NCBI GenBank assembly: GCA_947166385.1
Contig: CAMVEB010000022.1
Location: 1-64,000 of the forward strand
DNA from: an uncultured Clostridia bacterium
Lineage (GTDB): Bacteria > Bacillota > Clostridia > Christensenellales > Aristaeellaceae
Length of the DNA: 64,000 nt
Direction of reading: 5' to 3'
Numbering within the stretch: position 1 is the stretch's first letter; each line of letters starts with the position of its first letter. The notes beneath the pieces are model-generated. The model saw only the letters and a program-made list of their open reading frames with translations. It was not told where the DNA came from and did not search any database. Below, in pieces: positions 1-64,000 of this stretch. The translations under genes were made by a program, and so were the position numbers.

Positions 1-839
1 GCGCGACGGTTACCTCCAACGCGGTGCTGAAGGCGATCAACGGTCTGCTCAGCGGCTCAGAGCCTGCGGCAGAACAGCCCGCGGAGGAAGGGAAAACCCC
101 TGAAGAGAAACCACAGGAAGAAGAGAAACCCACCGAAGAAAAACCGGCGGAACAGCCGAAGAATGAAAAGACAGAAAACGGCGGCTTATACGGCAGCTAC
201 CTGGTGGAAAAGGAAACCAACTTCAGCTTCATCCGGGTGCTGGTCGGCATGAAGAACGGGGAAATCACCAGCTGCAAGATTCTGTCTGAGGCAAAGAGCG
301 AGGGCAGCGATTTCCTGACAGATGAAATCAAGGAAGTCTGGGCGAAGGCGATCGTGGAGAACCAGACCGCGGAGACGGATGCCATTACCGGCGCGACGCT
401 GCAGTTCTCCGCCGGCGCGGTGCGCGAGGCCATGACGGAGATCCTGGCCGGCATGAACAGTGAAGCGGCGCCGGAAGAAGCGCCGGCGGCTGAAGAGGCC
501 CCTGCCGCTGCGCAGGAAACTGCCGAGAAAGCGGAGAAAGCTGACAGCAGCCAGGCCATCTATGCCAGCTACCTGGTGGAAAAGGAAACCAACTTCAGCA
601 CGATCCGGGTGCTGGTCAGCGCAAGAAGCGGAGAGATTACCAGCTGCAGGATTCTGTCTGAGGCAAAGAGCGAGGGCAGCGATTTCCTGACGGATGAAAT
701 CCGTGAAGCCTGGGCGAAGGCCATCGTGGAAAATCAGACCGCGGAGACGGACGCCATTACCGGCGCGACGCTGCAGTTCTCCGCCGGTGCGGTGAAGGAA
801 GCAATGTCAGAGATTCTGGATCAGATCAACGGGAAATAA
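1..839 (+). CDS. FMN-binding domain protein, 5' truncated by window edge, with at least 2-3 tandem FMN_bind domains
   Basis: Reading frame is open from nt 3 (ATVTSNAVLKAING, the end of an earlier FMN_bind domain); two near-identical domains each contain a DAITGAT flavinylation-like motif. Confidence 0.85.
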   Translation, partial: ATVTSNAVLKAINGLLSGSEPAAEQPAEEGKTPEEKPQEEEKPTEEKPAEQPKNEKTENGGLYGSYLVEKETNFSFIRVLVGMKNGEITSCKILSEAKSEGSDFLTDEIKEVWAKAIVENQTAETDAITGATLQFSAGAVREAMTEILAGMNSEAAPEEAPAAEEAPAAAQETAEKAEKADSSQAIYASYLVEKETNFSTIRVLVSARSGEITSCRILSEAKSEGSDFLTDEIREAWAKAIVENQTAETDAITGATLQFSAGAVKEAMSEILDQINGK

Positions 840-917
840 GCCCCGAGGAGAATCCTTTCGGAGACCGCTGCCTGTGCGGCGGCCTCCCTTTATAAAGGAA
901 AGAGGCTTTGGAACAGC

Positions 918-1955
918 ATGAAGAAGATTTGGAAATTTCTTTCTTCCATGAAATTCGCGGTCGCACTGCTGATTCTGCTGGCGGCTGCCTGTGCGCTGAG
1001 CTCCCTGGTAGAACAGGGACTGACACGGGAAGCCTATGCTGCCCGCTACGGAGAAAGCATGGCGAACGTACTCCTTGCGCTGCAGGTCAATGATGCCTAC
1101 CACAGCATCTGGTTCATTGCGCTGAGCGGTTTTCTCTGCCTGAACCTGATCCTGTGCAGCGTGATCCGGTTTCCTTTTTTTCTGCGCCGGTACCGGCGGG
1201 AAAAGACAGCCGGCTGCCGGGCCATCGGCCTGTGGGGCGCGTGGGTCTGCCATCTGGGCATTCTGCTGCTGATTGCCGGGTTCGCTCTTGGCCAGATGAC
1301 CCTTCGTGAAACGACGGTCTGGGGGATTCCGGGGGATACCAGACGGATGGAGGAAACCGGGCTGGATATCACTATTGATGATTTCAGGACGGAGACCCGG
1401 GAAGACGCTAGCGTTGCCCAATATGTGACGGATATCACCGTAACGGATCCCGCGACAGGGAAAACTGAGAAAGCCTCGGTCAGCGTGAACTGGCCGGCGG
1501 AGGTCGGCGGCTTTCATCTGTACCAGAACAACACGGGTCCAGCCGCACGGGCAGTGGTGACCCGGAACGGATCCGAAACGCAGCGGAAGACCCTGCTGCC
1601 GCAGCAGAGCATGGCGGAGAGCGTACTGGGTTTGGAAGACCGGCCTGAATATGCCTTCTACTTTGCGGGCATTCGCACCATGCGGGAAGAGGGGCAGGAG
1701 GACCGGACGCTGTACCTGTACGACCTGTATAAAAACGGCATTCTGGAACAGAGTTACTACTTCTTCGGCGAGGGCAGTGTGGAGATCGGGGAGGACAGGA
1801 TTACCTTCACTCCGGAAACCTTTACGCTACTGGTGGCGAGGGAGGATCGTTTCGCCCCGCTGGCATTCATCGGCGGAGTGATCACGCTGGCCGGCCTGGC
1901 CATGGCTTTCTACCTGCAACCGAAGAAAAAGGAGACATATCATGCAGAACGCTGA
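918..1955 (+). CDS. resB: ResB-like cytochrome c biogenesis protein
   Basis: N-terminal KIWKFLSSMKFAVALLILLAAACALSSLVEQG typical of ResB; TM helices; adjacent to and overlapping a ccsA-like gene. Confidence 0.85.
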   Translation: MKKIWKFLSSMKFAVALLILLAAACALSSLVEQGLTREAYAARYGESMANVLLALQVNDAYHSIWFIALSGFLCLNLILCSVIRFPFFLRRYRREKTAGCRAIGLWGAWVCHLGILLLIAGFALGQMTLRETTVWGIPGDTRRMEETGLDITIDDFRTETREDASVAQYVTDITVTDPATGKTEKASVSVNWPAEVGGFHLYQNNTGPAARAVVTRNGSETQRKTLLPQQSMAESVLGLEDRPEYAFYFAGIRTMREEGQEDRTLYLYDLYKNGILEQSYYFFGEGSVEIGEDRITFTPETFTLLVAREDRFAPLAFIGGVITLAGLAMAFYLQPKKKETYHAER

Positions 1956-2757
1956 GAACATCCTCTTCACTGTTTCCATGGCGGGATACTTTGCGGCGAT
2001 GGCGTTGTATTTTCTTTTCATCGCGATGAAGAAGGAAAAAACGGCGAAGATTGCCGGGTGGGTCCAGACGGACGCACTGCTGCTCCACACCGCGGCGTTG
2101 GTGCTGAGGGGGATCGAAGCCGGCCGCCTGCCGATGACCAACCAGTATGAATTTGCCACATGCTTTGCCTGGGCGCTTTGTCTGGTCAGTCTGATCTTCA
2201 TGCGGAAATACCGGTTTAACGTGCTGGGCGCCTTCGCCATGCCGGTGGTGTTCCTGATGATGGGATACGCGGCCATGCAGAGCCGGGATATCAAACCGCT
2301 GATGCCGGCTCTCCAGAGCGGCTGGCTGGCTTTCCATGTTTCTACGGCGATCATTGCTTACGGTGCTTTCGGCGTCAGCGCTGCCTTGGGGGCGATCTTC
2401 CTGATGCGGGGACGGATGAAGGAGGAAGGCTTCCTGGCCCGGCATATCCCGGATGCGGACAGGGTGGATCAGATTGCCTACCGGAGTGTCTGCCTGGGGT
2501 TTCTTTTTCTGACGATCACGATCATTACCGGTGCGATCTGGGCGGAACGTGCCTGGGGCAGCTACTGGAGCTGGGATCCAAAGGAAACCTGGTCCCTGGT
2601 GACATGGATCATTTACGCGGTATACCTGCACCTGCGGCTGCGCCGGGGATGGAAAGGAAAGGCCGCCGCGGTTTTCGCCGTGATCGGGTTTATCTGTGTC
2701 ATTTTCACATATATCGGCGTGAACACTTTCCTGCCGGGTATACACAGCTATGCGTGA
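1942..2757 (+). CDS. ccsA: CcsA/ResC-type cytochrome c biogenesis (heme handling) protein
   Basis: Contains the tryptophan-rich WGSYWSWDPKETWSLVTW motif; polytopic membrane protein. Confidence 0.92.
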   Translation: MQNAENILFTVSMAGYFAAMALYFLFIAMKKEKTAKIAGWVQTDALLLHTAALVLRGIEAGRLPMTNQYEFATCFAWALCLVSLIFMRKYRFNVLGAFAMPVVFLMMGYAAMQSRDIKPLMPALQSGWLAFHVSTAIIAYGAFGVSAALGAIFLMRGRMKEEGFLARHIPDADRVDQIAYRSVCLGFLFLTITIITGAIWAERAWGSYWSWDPKETWSLVTWIIYAVYLHLRLRRGWKGKAAAVFAVIGFICVIFTYIGVNTFLPGIHSYA

Positions 2758-2783
2758 GGCAAGAGATGAAGGGAGAAATATCC

Positions 2784-4004
2784 ATGATGAAGAAACTGAT
2801 TCTGGTATTGCTGGCGATGATGCTGATGGGAGGGAGTTTTGCGATGGGAGAGTTTGTTTCGGAACCCTGGTACGCGGAGGCGCTGAAAGGCTGCGAAATG
2901 TCACAGGGGAACAACCTGCGGCTGAAGAAAGTGATTGACCGGGCACAGAGCGGGGAAGTGATCACCATCGCTACCGTGGGCGGATCCATCACGGAAGGCG
3001 CGGCGGCTTCCACTTACGCTGAATGCTGGGCCTGCCGGTTTGCCAAACGGTTCGGGACTGCCTACGGGACGGCTAACGGAGAGAACGTGGAGCTGATCAA
3101 CTCCGGTGTGGGCGGCACGCCTTCCCCCTTCGGATGGATGCGGTACGGACGGGACGTGCTGGAACGGGTATCGGAAAGGGATCCGGACGGATATCCGGAC
3201 ATCGTGGTGATCGAATATGCCGTGAACGACTGGGAGGAGCCTACGAAGGGCCGCTGCTATGAGTCCATGGTGAAGGAAATTCTGAGCCAGCCGAACAAAC
3301 CGGCGGTGATTCTGCTGTTCTCCTCGCGGAAAGACGGATGGAACCTGCAGGGAAAGCTGCGGAAAGTGGGCGACCGGTACGACCTGATGATGGTTTCCAT
3401 CAGCGACGGGATTCATCCGCATATTGACAGCGACTTCCCAGCGGAAGAATGGTACAAGGACGACTACCATCCGAAGTCTGTCGGGCATCGAATGATGGGA
3501 GACGCGCTGATGCAGGCCATTGAAGATGCGAATGCCGCAGAGACGGCATCGGCGGATATTGACCTGGACGTGGAACCGGTGTTCGGGACGGACTTCATGG
3601 GACTGCAAACTGTATATGGCGACCGGGATGCGGAAGGTTTTACCGTAGAACGGGGAGGGTTTGACAAGAACGACTTCCAGGCATACCGGAACCAGCCGGT
3701 GGGGCTGGTGTGCGGGCTGAACTTTCATCATGACCTGACTTCCCCTGATGAACCACTGAAGATTACCGGCACCTTCCGGAAACTGCTGGTGGCCTGGAAG
3801 GCAACCGCGGATACCACCTTTGGCGCGGCAGAAATCCTGGTGGACGGCCAGGTGAAGAAAACACTGAAAAACGGCAGCGGCAAATGGGGTCAGAGCGAAG
3901 TGGTTCTGGTGTTCGACGCGGCGGAAGCCGAAGAGCATACTGTGGAAATCCGTGTGACGGAGGAGAAAAAATGCTTCACCGTGACCGCGGTCAGCTTTCA
4001 GTAA
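2784..4004 (+). CDS. Secreted SGNH/GDSL-type hydrolase
   Basis: Signal peptide MMKKLILVLLAMMLMGGSFA; GGSITEG block I, VEYAVND block III, DDYHPKSVGH block V; start chosen at 2784. Confidence 0.8.
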   Translation: MMKKLILVLLAMMLMGGSFAMGEFVSEPWYAEALKGCEMSQGNNLRLKKVIDRAQSGEVITIATVGGSITEGAAASTYAECWACRFAKRFGTAYGTANGENVELINSGVGGTPSPFGWMRYGRDVLERVSERDPDGYPDIVVIEYAVNDWEEPTKGRCYESMVKEILSQPNKPAVILLFSSRKDGWNLQGKLRKVGDRYDLMMVSISDGIHPHIDSDFPAEEWYKDDYHPKSVGHRMMGDALMQAIEDANAAETASADIDLDVEPVFGTDFMGLQTVYGDRDAEGFTVERGGFDKNDFQAYRNQPVGLVCGLNFHHDLTSPDEPLKITGTFRKLLVAWKATADTTFGAAEILVDGQVKKTLKNGSGKWGQSEVVLVFDAAEAEEHTVEIRVTEEKKCFTVTAVSFQ

Positions 4005-4026
4005 ACGATCGGGATGATTTTGCCAG

Positions 4027-4054
4027 GGAGCATGCGGAGACGCATGCTCCTTTT
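4027..4054 (+). terminator. Rho-independent terminator hairpin
   Basis: GGAGCATGCG-gaga-CGCATGCTCC followed by TTTT. Confidence 0.75.
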
Positions 4055-4154
4055 CAAAAACCTGAAAAATCTGTTGCAAGCGGACGGATCTTCCGGTATA
4101 ATGAAAACAGAAGGACAACCTGATACGACCGAGACCGACAGACAGGAGGATACT

Positions 4155-5921
4155 ATGAAACTCTTACAAAAAATGGTTTGCCTGTTTCTCTCCCTGGCGC
4201 TGATGTTCGGCGCTTCCGCCCTTGCGGAAACAGCGCCGGCGGAAACCCTGTTCACGCCGGGAACCTATGAAGCCTCATCACAGGGTATGTTTGTGGCAAT
4301 CAAGGTGCAGATCACGGTGAGCGATACGGCCATCACCAACGTGATCATTGACGCGACCGGGGAAACCCCCGAGCTGGGCGGCATTGCTGCCGGGAAACTG
4401 GCTGAAGCGATCCTGCTGGCGCAGACACCGAATGTGGATACGGTCAGCGGCGCGACGGTTTCCAGCAAGGCCATTATCGCGGCGGCGACGGAAGCCCTGG
4501 TGGCAGCCGGCGCGGATATCGCCGTGCTGGACGCCAACCGCAGGGACGTGGGCGGCGAGGATACGCCCAAGGGAGAAAAAGAGGTAACGACCGACGTGGT
4601 CGTGGTGGGCGCCGGCGGCGCGGGCATGGCGGCGGCGATTATGCTGCACCAGGCCGGGAAAGATTTCGTGATTCTGGAGAAGATGCCCTATGCCGGCGGC
4701 AATACGACCAAGGCGACGGGCGGTATGAATGCAGCAGAAACCCATTACCAGAAGGAACAGGGCATCGAGGATTCCAAAGCGCTCTTTGCCGCAGACACGA
4801 TGAAGGGCGGTCACGCACTGAACGATCCGCAGCTAGTGGCAACCATGGCAAACCTGTCCTCCGACGCGATTGACTGGCTGGATACCATTGGCGCGGCGCT
4901 GCCGAAGATTTCCTTCTCCGGCGGAGCCTCCGTGAACCGGATTCATGCTCCGGAGGATGGATCCGGCGTCGGCAGCTACCTGGTGGACCGCTTCTCAGCA
5001 AAACTGGCGGAGCTGGGTGTGGAAATCCTGTTCAACACAAAGGCCACCGAGCTGCTGACGGACGCGGAAGGCAAGATCAGCGGCGTGAAAGCGGAAGGCG
5101 AGGATGCCAACTATACCTTCCACTGCAAGGCTGTGATCCTGGCGACCGGCGGATTCGGCGCCAACGAGGAAATGTACACCCAGTACAGGCCCGATCTGAA
5201 GGGCACGGTGACGACCAACGCCCCGGGCGCCACGGGCGACGGCATTGTCATGGCTCAGGCGCTGGGAGCCGACCTGGTGGATATCGAGCAGATCCAGCTG
5301 CACCCGACCGTGGAGCAGACCACCTCGATGCTGATTACCGAATCTGTCCGCGGCGACGGCGCGATTCTGGTCAACCAGGGCGGGCTGCGCTTCACCAACG
5401 AACTGCTGACCCGCGACGCGGTGTCCGCAGCGGAACTGGAGCAGGAAGGACAATACGCCTACATCATCTTTGATCAGAACCTGCGGGATCACCTGAAGGC
5501 GATCGAAAAGTATGTGAAGGCGGAGCTGACCGTGCAGGCGGATACGATTGAAGGTCTGGCGGAGCAACTGGGCATCGACGGCACCGTGCTGGCGAAGACC
5601 CTGGCGGACTGGAACGAATGTGTGAAGAACCAGCGGGATCCTGAGTTCGGCCGCTCTACCGGCATGAACGCAGACCTGACCACCGCACCGTACTACGCGA
5701 TCAAGATTGCTCCCGGCATCCATCATACGATGGGCGGCGTGAAGATCGACACAGCGGCCCAGGTCATCAATACCGAAGGCCAGCCGATCGCCGGCCTGTT
5801 TGCGGCGGGCGAGGTTACCGGTGGCGTTCACGGCGGAAACCGGCTGGGCGGCAACGCGGTGGCGGATATTGTGATCTTCGGCCGGATCGCGGCCCAGAGC
5901 GCGATCGACTACATCAAATAA
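4155..5921 (+). CDS. Secreted flavocytochrome-c/fumarate-reductase-like FAD protein with N-terminal FMN-binding domain
   Basis: Signal peptide; SGATVSSKAI FMN_bind motif; GAGGAGMAAAIML FAD motif; GEVTGGVHGGNRLGGNAVADIVIFGR C-terminus. Confidence 0.92.
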   Translation: MKLLQKMVCLFLSLALMFGASALAETAPAETLFTPGTYEASSQGMFVAIKVQITVSDTAITNVIIDATGETPELGGIAAGKLAEAILLAQTPNVDTVSGATVSSKAIIAAATEALVAAGADIAVLDANRRDVGGEDTPKGEKEVTTDVVVVGAGGAGMAAAIMLHQAGKDFVILEKMPYAGGNTTKATGGMNAAETHYQKEQGIEDSKALFAADTMKGGHALNDPQLVATMANLSSDAIDWLDTIGAALPKISFSGGASVNRIHAPEDGSGVGSYLVDRFSAKLAELGVEILFNTKATELLTDAEGKISGVKAEGEDANYTFHCKAVILATGGFGANEEMYTQYRPDLKGTVTTNAPGATGDGIVMAQALGADLVDIEQIQLHPTVEQTTSMLITESVRGDGAILVNQGGLRFTNELLTRDAVSAAELEQEGQYAYIIFDQNLRDHLKAIEKYVKAELTVQADTIEGLAEQLGIDGTVLAKTLADWNECVKNQRDPEFGRSTGMNADLTTAPYYAIKIAPGIHHTMGGVKIDTAAQVINTEGQPIAGLFAAGEVTGGVHGGNRLGGNAVADIVIFGRIAAQSAIDYIK

Positions 5922-5941
5922 CCCCGGAACAGAAGCACAGC

Positions 5942-5973
5942 AAAAGGAGCATGCCGTAACGCATGCTCCTTTT
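5942..5973. terminator. Bidirectional terminator between convergent genes
   Basis: AAAAGGAGCATGC-cgtaac-GCATGCTCCTTTT perfect inverted repeat. Confidence 0.8.
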
Positions 5974-5987
5974 CCAATGGGATCAGT

Positions 5988-6524
5988 TTACTTTACGCAC
6001 TCCGCGCCCTTTTCCATCGCCTGGCGGTTAATGGGCAGGAGGTGCTCTTTTTTCGGACCGAAGGTGGCTTTCAGAGCCTCCATGGCGGAGTCGATGGAGA
6101 CGACGCCGGTCTTCGCCAGGATGGCGCCGAGCATGACCATGTTGGCCGTGCGCGCGTTCCCCAGCTGTTCGGCAATGCCGTTGCAGTCCACGGGAATGGC
6201 GGTGATATCGTCCCGGTCCGGGGTGATATCGATCAGGGAGGAGTTATACAGCATGATGCCGCCTTTTTCCATGGCGGGAGTGAACTTGATCATGCTGGGT
6301 TTGTTCATAATTACGGCGATCGGAATCTCCGTCACCAGGGGGGAACCGATGGGCTCATCGGAGATGACCACGGCGCAGTTGGCTTCGCCGCCGCGCATCT
6401 CGGGCCCGTAGGAGGGCATCCAGGACACGTTCATGCCTTCATGCATGGCGGCCTTGGCCAGCAGCTGGCCGATCAGCAGGACACCCTGCCCGCCGAAACC
6501 GGCAATCAGGAATTGAGCTTCCAT
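5988..6524 (-). CDS. 2-oxoacid:ferredoxin oxidoreductase, gamma subunit
   Basis: GFGGQGVLLIGQLLAKAAM and SYGPEMRGGEANC motifs; operon context. Confidence 0.9.
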   Translation of the reverse strand: MEAQFLIAGFGGQGVLLIGQLLAKAAMHEGMNVSWMPSYGPEMRGGEANCAVVISDEPIGSPLVTEIPIAVIMNKPSMIKFTPAMEKGGIMLYNSSLIDITPDRDDITAIPVDCNGIAEQLGNARTANMVMLGAILAKTGVVSIDSAMEALKATFGPKKEHLLPINRQAMEKGAECVK

Positions 6525-6527
6525 GGA

Positions 6528-7265
<738 letters not shown>

Positions 7266-7267
7266 GC

Positions 7268-8344
7268 TTATTTCCCCTCCTTTGCCAGATTTTCCACCTG
7301 GGTGATGATCTCGCGCACGGTGGGCACAATGCCGCCAGTGCGGCCGAAGAAATGAACGGGCTTCCTGCCCTCGACGGCCAGCTTCACGTCATCCACCATC
7401 TGGCCCATGGACATTTCCACGGTCAGGAAGGCTTTGGCGTGCTCCGCAGCCTTCGCGATGGGGGCAGCGGGGAAGGGCCACAGGGTGATGGGCCGGATCA
7501 GGCCGGCACGGATGCCTTCCGCCCGGAGCTTGCGCATGGCGCTGCGGGCGATTCGGGCGGTGGTACCGTAGGCTACGATCACGTAGTCGGCATCATCGGT
7601 CAGCTCTTCCTGCCAGCGGCATTCCTCCCGCTCCATAACGGCGTACTTTTCGTACAGGTGGTTGACATGCTTCTCCAGGACGGCGGGATCAATGTACAGG
7701 GAATTGATCACAGCCCGATCCCTGCCGCAGCCGGGCTTCCAGCCGGTGGCCGCCCAGGTTTTGGGCGGAAGATCCGCCTGCTGTTTGCGCTCGGGCATTT
7801 CCACGGGCTCCATCATCTGACCGATCAGACCATCGCCCATGATCAGCACGGGATTGCGGTATTTATCAGCCAGGTCGAAAGCTTCCTGCGTGAGCTCCAC
7901 GGCCTCCTGCACGGAGGAAGGGGCCAGCACCAGCATCCGGTAGTCGCCATGGCCGCCACCGCGGGTGGACTGGTAGTAATCGCTCTGGGCAGGCTGGATG
8001 GAGCCCAGACCGGGGCCGCCGCGCACCATGTTGACGATGACGCAGGGCAGCTCAGCACCGACGATGTAGCTGATGCCTTCCTGTTTCAGGGAGATTCCGG
8101 GGCTGGAAGAAGATGTCATGACCCGGGCACCGGCACCGGCCGCGCCGTACACCATGTTGATGGCGGCCACTTCGCTCTCCGCCTGCAGGAAACAGCCGCC
8201 CTCGATCTTCGGGAGCCGCTTGGACATGTACTCGGGAACCTGGTTCTGGGGGGTAATGGGATAACCGAAGAAGAAGCGGCATCCGGCCTGGATAGCGGCT
8301 TCAGCGATCGCTTCATTCCCCTTCATGAGCATTTTTTCACCCAT
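7268..8344 (-). CDS. vorB: 2-oxoacid:ferredoxin oxidoreductase, alpha subunit (VorB-like)
   Basis: [67 protein letters not shown]. Confidence 0.88.
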
Positions 8345-8359
8345 GGATTCGCTTCCTCC

Positions 8360-8563
8360 TTATTTTTCGACTTTGATGACAGCATCGGGGCACATCCGTG
8401 CGCAGAACGCGCAGCCGATGCAGCTTTCCTGATCAGTGATCCCAATGGGATGATAACCTTTGGTGTTGATCTCCTTGCTCAGCGCAAGCAGATGCTTGGG
8501 ACAAACCTCGGCACACAGGCCGCAGCCCTTGCAGGTCTCGCGGTCAATGGTCAGTTTGGCCAT
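8360..8563 (-). CDS. 4Fe-4S ferredoxin-type delta subunit of 2-oxoacid oxidoreductase
   Basis: Two CxxCxxCxxxCP clusters: CKGCGLCAEVCP and CIGCAFCARMCP. Confidence 0.92.
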   Translation of the reverse strand: MAKLTIDRETCKGCGLCAEVCPKHLLALSKEINTKGYHPIGITDQESCIGCAFCARMCPDAVIKVEK

Positions 8564-8683
8564 GGCATTCCGCCTCCTTCAAGATGGTATTGAATGTATT
8601 ATAGGGATTCCGGCTTTTTGCGTCAATGGGAGCGGGAACCCGGAAAGCCGGAAAGGCACGAAAAGAACAACCCGGATTTGCTT

Positions 8684-9730
8684 TCAGAGCACTTCCGTCT
8701 TCAGAAAATCCGCCAGAAGCAGCCCGGCCTTCCGGTTCCACTCGGCGGAGGGGTGCCAGCGGGCACCGGTATCTTCCTCCCGATAGTCGGGAAGGGCAAA
8801 GGAGAAAACGTCCTGCACGCCTTCTTCCCGGGCCAGGGTGACCGCCTCCCGGCCAAGCTCGGGGTGGCAGTCGGACGCTGGCAGGATCCATACGATCTTC
8901 GCCCCGGGGTTATGGCGCCGGACCAAGCGAAGGAAGGACAGGCAACCCTGCAGGACGGTATCCCGGTCCTGCTCGAAGGAGTGCTTTTCGTTCATTCCGT
9001 TCTGGTCGTTGGTCAGGAGACGGATGCATACGATATCCGGCTGCCACAAGGAAAAATCATAGGGCTTGCAGCAGCCACGGCGTTCCGCCGCGGGGCCGCG
9101 CAGCACGCCGCAGATCTCCTCATAGTGCGCGGGCATGTTATGAGCGGCGCTGTGCTCCCAGTTCCAGCAGACACCCCAGCCACTCTGGGACAGGACGCGG
9201 CGCTCGGCATCCAGCTCCCGACAGGCAATCTCCGAATAATTGCCGCAGGCGGAGAACCACAGGGGGATCCACTCCTCATTGCCACGGGGAGCCAATGCCC
9301 CTTCGCCGGAGGTGAGACTGTCCCCGATAAACTCGATCTTCCACTTCCGAGGGGGCAGGGGGGCCAGCTCCCCGTTGAGACGCAGGGAGCGAAGCAGCAC
9401 GGTGGCCTCCGGGTTGTCGGGCATGCACTGGGTTTCCTTCATCAGCGTGATGACGCGGGTATAGTTTGGGTCCATCCCAAGGACCAGCGGATAGAACCGA
9501 ACTCCCGGCTCCACCGGAAAGCGACAGACCGGTCTGCCGTCCGCCAGGACGGCCATGTACATGACAGGATTCAGGGCAGGGGCTTCCAGCTCGGCCCACA
9601 GATCAGCCCCGCGGAAAGCGCACTCCAGCCCGGCCCCGGTCCAGTCCAGCGCGGGGACGTCCTGCTCCGGGTCCATCCGCCCGAGCAGGCGCAGCCGCGG
9701 ATCGTCAAAAGAAACAGGAATGACTTGCAT
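8684..9730 (-). CDS. SGNH hydrolase, carbohydrate-esterase family 2-like (acetyl esterase)
   Basis: N-terminal jelly-roll-like region GRMDPEQDVPALDWTGAGLECAFRGADLW, then FIGDSLTSGEGA; RBS aggagg upstream of ATG at 9730. Confidence 0.75.
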   Translation of the reverse strand: MQVIPVSFDDPRLRLLGRMDPEQDVPALDWTGAGLECAFRGADLWAELEAPALNPVMYMAVLADGRPVCRFPVEPGVRFYPLVLGMDPNYTRVITLMKETQCMPDNPEATVLLRSLRLNGELAPLPPRKWKIEFIGDSLTSGEGALAPRGNEEWIPLWFSACGNYSEIACRELDAERRVLSQSGWGVCWNWEHSAAHNMPAHYEEICGVLRGPAAERRGCCKPYDFSLWQPDIVCIRLLTNDQNGMNEKHSFEQDRDTVLQGCLSFLRLVRRHNPGAKIVWILPASDCHPELGREAVTLAREEGVQDVFSFALPDYREEDTGARWHPSAEWNRKAGLLLADFLKTEVL

Positions 9731-9794
9731 CGGTTTATCTCCTCCTGTAAAAGCAGAAAAGCCGGGTCCCTGGGACCCGGCGGGAATCATCGGA

Positions 9795-11405
9795 TTATTT
9801 CAGCATGGATTTTTCCCAGCAGTCGTAGGGCCTGAGACCCAGCAGCTCCACGACAGTCGGCGCCACATTGGCCAGGCCGAAGGGGGAGTCCGTATCCATC
9901 TCATGGCGCTCGTCCTTATCATGAATGATAAAGGGAACGGGATTCAGACTGTGGGCGGTGCGCACGGACACGACACCTTTCTTGTTCTTCTCCAGCATCT
10001 GATCGCTGTTGCCGTGGTCCGCCGTGACGATCAGGATACAGCCGTGTTCGTCACAGACCTTCAGGATGCGGGCCAGGCAAAGATCCACCGTCTCCACGGC
10101 GATCTCGGTCGCGTCCAGGTTGCCTGTATGGCCCACCATGTCGCCATTGGGGAAGTTGCAGCGGATAAAGCCGTATTTGCCGCTTTCGATGGCCGCGATG
10201 ACCAGGTCGGTAATCTCGGTTCCCTTCATCCAGGGACATTCGTCAAAGGAACGGACGTCAGAGGGAACTTCCTGCCAGGTTTCCAGCTCCTCGGAGAACT
10301 TTTCAGAGCGGTTGCCATTCCAGAAATAGGTCACATGGCCGTACTTCTGGGTTTCAGAGCAGGCGTATTCATTGATGCCGTTTTCCACCAGCAGCTCGGT
10401 CAGCGTATGGCGGATCTGGGGCGGAGAAACCAGGTATTTGTGGGGAATATGCAGGTCGCCGTCGTATTCCAGCATACCGGCATACTTTACCTGCGGGACA
10501 GCGCCCCGGTCAAACTTATCAAAGGAAGCATCCCCGTCAAAGGCCATGGAGAGCTCAAGCGCGCGATCGCCGCGGAAGTTGAAGAGAATTACGCTGTCTC
10601 CGTCCTTCATGGGACCGACGGGCTGGCCGTTTTCCCCGATCACGAAGGCCGGGAGATCCTGATCGATCACACCGGGCTGCTCATTGCGGTAGGTTTCAAT
10701 GGCTTCACGGGCACTGCTGAAGAAAGCGCCTTCCCCGTCGATCACATTGTACGGGCTCCTGCCGTGGACGTGCACGTCCCACCCGGCCTTGACCATGCCC
10801 CAGTTGGCCTGGTAGCGGTCCATAGTGATCTGCATGCGGCCGCCGCCGGAGGCGATACGCCCGTCAAAAGAGCTGTCATTCAGCGCAGCCAGGGTTTCTT
10901 CCAGCTGGTCAACATAATCCAGGGCGGAGGTAGCGGGAACATCCCGGCCGTCAAGCAGGATATGCACGCGGGCCTTCTTTACGCCCTCGGCCTTGGCTTC
11001 CTTCAGCATGGCCAGCAGATGGGAAATATTGCTGTGCACATTCCCGTCGGACAGCAGGCCGATAAAATGCAGCGTGGTGCCAGCGGAGATAACGGAGCCA
11101 ACCAGGTCTTTCCAGGTTTCACTCTGGAAAATGGAACCGGACTCGATGGATTCGTTTACCAGCTTGGCGCCCTGGGAATAGATCTGGCCGCAGCCCAGCG
11201 CGTTGTGCCCCACTTCGCTGTTGCCCATATCGTCATCGGAGGGAAGGCCAACGGCTGTCCCGTGGGCCTTGATGATCCGGAAGGGATCGTTGGCCTTTAA
11301 ATAATCCAGGGTCGGCGTCGTGGCCCGCCGGACCATATTGCCCAGCTCATCCGGGGTCTCGCCCACGCCGTCCATTACAACCAGCACTACGGGTTTTTTC
11401 ATCAT
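9795..11405 (-). CDS. gpmI: 2,3-bisphosphoglycerate-independent phosphoglycerate mutase
   Basis: VVLVVMDGVGE, GNSEVGHNALGCGQIY, TADHGNSDQM motifs; full length. Confidence 0.96.
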   Translation of the reverse strand: MMKKPVVLVVMDGVGETPDELGNMVRRATTPTLDYLKANDPFRIIKAHGTAVGLPSDDDMGNSEVGHNALGCGQIYSQGAKLVNESIESGSIFQSETWKDLVGSVISAGTTLHFIGLLSDGNVHSNISHLLAMLKEAKAEGVKKARVHILLDGRDVPATSALDYVDQLEETLAALNDSSFDGRIASGGGRMQITMDRYQANWGMVKAGWDVHVHGRSPYNVIDGEGAFFSSAREAIETYRNEQPGVIDQDLPAFVIGENGQPVGPMKDGDSVILFNFRGDRALELSMAFDGDASFDKFDRGAVPQVKYAGMLEYDGDLHIPHKYLVSPPQIRHTLTELLVENGINEYACSETQKYGHVTYFWNGNRSEKFSEELETWQEVPSDVRSFDECPWMKGTEITDLVIAAIESGKYGFIRCNFPNGDMVGHTGNLDATEIAVETVDLCLARILKVCDEHGCILIVTADHGNSDQMLEKNKKGVVSVRTAHSLNPVPFIIHDKDERHEMDTDSPFGLANVAPTVVELLGLRPYDCWEKSMLK

Positions 11406-11660
11406 TGCATGTTCCTCCTGTCTGATAAAAACTCACATCATTCAGAATACAGCAGACGGCACGAAATGTCAATCATTTCAAGGGCTGACCGGCACCCGAA
11501 TACCTTTTCTTCCGCCGAGACTTCCGACGCGGATCAGATGGGGCGGAGAAAGGCTGCAGACATGGGGTGAAAGCCCTTGATGGCCGGGAAAGCTCACTGA
11601 TTTCCGGGGCGTTGACGGGAGAAAGAAGAGGGAGTATAATATCCGCAAGCCACTTGAAGC

Positions 11661-11776
11661 TTCTTCGGGGATGGGTGTAATTCCCTACCGGCGGTATAGC
11701 CCGCGAACTGAGCTGCAAAGCCCAGCCGATCCGGTTGGATTCCGGAGCCGACAGTACAGTCTGGATGAGAGAAGAA
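11661..11776 (+). ncRNA. FMN riboswitch (RFN element)
   Basis: TTCTTCGGGGATGGGTGTAATTCCCTACCGGCGGTATAGCCCGCGA...GCCGATCCGGTTGGATTCCGGAGCCGACAGTACAGTCTGGATGAGAGAAGAA; P1 TTCTTC/GAAGAA. Confidence 0.97.
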
Positions 11777-11883
11777 ACGGTACAGCAGATCCGGCGTGAT
11801 CCGCCTTGAACCTGTCCGCCCCTCAGAGCGAAGCTGCTTTGGGGGGCAAAGTATTTTTATGAGGAAAGGCGAAGGTGACTGGA

Positions 11884-12645
11884 ATGAAAACCCATACCAA
11901 CAGAAGCTGCATCTTTGCGGCAAGCATGACACTCGGAGTGATTCTTTATGCACTGTTTCGCATTTTATTGGAGAACTCCGTACTGTCGGCGGCTCCATCT
12001 TTTTTCATTATTCAGCTGATCGCTCTTGCTGTGGCAGAGATGATCTGCAGGACATTGAAGCTGGCTCCCCCGAAACGTCTGACCGTCGCGGATATGACGC
12101 GGATTGCTGTTCTGGCGGCGGCGGCTTCCATCCTGTTCCTGGTGGAGATTCCCGTGGTAGCTTTCTATAAGCTGGACCTTTCGAATATCCCGGCCCTGCT
12201 GGGTGCCTTCTCCATGGGAACCGTTCCCGGGCTGATTATTCTGGGACTGAAAAGCGCCATTGGCCTGCTGCACTCTTCGAGCGCGGGCGTCGGCGAGCTG
12301 GCGGATTTCGTGATGGGAGCGGCGCTGCTGATTCCGGCCAGCCTGATCTATCACCGGAACAAGACCCGGAAGACTGCACTGGTCGGAATGGCGATCGGAA
12401 CCGTCTGCACGGCGGTCGTCGGCGTGCTGGTGAATAAGTTCATTATGCTCCCTTTCTATATGGGTGCTTTCCATATGGATATGCAGGGAATCCTGGGCTT
12501 TGCAAATGTGGGCGGCGTGGACAGCGAATGGAAGCTGCTGCTGATGATCACGGGACCGTTCAACCTACTGAAGGGGATTGTGCTGAGTGTGGTGACTGGG
12601 TTGATTTACAAGCCGTTGAGTCCGATTCTTCACGGGAAGAAGTAA
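11884..12645 (+). CDS. ribU: ECF riboflavin transporter S component
   Basis: Downstream of the FMN riboswitch; DMTRIAVLAAAASILFLVEIP, DLSNIPALLGAFSMGTVPG. Confidence 0.93.
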   Translation: MKTHTNRSCIFAASMTLGVILYALFRILLENSVLSAAPSFFIIQLIALAVAEMICRTLKLAPPKRLTVADMTRIAVLAAAASILFLVEIPVVAFYKLDLSNIPALLGAFSMGTVPGLIILGLKSAIGLLHSSSAGVGELADFVMGAALLIPASLIYHRNKTRKTALVGMAIGTVCTAVVGVLVNKFIMLPFYMGAFHMDMQGILGFANVGGVDSEWKLLLMITGPFNLLKGIVLSVVTGLIYKPLSPILHGKK

Positions 12646-12662
12646 ATTTGGAGGACCAGAGC

Positions 12663-14405
12663 ATGCCGATGGATGGACTGACAGTCGGGTTTATTACCCG
12701 GGAACTGAATCAAACGCTGCTGGGCGGAAGGGTGGACCGGATTACACAGCCGGAACGGGATGCCGTGGTGATGATCATCCGCGCCGGGAGTGAGAACCAC
12801 AGGCTGTTGCTTTGTGCCTCTCCGAACAACGCCCGGTGCCATCTGACAGCAGGGGCCTTTTCCAACCCGCTGGAGCCGCCGGCGCTGTGTATGCTGATGC
12901 GCAAGCAGCTGCTGGGCGCCCGGATTGCGGAGATCCGTCAGGAGGAAGGGGACCGGATCGCCCGGATTGACTTTGACGCGATGAACGAGATGGGCGATCC
13001 GGTGCGGCGGCGGCTGGTGCTGGAGATCATGGGCCGACACAGCAATCTGATGCTGCTGGACGAGAACGGGCGGATTGTGGAAGCGGCACGGCATGTAAAC
13101 GCAGAGATGAGCCGGGTGCGCCAGATCCAGCCGGGCATGGCGTACGCCCCGCCGCCTGCGCAGGGGAAACTGAACCCGGAGACGCTGACGGACGCGGAGC
13201 TAGCCGAAAGGCTGGAAGGGTACCGGGGCGGCAGCTTTGAGCGGGCGCTGGCAGATACCGTGTGCGGACTGAGCCGGGCGGCGGCAGAGGAACTGGCCTG
13301 CCGCGTGCTGCGGCCGGGCGAGAACTGGCCGGAGGATCTGGAAGATGCCTGCGGGAGGCTGGAGGGTTTCCTGCAGCGGATGCCCGGAATGGCGGATGCC
13401 CGTGTGCTGAGGGGGGAAGACGGTGAAGTGCTGGATGTGTTCCCTTTCCCCTACCTGAGCCGAAGCCGGGAACAGCAGGAGCCTTTCAGCAGCCTGAGCG
13501 CGGCACTGGACTGCTATTATGCATCACGGGACGCGAAAGACCGGCTGAGCCAGAAAAGCGCCGGGATGATCCGAACGCTGAAGGGGCAGACGGAACGCTG
13601 CCTGCGGAAGCTGTCGCTGCAGGAAGAAGAACTGGCTTCAGCCGCGAAAATGGAAGAATACCGACGGATGGGGGAGGCGATCAATGCCAATCTGTACCGG
13701 CTGAAGAAGGGAATCACGGAGGCTGTGCTGCCGGACTGGTCCGATCCGGAAGGCGGGACACTCACCGTGCCAATGGATATCCGGCTGACACCCAGCCAGA
13801 ATGCCCAGAAGTATTTCAAAAAATACCAGAAGGCCCGGTCCGCCCGGGAGACAGCGGCCATCCAGCGGGATAAGACACTGGAGGAGCTGGATTACCTGGA
13901 AAATATGCTGACGGATACGGAACAGTGCGGAAGCGAGAGCGAGCTGGAGGAGATCCGGCAGGAGCTGGTACGCACGGGTTATCTGAAGAAGAATACCAAT
14001 CGGAAAACACAGCGGCAGCTGCCAGCCAGCCAGCCTCTGCGCTACCGGAGCGCGGACGGGATCGAGATCCTCGTCGGGAAGAATTCCATCCAGAATGACC
14101 GACTGACCCAGGGAGCCCGGGACGGCGAGATGTGGCTGCATGCCAAGGATATGCCCGGAAGCCACGTGATCATTCGGGCAGAGGGGGAGATCCCGCGGGA
14201 AACACTGATGCAGGCGCTGCGGCTGGCAGCCTGGTACAGCAAGGGAAAGCTGTCCTCCACCGTGCCGGTGGACTATACGCTGAAAAAGTACGTAAAAAAA
14301 CCTTCCGGGGCAGCGCCGGGGAAGGTGATCTATACGCACCAGAAGACGGCTTACATGACCGTCAGCGAAGCGGAAATCCAGGCGATGGAGAAGACCGGAG
14401 GATAA
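12663..14405 (+). CDS. rqcH: NFACT-family ribosome quality control protein (Rqc2/FbpA homolog)
   Basis: MDGLTVGFITRELNQTLLGGRVDRITQPERDAVVM; NFACT-R region with LHAKDMPGSHVIIR. Confidence 0.93.
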   Translation: MPMDGLTVGFITRELNQTLLGGRVDRITQPERDAVVMIIRAGSENHRLLLCASPNNARCHLTAGAFSNPLEPPALCMLMRKQLLGARIAEIRQEEGDRIARIDFDAMNEMGDPVRRRLVLEIMGRHSNLMLLDENGRIVEAARHVNAEMSRVRQIQPGMAYAPPPAQGKLNPETLTDAELAERLEGYRGGSFERALADTVCGLSRAAAEELACRVLRPGENWPEDLEDACGRLEGFLQRMPGMADARVLRGEDGEVLDVFPFPYLSRSREQQEPFSSLSAALDCYYASRDAKDRLSQKSAGMIRTLKGQTERCLRKLSLQEEELASAAKMEEYRRMGEAINANLYRLKKGITEAVLPDWSDPEGGTLTVPMDIRLTPSQNAQKYFKKYQKARSARETAAIQRDKTLEELDYLENMLTDTEQCGSESELEEIRQELVRTGYLKKNTNRKTQRQLPASQPLRYRSADGIEILVGKNSIQNDRLTQGARDGEMWLHAKDMPGSHVIIRAEGEIPRETLMQALRLAAWYSKGKLSSTVPVDYTLKKYVKKPSGAAPGKVIYTHQKTAYMTVSEAEIQAMEKTGG

Positions 14406-14406
14406 A

Positions 14407-15792
14407 TCAGGATCTGCCGCGCAGCGGCTTTTTCCAGCAGCCGGAGAGCAGAAAAGCGAAACCGACCAGGAAGGGCACGCAGCCGGAGATGGCATTGCCA
14501 TACCAGAAACCGGTGATGCCGAGAGAGAAGGTGACGCCCAGGAGCAGGGAAAGCCCGATCCGGCAGGCGACACCGTCCAGCAGGGCTACGGCCAGGTTCA
14601 GGCGGGAATTGCCGGAGCCGTTGATCAGGGCAAAGGCCGGGGGACGCAGCGTGCAGCCCAGGTACTGGATCATGGCGACGGGGACATACTGCTGCACCGC
14701 CACCGCAATGACTGCGGGATCCTGCGAAAAAATACCGAAGAGCCACTCCGGGCGGATCAGTGTGATGAGCGCAAAGATCGCAGAGGGAATGGCAACAATC
14801 CAGAGCGCATGACCCACGATGCGGGGCACGCGCTCTGTTTTTTTGGCGCCGAGAGCCTGGGATATCATCGCGCCGCCTGCGGCGGAAATCGCCTGGGAGA
14901 CGACGGAGATCATAGACTCCAGCTTGCGGGCGATGCCGGTCACGGCGATATGCACTTCGCCATACTGATTGATATAGGAATTGACAAAGAGCATGGAAAA
15001 GGTAATGGCCGCGGACTGGATCACCATCGGGATCCCCAGGGACAGGAGGGGACGGATGACCGACGGATAAATCCGGAAATGGCGGGGCTTGAAATCAAAA
15101 TGAATCTGAGCACGATGGAGGTAGAGCAGTGTCAGGGCAAAGAGGAAGCTGACCGCCTGGCCAATGACCGTGGCCAGGGCAGCACCGAGGGGCCCCATGT
15201 GCAGCGGACCGACAAAGAGCAGATCCAGCGCCAGATTAATCACCGAGGCGATGGCGATGAACAGGAAGGGATGCTTCGAATCGCCCATGCCGCGGAGGAT
15301 GGCGGAGACCAGGTTGTAACCGTAGATGAAAACCGCACCGTAGATACAGGTGACACTGTACAGGCGGGTATATTCCCAGATGCTCTGCGGGGTGTTGAGC
15401 CATGCCATGATATCCTGATAGGTCAGGAGGAAAATGCCCATAATCAGTATGGCCAGGGACATCAGCAGCGTGAAAAGCGTGCCCACCATTTCACCGATGT
15501 GGTCATAACGCTTTTCGCCGACAAAGCGGGAAATCAGAATCTGGCCGGCATTGGAAAAGCCCATGGCGATAAAGGTGATCAGCATCATCATCTCACCGCC
15601 GATGGATACTGCGGAAAGCCCCTCGGTGCCCACCATCTGGCCGACGACGATCATATCCACCATGTTGTAGACCATCTGCAGGAGACCGGAAAGGAACAGA
15701 GGCATTGCAAAGCGCAGCAGCGTTTTCGGCACGCTGCCTGTGGTCAGGTCACGGATGATTTCTTTACGGGCTCCGGGATTTGCCTGTGTCAT
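14407..15792 (-). CDS. MATE family efflux transporter
   Basis: PKTLLRFAMPLFLSGLLQMVYNMVDMIVVGQMVG; polytopic membrane protein. Confidence 0.92.
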   Translation of the reverse strand: MTQANPGARKEIIRDLTTGSVPKTLLRFAMPLFLSGLLQMVYNMVDMIVVGQMVGTEGLSAVSIGGEMMMLITFIAMGFSNAGQILISRFVGEKRYDHIGEMVGTLFTLLMSLAILIMGIFLLTYQDIMAWLNTPQSIWEYTRLYSVTCIYGAVFIYGYNLVSAILRGMGDSKHPFLFIAIASVINLALDLLFVGPLHMGPLGAALATVIGQAVSFLFALTLLYLHRAQIHFDFKPRHFRIYPSVIRPLLSLGIPMVIQSAAITFSMLFVNSYINQYGEVHIAVTGIARKLESMISVVSQAISAAGGAMISQALGAKKTERVPRIVGHALWIVAIPSAIFALITLIRPEWLFGIFSQDPAVIAVAVQQYVPVAMIQYLGCTLRPPAFALINGSGNSRLNLAVALLDGVACRIGLSLLLGVTFSLGITGFWYGNAISGCVPFLVGFAFLLSGCWKKPLRGRS

Positions 15793-15813
15793 GGTGCTTC
15801 TTTTCTTTCTGAC

Positions 15814-17028
15814 TTATTCGCCGCGAAGGGTATGGTATACGGTGTCGAAACAGGTCTTGATCTTATACCCGGTGGTCAGGAAGCAGCCGTAAGGGCTGTT
15901 CATCTTATAGACGTAATCCTGTTTGAAGGGGTTGGCGTCCACCAGCCCCCAGATGCACACCGCAGTCAGGGGATGGCTGGTTTCCGTGTTTGCCTTCATG
16001 AAGACCTCACTGAAGAGGCGGCCGTAGAATTCGGCATGCTCGGCGGCCTTCGACTGGTCGAAATTGCGGACGGCCATTTCGGTGATCTGCACCTCCAGGC
16101 CGAGTGATGCAAAAATTTCAATGGAATCCCGGACATTGGTGATCAGGCTTTCCTCGAGACAGCCTTCCTGGACGCCGTAGCCGCCAAGGTAGCCCTGCAT
16201 CCCGATGCCGTCGATCAGAGGACGGCCGTCGGGGTCGTAGGAGCGGATACTTTCCACCAGCGCGAGGGCGGCATCCCGCTTTTCCTTCATGAACATGTTA
16301 TAGTCATTATAGAACAGATGGATATCGGCACCCATGCGGTCCACGGTGTTACGGGCGCACTGGAAGGCGAACTCCACATAGTCATCACCGACGTATTCGC
16401 GGAAGAAATTAGGGCCTCCGTCCCGGACTACCCGGATATGGCGGGGATCATCCGCGCGCCAGTCAGAGGCACTGTCACCGATGGCTTCATTCACCACGTC
16501 CCAGCAATAGATGACACCGGGAAATTTCTCCTCAAAATGGCGGATGACCTGATCAATATAGGAAGCCAGGCGGGCCCGGTTGACTTCCGGGGAGGCGAAG
16601 GGCTTCGATTCATCATAGTCCTCATGAAAGAACCAGGGGTACTGCATGACGGCGTCCCACACGAGGACATGACCGCGGACGGCAATGCCGGCCTGCTGCG
16701 CCCAGGCGACCATCTTGTCTGCGGCGCCGTAATTCATGACGGGCATGCCGTCGGCGGCACCGCGGGTGGCGTTCGCATCCAGGAGGGAGTAGGCCTTGGT
16801 TTCATTGGTGCAGGTGATGGAATTAAAATGGCGGGAGACAAAGTTCATATAAGGCTTGTTGTTCATATCCCAGAGACCGAAACAGCCGCCCAGCTTAAAA
16901 CCGTAGGGTTCAGCTGCCGGCCAGAGAGGTTCGTAATCCTCATTCGACAGGCCGGATTCCTCCGCAAGGGCGAGAAGGGGCAGCAGGCAGAGACAGAGAG
17001 CCAGGAGAACGGACAGCAGGGTGCGCAT
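15814..17028 (-). CDS. Secreted endo-1,4-beta-xylanase, GH10
   Basis: Signal peptide MRTLLSVLLALCLCLLPLLALA; RGHVLVWDAVMQYPWF, YCWDVVNEAIGD, VQITEMAVR. Confidence 0.9.
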   Translation of the reverse strand: MRTLLSVLLALCLCLLPLLALAEESGLSNEDYEPLWPAAEPYGFKLGGCFGLWDMNNKPYMNFVSRHFNSITCTNETKAYSLLDANATRGAADGMPVMNYGAADKMVAWAQQAGIAVRGHVLVWDAVMQYPWFFHEDYDESKPFASPEVNRARLASYIDQVIRHFEEKFPGVIYCWDVVNEAIGDSASDWRADDPRHIRVVRDGGPNFFREYVGDDYVEFAFQCARNTVDRMGADIHLFYNDYNMFMKEKRDAALALVESIRSYDPDGRPLIDGIGMQGYLGGYGVQEGCLEESLITNVRDSIEIFASLGLEVQITEMAVRNFDQSKAAEHAEFYGRLFSEVFMKANTETSHPLTAVCIWGLVDANPFKQDYVYKMNSPYGCFLTTGYKIKTCFDTVYHTLRGE

Positions 17029-17129
17029 GGTAGTGGGTGCCTCCTTTGCATGTTCAATTGCCGCACAAAAGTACGGACAAAAACTTCCGGGTCCTATTGT
17101 AGGGCCCGGAAGGATTTCTGTCAACCGGA

Positions 17130-18779
17130 TCAGGTATCCTCGTCAAAGGTGCAGCCGCCGATGAACTCCCGCAGGAGGGAGAGAGGCGGAATCTCATTAA
17201 GAAGGGCAGATTTGACATTGGGAAGATAATTCAGGGTTTTGATCAGGCGGCGGGCCAGCAGGTAGTTGGGCGAATCCGAGGGGATCTGCTTCAGCAGATC
17301 ATAGGCGAAGAGCTTCAGAATCGGGAGCTCATAATGCAGGGCGGTATTGAACATGCTGTCGGCGTTTTCCTGATACTTAAAAATATACTTTTCTTCGCCG
17401 CGACGGACATTTGGCCAGAGGGAGAGCGTCTCATCCGGCGGATAAGAGCGGAACTGCTTATCCCGCACGATACGGCGGAGGAGGCGGACATCCGTGGTGC
17501 GGATGCGGTTGTGGTCATCCAGGTTGAGGCAGGTCAGCGCGCTGGCGAAGATACGGTAGATCTCGTCGGCGGGAAGGAGGTCCAGAACCTGGGGATTGAG
17601 GCCGTGGATTCCCTCGACAATCATGATTTCCCCGGGAACCAGCATCGTGGGCGGGGTCAGGTAATCCTTTTCGCCGGTGCTGAAGTCATAGCCGGGCATG
17701 AAAACTTCCTCCCCGTTCAGCAGGGCCGTCAGCGTGTCAGAGAGGAGCTTCACATCCAGGGCTTCGATGGTTTCATAATCCCGGGTACCATCCAGCTGGA
17801 CAGGCAGATCGTTGCGGTTGATAAAGAAATCATCCATGGAGATCCGCCGGGATGGATGCCCGTACATCTGCAGATGCACGGCCAGGCGGCCGGCAAAGGT
17901 GGTTTTGCCGCTGGCGGAGGGACCGGCAATGAGGACGATGTGCTTATTCTGTTCATGAATTTTCCGTGCAATGGAATCAATGGCTGTTTCATGCAGCGCC
18001 TCATTGACACGAATGAAATTGCGCAGACGATCTGTCTCGATCAGGGCGGACACATCGGAGACGTTGGTGACGCCGAGAATTTCGCACCATTCGGAACTCT
18101 GGTGGAACACCTCCAGGTGCTTCGGACGGTAGATATAGGGAGCGGCGTGGTCAAAATCGGAACCTGCGGGCAGCTGCAGCACAAAACCGCCCCGCAGCTC
18201 GAAGAGTGTGAACACAGGCACATAGCCGGTGGACACTGTCATGGCGCCGTAGAAGTATTCCCACATGCCGTCGATGGAATACATCGTGATGGTGGGGACA
18301 GGACGGCGGCGGAGCAGTTCCACCTTATCCGGCTGCTTCTCCTCCTCGAAATACCGGATGGCATCCTCCCGGGTCCACTGTTTGCGGGTGAAGACCAGAT
18401 CCAGCTCCACGATGCGGCGCATCTCGTTTTCCAGGCGCACAATGTCCTGCCGGTGCAGATCCACTCCTGGCAGATGGACAAAGACGCCGTAACCGACAGA
18501 GTACTCAATGCGTACCTGCTGGTAGGGATAGAGGTGGCGCAGGGCCAGCAGCATCACGAAGCGGAGAGAACGCTCATACACGCGCCGACCTTCCTCGTGC
18601 TCCAGGGTCAGAGGCTGGAGCGCACAGTCGCACCGGAGAGGCTCGTTCAGCTCGCGGACGACCCCGCCGGAAAGTGCGGCCAGCGTCCCCCGCGGAAAAG
18701 CATCCAGCGCCTTGAGACAGTTCTGGACGGTCGTGCCTTCCGGCAACTCTTTCTGGTTATTCATGGAACGGATGATCAT
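17130..18779 (-). CDS. Uridine kinase-like nucleoside kinase with N-terminal ThrRS/TGS-like region
   Basis: Walker A GPSASGKTTFAGRLAVHL; ISMDDFFINRNDLPVQLDGTRDYETIEALD. Confidence 0.88.
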   Translation of the reverse strand: MIIRSMNNQKELPEGTTVQNCLKALDAFPRGTLAALSGGVVRELNEPLRCDCALQPLTLEHEEGRRVYERSLRFVMLLALRHLYPYQQVRIEYSVGYGVFVHLPGVDLHRQDIVRLENEMRRIVELDLVFTRKQWTREDAIRYFEEEKQPDKVELLRRRPVPTITMYSIDGMWEYFYGAMTVSTGYVPVFTLFELRGGFVLQLPAGSDFDHAAPYIYRPKHLEVFHQSSEWCEILGVTNVSDVSALIETDRLRNFIRVNEALHETAIDSIARKIHEQNKHIVLIAGPSASGKTTFAGRLAVHLQMYGHPSRRISMDDFFINRNDLPVQLDGTRDYETIEALDVKLLSDTLTALLNGEEVFMPGYDFSTGEKDYLTPPTMLVPGEIMIVEGIHGLNPQVLDLLPADEIYRIFASALTCLNLDDHNRIRTTDVRLLRRIVRDKQFRSYPPDETLSLWPNVRRGEEKYIFKYQENADSMFNTALHYELPILKLFAYDLLKQIPSDSPNYLLARRLIKTLNYLPNVKSALLNEIPPLSLLREFIGGCTFDEDT

Positions 18780-18800
18780 GAAGGACGCCTCCTCTGGAGA

Positions 18801-19802
18801 TTAATCAAAGGGCATGCTGGACACTTCCGCGTTCAGCAGTTCCTCATCCGGATCGGGGAGAGTGCCGTGCTCCCGCATCCAACGCTCCTGGCGTTCGCGA
18901 ACCTGCAGCTGCTTGGTATGCACATAGGCCACGTTGGCAGCGGTGGCCGGGGCGGTGGACCGGGTCATGACTTTTTTTCCATCCTCGTCGATCCGGAAAC
19001 GCAGACGGATCAGGATTCGGCCATGGTTCCTGCATTTGGCAACGGCAATATACTTATCAGCACTCTGTTTAATATATTCGCCGTCCAGATCCAGAACCCT
19101 TCTGCACCTGGGACAAAGAGGATGAATTGCCGTTTCACTGCCAAGGGCGTCGCGGACAGAATCGAACACCTCGCCGGATGTTTTTTCCCGGGCGACGCGA
19201 CGGCTGTGGAGCAGGGGCTTCGGCTTCTGGGGATAATTCAGGACGGCGTCCGGATCCGGCAGCGTCTTGAAGACCAGAGCGGTGTACCAGGAATCATAGA
19301 GCGCATTGTGGAAAGCCATGGATTCATCCGGAACGATCCCGGTCATTTCCATGGCCGATTTCAGACCGGAACGATCCTTCAGATGATGGACATCGCTGAA
19401 GAGACGCTGGATATCGCATAAAGGCGCGACCGGGATATCCTCGCAATGGAAGAAAGCGATATTCTGATACAGCACGCTGATATCATCGCACCCCCAGGTC
19501 AGAAGGGTATAATCTTCACCGCACCAGGTGACAAACTGCTGCAGTGCCTCCCGAAAGGCAGGGGCGCCGGCCAGCTTTTCTGAATCCAGACCTGTCATGC
19601 GTCTGATGCGGGGATGGATGCGGATATAGTGGGTGGGGGCGATCGGGATGGAGATCGCCTCGGCAGGATTCAGATCGCTGTCCAGGCGGACGGCGCCGAT
19701 CTGGATCATTTCGAAAATCAGTTTGTCGCCGACTTCGCGATAGGCATGGCTCTGGTAGGAAATCGGCTGGTTCCATTCCAGGTCGAGAATGATATAGTTC
19801 AT
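18801..19802 (-). CDS. DEDD-type 3'-5' exonuclease domain protein
   Basis: MNYIILDLEWNQP start, HNALYDSWYTALVF motif. Confidence 0.82.
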   Translation of the reverse strand: MNYIILDLEWNQPISYQSHAYREVGDKLIFEMIQIGAVRLDSDLNPAEAISIPIAPTHYIRIHPRIRRMTGLDSEKLAGAPAFREALQQFVTWCGEDYTLLTWGCDDISVLYQNIAFFHCEDIPVAPLCDIQRLFSDVHHLKDRSGLKSAMEMTGIVPDESMAFHNALYDSWYTALVFKTLPDPDAVLNYPQKPKPLLHSRRVAREKTSGEVFDSVRDALGSETAIHPLCPRCRRVLDLDGEYIKQSADKYIAVAKCRNHGRILIRLRFRIDEDGKKVMTRSTAPATAANVAYVHTKQLQVRERQERWMREHGTLPDPDEELLNAEVSSMPFD

Positions 19803-19830
19803 GACAGTATTCTTTCCTTTGACTGACTGA

Positions 19831-21087
19831 TTAAAGATCCTTGGCGGAGTATGGAGTTGAACCGGCGGCGGAATGGCCGGCCAGCGCACCTGTTGACCAG
19901 GCAATCTGCAGGTTGTAGCCGCCGGTATGGGCGTCCACATCCAGCAGCTCGCCGGCAAAATACAGATTCGGAAGAAGCTTGCTGCGCATGGTGGAGGGAT
20001 CTACCTCCCGTACGTGTACGCCGCCCCGGGTAACGACCGCTTCTTCCAGCGGGCGGGGAGCGCGGATGCCCAGAGGAAGGGCTTTCAGCGTTTCGCAAAG
20101 CCGGCGCCGCTGCTCTGCCGTCATCTGGCTGCAGGGAAGATCGGCAGGCAGGCCGCACAGCGCCGGGAACAGATAAGCCAGGCGCGCGGGCAGCAGGGAA
20201 CACAATTCGGTGCGCAGCTGTTTTCTGCCGGCGGCGGCCAGGTCACGCAGGAGCCGGGCGTCGAGATGGTCCGGAGAAAGGCCGGGCTTCAGGTCGAGAA
20301 GGAGGGAAGCGGATGAAAGGGGATCAGGCAAGTGGCAGCTGGCTTCCAGGACCAGGGGACCGGAGATTCCGAAATGGGTAAAGAGCATTTCCCCGAGTTC
20401 GGTGTAGAGCGTCTTTTTCCCCCGGAGGAGGGAAAGCGTGACATTCTTCAGACTGAGGCCCTGGAGGGAGCGCGGCCAGTTTTCCCGCGTCTCAAGCCCG
20501 ACCAGGACCGGCGATGGCGGAAAAACAGTATGCCCAAGCTCTGAAGCGAGACGGTATCCATCGCCAGTGGAGCCGGTGGAGGGATAGCTGAGACCGCCGG
20601 TGCAGAGGATGACTGCGTCAGCCGGACGGAACGATCCGTCCGTCAGCACAGCACCGGAGACCCGGTCATCCTTCCGGCGAATGGAGCGGACATCCGCCCC
20701 CAGACAGACGCGCACGCCGGCCTGCCGCATCAGCTCGGAAAGAGCCCGGGTGACATCACTGGCTTTCTCAGAGACGGGAAAAACACGGCGCCCACGCTGG
20801 ACCGTGACAGGGCATCCGGCGCTTTCCAGCAATGCCATCATATCCTGCGGGGGAAAGAAGGAGAGCGCGCTGTACAGAAACCGCGGATTCCGGGGCACCT
20901 GAGCGAGAAATTCATCCATGGTACAGTCGTTGGTCAGGTTGCAGCGGCCCTTGCCGGTGATATACACTTTTTTGCCGAGCTTTTCATTATGTTCCAGCAG
21001 CGTTACGGAGGCGCCGGCGCGGGCTGCGAACAGGGAAGCAGCCATGCCGGCAGCACCGCCACCGATTACCAGGACTTCAGGCATCAT
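19831..21087 (-). CDS. NAD(P)/FAD-dependent oxidoreductase, HI0933/BaiN-like
   Basis: EVLVIGGGAAGMAASLFAARAGASVTLLEHNEKLGKKVYITGKGRCNLTN; overlaps the upstream gene stop. Confidence 0.92.
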   Translation of the reverse strand: MMPEVLVIGGGAAGMAASLFAARAGASVTLLEHNEKLGKKVYITGKGRCNLTNDCTMDEFLAQVPRNPRFLYSALSFFPPQDMMALLESAGCPVTVQRGRRVFPVSEKASDVTRALSELMRQAGVRVCLGADVRSIRRKDDRVSGAVLTDGSFRPADAVILCTGGLSYPSTGSTGDGYRLASELGHTVFPPSPVLVGLETRENWPRSLQGLSLKNVTLSLLRGKKTLYTELGEMLFTHFGISGPLVLEASCHLPDPLSSASLLLDLKPGLSPDHLDARLLRDLAAAGRKQLRTELCSLLPARLAYLFPALCGLPADLPCSQMTAEQRRRLCETLKALPLGIRAPRPLEEAVVTRGGVHVREVDPSTMRSKLLPNLYFAGELLDVDAHTGGYNLQIAWSTGALAGHSAAGSTPYSAKDL

Positions 21088-23665
21088 ATCCTCCTTTGCC
21101 GGGGAGATCAACAGGGGCATCGGATTCCGGGGGAACCTGCGAGACGATGTTGGAAATATCGGTGATGATGGTCTGCAGGCAGGGTTCGCCGAAGACGTCG
21201 GTGTAGCGCGAATGGTCAATCACATAGCGGGTGCTCCCGTCCCGGAAAAGGAGCCGGTAGGGAGATACGATATCCCGCACCTTCCGGTCTACTTCGGCGG
21301 CCTCCTGCAGGACTTTTTCCCGGTCGTCCGGGTGGATCATGTTCAGCAGGCGATTGTTGAACCGCAGGCGGATTTCCTCCTCTGTATAGCCCAGCAAGGA
21401 CAGGAAACCCTGGCTGATGTAGATGAACTCGTAGCCGTCATCCGGCGTGGTACGGCAGTAACCGCCGGGGAGCTCGCTGTTGATATAGAGCAGCTCGGTC
21501 ATATCCCGGGCAGAGCCGTAGAACAGGTCAGTCCCATCCTCGGTGCGGAGGTAATAGACACGCAGTTCCATCCAGAAGATGGCACCGCCGGGCTTGTAGA
21601 CCCGGAGGAAGCCGGACTCCCCGCAGATCCTGTTTTTGCGGGCGGAGCGGAACAGGTCAAAGAAACGCTGCCGGTCGTCCGGATGGATATAATTCTGGAT
21701 ATGCCAGCGGCGTTTTTCCAGATCGGCGGCACGCAGGCCGATCAGCTGGAAAAACTGCTGGTTGAAGCGGACGATATCCACGTTGTCGTCCTTCAGGCCG
21801 TAGAAAGCAACCGGACCGAGGATATTATTCAGCATGGCGTCGCTGTAGAAACTGTCCAGGAATTCGCGCAGATGGATCTGCTCATGGATCGGGCGTGTGA
21901 TACCGGCATAATCTATACGGGATGCATCCCGGAGGAGGTCTTCAAACTGGACGGCAGGCATAGGCCGGTAGAAATAGAAGCCCTGCATATACCGACAGCC
22001 CATATCCGTCAGGAACTTTACAAGCTCCCGTGTCTCTACGCCTTCCACGATGACCGGCGTGGAAAGAGACTTAGTCATATTGATGACGGACTCCAGGATA
22101 TTGATTCCCTTCTGCTCCTCTCCGACGATGAAATGGAGGAACTGGGCATCCAGTTTGATGACATCCACATCGATCGAACGTAGCATATTCAGAGAGGAAT
22201 AGCCGCTGCCGAAATCGTCCATCAGCACCTGGAAGCCGAGAGCGCGCAGGGCTGAAATCGTATTCCGCACCCGGTCGGAATCCTCCACATAGGCGGACTC
22301 GGTAATCTCCACCTTGAGCAGATCAACAGGGACGCCGTACTGCCGGATGAGACCGGAAAGCACTTCCGCGACCTTCATGGAGAAAATGTCGATGCGGGAG
22401 ACGTTGACGGAGACCGGGACGGGAGAAAGCCCCGCATCCAGGACGCGGCGGAGCCAGGCACAGACCTGCTCCCAGATGTAGCGGTCCAGATCGGTGATGA
22501 CACCGTACTTCTCAAGCACCGGCACGAACACCATCGGAGAGATATACGACCCGTCCGCCCTGCGCCAGCGGGCCAGGGATTCGGCTCCGACAATCCCACC
22601 GTTGGCAACGCGGCACTGCGGCTGGAGAAAAAAGGTGATTTCCCCGCTGCGGAGCGCCTCGCTGAACTCCGTGACCAGCCTGAACTCCTCGACATGGCGC
22701 TCGTGCACCTTCGGATCATAGATGCGGATATGGTGCTGCAGATCATCTTTGATTTCCTCGGCCGTCAGCGCCGCCTGGTTGAACAGATCCAGGACGGAGC
22801 GGCCGGCTTCCTCATCGATCAGCGTGATGCCGAAAGTGGGAAAGAAGCCGCTGGCACCGGAAAGAGAATCAATCGCGCGGCACAGGTCGCTGAAAATCCG
22901 GTCGATTCGGGCTGTATCAAAGGGATAGAACAGAGCATAATCATCCTGACCTCGGTAGCAGGAAAGCCCGCCGGCCTCCTTCGCGGCGTCATGCAGGATT
23001 TCGGCGAAACGGATCAGCAGCCGCTCCCCCTTCTCCTGCCCGTTCAATTCCTTGAAAAGCTTGAAATGCTTGATATCCACAGCAATCAGGCACCAGCGAT
23101 CCTGCGGGGCGGGCACCAGACGCTCCTCCACCAGAGCAAAGAAGGAAACCTCGGTCATCTGCTCGGGCATCTTGCTGAGCAGGCGCCTAGCCGGGACCAT
23201 GGCGACGGCATGCTGGCCCTGCTCGCGGCGCTGGATTTCCTCCATATCGTAGAGGTAGTTATGCACGACACCCTCCGCCAACCCGAACTCCGGGCCGGAG
23301 ATCAGCAGGCATTCCATCCGGTGCCATTCGCCACTCAGGGCAAGGCAGCGGAAGCGGGCAGACAGGATGCCGCGGGGGCAGCTCCGGGACAGGCGGTCGG
23401 CCAGGTCGTCCAGATTCATGAAGGCACGATGGGTCTCCCGGTCTTCCGGATGTATCATATTGGAAGAAACATAATCCAGCAGGGACTGGAAAGAGTTGCC
23501 GATGACCGGGGCGAAAAATTTCCTGTCAGTGTGATAGCGGGATTCGAACTCCCCGGAGTCCAGGTGAATGACCTGCAGCTCGTCAAAAGGCGTATGGGCC
23601 AGAGCAGACAGAAGATGACTTCCGGAAACACCGGAAATCATGTCATCCAGAAACTGAAGGGGCAT
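21077..23665 (-). CDS. PAS / degenerate GGDEF / EAL / PAS signaling protein (predicted c-di-GMP phosphodiesterase)
   Basis: EAL-type motifs AESLARW, VNVSRIDIF, EITESAY, LMDDFGSGYSSL, IVEGVET, QGFYFYRPMP; GGDEF site reads YRGQDDY; two C-terminal PAS regions. Confidence 0.85.
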   Translation of the reverse strand: MPLQFLDDMISGVSGSHLLSALAHTPFDELQVIHLDSGEFESRYHTDRKFFAPVIGNSFQSLLDYVSSNMIHPEDRETHRAFMNLDDLADRLSRSCPRGILSARFRCLALSGEWHRMECLLISGPEFGLAEGVVHNYLYDMEEIQRREQGQHAVAMVPARRLLSKMPEQMTEVSFFALVEERLVPAPQDRWCLIAVDIKHFKLFKELNGQEKGERLLIRFAEILHDAAKEAGGLSCYRGQDDYALFYPFDTARIDRIFSDLCRAIDSLSGASGFFPTFGITLIDEEAGRSVLDLFNQAALTAEEIKDDLQHHIRIYDPKVHERHVEEFRLVTEFSEALRSGEITFFLQPQCRVANGGIVGAESLARWRRADGSYISPMVFVPVLEKYGVITDLDRYIWEQVCAWLRRVLDAGLSPVPVSVNVSRIDIFSMKVAEVLSGLIRQYGVPVDLLKVEITESAYVEDSDRVRNTISALRALGFQVLMDDFGSGYSSLNMLRSIDVDVIKLDAQFLHFIVGEEQKGINILESVINMTKSLSTPVIVEGVETRELVKFLTDMGCRYMQGFYFYRPMPAVQFEDLLRDASRIDYAGITRPIHEQIHLREFLDSFYSDAMLNNILGPVAFYGLKDDNVDIVRFNQQFFQLIGLRAADLEKRRWHIQNYIHPDDRQRFFDLFRSARKNRICGESGFLRVYKPGGAIFWMELRVYYLRTEDGTDLFYGSARDMTELLYINSELPGGYCRTTPDDGYEFIYISQGFLSLLGYTEEEIRLRFNNRLLNMIHPDDREKVLQEAAEVDRKVRDIVSPYRLLFRDGSTRYVIDHSRYTDVFGEPCLQTIITDISNIVSQVPPESDAPVDLPGKGGYDA

Positions 23666-23846
23666 CCATACCACTCCTTGCCGGCCAGACGGCGGTGATA
23701 AAAAGAAAACCCGGGCAAAAACAGCTATCATAACTATAACAGATTCCATTTATGATTGCAACAAAGGTTGAAAACGGGCAGGAAAAAGAGTAAAATAATT
23801 AGACATCACTGCCGAAACAGCAAACAAAACACAGAAGGGGACCTTT

Positions 23847-25115
23847 ATGACTAGAGAGAGAAGAGCCGCGGAGAGGCTGGCCTGCAAGGGATTCGGGGCA
23901 CTGCTGCTGCTCCTGCTGGCTCTGTGGGCAATACCGCAGGTCTGGGATAAACTGTCGCCCTTCATCATCTCCATTCCGCTGGCAGCGGCGCTGCAGCCGG
24001 TGATCCGGTTCCTGAGCAACAAGCTTCGGTTTCGGCGGAGCCTTGCCGTGCTGATCTGCGTGCTGCTAATGCTGGCAGCCATGCTGGGGATCACCTACTG
24101 GCTGATCGGGATTATCATCGAGCAGGCACCTCAGCTGGTGACGCAGACGGAAGGAATGCTGAGCGACGCGATGGACACGGTTCAGCGGATGAGCGAGCGG
24201 CTGATGCAGAACGAAGCGCTCAACGGCAGTCCGCAGATGCAGAAGCTGCTGAAAGACGCCGCGCAGCAGGCCGTTTCTCACGTGGCTCAGATGGGATCCC
24301 AGATGGCGACCGACATGGTCAGCTTCACGGTGAACATGGTCATGAGCCTGCCGTACTACGTGGTCTATATCAGCTTCTTGGCCATGGCCCTGTATTTCAT
24401 CACCAACCATTACAGCGAAATCCGCAGCTATCTGCCCGGCGGCAAACGGAGAAGGCAGGACAGCAACACGACCCAGCTGACGAATTCCGCCATCCGCAGC
24501 CTGATGGGATACCTGCGGGTGCAGGGAACATTCGCGGTGATTGTATTCGTGGTCAGCGCCGTGACATTGCGCATTTTCCAGTTCAAGAATCCAACCATGC
24601 TGGCACTGATAGCCGGGATCATGGAAATGGTGCCCATGGTGGGAAGCGGACTTCTGTATATTATGATGTCGATTATCTATTTCCTGTCGGGATCGACGGC
24701 CATGGGGTTCCAGGTACTTGCACTGACCGGTGCGCTGCAATTGCTGCGGCGCGTGCTGGAGCCAAAACTGATGTCCGACTCGATCGGCATTACCCCGCTG
24801 CAAAGCCTGATCGGCATGTTTGTCGGAATGCAATTCGGCGGGATCCTCGGTCTGATCGGCGGCCCCGTGCTGATGAGCGTGCTCGTCGGCGCGGTACACG
24901 GCAACATGCTGAAAAGCATGAACGACGATCTGTATATTGTGGTGAAATGGGTGAAGCAGCGCTGGTCGGAGCGGAATATCGATCCGGAACCCGAAACAGA
25001 ACCCGAGGAAACGCTCCAGAAGGAACCGGATCCCGGACAGGATCCGGATGCCGAACCGAAGGCGGAAGCGGATAAACCCACCGGAGAAAAGGAACCAGCA
25101 GACGGGAAGGAATGA
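23847..25115 (+). CDS. AI-2E/PerM family transporter
   Basis: Polytopic protein; PLQSLIGMFVGMQFGGILGLIGGPVLMSVL motif. Confidence 0.88.
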   Translation: MTRERRAAERLACKGFGALLLLLLALWAIPQVWDKLSPFIISIPLAAALQPVIRFLSNKLRFRRSLAVLICVLLMLAAMLGITYWLIGIIIEQAPQLVTQTEGMLSDAMDTVQRMSERLMQNEALNGSPQMQKLLKDAAQQAVSHVAQMGSQMATDMVSFTVNMVMSLPYYVVYISFLAMALYFITNHYSEIRSYLPGGKRRRQDSNTTQLTNSAIRSLMGYLRVQGTFAVIVFVVSAVTLRIFQFKNPTMLALIAGIMEMVPMVGSGLLYIMMSIIYFLSGSTAMGFQVLALTGALQLLRRVLEPKLMSDSIGITPLQSLIGMFVGMQFGGILGLIGGPVLMSVLVGAVHGNMLKSMNDDLYIVVKWVKQRWSERNIDPEPETEPEETLQKEPDPGQDPDAEPKAEADKPTGEKEPADGKE

Positions 25116-25122
25116 GGCAGTG

Positions 25123-26235
25123 ATGAGCGGAACCGGTCGGGAGCAAGTGATTATCAGGACCAGTATGATCGGGATCCTGACAAATGCGGCGCTTTCGGCA
25201 TTCAAGATGGCGGTCGGTCTGATCACGCACTCCATCGCAATTTTGCTGGACGGGGTGAACAACCTGTCCGATGCGCTGTCCTCTGTGATTACCATCATCG
25301 GGACGAAACTGGCCGGCAGGGCGCCGGACAGGAAGCATCCGCTGGGGCACGGGCGGATTGAATACCTCAGTTCCCTGATTGTATCCGCGATCGTGCTGTA
25401 CGCCGGGATCCAGGCGCTGGTTGAGTCTGTGAAGAAAATCATCCACCCGGTGGAGGCCAGTTACCCAATCGTTTCGCTGGTGCTGCTGGCGGTGGCGATT
25501 GTCGTGAAGCTGGTACTGGGCAGATATGTGAAAAAACAGGGGGAAAAGGTCAATTCCGGTGCACTGATCGCCTCGGGATCCGACGCGTCTTTTGACGCAA
25601 TCCTGTCCGCATCCGTGCTGGGATCTGCTCTGATTTTCCTGGCCAGCCGGGTATCGCTGGAAGCGTACGTGGGTGTTCTGATCTCTTTCTTCATCCTGCG
25701 GGCCGGTATCGGGATGATGCGGGAAACGCTGAACCAGATTCTCGGATCCCGGGCGGATGCGGAAACCACGGGCGCCGTGCGGAGAATCCTGAACGAGGAG
25801 CCTGAAATCCGGGGTGCCTATGATCTGATCCTGCACAACTACGGCCCGGAACGGAACTATGCTTCGGTGCACGTGGAACTGCCGGACACGATGACCGTGG
25901 AGGAAGTCGACCGGCTGACCCGCCGCGTGGAAGCCCGGGTGTACCGGGAGACCGGCGTGATCCTGACCGGTGTCGGCGTGTATTCCTATCATACAGGGAA
26001 CGACGAAGCAACCCATATCCGCAACGAAGTCCAGGAGATGGTCATGCGACACGACTGGGCATTGCAGCTGCACGGGTTCTATGCGGATCTGCAGGCGAAA
26101 ACAATCCGGTTTGACGTGGTTGTGAGCTTTGAGATTGATCCGCAGGAGGCGCTGAAGATCCTGCGGGAGGAAATGAAGGCGAAATACCCGGACTTTGAGG
26201 TTCAGATCACACCCGATATCGATATTACGGACTGA
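25123..26235 (+). CDS. Cation diffusion facilitator transporter
   Basis: AILLDGVNNLSDALSSVITIIGTKLAGRAPDRKHPLGHGRIEYLSSL. Confidence 0.93.
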   Translation: MSGTGREQVIIRTSMIGILTNAALSAFKMAVGLITHSIAILLDGVNNLSDALSSVITIIGTKLAGRAPDRKHPLGHGRIEYLSSLIVSAIVLYAGIQALVESVKKIIHPVEASYPIVSLVLLAVAIVVKLVLGRYVKKQGEKVNSGALIASGSDASFDAILSASVLGSALIFLASRVSLEAYVGVLISFFILRAGIGMMRETLNQILGSRADAETTGAVRRILNEEPEIRGAYDLILHNYGPERNYASVHVELPDTMTVEEVDRLTRRVEARVYRETGVILTGVGVYSYHTGNDEATHIRNEVQEMVMRHDWALQLHGFYADLQAKTIRFDVVVSFEIDPQEALKILREEMKAKYPDFEVQITPDIDITD

Positions 26236-26327
26236 AAAACAATTGCGCCCCGGAAGGGCGGGAACTTTTTCCGGAACAGAGCGTCTGACAGGGCAGAAAA
26301 GGGAAAAACCCTGAACCGGAAGGAGAA

Positions 26328-27209
26328 ATGATGATGAAGACGCTGAAGAAAACTATTACATGGATCCTGGTCATCGGCATCCTGGCAGCACTGTTTCCCG
26401 CGGGTGCTGAGGATACGGCGGGAATTCACCCGGGGCAGATCATCCTTTATACGGCTTACCGCCAGATGGGCTGGGGCGATGCCATCCAGATCGGCTGTGT
26501 GGATGAGGACGGCGCGTGCTGGACGCTGGAGGGGTCCAACGCTGATCTGAAATGGCCGTATCGGCCGGAGGAACAGATTGCCTGGATCACGGGGAGAACG
26601 GACCTGACCTGTGTCGGAAAACTGACGTCGGACGAACGGTTCGATCTGGAAGGCCTGATCAACTGCGCGGAGAAGGCGCAGGGAGAACCCGTATCCGCAG
26701 CGGACGACGCCGGAACAGAAACCAGCTATGCGGTGCGGTACAGCTGGAAAACAGGAACGGCGGAATTCATCCTGCTGGGCATGTCCGGGGATGACCTGTA
26801 CGAGAACACCGGAGAGAACGCGCAGGCGCTGTACCGGGTGCTGCGGGTTCTGTTTCCCGGGGTGACCAGCTATGCCTATCAGGAATATATGGGACCGAAG
26901 GGATTCACAGCGGTTCCCCTCGGAGAATTCTGCGGATGGAACGGTGCAGATCTGGAGCACGCGGTGATTACGGCGGCCTATGAGGACTGCGAAACCGGGT
27001 TCCGAAAGGTAGAGCTGGACGCGGAAACGGAAAACCGCATCCGAAGTCTGGCCATGAACGGCATGGTGACCGGCAAGGCTAACTGTACCTTCACCACCGG
27101 CGGAACCACCTACTACTGGTTCAAAAACGCGGAAGGGGAGACCATTGCCACCTTCGGGATCTACCATGGCCTGCTAACGCATGAAAATGGGATGTATTTT
27201 ATTGAGTGA
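26328..27209 (+). CDS. Secreted protein of unknown function
   Basis: Signal peptide TITWILVIGILAALFPAGAE; RBS ggaggag; no recognised family. Confidence 0.6.
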   Translation: MMMKTLKKTITWILVIGILAALFPAGAEDTAGIHPGQIILYTAYRQMGWGDAIQIGCVDEDGACWTLEGSNADLKWPYRPEEQIAWITGRTDLTCVGKLTSDERFDLEGLINCAEKAQGEPVSAADDAGTETSYAVRYSWKTGTAEFILLGMSGDDLYENTGENAQALYRVLRVLFPGVTSYAYQEYMGPKGFTAVPLGEFCGWNGADLEHAVITAAYEDCETGFRKVELDAETENRIRSLAMNGMVTGKANCTFTTGGTTYYWFKNAEGETIATFGIYHGLLTHENGMYFIE

Positions 27210-27230
27210 TATAAAACGGGAGGAACGACC

Positions 27231-27812
27231 GTGGAAGAGATTACCTGGGAACTGTTTGAACGGCAGGTGGCGGAATGCCGGCTGTGCGGGCTGTGCCGGG
27301 ACATTCGGAACAAGGTGCCGGGACAGGGAGACCGGGAATCGCCGCTGATGCTGATCGGGGAAGGCCCCGGCAGGGATGAGGATGAACAGGGACTGGCTTT
27401 TGTGGGAGCGGCGGGTCAGCTGCTGACCCGGATGCTGGCATCCATCGGGCTGCCCCGGGAACGGGTCTACATCTGCAATGTTGTCAAATGCCGGCCGCCG
27501 CAGAACCGGATCCCCACCCCCGAGGAGGCGGAGGCCTGCAAGATTCACCTGCGGATGCAGACCTGGCTGATCCGTCCAAAGGTGATCGTACTCCTGGGAG
27601 CCACTGCTGCCAAAGATGTCCTGGGACCGGATATCCGCATCACCAGGGACCGGGGAAAATGGGTCGAAAAGAAAGGTGTCTGGATCCTGCCTACCTATCA
27701 TCCATCTGCTCTGCTGCGGGATGAAACCAAGAAACCGGACGCATGGACGGATATGAAGAGTCTCCGGGACAAACTGCGGGAAATGGGACTGTATCAGGAT
27801 CTGTCCCTTTAA
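27231..27812 (+). CDS. Family 4/5-type uracil-DNA glycosylase
   Basis: CRLCGLCRDIRNKVPGQG Fe-S Cys, GEGPGRDEDEQGLAFVGAAGQLL, YHPSALLR. Confidence 0.93.
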   Translation: MEEITWELFERQVAECRLCGLCRDIRNKVPGQGDRESPLMLIGEGPGRDEDEQGLAFVGAAGQLLTRMLASIGLPRERVYICNVVKCRPPQNRIPTPEEAEACKIHLRMQTWLIRPKVIVLLGATAAKDVLGPDIRITRDRGKWVEKKGVWILPTYHPSALLRDETKKPDAWTDMKSLRDKLREMGLYQDLSL

Positions 27813-28611
27813 AATATTTCATCATATCATTTGTTAGGCTCAGATCATTCGGCTGAAGCAGGATCTTTTCCCGCCTGACCCATTCGGCATATTTCAGTTC
27901 ATTCTGATCCATATGAATTTCTCCGTCGCCGTCTGCGTCACAGAAGAACCCGGCCAGGAGATCCTGCGCCATTCCCCAGGGCTGGGATTTGTAATACCGG
28001 ATATTCTTTACAGAAATACCGGTTTCTTCCATCACTTCCCGCTGCACGGTCTGCTCCAGCGTTTCCCCAATCTCTGTAAAGCCTGCAACCAGCGCGTTAT
28101 GCGCATAGCCTGTCCGATATCGGGTAATCAGCAGGCAGTCTCCTTTGACTACGCCGACGATCACGGCAGGATCGATTCTCGGATAAACAACGTGTCCGCA
28201 CCGGGAACACTGCATCGCCCGCTCTGTCGAATGAAACGCATTGGCACTTCCACATCTTCCGCAGTACCGGTTATCGGTGTACCATCTCCACAGGTGATAA
28301 GCCGTGAACGCGGCAAACAGTTCCTTCCCCTGCCCCAGATCCCGGAGCTCCCGGATCGTTTTGAATTCAAATCCGGGAGGGGAAGCGGCTGCCTGCGACA
28401 GGGAAAGAAAATAACCGGTTTCATTGACAGAGAAGAGATAGACAGCATCGTGAAAAGGGATTTCCCTTCCGGTTGTAAAGCTTATCCGGCCATCACGGAT
28501 GCTGACACAGAGTTTTCCGTCTCCATCGAACAGCAGAACGGGTTCATTCTCCTGCGGGACACGTCTGATATACGTATTATGCAGATGATCCGGCGCGATA
28601 TCCTGTATCAC
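27691..28611 (-). CDS. nudC: NAD+ diphosphatase (NADH pyrophosphatase), Nudix
   Basis: Zn ribbon YCGRCG...CSRCGHVVYPRIDPAVIVGVV; Nudix box GFTEIGETLEQTVQREVMEETG; SQPWGMAQDLLAGF. Confidence 0.93.
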   Translation of the reverse strand: MIQDIAPDHLHNTYIRRVPQENEPVLLFDGDGKLCVSIRDGRISFTTGREIPFHDAVYLFSVNETGYFLSLSQAAASPPGFEFKTIRELRDLGQGKELFAAFTAYHLWRWYTDNRYCGRCGSANAFHSTERAMQCSRCGHVVYPRIDPAVIVGVVKGDCLLITRYRTGYAHNALVAGFTEIGETLEQTVQREVMEETGISVKNIRYYKSQPWGMAQDLLAGFFCDADGDGEIHMDQNELKYAEWVRREKILLQPNDLSLTNDMMKYFKGTDPDTVPFPAVCPGDSSYPSMRPVSWFHPAAEQMDDR

Positions 28612-28638
28612 GGTTCATTCTCCTCCCGGGTTGCTTTC

Positions 28639-29592
28639 TTATTTTTCCATCCCGGCGAACCCATCGCCGATCGCTTCATAGGCTTCCACAATAATTACAA
28701 AAGCGTGTTCATCTTCTTCCCGGAGAATTCGTTTGAAGGCCATAATCTCACTGCGACTGATGACACACAACAGCGTGGGCCGCTCTTCATCGGTATAGGC
28801 ACCGTGTGCAGTCAGCCGGGTTACACCGCGGTCCATGTCGCGCATGATCCTCTGGGAGATCTCCTGCCAGCGGGAGGAGATCACAAAGCAGGCTTTGTTG
28901 GAGGAAAAACCTATAATGACGACATCCATTACCTTTGCGGTGAGGAAAATATTGATGAGCGCATAAAGCGCCTCCGTCGTACCAATCAGGAATGCCGCGG
29001 CAATGACAACCGCGCAGTCAATGGTGAACAGAAAGGATCCGACGGAGATGAACTGAAAGCGTCTGTGCACCATTCGGGCAATCATATCAGAGCCGCCGGT
29101 GGTAGACCCGCCGCGCATGATTAATCCCAGACCAGCGCCCAACAGTACACCGCCGTAGAGCGTACCCAGCAGCGGATCTTCCGTGAGGGGGTGCAATGGG
29201 AGAATATCGATAAACAAAGAAAACAGAATGGTTGCCACGAGACTGCGGAAGGTAAAGATTTTGCCCATAGTCCGATAACCGATCAAAAACAGAGGAATAT
29301 TCAGGATCAGCGACACAACACCGACCGGCCATTGTGTCAGATGGTTCAGAATCATGGAAACGCCCGTGATCCCACCCGGAGCAATCCTGTTCGGTGTCAG
29401 GAAGAGCGGATAGGCGGCGCCGCCAATCAGTGCTCCCATTATGATCTGAGCATAGCAAAACAAAATTTCGGCAGCAGCCGGTTTGCTTCTCAAAGCAGCG
29501 TGAAAACGCTTAAACAGAAAAAACACCCCTTTCGGGCTATGATGATCTCTGAAATCCAGGGTTTGTCCCCGCTGCTTCCCAACTATCATCAT
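28639..29592 (-). CDS. YitT family membrane protein (DUF161/DUF2179)
   Basis: TPNRIAPGGITGVSMILNHL; C-terminal DUF2179-like region; start uncertain. Confidence 0.88.
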   Translation of the reverse strand: MMIVGKQRGQTLDFRDHHSPKGVFFLFKRFHAALRSKPAAAEILFCYAQIIMGALIGGAAYPLFLTPNRIAPGGITGVSMILNHLTQWPVGVVSLILNIPLFLIGYRTMGKIFTFRSLVATILFSLFIDILPLHPLTEDPLLGTLYGGVLLGAGLGLIMRGGSTTGGSDMIARMVHRRFQFISVGSFLFTIDCAVVIAAAFLIGTTEALYALINIFLTAKVMDVVIIGFSSNKACFVISSRWQEISQRIMRDMDRGVTRLTAHGAYTDEERPTLLCVISRSEIMAFKRILREEDEHAFVIIVEAYEAIGDGFAGMEK

Positions 29593-29937
29593 GCGCTTCT
29601 TCTCTGCACTGCGGCTCAGGTTGTATTCAGCTCATTTCACAGGGGAAGACTTCTCTGGCACGGGAATTATATCAGCTTTCCGGCAAAAATACCATAGGTC
29701 CATCATTCTTTCCCGTTTTCATCCACCTGATTCACCGAAGAAGCAGGTTCTGCCTGGGAAACCTTCATATTGACGAAAATTCCGTCATTCATCCGGATTA
29801 AGCCAATATGATTCTTCCTGTTTTGTATCTTATACGATATAATCCTATATGATCATGGCCCAAATGGTTTGAAGAGGGATGAACCCGGGGTTCCCTGTTG
29901 GCTGCGGGAAGTTTTCAAGAAAAGCGAGAGGAACAAC

Positions 29938-30699
29938 ATGACAGACAAAGATTTGCTGATCAGCCGGTTTACTGGGATGTCGAAAGAAACCCTGGATACC
30001 CGTCTTGCAGGAATCTATTTGCACGGATCTGCTGTGATGGGATGCTATCAACCAAAGAAAAGCGATCTGGACTTCCTGATTGTGGTGAATACGCGGCTGT
30101 CAGATACGGAGAAACGTATCTTTATGGACAGACTGCTTGAACTGGATCAGGACTGTCCGGGCAAAGGAATCGAAATGAGTATCGTCACAAAAGATGTTTG
30201 CGATCCGTTTGTTTATCCGACACCCTTTCTCCTGCACTATTCCCGGATGCATACCGAATGGTATCGGAGGGATCCGGAGGATTATATCCGGAAAATGAAC
30301 GGAGCAGACAAGGATCTGGCCGCGCATTTCACCGTAATTCGGAGCAGAGGCTGCTGCCTGTATGGTCTGCCCATTCAGAATGTGTTCGGTGAAGTACCGG
30401 AACAGGACTATCTTGATTCCATATGGAATGACGTTTCAGGTGCAGAAGAAGAGATCACTGGAAACCCCATGTATCTGATTCTGAATCTGACGAGAGTCAT
30501 GGCATACCTGAAGGAAAAGAAGGTTTTATCCAAACAGGAAGGAGGAGTGTGGGGACTGAGATCCCTGCCGGAGCAGTACCATTTCCTGATCAGGTCCGCG
30601 CTTCAGGAGTATGAGAGCGGAAACAATGATCAGTATGACAGCACACTGGCAAAAGATTATGCAGATTATATGCTTGAACAGATCAGACGGCAACTATGA
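29938..30699 (+). CDS. AadA/ANT(9)-like nucleotidyltransferase
   Basis: LHGSAVMGCYQPKKSDLDFLIVV (GSx10DxD) plus AadA-like C-terminal region LPEQYHFLIRSALQEY. Confidence 0.75.
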   Translation: MTDKDLLISRFTGMSKETLDTRLAGIYLHGSAVMGCYQPKKSDLDFLIVVNTRLSDTEKRIFMDRLLELDQDCPGKGIEMSIVTKDVCDPFVYPTPFLLHYSRMHTEWYRRDPEDYIRKMNGADKDLAAHFTVIRSRGCCLYGLPIQNVFGEVPEQDYLDSIWNDVSGAEEEITGNPMYLILNLTRVMAYLKEKKVLSKQEGGVWGLRSLPEQYHFLIRSALQEYESGNNDQYDSTLAKDYADYMLEQIRRQL

Positions 30700-30731
30700 C
30701 AAAGAGAATATTGCCGCTGCCCGGTCATGAA

Positions 30732-31637
30732 TTATGATTCCCCGCCTTCCAACGGATTTGTCCACCTGGACTGCTCAATCATCATATCCCGGTGGCTGAT
30801 CTCAGTAGGATATCCCTGCTCCTGCAGGTACGCGCTGATCGCCTCGGCTATGGCCACGCTGCGGTGAACACCTCCGGTACATCCGATTGCGACGACAAGC
30901 CTGTGTTTACCTTCCTCCCTGTAATGGGGAATCAGGAAACTGAGCAGGTCTTTCCACTTTTCCATAAAGGCTGTCGTAACCGGGTGATCCATAACGAAAT
31001 TCCGTACGTCCGCATCCAGACCGGAGTGCTGGCGGAGTTCGTCGATATAGAAGGGATTCGGCAGGAAACGGACATCCAGCACCAGATCTGCCTGCCGGGG
31101 CAGTCCGCGCTTGAAACCGAAGCTCATGACATCTACCCGGAACGGTGTCTCCTTCTGGCCGCTGCCCAGCGTATCTTTCAAGGCCTTCTTCATGCGCTGA
31201 GAATTCATGCCTGTTGTGTCAATGATATAGTTGGCAATCTCCCTCAGGGGCTGCAGCCGGTTCTTTTCTTCGGCAATTGCTTCTGCCAGGTTCAGTCCCT
31301 CCTGACACAGCGGATGCTCCCGCCGGGTTTCCTTGTATCGGTTCAGCAGGGTGTCGTCGCTGGCCTCCATAAAGATGACTTCTACCGTATGGCCAAGCCT
31401 TGAGAGCTCCCGGAGCATATTGGAGACCGTCTGGGCGTCAAAAAACTCACCGCTCCGCACATCAATACCAATCGCTACGCCGGCATACCGTGTGGTGGTT
31501 GAATCAAATGCGTCCATGAGCTTTGGAAGCAGCATGGGCGGAATATTGTCCATACAGAAATTCCCCATGTCTTCCAGATAACGGACGCATGCAGTTTTGC
31601 CCGCGCCGCTCTGCCCGGTAACAATCATATACTTCAT
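30732..31637 (-). CDS. rapZ: RNase adapter protein RapZ (YvcJ)
   Basis: TGQSGAGKTACVRYLEDMGNFCMDNIPPMLLPKL; VAIGCTGGVHRSVAIAE. Confidence 0.95.
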   Translation of the reverse strand: MKYMIVTGQSGAGKTACVRYLEDMGNFCMDNIPPMLLPKLMDAFDSTTTRYAGVAIGIDVRSGEFFDAQTVSNMLRELSRLGHTVEVIFMEASDDTLLNRYKETRREHPLCQEGLNLAEAIAEEKNRLQPLREIANYIIDTTGMNSQRMKKALKDTLGSGQKETPFRVDVMSFGFKRGLPRQADLVLDVRFLPNPFYIDELRQHSGLDADVRNFVMDHPVTTAFMEKWKDLLSFLIPHYREEGKHRLVVAIGCTGGVHRSVAIAEAISAYLQEQGYPTEISHRDMMIEQSRWTNPLEGGES

Positions 31638-31987
31638 TTTCCTGCCTCCCCGCCGGAATCATATCTGACCGGAATGCCCCTGCTTAATCCCTTTGCCCCG
31701 CCGGTGCCCCTGTCCGATCATATAGCACATCTGTTTTCATCATGCAATATCTTTTTCTATTTTTTTCTGGTTTCTTCCTGCAGCAATTTTCAACCGATTG
31801 TCAAAAATTGTATTTTCTGATTTCTTTTAGAAGCATGGTCAGAAGCTGTCGAACAGAAGATGATACAGGAAGCCCATGGTTGTGGAACAGAAAAGCCTGG
31901 CTTCACAGCTTTTTCTGTTTGTGGTAGGATAGATGCAGAGGCCTGAAAGCAATTTGCGCGGAGGAGGCCTGAGAAGGAGATACAGCA

Positions 31988-32428
31988 ATGAATAAACAGA
32001 CAGTCAGCTTTTTGATCAGGGCAAAACAGGCAACCTATGCCGGTAAGGGTGCCGAAACGACCTCTTCCCGGGAAAAATCCCATGATCTGGTATACAGAGA
32101 CGGGGATTATATGTACTACGACACTTACCTGGGCGGCGACAAGTTCGCGGGGGAAGAAGCACTCTGGATCTCCGGTATTCCGTTCTGGAGCATGAACTAT
32201 GCCGGACGGGTCACCGGTCCTCATTTCAGCGGTGACTTTCTGAAAGAGGCATTGCTTCATGTCCCGGAAGAAAACCCCTATCGTGGGCCGGAGAATTATG
32301 AAAACGGGGAGTATGCATACCATTGTGATGTTCACGGAAACTTTGAGTGGTTTCAGGGAAAGGAAACGATTGAATATCAGGGAAAACTGATCTATGAATG
32401 CTATTTTCATGGGGGATTGATTTCCTGA
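31988..32428 (+). CDS. DUF5680-like protein
   Basis: FLIRAKQATYAGKGAETTSSREKSHDLVYRDGDYMYYDTYLGGDKFAGEEALW pattern. Confidence 0.65.
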   Translation: MNKQTVSFLIRAKQATYAGKGAETTSSREKSHDLVYRDGDYMYYDTYLGGDKFAGEEALWISGIPFWSMNYAGRVTGPHFSGDFLKEALLHVPEENPYRGPENYENGEYAYHCDVHGNFEWFQGKETIEYQGKLIYECYFHGGLIS

Positions 32429-32477
32429 ATCTGTGAAAATAAACGATTGAGGTAAAACGAAGGAAGGAGAAAAGGCT

Positions 32478-33494
32478 ATGATCGATGAAAGAAAGACACT
32501 GGGAGAGCTGCTATCCGATCCACTGATTGAAAAGATTGCGCCGGACGCCATTCGGAAGATGGATCTGACGAAGGACGAAAAGTGGGGGAAAACTCTGGCA
32601 CAGCTAAGGAAGGACTGCTTTGGCGGTGATCTTGCAGCGGGGCTTGAAACACTGTTTCGGGCGGCGAAGAGCGGGGAATGGTATTATCCGCTTTATACGG
32701 AAGCTGAATGCGAAGAAGACGCGGGCAGGAAAGGTGCGAACCTGGTGTGGCTGCCGTCCCAGGCGGAGGATGCGGGCAGCCGACCTTATATTCTGCTGGT
32801 GCCGGGAGGCGGATTTGTGAACGTGTGGAACCTGACGGAAGGCTGGCCGGTGGCGGCACAGTTCAACCGCCTGGGTTACAACGTTTTCGTCCTGACTTAT
32901 CAGGTGGCGGTGGACGATCATCTGCTGGAGCGGGAGATGGGCGACTTTGCCCGGGCAATCGCGCTGATCAGGGACCGAGCGGATGTGTTCCATGTGGATT
33001 GGAAACGTTATATAACCTGCGGTTTTTCAGCGGGCGGTTATCTGGTGTGCCTGTGGAATGTGCCTGAAAAAGGCTTTGCCTTCCATAACCTCCCAAAGCC
33101 CCAGGCAGTTTTCCCGGTGTATCCGGCTGTGAGCTGGAAACTAAACCGTCAGGATTGGGCGGGAGAAGCGGACGATGAGGATGACGGGTCTGATCTTGCA
33201 CTTTTCGGATGCGATATCGAAACCGCGATCCATTCCCCCTTTGAAATTCCCGATCATGCGGAATGCTTCCCACCCTGCGCGGTTTTCCTGACAAAGACAG
33301 ATGAACTGGTGAATCCGGAACACTCCTACCTGTTGCAGCAGGCTTTGCAGCGGCACGGCATTCCCTGCAGGCTGGAAGCCGGTCCTTCCGGCGGACATGG
33401 CTTTGCTGACGGGACGGGCATGTGCATGGCCGGATGGATCGAACGGGCGGTCAGGTGGTATGAGGAATTGAGCGGCAAAGGAAGGTGCCTCTGA
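32478..33494 (+). CDS. Alpha/beta hydrolase (esterase)
   Basis: LLVPGGGFVNVWN, CGFSAGGYLVCLWN nucleophile elbow, GGHGFADG. Confidence 0.82.
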   Translation: MIDERKTLGELLSDPLIEKIAPDAIRKMDLTKDEKWGKTLAQLRKDCFGGDLAAGLETLFRAAKSGEWYYPLYTEAECEEDAGRKGANLVWLPSQAEDAGSRPYILLVPGGGFVNVWNLTEGWPVAAQFNRLGYNVFVLTYQVAVDDHLLEREMGDFARAIALIRDRADVFHVDWKRYITCGFSAGGYLVCLWNVPEKGFAFHNLPKPQAVFPVYPAVSWKLNRQDWAGEADDEDDGSDLALFGCDIETAIHSPFEIPDHAECFPPCAVFLTKTDELVNPEHSYLLQQALQRHGIPCRLEAGPSGGHGFADGTGMCMAGWIERAVRWYEELSGKGRCL

Positions 33495-34135
33495 TGAAAA
33501 AAATGATTGCATTGATTCTTGCAGCTTTCCTGTTCACAGGCATGGCCGGTGTAACAGGAACTGCCGTGGCAGAAGAGCATACCGTTGTGACAGCCCTGGC
33601 GGCGGAAGTAAATCCGGATCATCTCATATCCATCGCCGTGGACGCAAAGATTACAGGCTATGATCCTGACAGGGACCTGGCTTCTGTTACAATTATTGTC
33701 CCTGAACGATACGACCCGGAGGAGATCAAGGCGCTCAGGGTCGGAGATGCGATATACACACAGGGGCAGGAGGTGAGTATCCGCACCATCTCAGAAGTCG
33801 ATGGATATATTGTTCTGAATAACGGTGCTGATGACGAGGTTTACCTCTTCGAATCCGTAGATTTGAATTACTGGATTATGGACATCAACGATAATACCTG
33901 GACGGAGTTTGTCAAGGAAACGGTACCGGTTGCTGACCATTTTCTCTTCCTGGATGAGATTGATCCGGTGACTGGTGAGGGCCTCCTGAATCCAACAGTG
34001 CACAACAAGGCAGAGTTTCTGGAAATCATGAACAACCCGGATGATCCCGGCTTTGATATCCGGAACGTCAAAGCTGTGTTTGATGAGCATGGTGACCTGG
34101 CGCTGATCAGACGGATCTATGTTCCGTGGCAGTAA
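33494..34135 (+). CDS. Secreted protein of unknown function
   Basis: Signal peptide MKKMIALILAAFLFTGMAGVTGTAVA; start overlaps previous stop (ATGA). Confidence 0.6.
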   Translation: MKKMIALILAAFLFTGMAGVTGTAVAEEHTVVTALAAEVNPDHLISIAVDAKITGYDPDRDLASVTIIVPERYDPEEIKALRVGDAIYTQGQEVSIRTISEVDGYIVLNNGADDEVYLFESVDLNYWIMDINDNTWTEFVKETVPVADHFLFLDEIDPVTGEGLLNPTVHNKAEFLEIMNNPDDPGFDIRNVKAVFDEHGDLALIRRIYVPWQ

Positions 34136-34240
34136 TGACGGACGTACCTAGGTTGCGCGATGATCGGGAACGAGTGGTGAAGGGGAAGAAACAGAAACAG
34201 GGAAATGATTGATGAGAGAGCTGAAACAGAGGGAAACGCC

Positions 34241-36319
34241 ATGAAAAAAAGAATTGCCGCCGGTTTTCTGCTTCTCTGCCTGTTCGCACTGTTCGTACAG
34301 GCGTCCGCTTTCGCGGAAGCGGTGGAACAGGATCTTTATGAGGCCTGGATATGGGAACCTTCTGTGAAGAAGGATGATTCGCTTTCCACCGGCCAGGCAA
34401 CCTGCTGGTCCTGCGTTACGTTCGGCTCCTATCCGCAGACGGAAATCGTCGCATCGGCCTTCGACGCGGTGGATGATTATGCGGTACAGGAGGGCGATGT
34501 TCTGGAAGACCCGGGCCTGTACGAAAAGCTGGCCAGGGCCGAATGGCAGGATAACCGGACGGAGATCGGCGGAGTCCGCTACCTGCGCGTAAACCGCGGG
34601 GAAACGGCTTCGGGCAGTACTGAAAGCAATCAGCATTACCGCTGGGACGGAGATTCCGAATGGCATTATTTCCGCTTCGATCCCATCCGGTGGCGCATCA
34701 TCGGTCTGGAAGGCGGCGCCGCCTGCCTGATGGCGGACAGGCTGATGGATTGCCGGCCTTATCATACGGAGAACGGGCCGGTCACCTGGGGAAGCTCCGC
34801 CATCCGGAGCTGGCTGAACGGTTACCCGGCCAAAGAAAACAGCGCGGGGATCGATTACCGTGGAAAAGGATTCCTGAATACAGCGTTTGACGCGGAACAG
34901 CAGAAAGCCCTGATCCGGACCCGGATTGAGAACCGGCCGAACGGGCTGTACGGTACCGACTGCGGAAACGATACGGAAGACTTTCTTTTTCTGCTTTCCA
35001 ACGATGAGGTATTCAGTTCAGACACCGCTGCGCGGAATGGTTTCTACGCTTCCACCGGTTATGATGATCCTGCAAAGCGTTTCCGCTCAACCATGTACGC
35101 CAAATGTATGGGCTCCTGGTGGTCCTCCGTAAGCGGCTATATGGGAAACAGTTTCTGGTTTATGCGCACCTGCGGATATACCAGGGAAAGCGTTACCTAC
35201 ATCTGCGACTTTGGCTATATATACCAGCGCGGAACCATCTCCACCTGCGAAGACGCGGGCATCCTCCCTGCCGTCTGGATCGACCTGGATCTGGCAAAGC
35301 CCGAACCGGCCGGAACGGTTTCCTCCGGGGATGTCCTGAAACACGCATTCCCGGAGACGGAGGAAGAGGGTCTGCAGAAAAGGGACAGGATCACGAATCC
35401 CGTCGTCCATCCGGATCCGGAAGCGCCGGACGGTAAAAAAGCAACCTATTCCCTGATCCGTTTTGGAAGTTATCCGCAGTCTGAGATTGTGCCGGAATCC
35501 GACGGGGTTTCCACGGGCAGCGTCGCGGATCCGGAACTGTACAGGAAACTGGAATCCGCCGTGTGGGACGGCGGTGAATGCGAACTGGAAGGACGGCGAT
35601 ATATCCGGGTGTTTCCGCCGGATGAAAAACGCGTCCGGCACGCCCGGTATTTTGTCCGCGAGCCGCTCGTGTGGCGCGTGCTGGAAGTCCGGGACGGAAC
35701 CGCGCTTCTGCTTTCGCATACCGCTGTCGAATGTGAACCATTCCAGGAGGATCTCCGGGATGTCAGCTGGGGAAACTGCACGCTCCGCAGCTGGTTGAAC
35801 GGATACGGGGCGGAAGAAAACGCTTCCGGAAAGGATTTTTCCGACGCCGGGGAAAACTTCCTGGACATGGCATTTTCCTCCGGGGAGCAGGCAGCAATCC
35901 TGGAAACATCCGTACGGAACGAGGCGAATTATTATTTCGGGACAGATTCCGGGAAGCAGACGGAAGACCGGATTTTCCTTCTGGCAGAATCCGAGCTGTT
36001 CATCCATGACAGTTCGGAAATCCACGGATTCAGCCGGCGCGATGAAGTCGCCGACCGGGCAAAGCAGTTCCAGCCGACAGGCTATGCGCTCTGGAAAGGT
36101 GCCTGGCAGGAAGCGGGAGAACGGGGAAACGTCTTCTGGATCACCCGTACGACGGGCTATACCCACGCCAACGTGGTCTATGTGGATGAATCCGGCTATA
36201 TGTACAACCGCGGAATCCTTGTAACCTGCGGGGATGCTGCTGTCATTCCGGCGCTGGTTCTGGATCTGGATTCCACTGTCTACGAATACGCCGGCGTCTA
36301 TACGGCCGGGGGAGGGTGA
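34241..36319 (+). CDS. Secreted protein with two DUF6273-like repeats
   Basis: Signal peptide; repeated FGSYPQ(T/S)EIV ... W R(I/V)(I/L)... IRSWLNGY/LRSWLNGY modules. Confidence 0.65.
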   Translation: MKKRIAAGFLLLCLFALFVQASAFAEAVEQDLYEAWIWEPSVKKDDSLSTGQATCWSCVTFGSYPQTEIVASAFDAVDDYAVQEGDVLEDPGLYEKLARAEWQDNRTEIGGVRYLRVNRGETASGSTESNQHYRWDGDSEWHYFRFDPIRWRIIGLEGGAACLMADRLMDCRPYHTENGPVTWGSSAIRSWLNGYPAKENSAGIDYRGKGFLNTAFDAEQQKALIRTRIENRPNGLYGTDCGNDTEDFLFLLSNDEVFSSDTAARNGFYASTGYDDPAKRFRSTMYAKCMGSWWSSVSGYMGNSFWFMRTCGYTRESVTYICDFGYIYQRGTISTCEDAGILPAVWIDLDLAKPEPAGTVSSGDVLKHAFPETEEEGLQKRDRITNPVVHPDPEAPDGKKATYSLIRFGSYPQSEIVPESDGVSTGSVADPELYRKLESAVWDGGECELEGRRYIRVFPPDEKRVRHARYFVREPLVWRVLEVRDGTALLLSHTAVECEPFQEDLRDVSWGNCTLRSWLNGYGAEENASGKDFSDAGENFLDMAFSSGEQAAILETSVRNEANYYFGTDSGKQTEDRIFLLAESELFIHDSSEIHGFSRRDEVADRAKQFQPTGYALWKGAWQEAGERGNVFWITRTTGYTHANVVYVDESGYMYNRGILVTCGDAAVIPALVLDLDSTVYEYAGVYTAGGG

Positions 36320-36356
36320 GAGAATCCGCCGGCAGTTCACATTATAAAGGTTGGTC

Positions 36357-37592
36357 TTACTGATACATCGGGCTAGGCATGGGAACCGTTTCGCATTGAT
36401 CCTTTGCCAGGCCGGGTTCGTCCTTCAGAGAAGCGTTGAAAATGGCCCGCGGCCCGTATCTGTTTCGGATTCCGTCAATTGCGTCATCCAGCGCTTGCTG
36501 TTTCTGATGAGGAACATAATCATTGAACATGTCCAGCTGGACCGGCGCGGATGCGCTTCTGGGATTAATCCCGCGGATGGTCAATGCACGAATCGGTTTT
36601 TCCCAGTTGTAACTTGTCCGAAACAGTTCATATCCTGCGCAGGCAATCTCGTAAGGGCTCTGCGAAGGATAAGACAACGGTGCCTGCCATTGCTGCCAGC
36701 CCAGTTCATTATCGCGAACGGAGATCTGAACAGCACAGGCCTGAATCTCATGAACCCGAAGCCGATGACCGACATCCTGTGCCAACTCCAGGAGAACCAG
36801 CCATACCTCATAATTGCTTTCCAAGTCATGGATGCAGGTGGAACCATGCCCGACGCTTTTCACCGGAGGCTCATAATGTGCCGGCATAACCCGCGCCCCG
36901 TCTGTGCCATTCGCGAACCGGTGCAGCATCAGGCCGTTTTTGCCCAGCTTGTTATGAACGATCCAGGGATCAGTATTGGCAAGATCGCCAATGGTCATGA
37001 TTCCGAGCATTGCCAGCTTTCGGGCAGTCGCCGGCCCCACATATAGCAGATCGGAAACAGGCAATGGCCATACTTTTTCCCGATAATCAGCTTTTGAAAT
37101 TGCCGTCACTGCGTTGGGTTTCTTCATATCGCTGCCGAGCTTGGCAAAGATCTTCGAGAAGGAAACGCCAACGGAGACCGTCAGACCCGTCTCTGTCTGT
37201 ACTGTCTTCCGGATCTCCTCCGCAATCCTGTATCCTTCATCGGAAACATCATTGGTAAAAGGGAGATCAATCCAGTTTTCGTCCATTCCGAAAGGTTCAA
37301 TCGTTTCAGAATAGCGCCTGTAAATTCTTCGGATGATTCTGGAATACTTCAGATACATATCATAATGCGGGGGAATCATAATCAGACCGGGACAAGCCTG
37401 CTTTGCCTGCCAATTCGCCATTCCTGTCTTCACACCGTGGCGTTTTGCCGGGTAGCTGGCGGTTAAAACAATCCCGTGACGATTTTCAGTGGAACCGCAA
37501 ACGGCGACCATCCGGTTTTTCAGATGAGGGGCTTCATTCATCTCGACGGAGGCGTAAAAGCAGTTCAGATCACTGTGCAGGATGACGCTCAT
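36357..37592 (-). CDS. Y-family DNA polymerase (Pol IV/UvrX-like)
   Basis: VILHSDLNCFYASVEM, VAVCGSTENRHGIVLTASYPAKRHGVKTGMANWQAKQ, GMDENWIDL. Confidence 0.9.
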   Translation of the reverse strand: MSVILHSDLNCFYASVEMNEAPHLKNRMVAVCGSTENRHGIVLTASYPAKRHGVKTGMANWQAKQACPGLIMIPPHYDMYLKYSRIIRRIYRRYSETIEPFGMDENWIDLPFTNDVSDEGYRIAEEIRKTVQTETGLTVSVGVSFSKIFAKLGSDMKKPNAVTAISKADYREKVWPLPVSDLLYVGPATARKLAMLGIMTIGDLANTDPWIVHNKLGKNGLMLHRFANGTDGARVMPAHYEPPVKSVGHGSTCIHDLESNYEVWLVLLELAQDVGHRLRVHEIQACAVQISVRDNELGWQQWQAPLSYPSQSPYEIACAGYELFRTSYNWEKPIRALTIRGINPRSASAPVQLDMFNDYVPHQKQQALDDAIDGIRNRYGPRAIFNASLKDEPGLAKDQCETVPMPSPMYQ

Positions 37593-37691
37593 GGGGGATC
37601 CCCTTTCCTGAAAGCCTTCGATTTCCCCAAGGAGGAAATGCGTGCGAGTGAAGCATAAAACAAAAATTTTGCTCTTTCAATACCTGAATAC

Positions 37692-37703
37692 GAACATGTG
37701 TTC
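37692..37703. promoter_or_regulatory. LexA/DinR-type SOS box
   Basis: GAAC-ATGT-GTTC matches the GAACN4GTTC consensus; within a TTGAAA-16-TATTCA candidate promoter for the Y-family polymerase on the minus strand. Confidence 0.8.
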
Positions 37704-37842
37704 TATTTTCAAAAATTAATGATTTCAAACATCCGAAGCTGTGGCTTGATTTTCTGAGATACAAAATTTTTATATTTCATGTATTTACATCGTCAGCAAA
37801 CTGTGATAAGATGGCTTCGATGAACGTGAAGGAGGTTTGGAC

Positions 37843-38709
37843 GTGAAAAAAACCGAAAGCGGCAACCTGATCACTCCGGCCGATGCCCGGAGTGAGAAGA
37901 CTGCAGATTTTAACAGGGCGCGCTACGGTGAATTAATCCGTTCCTGCCGAAAGAAGGAAGATCTCACCCAGGCGGATCTGGCAAATAAACTTGGAATACC
38001 GAAAACATACGTCGGCCACTGGGAAGCGGGGCGTTCCCGCCCTGACATGAATCTGATTCCCGGTTTGTGCAACGCTCTGGGAATCAGTCTTTCCTGCTTT
38101 TTTGATACGCCGGAAAGTGAAGACGCACTGACAGAGCAAGAGCGGCATTTCATGGAAGGATACCGCAAAGTGGATACCAGGGACAGAATGATCCTTGACT
38201 CCGCGCTGGAAACCATGATTGTTCTGAAAGATGAAGCACGATGGGATTATTGCCGGAAGAACTTTCTCGTCATCGACCACAATGATCAGACAGCTGCGGC
38301 TGGTTCGGGTACAATTCTGGAAGAAGAAACAGAAACATATCAGATGTTTATTCGTGTCAACCCGAAAGCTAAGCATGCTGATGAGATTGTCACTGTCAGC
38401 GGTTCTTCCATGGAGCCGATGTTCCATCACGGTCAGGATGTGTATATAGAACACACGCCAGATCTGGAAATTGGAGAAATCGGTTTGTTCATTGTCAACG
38501 GCAATGGCTATATCAAACAACTTCAGGACGGCTGTTTACATTCACTGAATCCCGATTACGACGACATTGAGCTTCATGAATCCGATACGACACGCATCGT
38601 GGGCCGTGTGCTTGGCGCGGTTGATCAGGATGATTATCCGAATGATGATGAACTGAAGATTCTTCAGGAGCTCGACCGTGAAAACGCTTTTGACGAAACG
38701 GACGGCTGA
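37843..38709 (+). CDS. XRE-family regulator with C-terminal S24/LexA-like peptidase domain
   Basis: HTH LTQADLANKLGIPKTYVGHWEAGRSRPDMN; S24-like VSGSSMEPMFHHGQDVYIEHTPDLEIGEIGLFIVNGNGYIKQL; GGAGGT RBS before GTG. Confidence 0.88.
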   Translation: MKKTESGNLITPADARSEKTADFNRARYGELIRSCRKKEDLTQADLANKLGIPKTYVGHWEAGRSRPDMNLIPGLCNALGISLSCFFDTPESEDALTEQERHFMEGYRKVDTRDRMILDSALETMIVLKDEARWDYCRKNFLVIDHNDQTAAAGSGTILEEETETYQMFIRVNPKAKHADEIVTVSGSSMEPMFHHGQDVYIEHTPDLEIGEIGLFIVNGNGYIKQLQDGCLHSLNPDYDDIELHESDTTRIVGRVLGAVDQDDYPNDDELKILQELDRENAFDETDG

Positions 38710-38783
38710 GATCCTTCCAAGAAATAATCACCGGACACAGAGCTGTCCGGCCTGTTTCCTGCACCATTTTTTAGGAGGCGGCT

Positions 38784-39071
38784 ATGAATACTGTTCCACG
38801 GTATATCCGGGAGTATGTTGACGTAAATGTGGATTTCGACAAGGACGGATACATGCTTCCCAAGATGCTGATCTGGGAAGACGGCCACCGGTACGAGATC
38901 GATAAGATCAAGGCCATTCAGCCTGCCCCCGCGCTCAAGGCCGGTGGGCAGGGCGACCGGTATACGATTATGATCGAAGGGCATGAACGGTATCTGTTCT
39001 TTGAACATAATGCTGATTATGGTGATGAGAAGATCGGGAAATGGTTTGTGGAAAGGAAGATTGCCCCATGA
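38784..39071 (+). CDS. Small protein of unknown function in SOS locus
   Basis: RBS aggaggcggct + ATG; same strand, tightly followed by a LexA-HTH gene. Confidence 0.7.
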   Translation: MNTVPRYIREYVDVNVDFDKDGYMLPKMLIWEDGHRYEIDKIKAIQPAPALKAGGQGDRYTIMIEGHERYLFFEHNADYGDEKIGKWFVERKIAP

Positions 39072-39544
39072 AACCCTCAAAGAAAGGCCGGATTATTGCT
39101 TTTATCGCCGAGTTTATAGATCAGCACGGCTTTTCTCCGACATACCGGGAGATTGCTGAAGGTCTGGGCTATGCGTCTGTCAGCACTGTGTACCAGCATA
39201 TTACAGCGCTGAAAGAAAAAGGGCTGATCTGCGAAACTGACGGTAGATCCAGATCACTTGTGCTGGTGAACGGCATCCATGACGCCGGACAGAGCAATCC
39301 GGAAGAGCAACATGTCTGCCTGAAGACATTTGACGGAGGAAGCCTGTTCCTCACTTATGTCATGCGCGAAGGCAGTCTGGAGTTCTGCAACGTATTTTGC
39401 GCAAGCGCGCCGCATGATTCCGGGGATATTGTGGCCTGCTGCCCTATGACAGAAGAGGCATATGATTCTGTCCTGGCAAAATCGGAAAGCTTTTATTCAC
39501 AAAGGCATGGGAACCGAAAGAAGAACGGGGTATTTTTTCCCTAA
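39068..39544 (+). CDS. LexA-type winged-HTH protein lacking an S24 peptidase domain
   Basis: GRIIAFIAEFIDQHGFSPTYREIAEGLGYASVSTVYQHITALKEKGLICETDGRSRSLVL; no Ser/Lys peptidase motif downstream. Confidence 0.78.
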   Translation: MKPSKKGRIIAFIAEFIDQHGFSPTYREIAEGLGYASVSTVYQHITALKEKGLICETDGRSRSLVLVNGIHDAGQSNPEEQHVCLKTFDGGSLFLTYVMREGSLEFCNVFCASAPHDSGDIVACCPMTEEAYDSVLAKSESFYSQRHGNRKKNGVFFP

Positions 39545-39576
39545 AAACATACGTTATCCGGCGGGAATGTTTCGTG

Positions 39577-39605
39577 TTGACAATTGATATAAAGTACTTT
39601 ATAAT
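39577..39605 (+). promoter_or_regulatory. Consensus sigma-A promoter with internal palindrome
   Basis: TTGACA-17 nt-TATAAT; ATAAAGTACTTTAT perfect 14-nt palindrome at 39589-39602. Confidence 0.85.
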
Positions 39606-39672
39606 ATAAAGCATCATGGAAAGCAGTATTATCATCTGCTTTCCGGAAACATCACTCAAAGGAGAGACCTGT

Positions 39673-40434
39673 ATGTCTGAACAAATATCCGATATCCGTG
39701 ACAACAGCCGGGAGGAGAGTGTCCGCTCAGCAATGGAGAACATCGCACTGATCCGGCGAATGATAGACCACACGGAGATCAATATGCACCGGCTTGGCTG
39801 GCTTTTCCTGGTATATGGCCTGGTGTTCCTCGCTTATTCCCTGTTTGAGCTTTTTTCCACCATGATTGTTGCCCGTACGTCTACGCTGCAAACCACCGGC
39901 ACCGTCTCCATGATCCTGTCCCTTCTGACCTATGTTGTGATTGCTGTCCTCTTCGTGCTGTTCCTCCGCAAGCGCGCCGCCATTGCGAAAATCGAAAACG
40001 AATACACGATGAAGCTCTTTGACCTTTGGGGTGTCATGATGTTCGCACCGGCAGCCCTGGAATTGGTTATCTACCTGGTTGCCGTCATTGCCGGAGACAG
40101 CCTGCCTGCGATATCCGTCGCCTTGCTGCGTATCGTTTTCAGCGTTCTCAAAAACACGGCGTTATATATGTGCATTTTCTTTACCGGCCACTATACCGGA
40201 AGCCGGGTCCTGAAGATCGTATCCGCTGTGCTCATGATCCTGCTGATTGCTCTGTTCTCCTGCGGCATTTCCCTGGAGAGAACAGTAATGAGTGAAAGCA
40301 ATTATTTCATGCAGCTAAACGGGATGATCAGCATAAGAAGCACCATTGCTTCCTTTATCCAGATTTTTGTTTATCTCGGCATGGGCATTTATTGCATTGT
40401 GAAGCAGAGAGGTTCCGTTCATGGAGATGAATAA
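39673..40434 (+). CDS. Membrane protein of unknown function
   Basis: Multiple TM segments; strong promoter upstream; overlaps the regulator gene. Confidence 0.7.
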   Translation: MSEQISDIRDNSREESVRSAMENIALIRRMIDHTEINMHRLGWLFLVYGLVFLAYSLFELFSTMIVARTSTLQTTGTVSMILSLLTYVVIAVLFVLFLRKRAAIAKIENEYTMKLFDLWGVMMFAPAALELVIYLVAVIAGDSLPAISVALLRIVFSVLKNTALYMCIFFTGHYTGSRVLKIVSAVLMILLIALFSCGISLERTVMSESNYFMQLNGMISIRSTIASFIQIFVYLGMGIYCIVKQRGSVHGDE

Positions 40435-40708
40435 TATCCCGGAGATGTTCCAGTCGAAGCTGCGCCTGATGATCATCAGTGCCCTGATTCGGCAGCCCCT
40501 TTCGTTCTCCGCCCTCCGGCAGCTTACAGGCGCTACGGACGGAAACCTCAGCGTGCAGATCAGCAAGCTCAGTGAGGCGGGGTATATCACCGTCCGCAAG
40601 GAATTCGCCGGCAAAAAACCGCTGACCACCTGTGAGCTGACACCCCTCGGGCGGTACAGCTTCCGGCAGTATGTGGAACTCCTGAACAGCATTCTGCAGG
40701 GAGAATAA
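40421..40708 (+). CDS. Winged-helix transcriptional regulator (HTH_34-like)
   Basis: FQSKLRLMIISALIRQPLSFSALRQLTGATDGNLSVQISKLSEAGYITVRKEFAGKKPLTTCELTPLGR. Confidence 0.88.
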   Translation: MEMNNIPEMFQSKLRLMIISALIRQPLSFSALRQLTGATDGNLSVQISKLSEAGYITVRKEFAGKKPLTTCELTPLGRYSFRQYVELLNSILQGE

Positions 40709-40754
40709 GCCGGTTCAGAACAGGCCATATCTGTATCCCTGATACGTTCCCTTG

Positions 40755-41294
40755 TCAATCATTCTCTGTGAGTTTGTTCAGCCATTCTTCCGTTGAAATC
40801 ACAGATACATGGGTGATACCGTTCGCCTCATCCGGGTATTCGTGGTCAAAATGCATCCCAATGGACTCCGCAGTTCTGAAAGAGGGTTCATTCGTGTACT
40901 TGCAGTAGGAATACAGCGCCGGATAATCCGTATTCCGGAAAGCCCAGTCACGGACGGCTTTTGCGGCTTCTTTTGCGTACCCCTTATGCTGACAATCCCT
41001 GCGAATATGATAACCGATCTCAGGCAGCATTTCTCCGTTGATATTCTGCAATGTCAGTCCGCAGTCACCGATCATTTCGCCGGAGTCCTTCAGGCAGACT
41101 GCCCACAGACCGAATCCGTTTTCCCTGTAACGGTTCATATTCCGTTCGATCCAGCCTCTGACACGCGATTCATCGAAGGGATATGGATAATGCCGCATGA
41201 TGATCGGATCCGCCAGCACCTGATACAGCGCGTCATAATCGTTCCTGTCCATTTCCCGCAGGAATAGTCTTTCTGTTTCTATGATTTTGCTCAT
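40755..41294 (-). CDS. GNAT family N-acetyltransferase
   Basis: IIETERLFLREMDRNDYDALYQVLADPIIMRHYPYPF; IGYHIRRDCQHKGYAKEAAKAVRDWAF. Confidence 0.93.
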   Translation of the reverse strand: MSKIIETERLFLREMDRNDYDALYQVLADPIIMRHYPYPFDESRVRGWIERNMNRYRENGFGLWAVCLKDSGEMIGDCGLTLQNINGEMLPEIGYHIRRDCQHKGYAKEAAKAVRDWAFRNTDYPALYSYCKYTNEPSFRTAESIGMHFDHEYPDEANGITHVSVISTEEWLNKLTEND

Positions 41295-41391
41295 TTTGAT
41301 TCCTTTGTCATTCACCGACAATAAAGAGATGCTCCGTTCGGTTTTTTACAGACAGCCAGTCATTGTCTGGTCATTCATCCTGGATTTTCTG

Positions 41392-42846
41392 TCACCCATT
41401 ATACTTCAGGCACAGCATGGTGATATCGTCAAACTGTTGCGTCCCTGCTACAAACGCATTAATACCGTCCATGACGTTTGTCAGCACTTCTTCCGGCATG
41501 GCATCCGGATTCCGGTTGAGCGCCTGGAGCATACGGTCTGTACCGAAAAGTTCATTATCGGCGCTTGTGGCTTCGGCGACACCGTCGGTGTAAACAAACA
41601 GGCTGTCGCCGGGGTACAGTTCAAAACTGTGTTCCTTGTAAGGGATACCTTCCAGCGTGGCAACAGCAGGGGAGTGGCGATAGCTGACGAGTTCATACTG
41701 ACCGCCGGCCCGGCGCAGGGCCGGATGCTCATGTCCCGCATTGGCGGCAGTCCCTTTGCCTGTGGAGATCTGGATCACCGCTGCCCAGACGGTAACAAAC
41801 AGTTCAGCCTCGTTGCTCTCGCAAAGCTGGTCGTTCACATTCTCCAGCGCCTCACCGACACTCTCGCCGTTCTGGAGATGGGATTTAATGAGTACCCGGG
41901 CCACCATCATGAACAGTGCGGCCGGCACACCCTTGCCGGAAACATCTGCCATCACCAAACCGATGTGGTCATCGTCAATCAGGAAGAAATCGTAGAAATC
42001 GCCGCCCACCTCTTTTGCAGGTGTCATGCTGGCAAAGACGTCGAACTCCGGCCGATTGGGGAAAGCAGGAAAGAGCCTGGGCAGCTGGCTGGCCTGTATG
42101 TCTGTGGCCATGCTCAGTTCAGCACCCATCCGGGTCGCGGTTTCATGCTCCTGTTCATATTTTTCCATCTGATCCTGCATGATCACCATAGACATATAGA
42201 CCGCCGCGGCAACCGTGGCCAGGATAATCAACTGAACATCCTGAAAGAAAGCCTGCGCCGCAATCGCCACAAAAGGCGCAATAATATAAGCCCAGAAGGC
42301 GTGCCTGATCCGCGGAGTGAAACTGTTCCGCCAGCGGATCAGAAGGAAAACGTCGATACACAGCATGACGATATGCGCCAGGTTGGAGAGCAGATAGGCA
42401 GGAGATCTGTGATAAGTGTTAGCACTGTCAAAATAGTAGCAGAGATCGGTGAACTGCGAAATGATCATCAGCAGGGTGTACAGAATGAGTGTTCCCAGGA
42501 ACAACCGCAGAAGAGTCTTCCGATGCTGCTCCGGGTTTGCGATATGCACTGTGAGCATAGAGAAGAGGTAGGCCATCATGCCGGAAGCTAAAAACTCCAG
42601 CAACGTCACGATAATCAGGGCAACCCGTATCCCCTGACCCGGAACTCCCTCCATCAGCTGGCGCGCAAGATGGCTGCCGATGTACAGCAGGACCATGCCG
42701 AAAAAGAACTGGAAATATCTTGTGGCTTCTTTTGATAATCGTGCTCCCGTGCTGACCTGCAGGATGTTCATTCCGCAGATTCCCATTCCAGCCGCGATAA
42801 TAATAATGTTGAACATGTACCCCGCTGTTATGTTGAAAACGGTCAT
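41392..42846 (-). CDS. Membrane-anchored SpoIIE/PP2C-type serine phosphatase
   Basis: N-terminal TM helices, then EVGGDFYDFFLIDDDHIGLVMADVSGKGVPAALFM and SLFVYTDGVAEATS, QFDDITMLCLKY. Confidence 0.93.
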   Translation of the reverse strand: MTVFNITAGYMFNIIIIAAGMGICGMNILQVSTGARLSKEATRYFQFFFGMVLLYIGSHLARQLMEGVPGQGIRVALIIVTLLEFLASGMMAYLFSMLTVHIANPEQHRKTLLRLFLGTLILYTLLMIISQFTDLCYYFDSANTYHRSPAYLLSNLAHIVMLCIDVFLLIRWRNSFTPRIRHAFWAYIIAPFVAIAAQAFFQDVQLIILATVAAAVYMSMVIMQDQMEKYEQEHETATRMGAELSMATDIQASQLPRLFPAFPNRPEFDVFASMTPAKEVGGDFYDFFLIDDDHIGLVMADVSGKGVPAALFMMVARVLIKSHLQNGESVGEALENVNDQLCESNEAELFVTVWAAVIQISTGKGTAANAGHEHPALRRAGGQYELVSYRHSPAVATLEGIPYKEHSFELYPGDSLFVYTDGVAEATSADNELFGTDRMLQALNRNPDAMPEEVLTNVMDGINAFVAGTQQFDDITMLCLKYNG

Positions 42847-42926
42847 TGTTTCATTCCCTCCACAGGCTTTTTTCCGATCAGAGCACCGGACCATCCGACT
42901 TCCCGGTGATCACCTGGCCTGGCATT

Positions 42927-44198
42927 TCACACGACAGTCAAAATCTGATCAAACCCCGTCTGTTCCAGAATCTCGCTGATAACATCATTGATTTCCGCAA
43001 TCGTGACCCCGTTTTCGCAGCCCTTTAGCATAATCAGCAGGACACGCAGCCCGGCAGATGAAATATAATCCAGATCATGACAATTCACATGGACACCATG
43101 GATCTGCTTTTTGTTTCTTTCATAAAATGCCAGAAGATTGGGGGCTGTAATCGTGTCCAGGCGCCCTTTCAGGGTCAGGAACATGGTTCCGTCTCTGAGG
43201 TCAGCGGATGCATCAAAATCCTTCGATCCGACATCGGAGGTGTCCATCCGGCTTCCGTTTTCGGCAACAGTCATTTTCCAGAAAGCACACTTCTTCATTG
43301 CCGCTAAATATGCGGCAGCTTTATCAGCATCCAGCTTTGAAACGCTTACCAGATCAGGCATGTGATCGGCAATAATGATCCGTTCCACTTTAAATCCCTG
43401 CTCAGCAAGGAACATCATGGCTGATTTCATGTCGGCTTCCGCTGCTTTGATTCGAAGCGACAGCTTTCCGCTTCCGACCTTCACGTCCGATTTGTCGGTA
43501 ACCTGGCTCTTTGCCTTCATGGCGATTTCCATGAATCTGTCGCCGCATACGGCTTTCAGCGCCGCCATGTAAACAAAGGTGCTTTCGGGATCAGCGAGAA
43601 TCCAGCATCCGCCGTGCTTTGAAAGGATGCGACGGATATTGGCGCACAGTGCCTTCTCTTCCGACTCAGTAAAATACATCACCAGGCCTTCCGTTGTGAT
43701 GCAAAGCGATCCCTGCACGCCTTCAAGCGCCGCCTCAAGAGACGCATAATTCGTTGCGTCCACTCCCTTGAATTTTACCAGTTTCTTTTCCTCGCCATCC
43801 AGCAGGGAGAGAATGGCCGGTTCCGCTTCCGCGATCGCTGCGGGGAGATCCATTCCGATAAACGGGATTTTCTTTCCGGCAAATTCAACTGCTCTGGGGG
43901 TATACCCGCAGGGAAGATCAATGCAAATGTCACAGCCGGATTTTTCGGCGAGAATGCCCATCGTCCGATACCGTGTTTCTATCAGTATGGACGCAGCTGT
44001 CATTTGTTCAGAGGAGGCTGTGGTCGTCCTGCTGTTTTGTGTTTCTTCTCTTGTCAATCCCAGTTTTTCAGAGATCACAGCTGCATCTTTGTTCCCTGAA
44101 TCAGCAAGCTGAAACAGCGTCATCTTCGCGGTGTTGAAAACCGGATTGGTCTGCTCAAGGATGTTTTGATCAATGTCTGTTCCATCAAACGAATACAT
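42927..44198 (-). CDS. LCM-like SAM methyltransferase fused to a C-terminal STAS domain
   Basis: Methyltransferase core CDICIDLPCGYTPRAVEFAGKKIPFIGMDLP; C-terminal LRDGTMFLTLKGRLDTITAPNLLAFYERN...HDLDYISSAGLRVLLIML (STAS). Confidence 0.85.
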   Translation of the reverse strand: MYSFDGTDIDQNILEQTNPVFNTAKMTLFQLADSGNKDAAVISEKLGLTREETQNSRTTTASSEQMTAASILIETRYRTMGILAEKSGCDICIDLPCGYTPRAVEFAGKKIPFIGMDLPAAIAEAEPAILSLLDGEEKKLVKFKGVDATNYASLEAALEGVQGSLCITTEGLVMYFTESEEKALCANIRRILSKHGGCWILADPESTFVYMAALKAVCGDRFMEIAMKAKSQVTDKSDVKVGSGKLSLRIKAAEADMKSAMMFLAEQGFKVERIIIADHMPDLVSVSKLDADKAAAYLAAMKKCAFWKMTVAENGSRMDTSDVGSKDFDASADLRDGTMFLTLKGRLDTITAPNLLAFYERNKKQIHGVHVNCHDLDYISSAGLRVLLIMLKGCENGVTIAEINDVISEILEQTGFDQILTVV

Positions 44199-44267
44199 GA
44201 TTGCTTTCCTCCGTTCCATGTTTGGTACAATTCTTTCCGGAAATCTCATTTTTCAGTAATGAGATCA

Positions 44268-44468
44268 TCATGATTCGATGGCGAAAACAATCAGGAAGAT
44301 GATGCTTCCTGAACTGAAAAATGCTTCGTTCGCCGGTTTATGTTCAATGAGCATTTCAAACACAAGCGCATAGAGGAGCCATGTGAGCACAGCGCTGCCG
44401 ATTCCAAGCGGCAGGGCCTTTTCAGAATTTCTTTGTCCATCGTTCTTTCTCCATTCTATTTCCTGCAA
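44268..44468 (-). CDS. Possible small membrane protein
   Basis: Hydrophobic segments LGIGSAVLTWLLYALVFEMLI and GSIIFLIVFAIES; start uncertain. Confidence 0.35.
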   Translation of the reverse strand: MQEIEWRKNDGQRNSEKALPLGIGSAVLTWLLYALVFEMLIEHKPANEAFFSSGSIIFLIVFAIES

Positions 44469-44735
44469 ACAGTCTGACTGTTTTTTCGGATCTGGTATTT
44501 CCGGATATTCATATGTTCACAGTATAGGCCCAAACAGGAAGAGAGTCAAGTTTCTTACATTGCCCTGGATGCCGACAATACTCCGCCGGACTTGGGTTTC
44601 CCGGTTGTTCCGGTCGTTCACCTGTGTTGAAAAGAGCTTCGCAGGTGTGATAAAATATTTCTGATGCTGATAAATCTGTTTTTCCGGATAAATGTGTTTT
44701 TTTCATCGAGAAATGGAAAGGATTATGAGTCAGGA

Positions 44736-44972
44736 ATGAACTATGTTTATCTTCTCCGATGTGCAGATGATTCTCTCTACTGCGGGTGGACGAAGGATCT
44801 TGATGCGCGGCTGGCAGCGCATAATTCCGGACGCGGCGCAAAATACACGCGCTCCAGATTGCCGGTTGAGCTGGTCTATCATGAGGCGTACGAAGATCTT
44901 CACGATGCTCTCAGCCGAGAATGGCATATCAAGCGTATGAGCCGCAAGGAGAAACTGAGATTGACAGAATAG
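44736..44972 (+). CDS. GIY-YIG nuclease superfamily protein (UPF0213)
   Basis: NYVYLLRCADDSLYCGWTKDLDARLAAHNSGRGAKYTRSRLPVELVYHE. Confidence 0.93.
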   Translation: MNYVYLLRCADDSLYCGWTKDLDARLAAHNSGRGAKYTRSRLPVELVYHEAYEDLHDALSREWHIKRMSRKEKLRLTE

Positions 44973-44977
44973 CCTGT

Positions 44978-45376
44978 CTATTGTTTCCCTGTTCTGATAA
45001 AATCAATGAGTTTTTCAAAATCATCGAAATCGTCATAATCGCCCATAATCCCTTCCCGATGGTAGACAATACCGGCTTTTTCATTGGCTTCCAGCCGATC
45101 CAACAGCGCTTCTGTCCCATACCGGCGTACATACTCCGTAAAGGCCAGTGCCTTGATCTTGCTGGCAAACAGTCCTTTTCTGCAAGCGGTTTCATGACAT
45201 GCCCAACAGCCGTCAACACCTTTGGCTATACAGCACTTCCTGTTTTCGCACCATTCAGCGTCCTTGCACCAGGACAGATCCAGAAAACCGTCCTGTTTAC
45301 AACCCCTGCATTTCACATTTTCAGAACACAGGCAGCAGGCCAGTCCGCACCTGGCAATCCCCAATTCGCGTTTCAT
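44978..45376 (-). CDS. DUF3795-like Cys-rich protein
   Basis: IARCGLACCLCSENVKCRGCKQDGFLD...WCENRKCCIAKGVDGCWAC. Confidence 0.8.
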   Translation of the reverse strand: MKRELGIARCGLACCLCSENVKCRGCKQDGFLDLSWCKDAEWCENRKCCIAKGVDGCWACHETACRKGLFASKIKALAFTEYVRRYGTEALLDRLEANEKAGIVYHREGIMGDYDDFDDFEKLIDFIRTGKQ

Positions 45377-45505
45377 TTTACGCTCCTCCTGTTCCATCGG
45401 TGTAAATCAAATACCATTGAATCTGCGGAACTTCTCCGGATCTTCCGGAGCAAAATCCGGTGAGTCATATTCCGAAAAGGTTTTCATCCTGATTAAGACG
45501 CTCCA

Positions 45506-46099
45506 TTAAGACGCTCCATATACCTTCATAAAATGCCGACAGAACGCTTCGATCCGATCCAGCGTCTCGTTCGTCTTCTCTGGTTCCCGATCGCAGAGAT
45601 GGATGAGCGCGGAGATTGGCGTGGTATATGCAAAGGCAACCATCGCCGGATCATCCCGGCAAAGCAATTCCTTGTCCATCATTCCGGAAAAAACATGCGT
45701 AAACATCTCTGTAAGGCCGTTCAGAAAATGCTTTGTCGCCAGCGCTCTGGCACGGTCATCCCGGAACTGTTCGATGGTGAGGAGTTTTCTGGTCATCACA
45801 ACGGTTTCATCGTGAACGGTAAAATTCACCATCCGTATTGTCATTGCAAGCAATTCTTCCAGTGATTCGGGCACAGGAGGCAGATGCTCCGGAGAACCAA
45901 AACGCTCTTCATAATAATCAATCAATCTGTCCAGCAATGTATTCCAGATCTCTTCCTTGCTTTCAAAATGACGATACATCGCAGTTTTGACAAACCCAAG
46001 CGATACCATGATTTCCTTGATGTTTGTTCCGTCATAGCCCTTTTGCGAAAACAGTTCCAATGCTTTTGTCAGGATTCTTTCCTTTGTGTCCTTCGCCAT
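45506..46099 (-). CDS. TetR/AcrR family regulator
   Basis: ERILTKALELFSQKGYDGTNIKEIMVSLGFVKTAMYRHFESKEEIW. Confidence 0.92.
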   Translation of the reverse strand: MAKDTKERILTKALELFSQKGYDGTNIKEIMVSLGFVKTAMYRHFESKEEIWNTLLDRLIDYYEERFGSPEHLPPVPESLEELLAMTIRMVNFTVHDETVVMTRKLLTIEQFRDDRARALATKHFLNGLTEMFTHVFSGMMDKELLCRDDPAMVAFAYTTPISALIHLCDREPEKTNETLDRIEAFCRHFMKVYGAS

Positions 46100-46120
46100 T
46101 CAGATTATCCCTCCAGATAC

Positions 46121-46174
46121 GTGAACTTCGGGTCACGCATATGCATTATAGCGATCCGAAGGTCGCTTTGTCAA
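46121..46174 (-). promoter_or_regulatory. Promoter and paired operators for the TetR gene
   Basis: Minus strand TTGACA-18-TATAAT (46174..46145); inverted repeats GCGATCCGAAGGTCGC (46151-46166) and GTGAACTTCGGGTCAC (46121-46136). Confidence 0.65.
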
Positions 46175-46300
46175 TTGCAGGACGGATCTTCTTTTTTCAT
46201 CAATTTGTTCGAAGACTCTACGGAACGTACTTGTCTGATCAACCGGGCAAAACCCAGTGATTATGAATCCGCTGATGTGGACGGCAGGAAGGTATGCAGG

Positions 46301-49300
46301 TTACTCCTGCATAAGCTGCATAAACAGGTCTGCAAGGTCCGCGCGGGTGACTGCCGCGGCGGGATCGTCGGTTGTCATCCCTGCGCCAAGAGCTGCCAAG
46401 ATATCGCACAGGAGGCCTTCACTCAGTTCAGCGTCCAAATCCTGGTCCGCGGAGATCAGGCCATATGAGGCCAGGACTTCCCTGCAGCCTTCAGGATCGT
46501 TGCTTCCGCCGCCGATGAGGATATACAGGCCGCCGAGGAAATCGCCGACTGTGGCGGGATCATCCGGTGAGAAAGTGCCGTCCTCCCGGAGAGACATGCA
46601 GCCGTTTTCCACCGCGAAGCGGATAGCCTGGTAATGCTCATGGTCTTCCGGTACGTCGGTAAGAGCGATTTGGGACAGGTCTTCCGTGTTGAATGGGTTC
46701 AGTACGGCGTCAAACATGTCGGCATTCGCGTTGATACCGGACGAGGCGCCGGCGGTGCCGCGGATATCCGTGTTCATCATATCGGCCAGATAGGCGGCGA
46801 AAACCTTCAGTGTTTCCGGGTTAGCCGTCTTCAGGGCCTGCATCGCCTGGAGCGTGACATCGTCGGGCGCGCCGTCAATCCGCCGGTTGATCGCTTTGAT
46901 GGCGCCGGACAGCTCGCCTTCCGGTTTGGCCAGGTCGGAATACGTACTGATGATATACCGGTCGATGGTTTCCTGGTCGGCGTCCAGGCTGCTGACCCTG
47001 TCCGGCAGGGCGTCAAAATAGGCGAAGGTTTCTGACACATTGGGGTCACGGTAGGTATACAGATACATTTCGGAAAGGTCGGACTCGCAGTAAGCACCGT
47101 AGGCACCGGCTTTGTCCCGCAAGTCGGGGATCAGCAGCTGGTCGCTGACCAGCTGGGCCAGGGCGGAATAGGCATTTCCTTCGGCTTCCGGATCAAGGAC
47201 GTGCCACGGCATGGAAATCAAGTTGAACTGGATGTTGCTGTCGATGATCAGGCCTTCTTTTTTGGCCGGAACCGGCAGGTCGAAGGAAACAGGCTCCCGG
47301 ACGGTATCGTCCAGTCCGGCGAGGAAGGCGTCAGCCAGCGGCCGGTTCAGGGCCAGAGACGCTTCGCTGCCGGCTGCCACCGCGACGGCACCGGACCGGT
47401 TCGCAAGGAAACGCTGCACGTTTTCCAGCCGGGCGGAGACTTCCTCCGGATGTTCCTGCACGGTCTGTTCCAGCTCTGACAGGAAGTCATAATAATCGAG
47501 GAAGTTCATGTAGTTTGCGTACCGGTTGCTTTCGTCGGAAATTCCCAGCTGGCGGTACACGAGGACACTGAGCGGATTCTGGTTGATCTGATCGCGCACG
47601 GCTTTCTTCTGCGCCTGGATCCGGTCCTGCAGCACTTTGGCATCCGTGAACTGCGTGTGGAACAGGATCTCTTCCGCCAGGGCATATCCGGTCTCCAGAT
47701 CTTCATCCAGCGCGTACCATTCAACGGTGGCATAGGGGTGGAAACTGCCCTTCCATCCGCTGTAGTAAATGCCGAAGACGTTGTTGTACAGGTAACGGCC
47801 GGTCAGTTGTTCCAGCTCTTCCCAGGAATGCTGATCTGTATTCATATGGCCCAGCAGACGGGTGAAGAGCCGCAGATAGTGGAGATCCTCCTGCGGCAGC
47901 GCGGCGACGTCCAGGTTCAGGGAAATATAGGAAATACCGTCCGTGCCGCAAACTGCGTCGATCCGCCGCACGCCATCATCCCCGGTTTCATCCCGCAGCT
48001 CATAGGTCTTGACTTCTTCAGGCAGGGTTGCAACGGTCACAGCAGTCAGGGAAGCGAGCATCTCGGAATTGTCTTCTTCCGGGGCCGCGGCGTTGGTGCT
48101 GTCGATGATGGCCTGCTTTTCCTCTTCACTCATGCCGGCCTTGATTCCCGCCAGCTTCGCTTCCAGTTCAGCGTCGTGCTTTTCCTTCAGCCCTGCTTCG
48201 GGATAGGTGGTGGTCAGCGTGTAGAGTTCGGGATTCACGAGCCACCAGGCAAGGGCGCCGGTCAGCAGGCCGCTGTCGTTTTCCTCCGGAATCCGGTTCA
48301 GCGACTCATAATCCTCCACGAAACGGAAGGGATCGCCTGTCACGGCATAGTAATAGGCTAATTTGCTGGTTATGCTGCTCACAGGGGTACTGCTTTCGGT
48401 GGCAAGCTTGGCGTCGAACTTCAGCTTGGTGGCAATGTTATCCACCAGGGCAGGGTCATAGCCGTTCTGCGCGATGTCTGCCAGCACCCTGTCCACGGTT
48501 TCCCGGAACAGTTCTGCGTCTCCGTTGTTAAGACCGTCGGCGGTAAACAGGATGGCGTCATCCGGCGCGGTGACTTCACGACCCATGCTGAAGGAGCCGG
48601 AAGGGAATGTTTTCTTCAGCTCGATCATCAGCGGGGAAGCGGGATCGGAGAGCAGGCTCGCGGCGTTGTCGATCAGATGCTCCTGCTCCATATCGCCCTT
48701 CATGCCGGGACAGAGAATGTAGTACCAGACGGAGGCCTGATCCGCTGTGCTGCTGCTCGCTTCTGCCGGATAGGGAACGGAAGACGTTACCGATTCCGAA
48801 AGGCGGGCATAGCCTTCTTCTTCAGAAGAGAATTCCTTTTTTTCATAGGGGCTGAAGTATTCGTCCAGCAGCTTCAGGAAAGCGGTATAGTCTTTAAAGG
48901 AACCGTACAGGATGGCCATACAGTTGGACGGATGGTAATATTTCAGGTGATATTCCTTCAGTGCCTCCCAGGTCATATCCGGAATATAGTCCGGATCCCC
49001 GCCGTAATTGTATACCATGGAAGAGCCGGGAAGGTCACAGTGTTGGTGTTGATCATAGCCCGGAAGTCCAGCGTGACTGCGCCGAGCATCTCACTGTAGA
49101 CGGTGCCGTTCAAGGTCAGAGGGCTGTCCATATCCGTCATTTCATAGCGCCAGGCTTCCGTGCGGCAGATATCCTCCCGCTCCATGATGAGCGGATGGAA
49201 ACAGCTGTCCGTATAGAAATCAGCCAGCCGCAGCAGCTGCTCTTCCGAAAGGGAGGCCAACGGGTAATAGGTCAACGCGTCGGTGGTATGGGCGTTCATA

Positions 49301-49693
49301 TACGTGTTGTAGGACTGGAAGGAAAGGTTGAACCACAGGCTGGCGCTGGGATACTTTTCCGAACCGGACAGCGTCGCGTGTTCAAACACATGCGGCAAAC
49401 CGGTATAGTCTTCCGGCCGGGTCGGAAAAGAAAGCTGGAATGCGCGGTTGGTGTCCTCGTTCGCGACATACAGCAGTTTTGCGCCGGTCTTCTGATGCTC
49501 AAAGAGCACCAGTTGGGCGCCAATGAGCGCGAAGGGACGGATTTCCTTTACTTCGAAGCCTTCTACCACGTCTCCCACAGCAGGCAGGCCGACAGCCTCC
49601 GCGGCGCCGGCCGGCGCCGGTTCCGCCATGGCGGGCAGCACGCATACGAGCATCACGAACACAAGAACAACACATAGACAGCAGTTTCTTCAT
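46301..49693 (-). pseudogene. M16C (PreP-like) metallopeptidase, secreted, interrupted by two apparent frameshifts
   Basis: ORFs 48973-49662 (GLPHVFEHATLSGSEKYP) and 46301-49018 read as one protein if 1 nt is added near 49026; signal peptide MKKLLS...VVLVFVMLVCVLPAMA needs another shift near 49670. Confidence 0.75.
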
Positions 49694-49952
49694 CTTTCTT
49701 CTCCTCCCTTTTCGGGTTTTTTATATGATTGATTTGTTACAATGTTATTGATTCTGTTCCACTGTATTTGTCTCCCTGCTTTATCTGCAGATCTTATCGT
49801 GATCAAAAGTATATCATATTGCATCATGGCAAACAATCAAAAAGCAGAAAAAAAGCGCCTTCATTTCATCAATATGGCATTGATGCCGGATTTCCAAAGC
49901 GATATTCAGAACTTATTTCACCGTACTGTTATCTATAACTGTCCGCATGCGG

Positions 49953-50822
49953 TTATTTTTCCTGCAGCGTTTCCAGCAGCCTGCCCACGTGCCGGGTTTC
50001 GAAGAACATATTCTTGTTGGCCAGCACGATCACCACGGCTGCAATCGTCACGACGATGGTTTCCACGCATTTGGTCTCCTGCGTCATGGCGATCTTTTCC
50101 TGCATGAAGTTCACAAAGAGGTGGAAGATCATGCAGGCCAGGATGGAACGGTCGCTGACCAGGTAAACCCAGGTGATGATGAATCCCAGCGGGATTCCGC
50201 TGACAAAGAAGTTGACCACATACAGGGGGTTGACCATCAGACCCACCTGGTATGTTCCTTTGATAAAAATCAACGGCAGATGCCAGAGAGACCATAGAGC
50301 GCCGAAAATCATGGATTCCCAGAACCAGTTCATATAGTTCCCGATGGAATCCTCGCAGTACCCTTTCCAGCCGACTTCCTCAATGATGGAGGCCAGGGTC
50401 ACGGTGATCAGGGCGCTCCCGATGCCGACGCCGGTAAAGGAGAAATCCTCCGTGAAGGCAAACTGGTTCAGGGACTGCCCGAAAGCCAGGGACAGCAGGA
50501 TCGACCCGGCAACAACGCCCGCGAACAGCAGGATTGCCAGGAAAACATTCTTCCATTTCACCTTGTAAAAACCGATGATCTTGTTCTTCAGGTCCTGCTT
50601 CAGCACGGCCGAGCCGGATACGAGGATGAATACGGTCGACACCGCCGCCGGGGCGATCAGGCCGATCACCATCAGGCCCGCGCTCAGGTTTTCGGAGGTG
50701 AAAATTGCCGGGATCCAGAAGATCCAGGTAAAGAGGTATGCCAGGAAAAAGAACAGGACAGGCCTGTAACGATAGGAAGTGCTGCTCTCACGGTTCACGG
50801 TGCTTGTATGGGTCATATTCAT
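49953..50822 (-). CDS. CPBP family intramembrane metalloprotease
   Basis: SIIEEVGWKGYCEDSIG (EExxxR/K-like motif), TM protein. Confidence 0.85.
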   Translation of the reverse strand: MNMTHTSTVNRESSTSYRYRPVLFFFLAYLFTWIFWIPAIFTSENLSAGLMVIGLIAPAAVSTVFILVSGSAVLKQDLKNKIIGFYKVKWKNVFLAILLFAGVVAGSILLSLAFGQSLNQFAFTEDFSFTGVGIGSALITVTLASIIEEVGWKGYCEDSIGNYMNWFWESMIFGALWSLWHLPLIFIKGTYQVGLMVNPLYVVNFFVSGIPLGFIITWVYLVSDRSILACMIFHLFVNFMQEKIAMTQETKCVETIVVTIAAVVIVLANKNMFFETRHVGRLLETLQEK

Positions 50823-50837
50823 ATCCTCTGTTATCTT

Positions 50838-52063
50838 TCAGTGTTCAAGTTTCCGGATGCTCTTCGGGAACAGGATGGAGACCGCGGTAGCGGCCAGGCA
50901 GAGCCCGGCGATGACGATCACCGCCGTCGCGCCTCTTCCCACGCCCTGTCCGCCGATCTTGCCCAGGGCATCCGCCGCCGTGCCGGACAGCGCGTAGGCG
51001 ACCACATAGCCCAGCTGCGAGATAAAGCCAATCAGTCCCCAGGCCCTTCCCTGAGTTTCCTCCGGGATATTCGTCCGGACCAGGTAATCCAGGCAGTTGT
51101 TTGCCAGCGGCAGCATCGCGAAGAACAGGAAGCCGAATACGCAGATCGGAATCATGCTTTCAAACAGCCCGAATCCGAGCATGAACAGGCCCGCCGCCGT
51201 CAAAGCCAGGCCCAGCGTCCGGACATAGTGCCTTTTCAGGCCTTTTACCCCGAGAATCACCCCGCTGGCCAGCATGCCGCAGGCGCAGACAGTTTCTGCG
51301 ACGCCCAGGGTTTTCGCGTCAGCAAAAGAGAGAATGAGCGGTTCCGCCAGGATATGGAACATGCCCATGAACAGTGTGATCCCTGATGAGACTGTCACCA
51401 GGATCATCACGCCCCGGTTCGCGCAAAGCACGCGCCAGCCTTCCTTCAGGCTTTGCAGGAAGGCTTCCTTTCTTTCCGGCTCCCTGCTCCCGATGCCCTT
51501 CCGGACCACCGCGGCACCGGCCACTGTCAGGAAAAACGTACAGATATCGATGATCAGCAGCAGTTTGACGTTGCTGGCTGTGAGCAGGAAGCCCGCGATA
51601 ACCGGGGAAAAGAGATACCGTGCGCTGCCGGCCAGGAAACCAGGCCGCTGGCCTTTGAATATTCCTCTTTCGTCAGCAGATCCGAAATCGTGGCCTTGAA
51701 CGAAGGTTCCAGCAGGGCCGAAAAGAACGCGCTGACAAAGATCCCGATGCAGATCTGCACCAGGGACGCGCCGCCGGTCATCATACAGATCAGGATATAA
51801 AGGATCCCGATGGCGGAACAGCCATCCCCGATCATCATCAGGAGCCTTCGGTCATGCCGGTCCGCCAGGACCCCGGCCGGCACGGAAAGCAGCAGTGTTG
51901 GAAGGAAACCCAGGAGCGTGACCAGCGCCATGTTGGCCGCGCTTCCGGTCTGCCGGAAGATATAGACCCCCAGGCCGAAACTCGTTAGCCCGCCGCCGAT
52001 GGAGGAGATCAGTTCGCCCGACCACAGGAGCAGGAACTTCCGGAAGTTTTTGCTTTCTTTCAT
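50838..52063 (-). pseudogene. MFS transporter interrupted by one apparent frameshift
   Basis: N-half 51554-52063 and C-half 50838-51524+; ...SKASGLVS | LAGSARYLFSPVIAGFLLTASNVKLLLII restored by one extra nt near 51635. Confidence 0.8.
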
Positions 52064-52671
52064 CTTTCCGCCCCCGACCGGATCAGATCCCTGATAAAGC
52101 CCATCGTTCCGTGCTGCGCGCCAAGCAGCTTCTCTGTCATATCGATAAACACCGTGATATCCGGCTCTGTGAACAAACCTTCGTCAAAGGTATCGCTGCT
52201 GATCACCAGCAGCATCCGGACCCGTTCGGCAATACAGTCGCAGGAAAAGATGCCCTGCGCGATCCCTTCCTGAACCACTTCGGAAAGCAGCGGCACCGCC
52301 GCCTCCATGATCTTCCTCCGGATCTTCTCGTGCATCACGATATTCTCCGGCTGCATCAGGGCGCCTTCAATCGGCGTTTCCTCCTGCGTGGGCCGGAGGG
52401 AGGAGATGATCCCGACGATTTTCTGCGGCACGGGGATCTCCGCCTGCAGGATCTGCCGCGCGGCTTCAACCTCCCGGTCGATCATCATCCTGATCACTTC
52501 CTCCAGCGTCTGCTCCTTGGTCTCGAAATAATAGTAATAGGTTCCCTTGGCGATGCCTGCTTCCTCAATGATATCGTCCACGCTGGTATTCTCATATCCG
52601 CGGGAGATGAACATCCGGTACGCGATCTGAAGCAGTTCCTGTTTCCTTCTTTCGCCTTTCTTCATACCCAT
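52060..52671 (-). CDS. TetR/AcrR family regulator
   Basis: KQELLQIAYRMFISRGYENTSVDDIIEEAGIAKGTYYYYFETKEQTLEEV. Confidence 0.95.
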   Translation of the reverse strand: MGMKKGERRKQELLQIAYRMFISRGYENTSVDDIIEEAGIAKGTYYYYFETKEQTLEEVIRMMIDREVEAARQILQAEIPVPQKIVGIISSLRPTQEETPIEGALMQPENIVMHEKIRRKIMEAAVPLLSEVVQEGIAQGIFSCDCIAERVRMLLVISSDTFDEGLFTEPDITVFIDMTEKLLGAQHGTMGFIRDLIRSGAER

Positions 52672-52683
52672 CCTCCTTACTTT

Positions 52684-52758
52684 CGACCATCGGTCGGTTT
52701 TTTAGTATAAATGCCTCTACGACACTTGTCAAGCATTTTTCGACTGTTAGTCGAAAAA
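52684..52758 (-). promoter_or_regulatory. Promoter flanked by two TetR-type operators
   Basis: Minus strand TTGACA-17-TATACT (52732..52704); CGACC-ATC-GGTCG (52684-52696) and TTTTTCGACT-GTT-AGTCGAAAAA (52736-52758). Confidence 0.85.
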
Positions 52759-52888
52759 ATATAAAACTTTTCAGACAACTGCCATCCCCCTCACCGGAGC
52801 GTATCAACGGATGTCAGTCAGGTGAAAGCGCTGCTGTGAATGTAGACTGAACAGAAATAATACGCCAAAGGCGAGGAGGACTATAAAA

Positions 52889-53185
52889 ATGATGTACAAT
52901 ACGACGGAACTGAATCTGAACGTGATGGAACGGGTGGCCGGAGGAAGCTATCTGAAGGAGATCGAGGAACTCCACAATGCGGTGTTCGCGAATGGTGTCA
53001 CGAGATACTATTATGATCAGTTCCTCAAGGAAGATGACGATCGCGATGAAGAAGAGCTGCTGGCCTTGGTTCTGGATGAATGCTACGGTCTCCAGCTGAC
53101 TTTCGAGAACGGCAAAATGCTGTACAACGGCAGGGCAGACAGGCATAAATATACCTGCGACTGGATCCGGAGACGGAACCATTGA
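52889..53185 (+). CDS. Small protein with double-glycine-type leader (bacteriocin/RiPP precursor-like)
   Basis: MMYNTTELNLNVMERVAGG|SYLKEIEEL...; RBS aggagga; followed by terminator. Confidence 0.55.
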   Translation: MMYNTTELNLNVMERVAGGSYLKEIEELHNAVFANGVTRYYYDQFLKEDDDRDEEELLALVLDECYGLQLTFENGKMLYNGRADRHKYTCDWIRRRNH

Positions 53186-53205
53186 GTCGATGGGGATGGA
53201 TTGAG

Positions 53206-53248
53206 AAAAGCCTCAGAACTGGATTTTAATCCGGTTCCGAGGCTTTTT
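53206..53248 (+). terminator. Rho-independent terminator
   Basis: AAAGCCTCAGAACTGGATT-TT-AATCCGGTTCCGAGGCTTTTTTT. Confidence 0.85.
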
Positions 53249-53326
53249 TTACAGCTGTTGTTGCGTTTCATTTCATGAAGAAATATATGGACAAAAGGAT
53301 CGCTGTCACAGAATGACATGCTGGTT

Positions 53327-54418
53327 TCAGTATTGCAAAAAGAGTTCTCCCAGGCTTTCGTGGCTGATTCCGGGCTCTTTTGCCAGGGCCAGGCGCAGCA
53401 GGATGGCCGCTTTCTGGGGAGAAAGGGTATTCGCCGCAATCGTGTTTTTACACAACAGATTGTCCGGGGTGATGATTCCGTCATCGATCCGGGAAGAAAT
53501 CACGACCGGGATGGTCAGCCCGTTGATGATTTCAATCCATTTCTCGCTGAATTCTCCGGCTCCTGCCCCGGCAATCACCAGGCCGTCAGAATGCTCTGCC
53601 GCAAAGCGCAGCAGTTCCGGGTCCGCATCCACGGAAAAATACAGCACTGAGACCTTTGGCAGGGTATCCAGTCCGCTGACGTCGAACTCGGACGCGAGGG
53701 TATGTTTCCGGTTGGGAGACTCATACAGATAAACAACCCCGTCCCGAACAATGCCGATATCGCCCGTTTCACCCGCTGAGATTGCCATTACGCTGTAGGT
53801 GCTGGTTTTGCTCATGGTCCGTGCCGCATAAATCCGATCGGAAAAGACAACCAGGACACCCTTCCCAACAGCTTCTTCCGAGGCTGCGACGCAGACCGCT
53901 TCATACAGATTCAGCGGCCCGTCTGCGGAAAGAGCCGTTGCCGGGCGCATCGCGCCGGTCAGCACCACCGGTTTCTCTGTCTTCAGGGTCAGATTCAGGA
54001 AATAGGCGGTTTCCTCCATGGTGTCGGTTCCGTGAGTCACAACGAACCCCTTTACTTCCGGATCGTCGGCTATCTGGTTGATTTTTTCTGCCAGTGTCAG
54101 CCAGATCTCCGCGGTCATGTCGTCGGAATTTACGTTGCAGACCTGAATCGCCTCGATATCCGCTACCTCGTTAATTTCCGGTACACCCCAAAGCAGAACC
54201 TCTGCTGTCAGGGCTCCCGGCGTATAGCCGGTCACTTTTCCGGGATCACCCACGCCGGCAATCGTTCCGCCCGTGGCCAGTATGACGACTTTTCCACGCG
54301 GCGCCGCTGCTTCCGTTTCATTGCTGCCAGTCGTCCCGATATCTTCCGCCAGGCCGGCAGAAATCAGCCAGCATACCGCCAGGATCAGGGAAAGAAAAAC
54401 TACAAACCACTTTTTCAT
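53327..54418 (-). CDS. ansB: Type II (secreted) L-asparaginase
   Basis: Signal peptide; VVILATGGTIAGVG, FVVTHGTDTMEETAYFL. Confidence 0.93.
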   Translation of the reverse strand: MKKWFVVFLSLILAVCWLISAGLAEDIGTTGSNETEAAAPRGKVVILATGGTIAGVGDPGKVTGYTPGALTAEVLLWGVPEINEVADIEAIQVCNVNSDDMTAEIWLTLAEKINQIADDPEVKGFVVTHGTDTMEETAYFLNLTLKTEKPVVLTGAMRPATALSADGPLNLYEAVCVAASEEAVGKGVLVVFSDRIYAARTMSKTSTYSVMAISAGETGDIGIVRDGVVYLYESPNRKHTLASEFDVSGLDTLPKVSVLYFSVDADPELLRFAAEHSDGLVIAGAGAGEFSEKWIEIINGLTIPVVISSRIDDGIITPDNLLCKNTIAANTLSPQKAAILLRLALAKEPGISHESLGELFLQY

Positions 54419-54565
54419 TCAGATTCTCTCCTTCTTTATCAGGATGTTATGCCCTTTTGGCATACGCTCAGGAACAGCGGCCAATGTAAGAAACCCGCAG
54501 AATTTTCATTTTCCATCGCTTTTCTATACACTCTTATTTAACCGCAAATTACGTTCTTTTGCAAC

Positions 54566-55144
54566 AGGTAAATAATTCCTCTCTATTTCGAGGACAACGC
54601 TCCGCTGAGTATATTGCTATCCGGCGCTTTCCTGTATGAGAAAGATAATCCGAAGGGGTGGGGGATCTTCTTCAAAAGAGAATGTTCGCGCGGGAAGGAA
54701 GATGAGATGCTTTCATGCTCCGTATTGAAAGACGCATTTTATGTCGGTGCGGATGGCCTTGTAGCGCCCTGTCAGGGGATTTGCGATACAGGATTCGCGA
54801 AACATTTTTTGAATCTGAAAGAACAACGTCTTTGCGATATCCTGAAGGAATCGGAATACGTCAGACTGAGCTATACCACGGTCGGCGATGTAAGGCGGGG
54901 GAACGATGAATGCCGGAAATGCGAATATATCGACCGCTGCACCGGCAGCTGCAGGAATTCGGCACTGATGGCCGAAGATAATTACTATGGGGTCGACCCT
55001 GACGCATGCTACTTTTTCAGGAACGGCTGGGAGGAACGCATCAAAGCGGCTGCTCAGCCTGCCTATGAAGCATACCTGAAACGGAACAACCTGCACGCTG
55101 ATAATCAGCCTGACACCTTGAATGCGAAGCCGCTGTGCATATAA
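54566..55144 (+). pseudogene. 5'-truncated radical SAM/SPASM protein remnant
   Basis: PLYFEDNAPLSILLSGAFLYEKDNP... then SPASM-like VAPCQGICD...CRKCEYIDRCTGSCRNSAL; no CxxxCxxC radical SAM core; plausible homology runs upstream of the first start codon. Confidence 0.65.
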
Positions 55145-55163
55145 ACCTGCACGGCGGTAACAC

Positions 55164-55262
55164 ATCGCGGAGATGGTTCTCTATCTCTGCTCGGAGAAAG
55201 TCGGGTTTATCACCGGGGAGAACATCTGCATCGACGGCGGCATGACAAGGCTCATGATCTAG
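55164..55262 (+). pseudogene. 3' remnant of a short-chain dehydrogenase gene
   Basis: IAEMVLYLCSEKVGFITGENICIDGGMTRLMI*, the typical SDR C-terminus, with no upstream Rossmann region. Confidence 0.8.
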
Positions 55263-55329
55263 TATGAGTAAACTCACCATCGCTTAAATCCTGGAGAAAC
55301 TAAAAGATCCCGGCTTATCTGATATCATG

Positions 55330-55857
55330 TCAGATGGCCGGGAGTTTTATTTCAGCAACAAGATAATCCACGTTTTGCTTAACCGGCAGCGTCCCGTCAA
55401 TCCGGATCACATCACAATCCACCGTCTCAAGCCAGCTGGTCACATAATCTTCCGGTCGATTATCTGTCAGTGAAAACCACTTGCTTTCTTTATCATGCAA
55501 ATCACCGCCCGGGAGGATTCTGTCACCAAATTTCTGATATGAGCGATCCCGGACGCGCTGGCTACGGATCTGCTTTGGAACCTCGATCAGCACAACACAA
55601 TCCAATGATGCGATCAGTTTGTCGCCGTAATTGCCTCTTACAGCCGCAAAGATGAACCGATTATTCTCACTGATTCTTTCTTCCAAAAGGCGGATCACTT
55701 CTTCATTGCTTCTCGGTTCGGAAAACGCGTAGGATGGGTCTGCCTTCGGAAAATAGAGATCCTCATTATCTATGAATTCATATCCCATCCGGTCTGCCAG
55801 CACTCTCCCCAGGGTACTTTTCCCGGTTCCGTTGAGTCCGCATATCAGAATTCCCAT
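55330..55857 (-). CDS. P-loop kinase-like AAA protein (shikimate/adenylate kinase-like)
   Basis: MGILICGLNGTGKSTLGRVLADRMGYEFIDNEDLYF. Confidence 0.85.
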   Translation of the reverse strand: MGILICGLNGTGKSTLGRVLADRMGYEFIDNEDLYFPKADPSYAFSEPRSNEEVIRLLEERISENNRFIFAAVRGNYGDKLIASLDCVVLIEVPKQIRSQRVRDRSYQKFGDRILPGGDLHDKESKWFSLTDNRPEDYVTSWLETVDCDVIRIDGTLPVKQNVDYLVAEIKLPAI

Positions 55858-55967
55858 ATCGAGTCCTCTTGGCTAATCATGCATGATATCTCCCGGGCAT
55901 CACTCCAATAATGGACACATGAAAAGCGCAGACAAAGGGGATGCCTCGCAGGATATAAGTTTTCTTC

Positions 55968-56309
55968 TCAGAAATTTCTTCCATTCCAGCCCCAATCGCT
56001 GACCGGATGGTATGTCACATAAACCGCGTTTCCGGGAATTCCAAGCTTATCACTCAGCAGATCACAGATCTGGCCGGTTAATCTGTCGTATGAATCCTTC
56101 GGTGCGTCTCCATACAGGCTGACAGCAACATAAGCGCCTTTATCCAGCTTTTTGCCGCCAAGCCACAGATCATAAGAGTCTTCTATTCCAACCATCAGAT
56201 AGGTTTCACTTTTGTTCAGAGTTGTAATCAGCTTGCCTAATGCTGCTTTGATTTCTTCTTTTTGCTGATCGCTGATTTTCCCGGTAACCTTTGAATCAAT
56301 AAACGGCAT
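55968..56309 (-). CDS. Tautomerase/MIF-like protein
   Basis: MPFIDSKVTGKISDQQKEEIKAALGKLITTLNKSETYLMVGIED. Confidence 0.85.
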   Translation of the reverse strand: MPFIDSKVTGKISDQQKEEIKAALGKLITTLNKSETYLMVGIEDSYDLWLGGKKLDKGAYVAVSLYGDAPKDSYDRLTGQICDLLSDKLGIPGNAVYVTYHPVSDWGWNGRNF

Positions 56310-56321
56310 TGCGCTTCCTCC

Positions 56322-56459
56322 TCATGCAAACCTCAGCTCATCCAGCGTGTACCGGATCACTTCGTCAAGGGAATCGTCCTCATCCGGCTTTGTCATCTTT
56401 GACAGCCAGGGATGGGATTCTTCCCATGATTCCTGGGTTTCCTTTGTCTCCTCATTCAT
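56322..56459 (-). CDS. Possible 45-aa acidic small protein
   Basis: MNEETKETQESWEESHPWLSKMTKPDEDDSLDEVIRYTLDELRFA*, directly upstream of the tautomerase on the same strand. Confidence 0.35.
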   Translation of the reverse strand: MNEETKETQESWEESHPWLSKMTKPDEDDSLDEVIRYTLDELRFA

Positions 56460-56554
56460 GGAACGGTCACCTCTTTGGATTGTTCAGAACCGCAATAAAT
56501 TGTAGCCGGGAATGAAGCAGAATACAATATCCATTCTGGTATTTTGTGGAGACA

Positions 56555-56713
56555 CTAATTGCCCGCTTTTTGTCTGACAATCATACCAACTACGAACAGT
56601 GCTACGCCTGCAGTGTATAATACAACAGCCAGCCAGTGCGGAAGTTCACGGATTCGATTCGCAAGAATGGTTCCACCGCATATGATGAAAGCAATAATGA
56701 TATAGATATTCAT
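56555..56713 (-). CDS. Small membrane protein (52 aa)
   Basis: MNIYIIIAFIICGGTILANRIRELPHWLAVVLYTAGVALFVVGMIVRQKAGN*, start overlaps the upstream regulator stop (ATGA). Confidence 0.55.
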   Translation of the reverse strand: MNIYIIIAFIICGGTILANRIRELPHWLAVVLYTAGVALFVVGMIVRQKAGN

Positions 56714-57225
56714 TTTTCTGTTTCCTTTCCAATCAAACGCATTTTGAAAGCCTGAATTTTCATCATGGCCCCGGTCGTGTAAAGAATGCCGAAAATCATG
56801 GCGATTAGTGCCAGCGCGAAGGTTCCACCTTTCAGAAATCCTGTCCAGAAAGTTTCTTCCGTTTTCATCATATTGAAGATGGCGTTGGCAATCAATGACA
56901 CGATGCCAAGCACAAAATAAACTCGCACAGTCCTGGTGGCGCGTTGCTTTTCAGCACTGCTGTACTCTGCCACCTGCAGGACGGTTTCTTTGAGTTCTGT
57001 GTCCATAGGTTCTTCCTTCCTTTCTCCGTTCAGCAACTCCCGGAGATCAACCTGATAGAGATCAGCCATCTCTACCAGCAGATCAAGATCCGGCATGTTG
57101 CTTCCGGTTTCCCATCTGGAGACTGTTCTTCTGGAAACGTTGAGAGTTTCCGCTAGCTGTTCCTGCGTGAGCTCCTTTTCTTTACGGAGCTCCTTCAGGA
57201 ATGTACCGATCTTCTGCAGATCCAT
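56710..57225 (-). CDS. XRE HTH regulator with C-terminal TM segments
   Basis: LKELRKEKELTQEQLAETLNVSRRTVSRWETGSNMPDLDLLVEMADLYQVDLRELLNGE then two hydrophobic segments. Confidence 0.9.
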   Translation of the reverse strand: MDLQKIGTFLKELRKEKELTQEQLAETLNVSRRTVSRWETGSNMPDLDLLVEMADLYQVDLRELLNGERKEEPMDTELKETVLQVAEYSSAEKQRATRTVRVYFVLGIVSLIANAIFNMMKTEETFWTGFLKGGTFALALIAMIFGILYTTGAMMKIQAFKMRLIGKETEK

Positions 57226-57571
57226 GTTGGTTCCTCCTTCCAGATGCCAGTCTACTCTAAACCTATGGAAATAACAGGACACAAAGCGAGCAAATGCCCT
57301 GTTTACAACGATGGGACACACTATGTCTCATTCGAAAGATGGATCTATAATTCATACGTTTGGTAAAAAATGGATATTTCTGCTATTTTCGATGCATCTT
57401 CTATCGTTGCCCGTCTTATTATACTTTTTCTTACCAAGTACAAAGTGTTCGGCTGCAGCCTGCAATAATATAATATATCATAGAACGCATTCTTATAAAA
57501 CCCTTGAGGAATTCTCCAGGGATTCAGTGCAGGATTTGCATACTCTGATTGGCTGAAAAATGAGCGTGAAA

Positions 57572-57601
57572 AAACCTTGCAGACGTTGATCTGCAAGGTT
57601 T
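57572..57601 (-). terminator. Terminator hairpin downstream of tRNA-3'-end-like sequence
   Basis: AAACCTTGCAGA-cgttga-TCTGCAAGGTTT. Confidence 0.75.
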
Positions 57602-57824
57602 CTGGTGGAGCATAGTGGAGTCGAACCCCGTCTCGCTGCGCTTCGCTTGCTCGGTCAGGTTCGCAATAGTCGGCTGTCTTCTCTGCCGTTCGACAGCCTT
57701 CTTTGCTCACCAGGCTTCCGCCTCGCTTCATCCGCCACTGGCGGCGCTTCGGCTACGCCCCTCTCCAATGCATTCAGTGCAATGACGGGGCAGGGGATGC
57801 GGACACTCCGTGCCCGCATAAAGA

Positions 57825-57855
57825 AATCAGGATCACCATGAATGTGATCCTGATT
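57825..57855 (-). terminator. Terminator hairpin downstream of tRNA-like element
   Basis: AATCAGGATCAC-catgaat-GTGATCCTGATT. Confidence 0.75.
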
Positions 57856-57860
57856 CTTTG

Positions 57861-57933
57861 TGGAGCATAGGGGAGTCGAACCCCTGACCTCGACAATGCG
57901 AATGTCGCGTCCTCTCACCCTCCCCTGTATTCC
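57861..57933 (-). pseudogene. Degenerate tRNA-like sequence with CGC in the anticodon position
   Basis: Minus strand: GGAATAC AGGGGAGGGTGAGAGGACG CGACA-TTCGCAT-TGTCG AGGTC AGGGG-TTCGACT-CCCCT ATGCTCC A, 73 nt; intact anticodon and T arms, no D arm. Confidence 0.55.
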
Positions 57934-58019
57934 GCTGATACCGGGACACGAATGCAGGTGACCATCCCACCCCATACCGGGACCCTGGGACAATCCCGAA
58001 CCCACAAGGAGGAATGACC

Positions 58020-58217
58020 ATGTATGATTCTGCTGCTGTATCGATTGACGACGACAAACTGGAAATGATTCATTGTGTAAATTGTGGGGCACCGATCGGA
58101 AAGTTCGGTGATGGAAGCACCGCCGACCTTGTCTGTCCCCGGTGCAAAGAAAAAATTGGTATTCAGATCCGTAAAGGAGCAAAGCTCTCAGTACTTGTAA
58201 AAGACCAGAAACAGTAA
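58020..58217 (+). CDS. Small Com-like zinc-ribbon protein
   Basis: MYDSAAVSIDDDKLEMIHCVNCGAPIGKFGDGSTADLVCPRCKEKIGIQIRKG (two CxxC); RBS aaggagg before ATG at 58020. Confidence 0.7.
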   Translation: MYDSAAVSIDDDKLEMIHCVNCGAPIGKFGDGSTADLVCPRCKEKIGIQIRKGAKLSVLVKDQKQ

Positions 58218-58247
58218 TCCCGTTTTCACCCGTTTCGGATATCAGGG

Positions 58248-58464
58248 TCCTGAACTCACCGGTTCCTTCCAGATCGCGGGGATCAAAGCGCGAAACCATC
58301 GCGCGGAAGGAATGTTGAAGTAGAGACGAGGCCGGTCCGCAGCGGAAGATCTGTGACCAGGTGTTGAACTCACCGGATCCTGTCCGGACCCGCAGGGTCA
58401 GAGCACGGCCGCCGCAAGGCAGCCGGCGGACAGCATCCTTGAAGTAGAGAAGAACCTGGCAGAT
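58248..58464 (+). ncRNA. Candidate structured RNA, two tandem copies
   Basis: Conserved TGAACTCACCGG ... TTGAAGTAGAGA flanks enclosing sequence-divergent but structurally equivalent helices: TTCCTTCC/GGAAGGAA in copy 1, TGTCCG/CGGACA and GGAT/ATCC in copy 2. Confidence 0.6.
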
Positions 58465-58701
58465 TCCCATGGGCGCCAGGCGTATGCCTGCCCGCCCGGA
58501 AGGAGTCTGCCGGGCTTTTTCTTTTTCCGGCAATCAATCAAGTAAACATGCTCTTGAGCGTACGTAGAGAGCGATGGATACGGAATAGTCCAGGGGATTC
58601 AACGCAATCCCTCTGACTGTTCAGGTGTTCACCGCTGTTCGCCGTGCGCCTTTTCTGTGTCCATCGCTTTCCGTGCTCTCCGGGCGGAGAGGAAGGACAT
58701 C

Positions 58702-59391
58702 ATGAAAAAAGGCATCCCCTGCAACGAGTATACCGAATACGGACCGAAGCATCAGAACAGCATCACCTTCACTTTTGTGACCGATGACGGCCTGACCCCG
58801 TCGTTCTTCCGGATTTCCCTGGGAGATCCGGATCCCCTGACCGGCGAACCCATCTCGGATAGGACGATCTTCCGGGAGTACCATTGCCAGCGCAACCGGG
58901 AAATCTATTATAACAAGCTCGCCGCCGCGGTTCCCTTCACGCAGAGGGAGCAGGAGGAGCGCCGGCACCTCCGGGATCAGATCGCCGCGGATTTCGAGCG
59001 GGATTATGGCTACCCCCTGACCTCCGAGGCCGTGGACATCCTGCTCAATGAGCGCCATCCGAAGAAGTACCGCGTGGAGCTGGACAGCCTCGTGACCAAG
59101 GAGGGCAATCCCTGCCTGGATGCGCTGATGGCCCTGGCGGATCCGACGGCCGAAAGGGCCTTCCTGGATGCGGAGAGCGACGGGGAGCGGGTGGAGAAGC
59201 TCCGCGCCTTCGCCGCGAAGCTCACCGGCCGCCTCCGGGATGTCTATGATCTCATGCTGCAGGAGGCCGCCGGCTTCAGCACCCATGGCCAGGCGCTGGA
59301 CATCGCGAAGAAGTGGGGCGTCACCAAGTCCTGCATCTCGAAGGATAAGCTGCGCCTGATCCGGGATATCCGCCGGTGGATGGAGGAATAA
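58702..59391 (+). CDS. Phage-type RNA polymerase sigma factor-like protein
   Basis: C-terminal sigma-like HTH DIAKKWGVTKSCISKDKLRLIRDIRRWMEE; phage replication-module neighbours. Confidence 0.5.
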   Translation: MKKGIPCNEYTEYGPKHQNSITFTFVTDDGLTPSFFRISLGDPDPLTGEPISDRTIFREYHCQRNREIYYNKLAAAVPFTQREQEERRHLRDQIAADFERDYGYPLTSEAVDILLNERHPKKYRVELDSLVTKEGNPCLDALMALADPTAERAFLDAESDGERVEKLRAFAAKLTGRLRDVYDLMLQEAAGFSTHGQALDIAKKWGVTKSCISKDKLRLIRDIRRWMEE

Positions 59392-59486
59392 TTTTTTGAT
59401 GGTTTTTTTCATTCCCATCAACTTTGCCGTCTTTTTCCTTTGTATATGCCGCAAGGTCGCTTACCTTGCAGAAAGGAAGAAGACTC

Positions 59487-59882
59487 ATGACGGTATCCAA
59501 ACAAAAATCCGGCGCCATGCCCCGCTGCTGCTCGCCGGATGCGGACTGCTTCGCCCGCACCTATACCGGCCGGTGTGCGGCGCTGGCGGTCGCGGACTAC
59601 GGCGACAGCTGCCCCTTCTGCAAACCCAGGGCAGCCTGGGAGCGGGAGCTGGACGAGGCCATTCTCCGCCTGGAGCGCCTCGAGCGGCTGGATCTTCTGG
59701 CAAAGTACGGCCTGATCCGCGGCATGGATCCGCGGGAACATTTCCTCGGCATCAAAAAGCCCGGGAGAAAGGAGCAAAGCCATGACGGACAGGAAGGATC
59801 TCCGCGCCGGAATCGAGCAAATGCGGTCCGTTGCGCAGTTATTGTTACTCTGGGCCAAAGACCTGGAACAGTCTCTGACTGA
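59487..59882 (+). CDS. Cys-containing phage-associated protein of unknown function
   Basis: MTVSKQKSGAMPRCCSPDADCFARTYTGRCAAL...CPFCKPRAAWERELDEAILRLERLERLDLL; RBS gaaagga. Confidence 0.5.
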   Translation: MTVSKQKSGAMPRCCSPDADCFARTYTGRCAALAVADYGDSCPFCKPRAAWERELDEAILRLERLERLDLLAKYGLIRGMDPREHFLGIKKPGRKEQSHDGQEGSPRRNRANAVRCAVIVTLGQRPGTVSD

Positions 59883-60126
59883 TCCAGCTCCGGCCCCTGA
59901 ACCCACTCCCGCTCCAATTCCTGACCCCCCGCTGCCCCCTCCGACCCTGAAGGAAGTCCGGGCGCTCCTGACGGTCAAGTGCGCGGAGGGCTACGGCAGC
60001 CAGGTCCGGGCGCTCATCGCGTCCTTTGGCGCGACCTCGCTCTCCGGCGTCCCGGAGGCATCCTATCAGGATCTGATGGACGCGGCCCAGCTCCTGGGAG
60101 AGGGGGAATCGCCCGATGCCGGCTGA
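59782..60126 (+). CDS. Phage-associated protein of unknown function
   Basis: Pro-rich linker then LKEVRALLTVKCAEGYGSQVRALIASFGATSLSGVPEASYQDLMDAAQLL; overlaps the next gene start. Confidence 0.65.
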   Translation: MTDRKDLRAGIEQMRSVAQLLLLWAKDLEQSLTDPAPAPEPTPAPIPDPPLPPPTLKEVRALLTVKCAEGYGSQVRALIASFGATSLSGVPEASYQDLMDAAQLLGEGESPDAG

Positions 60127-61249
60127 CCACGCGTTTCTTTCTCCCTCCTCCTTGATCCGCTGGTATTTCTGCCCGCCGTCCGCGCGGCTGTGCGATCAGT
60201 TCCCGGATCAGGGGAGCGTCTTCGCGGCGGAGGGTACGGAGGCCCACGCCCTCTGTGAGTACCTCCTGAAGTCCGCCCTCGGCCGGCCCTGCGTCGATCC
60301 CCGGCCCTCCCTGCAGTACTATACCCCGGAGATGGAGGAATCCGCGTCCGGCTATGTCCAGTACATCCTGGAGAAGGTGGAAGCCCACAAAGCTGCCGCC
60401 GGCCTGTCGCCCTCCGTCTTCGTGGAGCAGCGACTGGATCTCCGGGGCTACATCCCGGAGTCCATGGGCACCGCCGACTGCGTGATCATCGCGGGCGATA
60501 CCGTGGAGATCATCGATTTCAAGTACGGCATGCACCGGGTCCCGGCCACGTCCATGCAGCTCCGGATCTACGCCCTCGGCGCCTGTGAGGTGTTTTCCGC
60601 CCTCTATGATCTGACCCGCGTCCGCATGGCGATCTACCAGCCCCGCCTCTCCTCCGTGGATGAGACGGAGATGACCGTCGCGGATCTCTATGCCTGGGCC
60701 CGCGCCGAGCTCGCTCCCCGCGCCCGCCTGGCTTTCGACGGGGCAGGGGAGTTCGCCTGCGGCGACTGGTGCCGCCTCTGCCGGGCCCGGCGCAGCTGCC
60801 ACGCCCTGGCGGAGTACCAGCTGGAGATCGCGAAGTATGATTTTTCCGATCCGGCGCTCCTGTCCGATGCGGAGATCGCCGATGTCCTCTCCCGGGTGGA
60901 TGATCTCGTCGCCTGGGCCTCGGATGTGAAGGACTACGCCCTCCGGGAAGCCCTGAAGGGCCACGCCTATCCCGGTTTCAAGCTCGTGGAGGGCCGGACG
61001 AACCGCCGCTTCACAGATGACGCCGCCGTCGCCGCCCGCGTGGAGAGCGCCGGCAGGGATCCCTGGGAGCGGAAACTCCTCGGCGTCGCCGCCCTGGAAA
61101 AACTCCTCGGCCGGAAAGCGTTCGCCGATCTGCTTTCCGATCTCGTCACCCGCCCGGAGGGCAAACCCACCCTCGTTCCCGTTTCCGACAAACGCCCGGA
61201 GCTGATCACAGCCCGGCAGGAATTCACAAATGAAAAGGAAGGTATCTGA
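60116..61249 (+). CDS. DUF2800 phage PD-(D/E)XK nuclease-like protein
   Basis: HAFLSPSSLIRWYFCPPSARLCDQFPDQGSVFAAEGTEAHALCEYLL; VEIIDFKYGMHRVPA; CxxC-type GDWCRLCRARRSCHALAEYQLE. Confidence 0.88.
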   Translation: MPADHAFLSPSSLIRWYFCPPSARLCDQFPDQGSVFAAEGTEAHALCEYLLKSALGRPCVDPRPSLQYYTPEMEESASGYVQYILEKVEAHKAAAGLSPSVFVEQRLDLRGYIPESMGTADCVIIAGDTVEIIDFKYGMHRVPATSMQLRIYALGACEVFSALYDLTRVRMAIYQPRLSSVDETEMTVADLYAWARAELAPRARLAFDGAGEFACGDWCRLCRARRSCHALAEYQLEIAKYDFSDPALLSDAEIADVLSRVDDLVAWASDVKDYALREALKGHAYPGFKLVEGRTNRRFTDDAAVAARVESAGRDPWERKLLGVAALEKLLGRKAFADLLSDLVTRPEGKPTLVPVSDKRPELITARQEFTNEKEGI

Positions 61250-61251
61250 AT

Positions 61252-61839
61252 ATGAGCAAGACTACCATGTCCCCCAAAACCCCCGTCTCCACCCGTATCG
61301 TCACCGGTCCCCGCACCCGTTTCTCCTATTGCCATCTCTGGGAGCCCCGCTCTTCCTATGGCAATGAGCCCAAATACTCCATGTCCTGCATCATCCCGAA
61401 GGATGATACGAAGACCGTCGCCCTGATCAACGGTGCCATCGAGGCGGCCTACCGGGAGGGCGAGGCCAAGCTGAAAGGGAAGGGCGCCATGCCGCCGCTG
61501 TCCGCCCTGCGGACGCCGCTGCGCGACGGCGACCTGGACCGCCCGGATGATCCGGCCTATGCCGGCTGCTGGTTCCTGAACGCCAGCGCCGCCACGGCGC
61601 CCGGCATCGTGGATGCCCAGGCCCAGCCGATCCTGGACCGCGCGGAGGTCTATTCCGGCTGCTACGGCCGGGTCTCCCTGACCTTCTTCGCCTATAACTC
61701 GAACGGCAACCGCGGCATCACCTGCGGCCTGAACAACGTCCAGAAGATCCGGGACGGCGAGCCCCTCGGCGGCCATATGAGCGCCGAGCAGGAATTCGCA
61801 GCCTTCACGGACGATGATGACGAGGATTTCCTGAACTGA
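61252..61839 (+). CDS. DUF2815/Enc34-type ssDNA-binding protein with acidic C-terminal tail
   Basis: RIVTGPRTRFSYCHLWEPRSSYGNEPKYSMSCIIPKDD...GRVSLTFFAYNSNGNRGITCGLNNVQKIRDGEPLGG; tail FTDDDDEDFLN*. Confidence 0.88.
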   Translation: MSKTTMSPKTPVSTRIVTGPRTRFSYCHLWEPRSSYGNEPKYSMSCIIPKDDTKTVALINGAIEAAYREGEAKLKGKGAMPPLSALRTPLRDGDLDRPDDPAYAGCWFLNASAATAPGIVDAQAQPILDRAEVYSGCYGRVSLTFFAYNSNGNRGITCGLNNVQKIRDGEPLGGHMSAEQEFAAFTDDDDEDFLN

Positions 61840-61849
61840 ACAGACAACC

Positions 61850-61874
61850 GGGGCGCCGCGGATCGCGGCGCCCC
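61850..61874 (+). terminator. Hairpin after DUF2815 gene (copy 1)
   Basis: GGGGCGCCGCG-gat-CGCGGCGCCCC, perfect 11-bp arms. Confidence 0.65.
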
Positions 61875-61954
61875 TGGCTTTTCTCTTCCAAACATTTCAT
61901 TGAGATTTTATGAATATTCTGGTATAATTCCATTATGGAAGGGAGGCAGATAAG

Positions 61955-62149
61955 ATGATCAATGAAAGGATTATTGTTCAGGACGCGTCTGAAACTGATC
62001 CCAATCTGCTCCGGATGCTGGACAGAGGTTTGGAAGATATAGAAGCCGGAAGAACGCTTCCCCATCAGGAAGCCATGGATGAAGTCAGACGAATTCGGGA
62101 AAACCGCCGCCAGGCAAGATCCAATATGGGAGCCGCGGCCAATGCATGA
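61955..62149 (+). CDS. Antitoxin-like small protein
   Basis: 64 aa; overlaps a RelE/ParE-like gene start by 8 nt; RBS gggagg. Confidence 0.65.
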   Translation: MINERIIVQDASETDPNLLRMLDRGLEDIEAGRTLPHQEAMDEVRRIRENRRQARSNMGAAANA

Positions 62150-62290
62150 TTATGATGTGGTATGGTCACGCGAATCCATCTATGATGTTGCGGACATTGA
62201 AATAGAAACTGTTTTTTTATTCGTGTTCTTCGTCACGAAAGGAACTGGCAGAAAATGCTTCGAGAGGGAATCAGCTATACCTTTGATTAA
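62142..62290 (+). pseudogene. RelE/ParE-type toxin remnant with internal deletion/frameshift
   Basis: N-terminus MHDYDVVWSRESIYDVADI in one frame and C-terminus RVLRHERNWQKMLREGISYTFD* in another. Confidence 0.7.
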
Positions 62291-62293
62291 GTG

Positions 62294-62355
62294 ACGAAGA
62301 TTTCCTGAACTGAACAGTGAACAGACAACCGGGGCGCCGCGGATCGCGGCGCCCC
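62294..62355 (+). repeat. Duplicate of DUF2815 3' end plus hairpin (copy 2)
   Basis: gaagatttcctgaactgaacag(tgaacag)acaaccggggcgccgcggatcgcggcgcccc, nearly identical to 61822-61874. Confidence 0.9.
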
Positions 62356-62412
62356 GTCGTTGCATATTTGCCATTTTGCCCTGATCTTCCTATAATAGAT
62401 GTTGAAAAGGGG

Positions 62413-62748
62413 GTGCGATCATTGAACCAGCCGATGTATGATGAATTGGTTCGCGGATTTCTGTCTGTTTTGCCGGATCAGATGGTTCGGGTTGTGTTAT
62501 ATGGTTCCACCGCCAGAGGGACTGCAGCCCCTGATTCAGATATTGATATTGCCCTCTTTGTCAGCAGCCGCCTTACGCCTGATCAGGAGGACCGGTTGTC
62601 AGATCTGATCGTTGATTTGAATCTGAAGTTTAACAGGATTTTCTCTGTTGTGGATATTGATCACCAGACCTATCTGAAGTGGCGTAATGTGACCCCGTTC
62701 TACCAGAATGTTGACAGGAAAGGAATCGTTTTATGGAAGGCAGCGTGA
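62413..62748 (+). CDS. MNT-type minimal nucleotidyltransferase
   Basis: VVLYGSTARGTAAPDSDIDIALFV (GSx10DxD); RBS aaaaggg before GTG. Confidence 0.88.
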   Translation: MRSLNQPMYDELVRGFLSVLPDQMVRVVLYGSTARGTAAPDSDIDIALFVSSRLTPDQEDRLSDLIVDLNLKFNRIFSVVDIDHQTYLKWRNVTPFYQNVDRKGIVLWKAA

Positions 62749-62874
62749 GGCAGATAAGATGATCAATGTACACCGTTCCAATGTCCGCCGAGCAGGAATT
62801 CTCCTCCTCCACGGATGACGTGGTTGAGGTTAATCAAAACAATTGACAAATCACCGCGTATTTGCAATAATATG

Positions 62875-62998
62875 GATGCGGGGAGTAATCCCACGCGTAC
62901 CCGCCCAACGGAGTCGAGTGCTTAAGCGACTTGTAAAGTCGCCCGCAGCGGGGGGAAGCCGCCTTATGGCGGCTTTCGATGTTTATGGGGGCTTCCAG
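62875..62998 (+). ncRNA. Candidate structured leader RNA upstream of DUF3800 gene
   Basis: GCGACTT-gta-AAGTCGC (62926-62942) and AAGCCGCC-TTAT-GGCGGCTT (62956-62975) plus possible GCGGG/CCCGC pairing. Confidence 0.55.
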
Positions 62999-63726
62999 AT
63001 GGATGTTTTTGTTTATTCTGATGAGTCGGGTGTTTTTGACTGTTATCACAGTCAGTATTTCGTCTTCGGCGGTGTAGTTTTTTGGATAGCGCGATGATGG
63101 AATCCGCTGCCAGGAGATATCTGACCATTGAGAAAGAAATCCGAAAAGAGAACCTGATATCTCCGGAAGACGAACTGAAAGCCAGTAATCTGGAGAGGAA
63201 GAATCAGCGAAGACTTTTCCGTGCAACGAATCGGGAATTCCGTTTCGGTGTTGTAGTTGAGATTCCAAAGCTGAAGATTCGCTGGCAGATCGCGGACGAT
63301 AAGAAATCAAGACAGCGGTATATGGACTTTGCATACAAGATTGCGATCAAACGATTCTTTGCTTCTTTAATCCGGGATGGAGCTATCAACCCGGCTGAAA
63401 TAAACACGATTCATTTTTTCACTGATCAGCATACGACGGCTACGAATGGCCGTTATGAACTGCATGAGAGTCTTGAGCAGGAATTGATCCGTGGTTCATT
63501 CAATTTTGAAAAGCAAATATTTCATCCGCTACTTTTTCCAGCTGCCAAATCGATCACATTAAAGTATTGCGATTCAAGAAAGGTGGTTATGATCCGGGCA
63601 GCGGATATCATTGCGAACCGGATCTATCATCTTGCGCAAACTGGAAATCTGCGATATGAAGAAAGCCCGCACTTTTATGTCTATGCACTTCCGGATAACG
63701 ATCTGAAAAAAGAGTTGCAGGATTGA
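62999..63726 (+). pseudogene. DUF3800 protein, interrupted by one apparent 1-nt frameshift
   Basis: N-terminus MDVFVYSDESGVFDCYHSQYFVFGGVVF in frame of 62999, then LDSAMMESAARRYLTIEKEIRK... to 63726; shift at T-run 63078-63083. Confidence 0.8.
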
Positions 63727-63926
63727 AAATGAAAAAGGCGACAAAGCAATCAGAAAGGTACCTGAGGATAGAATACCGTTGACACCTCTGCGGATTGATC
63801 TCAGAAAGTATCTCCGGTACGCGGAAGAAAACAATATTACTGATCTGTCTGATATTCCGGATGAAATCCTGGATACATTTATGCTTCCTGAACAGCCCGG
63901 GAGTATCGCTCAGTAGTATAGTTCCC

Positions 63927-64000
63927 ATGTCCACCAAACTGAAATCCTTCACCTTCACGGACAATGAGGATTTCCTGAACTAAACACCCCCGGGGCGCTG
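63927..64000 (+). repeat. Further copy of DUF2815 C-terminal-tail sequence, cut by window edge
   Basis: MSTKLKSFTFTDNEDFLN* followed by ccccggggcgctg, paralleling FTDDDDEDFLN* plus hairpin at 61798-61874. Confidence 0.8.

Follow-up and report, generated by a model that had tools for sequence, protein, structure and literature searches.

A tandem structured RNA without an Rfam match in a prophage-type operon leader, read as a candidate transcription attenuator

The window, i.e. the whole 64,000-nucleotide stretch of DNA analysed here, carries a leader of structured RNA elements between a small zinc-ribbon protein gene and an operon (sigma-like, DUF2800 and DUF2815 genes) that, judged by its sequence, looks prophage-type. 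The features of the locus are as follows.

58020-58217, + strand (start at 58014 or 58020): gene for a small zinc-ribbon protein of 65-67 aa, directly upstream of the leader
58243-58336, + strand: tandem RNA copy 1, with loop strands 58251-58262 and 58315-58326
58349-58464, + strand: tandem RNA copy 2 including its outer helix P1, with loop strands 58365-58376 and 58439-58450
58455-58526, + strand: intrinsic terminator, with arms 58455-58467 and 58502-58514, an inner hairpin and a U-tract at 58516-58526
58558-58701, + strand: second structured RNA, a long 5' hairpin (outermost pairing 58558-58564/58643-58649) followed by a ribosome-binding-site hairpin
58702-59391, + strand: sigma-like gene (229 aa), the first gene after the leader
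60116-61249, + strand: DUF2800 gene (Pfam PF10926), same operon
61252-61839, + strand: gene for a DUF2815 / Enc34-type ssDNA-binding protein (PF10991), same operon

The gene at 58702 had been called sigma-like in a first-pass annotation made from the sequence alone. Its product gave no significant match to any sigma factor model or other family, and the label is kept because the syntenic genes of relatives match Sigma70_r4; an AlphaFold prediction made without an alignment was too poor for use (pLDDT 49). Homologs of the zinc-ribbon gene were found at the same place in genomes G160, G113, G067, G156 and G183. In loci L010, L011, L013 and L014, the sequence 5' of the zinc-ribbon gene contains a further structured stretch without an Rfam match, in which a conserved GCUGCUUCC-stem-GGGCUGG-stem-GUUGA is followed by a hairpin with a AUGCCCCC-like loop, and stem changes keep pairing as judged by eye. 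Elsewhere in the window, a 25-nt direct repeat (57605-57629 and 57860-57884, 96%) matches one end of a tRNA-like sequence on the minus strand (57861-57923; 32.5 bits in Rfam, without an ARAGORN call), together a possible attachment-site remnant at the prophage edge. A DUF3800-I RNA (RF02969, 72.2 bits) lies at 62871-62987 (+), just 5' of a DUF3800 gene, and an FMN riboswitch (RF00050, 114 bits) at 11657-11780 (+).

The two units of the tandem RNA (76 and 86 nt) have TGAACTCACCGG and TTGAAGTAGAGA in common. Both 12-mer pairs reported in the first-pass annotation were found, each present twice and at the positions it gave, and they belong to longer, imperfect direct repeats (22 nt at 86%, 58246/58360; 15 nt at 93%, 58315/58439). 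In both copies, the closing helix encloses two hairpins and is itself flanked by the two loop strands. In copy 1, this helix pairs 58263-58270 (TTCCTTCC) with 58305-58312 (GGAAGGAA) around hairpins at 58272-58284 and 58288-58304 (stems GATC/GATC and GCGCGA/TCGCGC), while the stems of copy 2 are GGAT/ATCC together with CTGTCC/GGACAG, then GACCC/GGGTC, followed by a GC-rich hairpin. We confirmed that these stems and the matching fold exceed shuffled sequence for each copy: dinucleotide shuffles equalled the closing helix and first hairpin at a rate below 0.5% for all four copies of the window and G160 (window copy 1, 0.0048; window copy 2, <2e-4; G160 copy 1, <2e-4; G160 copy 2, 2e-4). Against shuffles, folding of the whole region gave z -2.2 on the plus strand and z -3.0 on the minus strand; the low minus-strand value is expected because the region is palindromic, and the terminator U-tract is present on the plus strand only. 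A coding explanation for the tandem region was rejected because gaps of 1, 2 and 8 bases between the window and G160 break the frame; an ORF of 292 aa that overlies the region on the minus strand extends across the tRNA-like stretch as well.

Among 31 genomes of the genus, G160 gave the sole long DNA match (73% over ~200 nt). Its order of zinc-ribbon gene, two copies, terminator, second element and sigma-like gene is that of the window, with ~150 nt of other sequence separating the terminator from the second element. All four copies share UCC/GGA as the inner end of the closing helix, and their outer pairs change together (UUCCUUCC/GGAAGGAA, CUGUCC/GGACAG, AUUUCUUCC/GGAAGAAAU and GUUCUCUCC/GGAGAGGGC); the first hairpin appears as GAUC/GAUC, GACCC/GGGUC, GGCC/GGCC and GAUCC/GGAUC. 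Thus the covariation-like evidence that had been claimed from one locus, suggestive in the window alone, gains two more copies, and the proposed tandem structured RNA is borne out by a homolog that keeps fold, layout, terminator and downstream gene as the stems change. This covariation is visible but formally non-significant, because the unit is carried by two loci only. The MAFFT alignment puts part of the closing helix, the main helix of the tandem, out of register; the shuffle control made on it was weak, and we therefore relied on the per-copy shuffle tests. In G160 (L004, 1578-1792, minus strand), the second hairpins of the two copies, unlike the remaining stems, are nearly identical over ~30 nt, which suggests recent copying between the two units.

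A covariance model was built from the four copies (two of the window, two of G160) and scored 76-107 bits on those same four. When searched against 309 family and 382 class genomes, it recovered the G160 homolog with its compensated stems, but a third locus was not found. Those weaker matches that were inspected (19-27 bits) were rejected, being aligned without the conserved loops or coding-like. An exact-pattern search of genome contigs gave 33 matches in unrelated taxa, a chance-level number, none with a member-like score. No tandem copy lay beside the DUF2800 genes of other DUF2800 prophages in the same genomes, and the phage and plasmid collections gave no tandem match. An Rfam scan left the tandem of the window without a match from the gathering threshold through E 10, self-cleaving ribozyme families included. 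Overall, the tandem RNA is real, uncatalogued and narrowly distributed.

The outer helix that had been drawn around copy 2 exists, although it sits one base further left, joining ATCTG (58349-58353) and CCAGGT (58357-58362) to ACCTGG (58454-58459) and CAGAT (58460-58464). Its reading had to be corrected, as an intrinsic terminator had been overlooked: the 3' strand of P1 is the terminator's 5' arm, and P1 is for this reason better read as an antiterminator. The terminator has a 13-bp stem and a U-tract on the plus strand in both the window and G160. P1 (58454-58464) and the terminator arm (58455-58467) share bases and thus cannot coexist. For transcripts ending between 58465 and 58505, the computed pairing probability of P1 was mostly 0.95-0.97, with a minimum of 0.87 at 58480; it fell to 0.5 at 58510 and to 0 from 58515, where the terminator reached 1.0. 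The terminator arm paired with upstream RNA to a greater extent than in any of 150 shuffled sequences for the window and than in ~95% for G160, which is borderline, and one P1 pair of G160 is A-C; the same comparison did not support an antiterminator in the distant leaders of G067, G156 and G183. A simple duplex-energy comparison of this arm with upstream RNA reached significance in no locus and is uninformative. At full length, the minimum-energy structure contains the terminator and is favoured by 17 kcal/mol over the antiterminated fold; control would therefore have to be kinetic or strongly assisted by an outside partner. No promoter was recognised before the tandem unit or before the second element.

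The leader also runs past the limits first given for the element, which stood only for the tandem part, into a second two-state RNA that includes the ribosome-binding site. In this RNA, strand 58571-58581 can pair with either 58625-58635 or 58657-58667, the latter otherwise pairing with 58695-58700. The succession of a long hairpin and a hairpin over the ribosome-binding site is found in the window, G160, G113, G067 and G156, and the alternative pairing of 11-16 bp is kept in all six leaders (G183 included) at a cost of 0-13 kcal/mol. Both sides had changed in 11 of 50 pairs, a number equalled by 0-3 of 500 shuffles, and slid controls were far lower. Covarying and two-state, the second RNA has the predicted pattern of a translational switch for the sigma-like gene. 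Loci L012 and L009 have a different leader before the sigma-like gene, in which an ACGGAG further 5' can pair, by eye, with a CUCCGU that otherwise covers the ribosome-binding site; this three-strand logic is like that of the second RNA, and it seemingly occurs in the DUF2800 RNA loci L075-L078 as well.

We read the leader as a cis-acting transcription attenuator with tandem binding sites in a prophage operon, to which we give a probability of roughly 60%. The basis is computed: the fold of the tandem and its conservation in G160, the terminator and its overlap with P1, and the covarying second element. The nascent RNA would fold two copies of a conserved internal-loop module, one after the other, and P1 at the base of copy 2 would take up the 5' arm of the terminator that follows. 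If the leader is transcribed, a partner bound to the conserved loops would stabilise P1 in its closed form and the bound state would be on, polymerase reading into the second RNA and the sigma-like/DUF2800 operon; without the partner, the longer terminator hairpin would displace P1 and transcription would end. The second RNA would add a translational step in which the ribosome-binding site is hidden or freed. Two copies would mean a dimeric or cooperative partner, and the candidates may include a small molecule, the adjacent zinc-ribbon protein or RNA polymerase.

The RNA family is new; the regulatory logic is ordinary. Mutually exclusive antiterminator and terminator structures on the coding strand, the hallmark of intrinsic-terminator attenuators, were found in the window, G160 being borderline. 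ANTAR proteins offer a parallel, as two consecutive RNA units 5' of an intrinsic terminator are read by a dimeric protein (PMC3369931), and there, as in the window, the antiterminator excludes the terminator. However, each ANTAR unit is a small hairpin whose hexanucleotide loop is conserved at positions 1 and 4, and the window hairpins have no such loop; an AUGGAA loop occurs in both copies of G160 only.

A special case of the attenuator explanation names the zinc-ribbon protein as partner: similar to Mu Com, it would bind the tandem loops and/or the second RNA and release the downstream gene. In Mu com/mom, a small zinc-ribbon gene likewise lies directly 5' of a structured leader, in which the start signals of the following gene are hidden, and Com opens the start-site structure of that gene (PMC6483171). 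The zinc-ribbon gene is directly 5' in all six loci with such a leader arrangement and was not seen in L009, L012 or the DUF2800 RNA loci. Profile comparison of the zinc-ribbon protein with Mu Com gave an hhalign probability of 89% over the four-cysteine ribbon, a tentative resemblance from a comparison that covered these two zinc ribbons only. The leaders of the six zinc-ribbon loci also share a symmetric 3x3 purine-rich loop, seen as CCU-GAA-CUC/GAG-ACG-AGG and GUU-GAA-CUC/GAG-AAG-AAC in the window, as GUU-GUA-CUC/GAG-AGG-AAC in G160 and as GCU-GRA/ARG-AGC in the other loci. It had 18 matches compared to 4 on average in 300 shuffles (maximum 12) and none in L009 or L012; these statistics are optimistic and the loop is a lead only, because the motif was drawn up from leaders already inspected and these belong to related loci. 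On the other hand, no Com family model was among the Pfam matches listed for the zinc-ribbon protein, PHROGs gave only E 0.06-0.1 (gpCom 0.098), the SELEX-derived Com motif CC(N)2-3GAG (PMC6483171) was not enriched, and the window differs from com/mom in having neither a family-level match nor a Com motif and in involving a transcription terminator. We regard a Com-like switch as possible, at odds well short of even.

If the partner were instead a metabolite, each copy would be an aptamer, and ligand on copy 2 would close P1 so that transcription continues. The conserved internal-loop strands (~12 + 12 nt) around variable stems, present in two copies with an expression platform directly 3' of them, are what such a tandem riboswitch would show. 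Tandem glycine riboswitches also consist of two similar units in series and an expression platform; the window differs in giving no Rfam match. Since no Rfam riboswitch was matched even at E 10, the unit occurs only in prophage leaders of one genus and not at metabolic genes, and the 3' loop consensus is gone from G160 copy 1, we find this reading rather doubtful.

A stand-alone phage small RNA, with the downstream gene served by its own promoter, would fit a terminator that closes off the tandem and the other sequence that follows it in G160. It would, however, leave the overlap of P1 and terminator purposeless, the order with the downstream gene is fixed, and the lack of a recognised promoter before either unit also speaks against it, making it unlikely. 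By analogy with HK022 put, phage origin and two structured units 5' of a terminator could also point to an RNA acting directly on RNA polymerase so that terminators are ignored, but the local overlap of P1 and terminator suffices to explain control and we consider this very improbable.

The attenuator reading can be set beside DUF2800 RNA (RF02960), which likewise lies directly 5' of a sigma-like gene, in a prophage operon of the same type, and whose loci resemble the second RNA in that a terminal hairpin can cover the ribosome-binding site; DUF2800 RNA has no tandem unit, however, and the loci examined have no zinc-ribbon gene. RF02960 had no covariance match in the window at the gathering threshold or at E 10, and weak matches were found in relatives' leaders before the sigma-like gene (L009, 33.5 bits; L022, 28.6 bits). 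In order-level relatives, two of the three genes tested that lie directly 3' of DUF2800 RNA matched Sigma70_r4. The zinc ribbon together with the tandem and second RNAs looks like a control module alternative to DUF2800 RNA, as suggested by the few loci compared. A bolder and tentative proposal, which we think improbable as a whole, is that the phage-encoded zinc-ribbon protein reads the tandem purine loops and controls the one operon twice, by antitermination and by the translational switch, in a module interchangeable with DUF2800 RNA. The uncatalogued family enlarges the small set of structured leaders known from such prophages, and the function proposed for them is staged control of the operon's first gene. 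With leader types exchanged at one spot, a role of DUF2800 RNA as a translational switch becomes testable.

Follow-up and report, generated by a model that had tools for sequence, protein, structure and literature searches.

The last 20 codons of a prophage single-stranded DNA-binding protein (SSB) gene and the GC hairpin behind them have three further occurrences downstream of the gene, and three cargos are stacked along the same segment: a toxin–antitoxin (TA) pair, an MNT nucleotidyltransferase, and a unit made up of DUF3800-I RNA, DUF3800 gene and small ORF. The explanation that we put first, and to which we give an even chance, is that the cargos form a tandem array of phage morons, each reaching from promoter to stop codon, which accumulated by recombination at the 3′ end of the SSB gene. 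What would be new in this reading is the tandem arrangement of morons with copies of the end of the recipient gene between them, seen in one MAG. The window, that is, the whole stretch of DNA analysed, comprises bases 1–64000 of the 66,814-base contig C22, which belongs to a 4.33 Mb MAG of a gut bacterium.

Most of contig C22 consists of host genes, and host-like genes are found again after 64.0 kb. A prophage remnant occupies ~58.0–61.84 kb and contains a zinc-ribbon ORF, two ORFs common to prophages of the same kind, DUF2800 and DUF2815; based on profile matches, the DUF2815 product is an SSB and annealing protein of the Enc34/T7 gp2.5 type. The features of this part are the following:

57605–57629 and 57860–57884, minus strand: two copies of the tmRNA 3′ end at the left edge of the prophage remnant, spaced 255 bases apart.
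60116–61249, plus strand: DUF2800, phage RecB-like exonuclease (PF10926, 428 bits; phrog_69 exonuclease).
61252–61839, plus strand: DUF2815, Enc34-type SSB, intact, 195 aa (PF10991, 238 bits; phrog_112 Gp2.5-like ssDNA binding and annealing protein).

The two tmRNA 3′ ends are likely to be relics of attachment sites, left by one or more integrations at ssrA, and their position to the left of the remnant fits integration of the prophage at that gene. The replication genes which usually follow the SSB are missing from the prophage remnant of the window, and the gene expected next is lost; the prophage has decayed and is clearly a remnant. The SSB tail is the acidic C-terminus, which in the Enc34 SSB influences the preference for single- or double-stranded DNA (PMC5686142), so that a whole tail kept at the head of the array is expected under selection.

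Concerning the repeats, the copy on the SSB gene itself serves as the reference (R1) and those downstream are numbered R2 to R4:

61777–61874, plus strand: R1, found in the repeat search, with the coding tail MSAEQEFAAFTDDDDEDFLN, the stop codon and the GC hairpin at 61850–61874.
62292–62356, plus strand: R2, the last SSB codons and a hairpin identical to that of R1, directly behind the toxin stop codon (alignment, shuffles).
62781–62835, plus strand: R3, a truncated, diverged SSB tail without hairpin, which abuts the DUF3800 unit (alignment, shuffles).
63918–64021, plus strand: R4, a diverged SSB tail, VPMSTKLKSFTFTDNEDFLN and stop codon, with hairpin; the window cuts it at 64000 (alignment, shuffles).

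Likeness to R1 drops with distance: R2 matches it over 64 nt at 88%, including 38 of 38 identical bases (TGAACAGACAACC and the hairpin), R3 over 49 nt at 76% and R4 over 102 nt at 70%. R3 corresponds to the upstream part of the tail only, the SSB match ending at 62829, and R4 to the whole tail minus 2 codons, with a complete, diverged hairpin beyond the window end. The significance of the tails was assessed by comparing local alignment scores with those of 500 dinucleotide shuffles; the scores are 49 for R2 (shuffle maximum 18), 26 for R3 (17) and 37 for R4 (19). The repeats are thus found, all above the 500 shuffles, where the first-pass annotation had placed them; the hairpin which it assigned to them is present in R1, R2 and, past the window end, R4, and is absent from R3.

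A fifth tail copy is found on contig C8 (75794–75930), with 81% identity over ~134 bases and an alignment score of 61 against a maximum of 20 in 500 dinucleotide shuffles. It lies behind a BrnA-like antitoxin ORF, whose BrnA score of 22.9 is just below the Pfam cut-off of 26.1, and it extends beyond the hairpin into TA promoter sequence, yet is more diverged than R2. When 98 related SSB ends and R1 are compared, the best match of each tail copy is R1, and therefore the tail copies are one lineage. R2, R4 and the C8 copy start at most ~25 bases from a cargo stop codon; the 5′ limits differ among R2, R3, R4 and the C8 copy.

The cargo units and the signals in front of them are, in order:

61900–61928, plus strand: TA unit promoter TTGAGA-17-TATAAT (11/12; motif scan), where homology to the G012 copy begins.
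61955–62149, plus strand: antitoxin, 64 aa, homologous to the G012:C46 antitoxin (alignment).
62142–62294, plus strand: remnant of a ParE-family toxin with ~186 bases lost internally (compared with the intact G012 copy, PF05016).
62368–62396, plus strand: MNT unit promoter TTGCCA-17-TATAAT (11/12; motif scan).
62422–62748, plus strand: MNT-type nucleotidyltransferase, 108 aa (PF18765, PF01909).
62731–62768, plus strand: TA leader and start, repeated between MNT and R3 (repeat families D7 and D11).
62843–62871, plus strand: DUF3800 unit promoter TTGACA-17-AATAAT (11/12; motif scan and G036 alignment).
62871–62987, plus strand: DUF3800-I structured RNA (RF02969, 72.2 bits; Rfam gathering score 44.2).
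62965–63726, plus strand: DUF3800 gene, frameshifted near 63080 (PF12686; alignment with the intact 248-aa G036 copy).
63779–63916, plus strand: small ORF of 45 aa with no Pfam match, behind DUF3800; R4 starts a few bases after its stop codon.

A predicted near-consensus sigma-70 promoter with a 17-base spacer follows each of R1 to R4, at 61900, 62368 and 62843 (11/12 each) and at 64062 (10/12), and after R1, R2 and R3 the promoter is followed by AT-rich cargo. On the plus strand of the 66.8 kb contig 11 promoters score at least 10/12, and four of them stand just behind the four tails; four promoters within 2.3 kb amount to ~10 times the average density on this strand. That separate cargos lie between the copies of the SSB end, as had been proposed, is borne out, each having a predicted promoter and low GC. 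Their description needs some changes: the TA pair has the antitoxin and the ParE-family toxin homology, but it is broken by the toxin deletion, and the RNA is indeed DUF3800-I, while the DUF3800 gene behind it is frameshifted. The cargo is therefore decaying. The best PADLOC match of the MNT protein is PDC-S09 (1e-20), and against the MntA_antitoxin model it reaches 42.9 bits, under the cut-off of 60. The extra TA leader at 62731–62768 probably remains from a TA-like unit now gone, which suggests the loss of a further cassette between MNT and R3.

Two of the units have copies elsewhere. An intact TA, with a 65-aa antitoxin and a ParE-family toxin, is found in G012 (C46), where the gene order, with names given by inspection, is primase, VRR-NUC, SNF2, RinA-like, TA, ORF, MNT; the DUF3800 unit is intact in G036. 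The unit borders were set by alignment of the window with these copies, including long flanks. The TA unit is homologous from 61900 onwards and the DUF3800 unit from 62836, in both cases from the −35 box or a few bases before it, and no SSB tail is present near either copy. The tails are consequently a property of the SSB locus and not of the cargos, and the suggestion that each cargo regenerates the tail, read as a cargo trait, is not supported: the recipient locus is the source of the tail. DUF3800-I elements were also considered as carriers of the duplication and were rejected, since the two other copies in 200 relatives do not have comparable flanking gene-end repeats. In the sister prophage on G012:C46 (L080, 689–1960, minus strand) the intact TA is followed by a different MNT, which is the order of the window at another phage position.

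The same order of TA and MNT in another place can be read in favour of local duplication only, in which tandem duplication or slippage copied the SSB end and its terminator as the prophage decayed, and the cargo was pre-existing or independent. All tails are nearest R1 and not other phage SSBs, and the prophage is clearly a remnant, which also suits such a history. Local duplication does not, however, account for the position of the copies between a cargo stop codon and the next promoter, or for the C8 copy standing behind a different antitoxin; we consider it possible but doubtful. The agreement of the cargo borders with independent copies also bears on the assembly. The MAG consists of 96 contigs with 4.4% contamination, and short repeats might have joined unrelated fragments; the exact repeat, however, is only 38 bases long, most copies have diverged to 70–88%, and several separate junctions would need to be wrong. 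An assembly artefact is thus very improbable.

The first-pass annotation had read the array as repeated insertion or recombination at the SSB end, and this stands: the pattern needs several events, and an intact SSB is kept at the head. Less can be said for the recombinase which it expected. No tyrosine or serine recombinase is found on contig C22 (there is no PF00589 match), and the differing 5′ limits of the tails give no evident site-specific core. Site-specific accretion would have the SSB tail and hairpin as the attachment site of small elements that integrated in tandem, with the integrase acting in trans. The 38 identical bases in R1 and R2 include a palindrome, the 3′ end of the gene is restored, and the genome has 21 tyrosine-recombinase matches elsewhere, all of which agree with such a route. 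Against it are the variable tail starts in R2, R3, R4 and the C8 copy, the missing hairpin of R3, the recombinase-free contig, the tail-free TA and DUF3800 units elsewhere, and the fact that none of the 98 relatives has repeated tails. We regard it as unlikely, and as less likely than recombinational displacement of 3′ ends. On contig C47 (4378–10056, plus strand) there are six consecutive tyrosine recombinase genes with sizes roughly repeating in threes, which looks like two tandem recombinase-in-trio elements.

The array was also compared with known systems of small tandem units, and it is neither an array of integron cassettes nor one of tandem integrative elements as these are defined. Like tandem integrative elements at gene 3′ ends, it has a restored gene end and direct repeats between the units, but it has no integrase on the contig and no constant core, and its units measure only 0.4–1.1 kb. 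It shares with integron cassettes the small size of the units and the palindrome-bearing repeats between them; it differs in having no IntI nearby, a predicted promoter for each unit and a repeat that is a protein-coding tail, and in that the TA (G012) and DUF3800 (G036) units have no attC-like repeat borne by the cassette.

Phage morons are a closer match. In their working definition they have their own promoter and terminator and a deviating composition, and they are inserted between phage genes and absent from relatives (PMC2147016). The units of the array share the predicted promoter of their own (10–11/12 before each unit) and the deviating GC, which is 0.44–0.46 in the cargo vs 0.64 in phage genes and ~0.62 in R1 and R2, and they are likewise absent between the same two genes in relatives; they thus largely fit the definition. 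They differ from morons in being arranged in tandem, with separators or terminators that are copies of the coding tail and terminator of the recipient gene. As judged from sequence, the duplicated SSB end could be the terminator of the preceding unit for two of the three units: the GC hairpins of R2 and R4 stand behind the TA and DUF3800 units, MNT is followed by the hairpin-less R3, and the hairpins have no long T run.

For the manner of growth, the nearest likeness is with the orphan immunity arrays of the Vibrio cholerae type VI secretion system (T6SS), and also with orphan Rhs/CDI tips, in which serial addition takes place at a gene 3′ end with one-sided anchor homology (PMC5361080). The model proposed for T6SS effector loci is that homology anchors the upstream side of the incoming DNA and that its downstream side is joined illegitimately, which moves the old 3′ ends downstream (PMC5361080). 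The window likewise has an intact gene at the head (R1) and partial ends downstream (R2–R4). In the T6SS arrays, however, a new 3′ part replaces the old one, whereas the SSB gene retains its tail and its cargo bears no relation to it.

Under the moron array, the recombination that brought each unit in would have made use of the SSB tail or terminator, or have broken within it. One complete tail would stay on the SSB gene, and a second, partial tail would be displaced beyond the cargo, where, usually with the terminator, it would now end the transcript of the cargo upstream of it. We infer that homology anchored one side of each event and that the other side was joined illegitimately, a route also proposed for orphan immunity and Rhs arrays; host RecA or the adjacent exonuclease and annealing protein of the phage itself may have carried the events out, or a homing endonuclease cut at the SSB–polymerase junction may have helped. 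Decay of the prophage and of the cargo came later. Counting against the simple form of this model are the occurrence of one array in one MAG and the lack of a hairpin in R3. The C8 copy includes part of the R1–TA junction and yet has diverged further than R2, which makes this junction look older than the R1–R2 duplication; an order with the newest unit nearest the gene therefore fails, unless the hairpins were homogenised later. Later exchange between copies, together with decay, could account both for the divergence of the C8 copy and for the loss of the hairpin from R3.

The wider distribution was examined in 98 other DUF2815 loci, 80 of them from IMG/VR and most of the others from prophages of the genus. 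None of the 98 has a second copy of its own SSB end in the downstream sequence compared, which often reaches only ~4 kb past the gene and in some loci less, so the tail-duplicating array is found in 1 of ~99 comparable phage loci. Among 45 genomes of the genus, tail copies are present in that of the window only, and no viral contig matches the tail–hairpin pattern. The idea of a general hotspot at this gene end is rejected on these grounds. In most relatives the SSB is followed by DNA polymerase A as the next conserved gene, after a gap of 0–950 bases which contains small membrane ORFs, hypothetical genes or HNH endonucleases. Five of the 98 loci (L028, L109, L116, L119 and L160) have a NUMOD4-HNH homing-endonuclease ORF between SSB and polA, an assignment confirmed by Pfam for one of the five. 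Comparing the DUF2815 3′ flank across genomes, as had been advised, gave variable inserts and no cargos bounded by repeats: the SSB–polA junction takes inserts, and the tail-duplicating array is peculiar to the genome of the window. A recombinase-free cassette system of phage SSB-type gene ends, in which units reaching from promoter to stop codon are repeatedly added with a duplicated coding tail and terminator of the recipient and so come ready-insulated, is an improbable generalisation.

Four prophage remnants of the genus (L025, L026, L036 and L038; L026 is a short contig and L038 has a partial SSB gene only) have DUF2800 and/or the SSB without the usual next polymerase and without tail copies. 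No empty site or intermediate was found, and the host genes of the left and right flanks are not adjacent in the relatives examined. The hairpin alone was rejected as a marker, since the hits of a covariance model of tail and hairpin were for the most part ordinary GC-rich terminators of the genus, and an R4-like match in G012:C1 lies inside a sugar-permease gene and was set aside as chance.

Ideas on how phages acquire accessory genes one by one while leaving essential genes intact are drawn largely from single insertions. The locus preserves several steps of gain in a row, with scars that mark the start of the unit (promoter) and the source of the terminator (end of the recipient gene). If similar arrays exist, unit order and scar divergence would be a direct record of gene gain; if they do not, the locus is a well-preserved curiosity of one decayed prophage.

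Concerning the RNA of the third unit, in L078 (G074, ~7171–7836, minus strand) a DUF3800-I RNA (RF02969, 64 bits) is found directly before a SocA/Panacea antitoxin-like gene (PF13274). As this gene and not DUF3800 stands behind the RNA, the DUF3800-I class is not tied to DUF3800, and it may be a leader of toxin–antitoxin-like genes.
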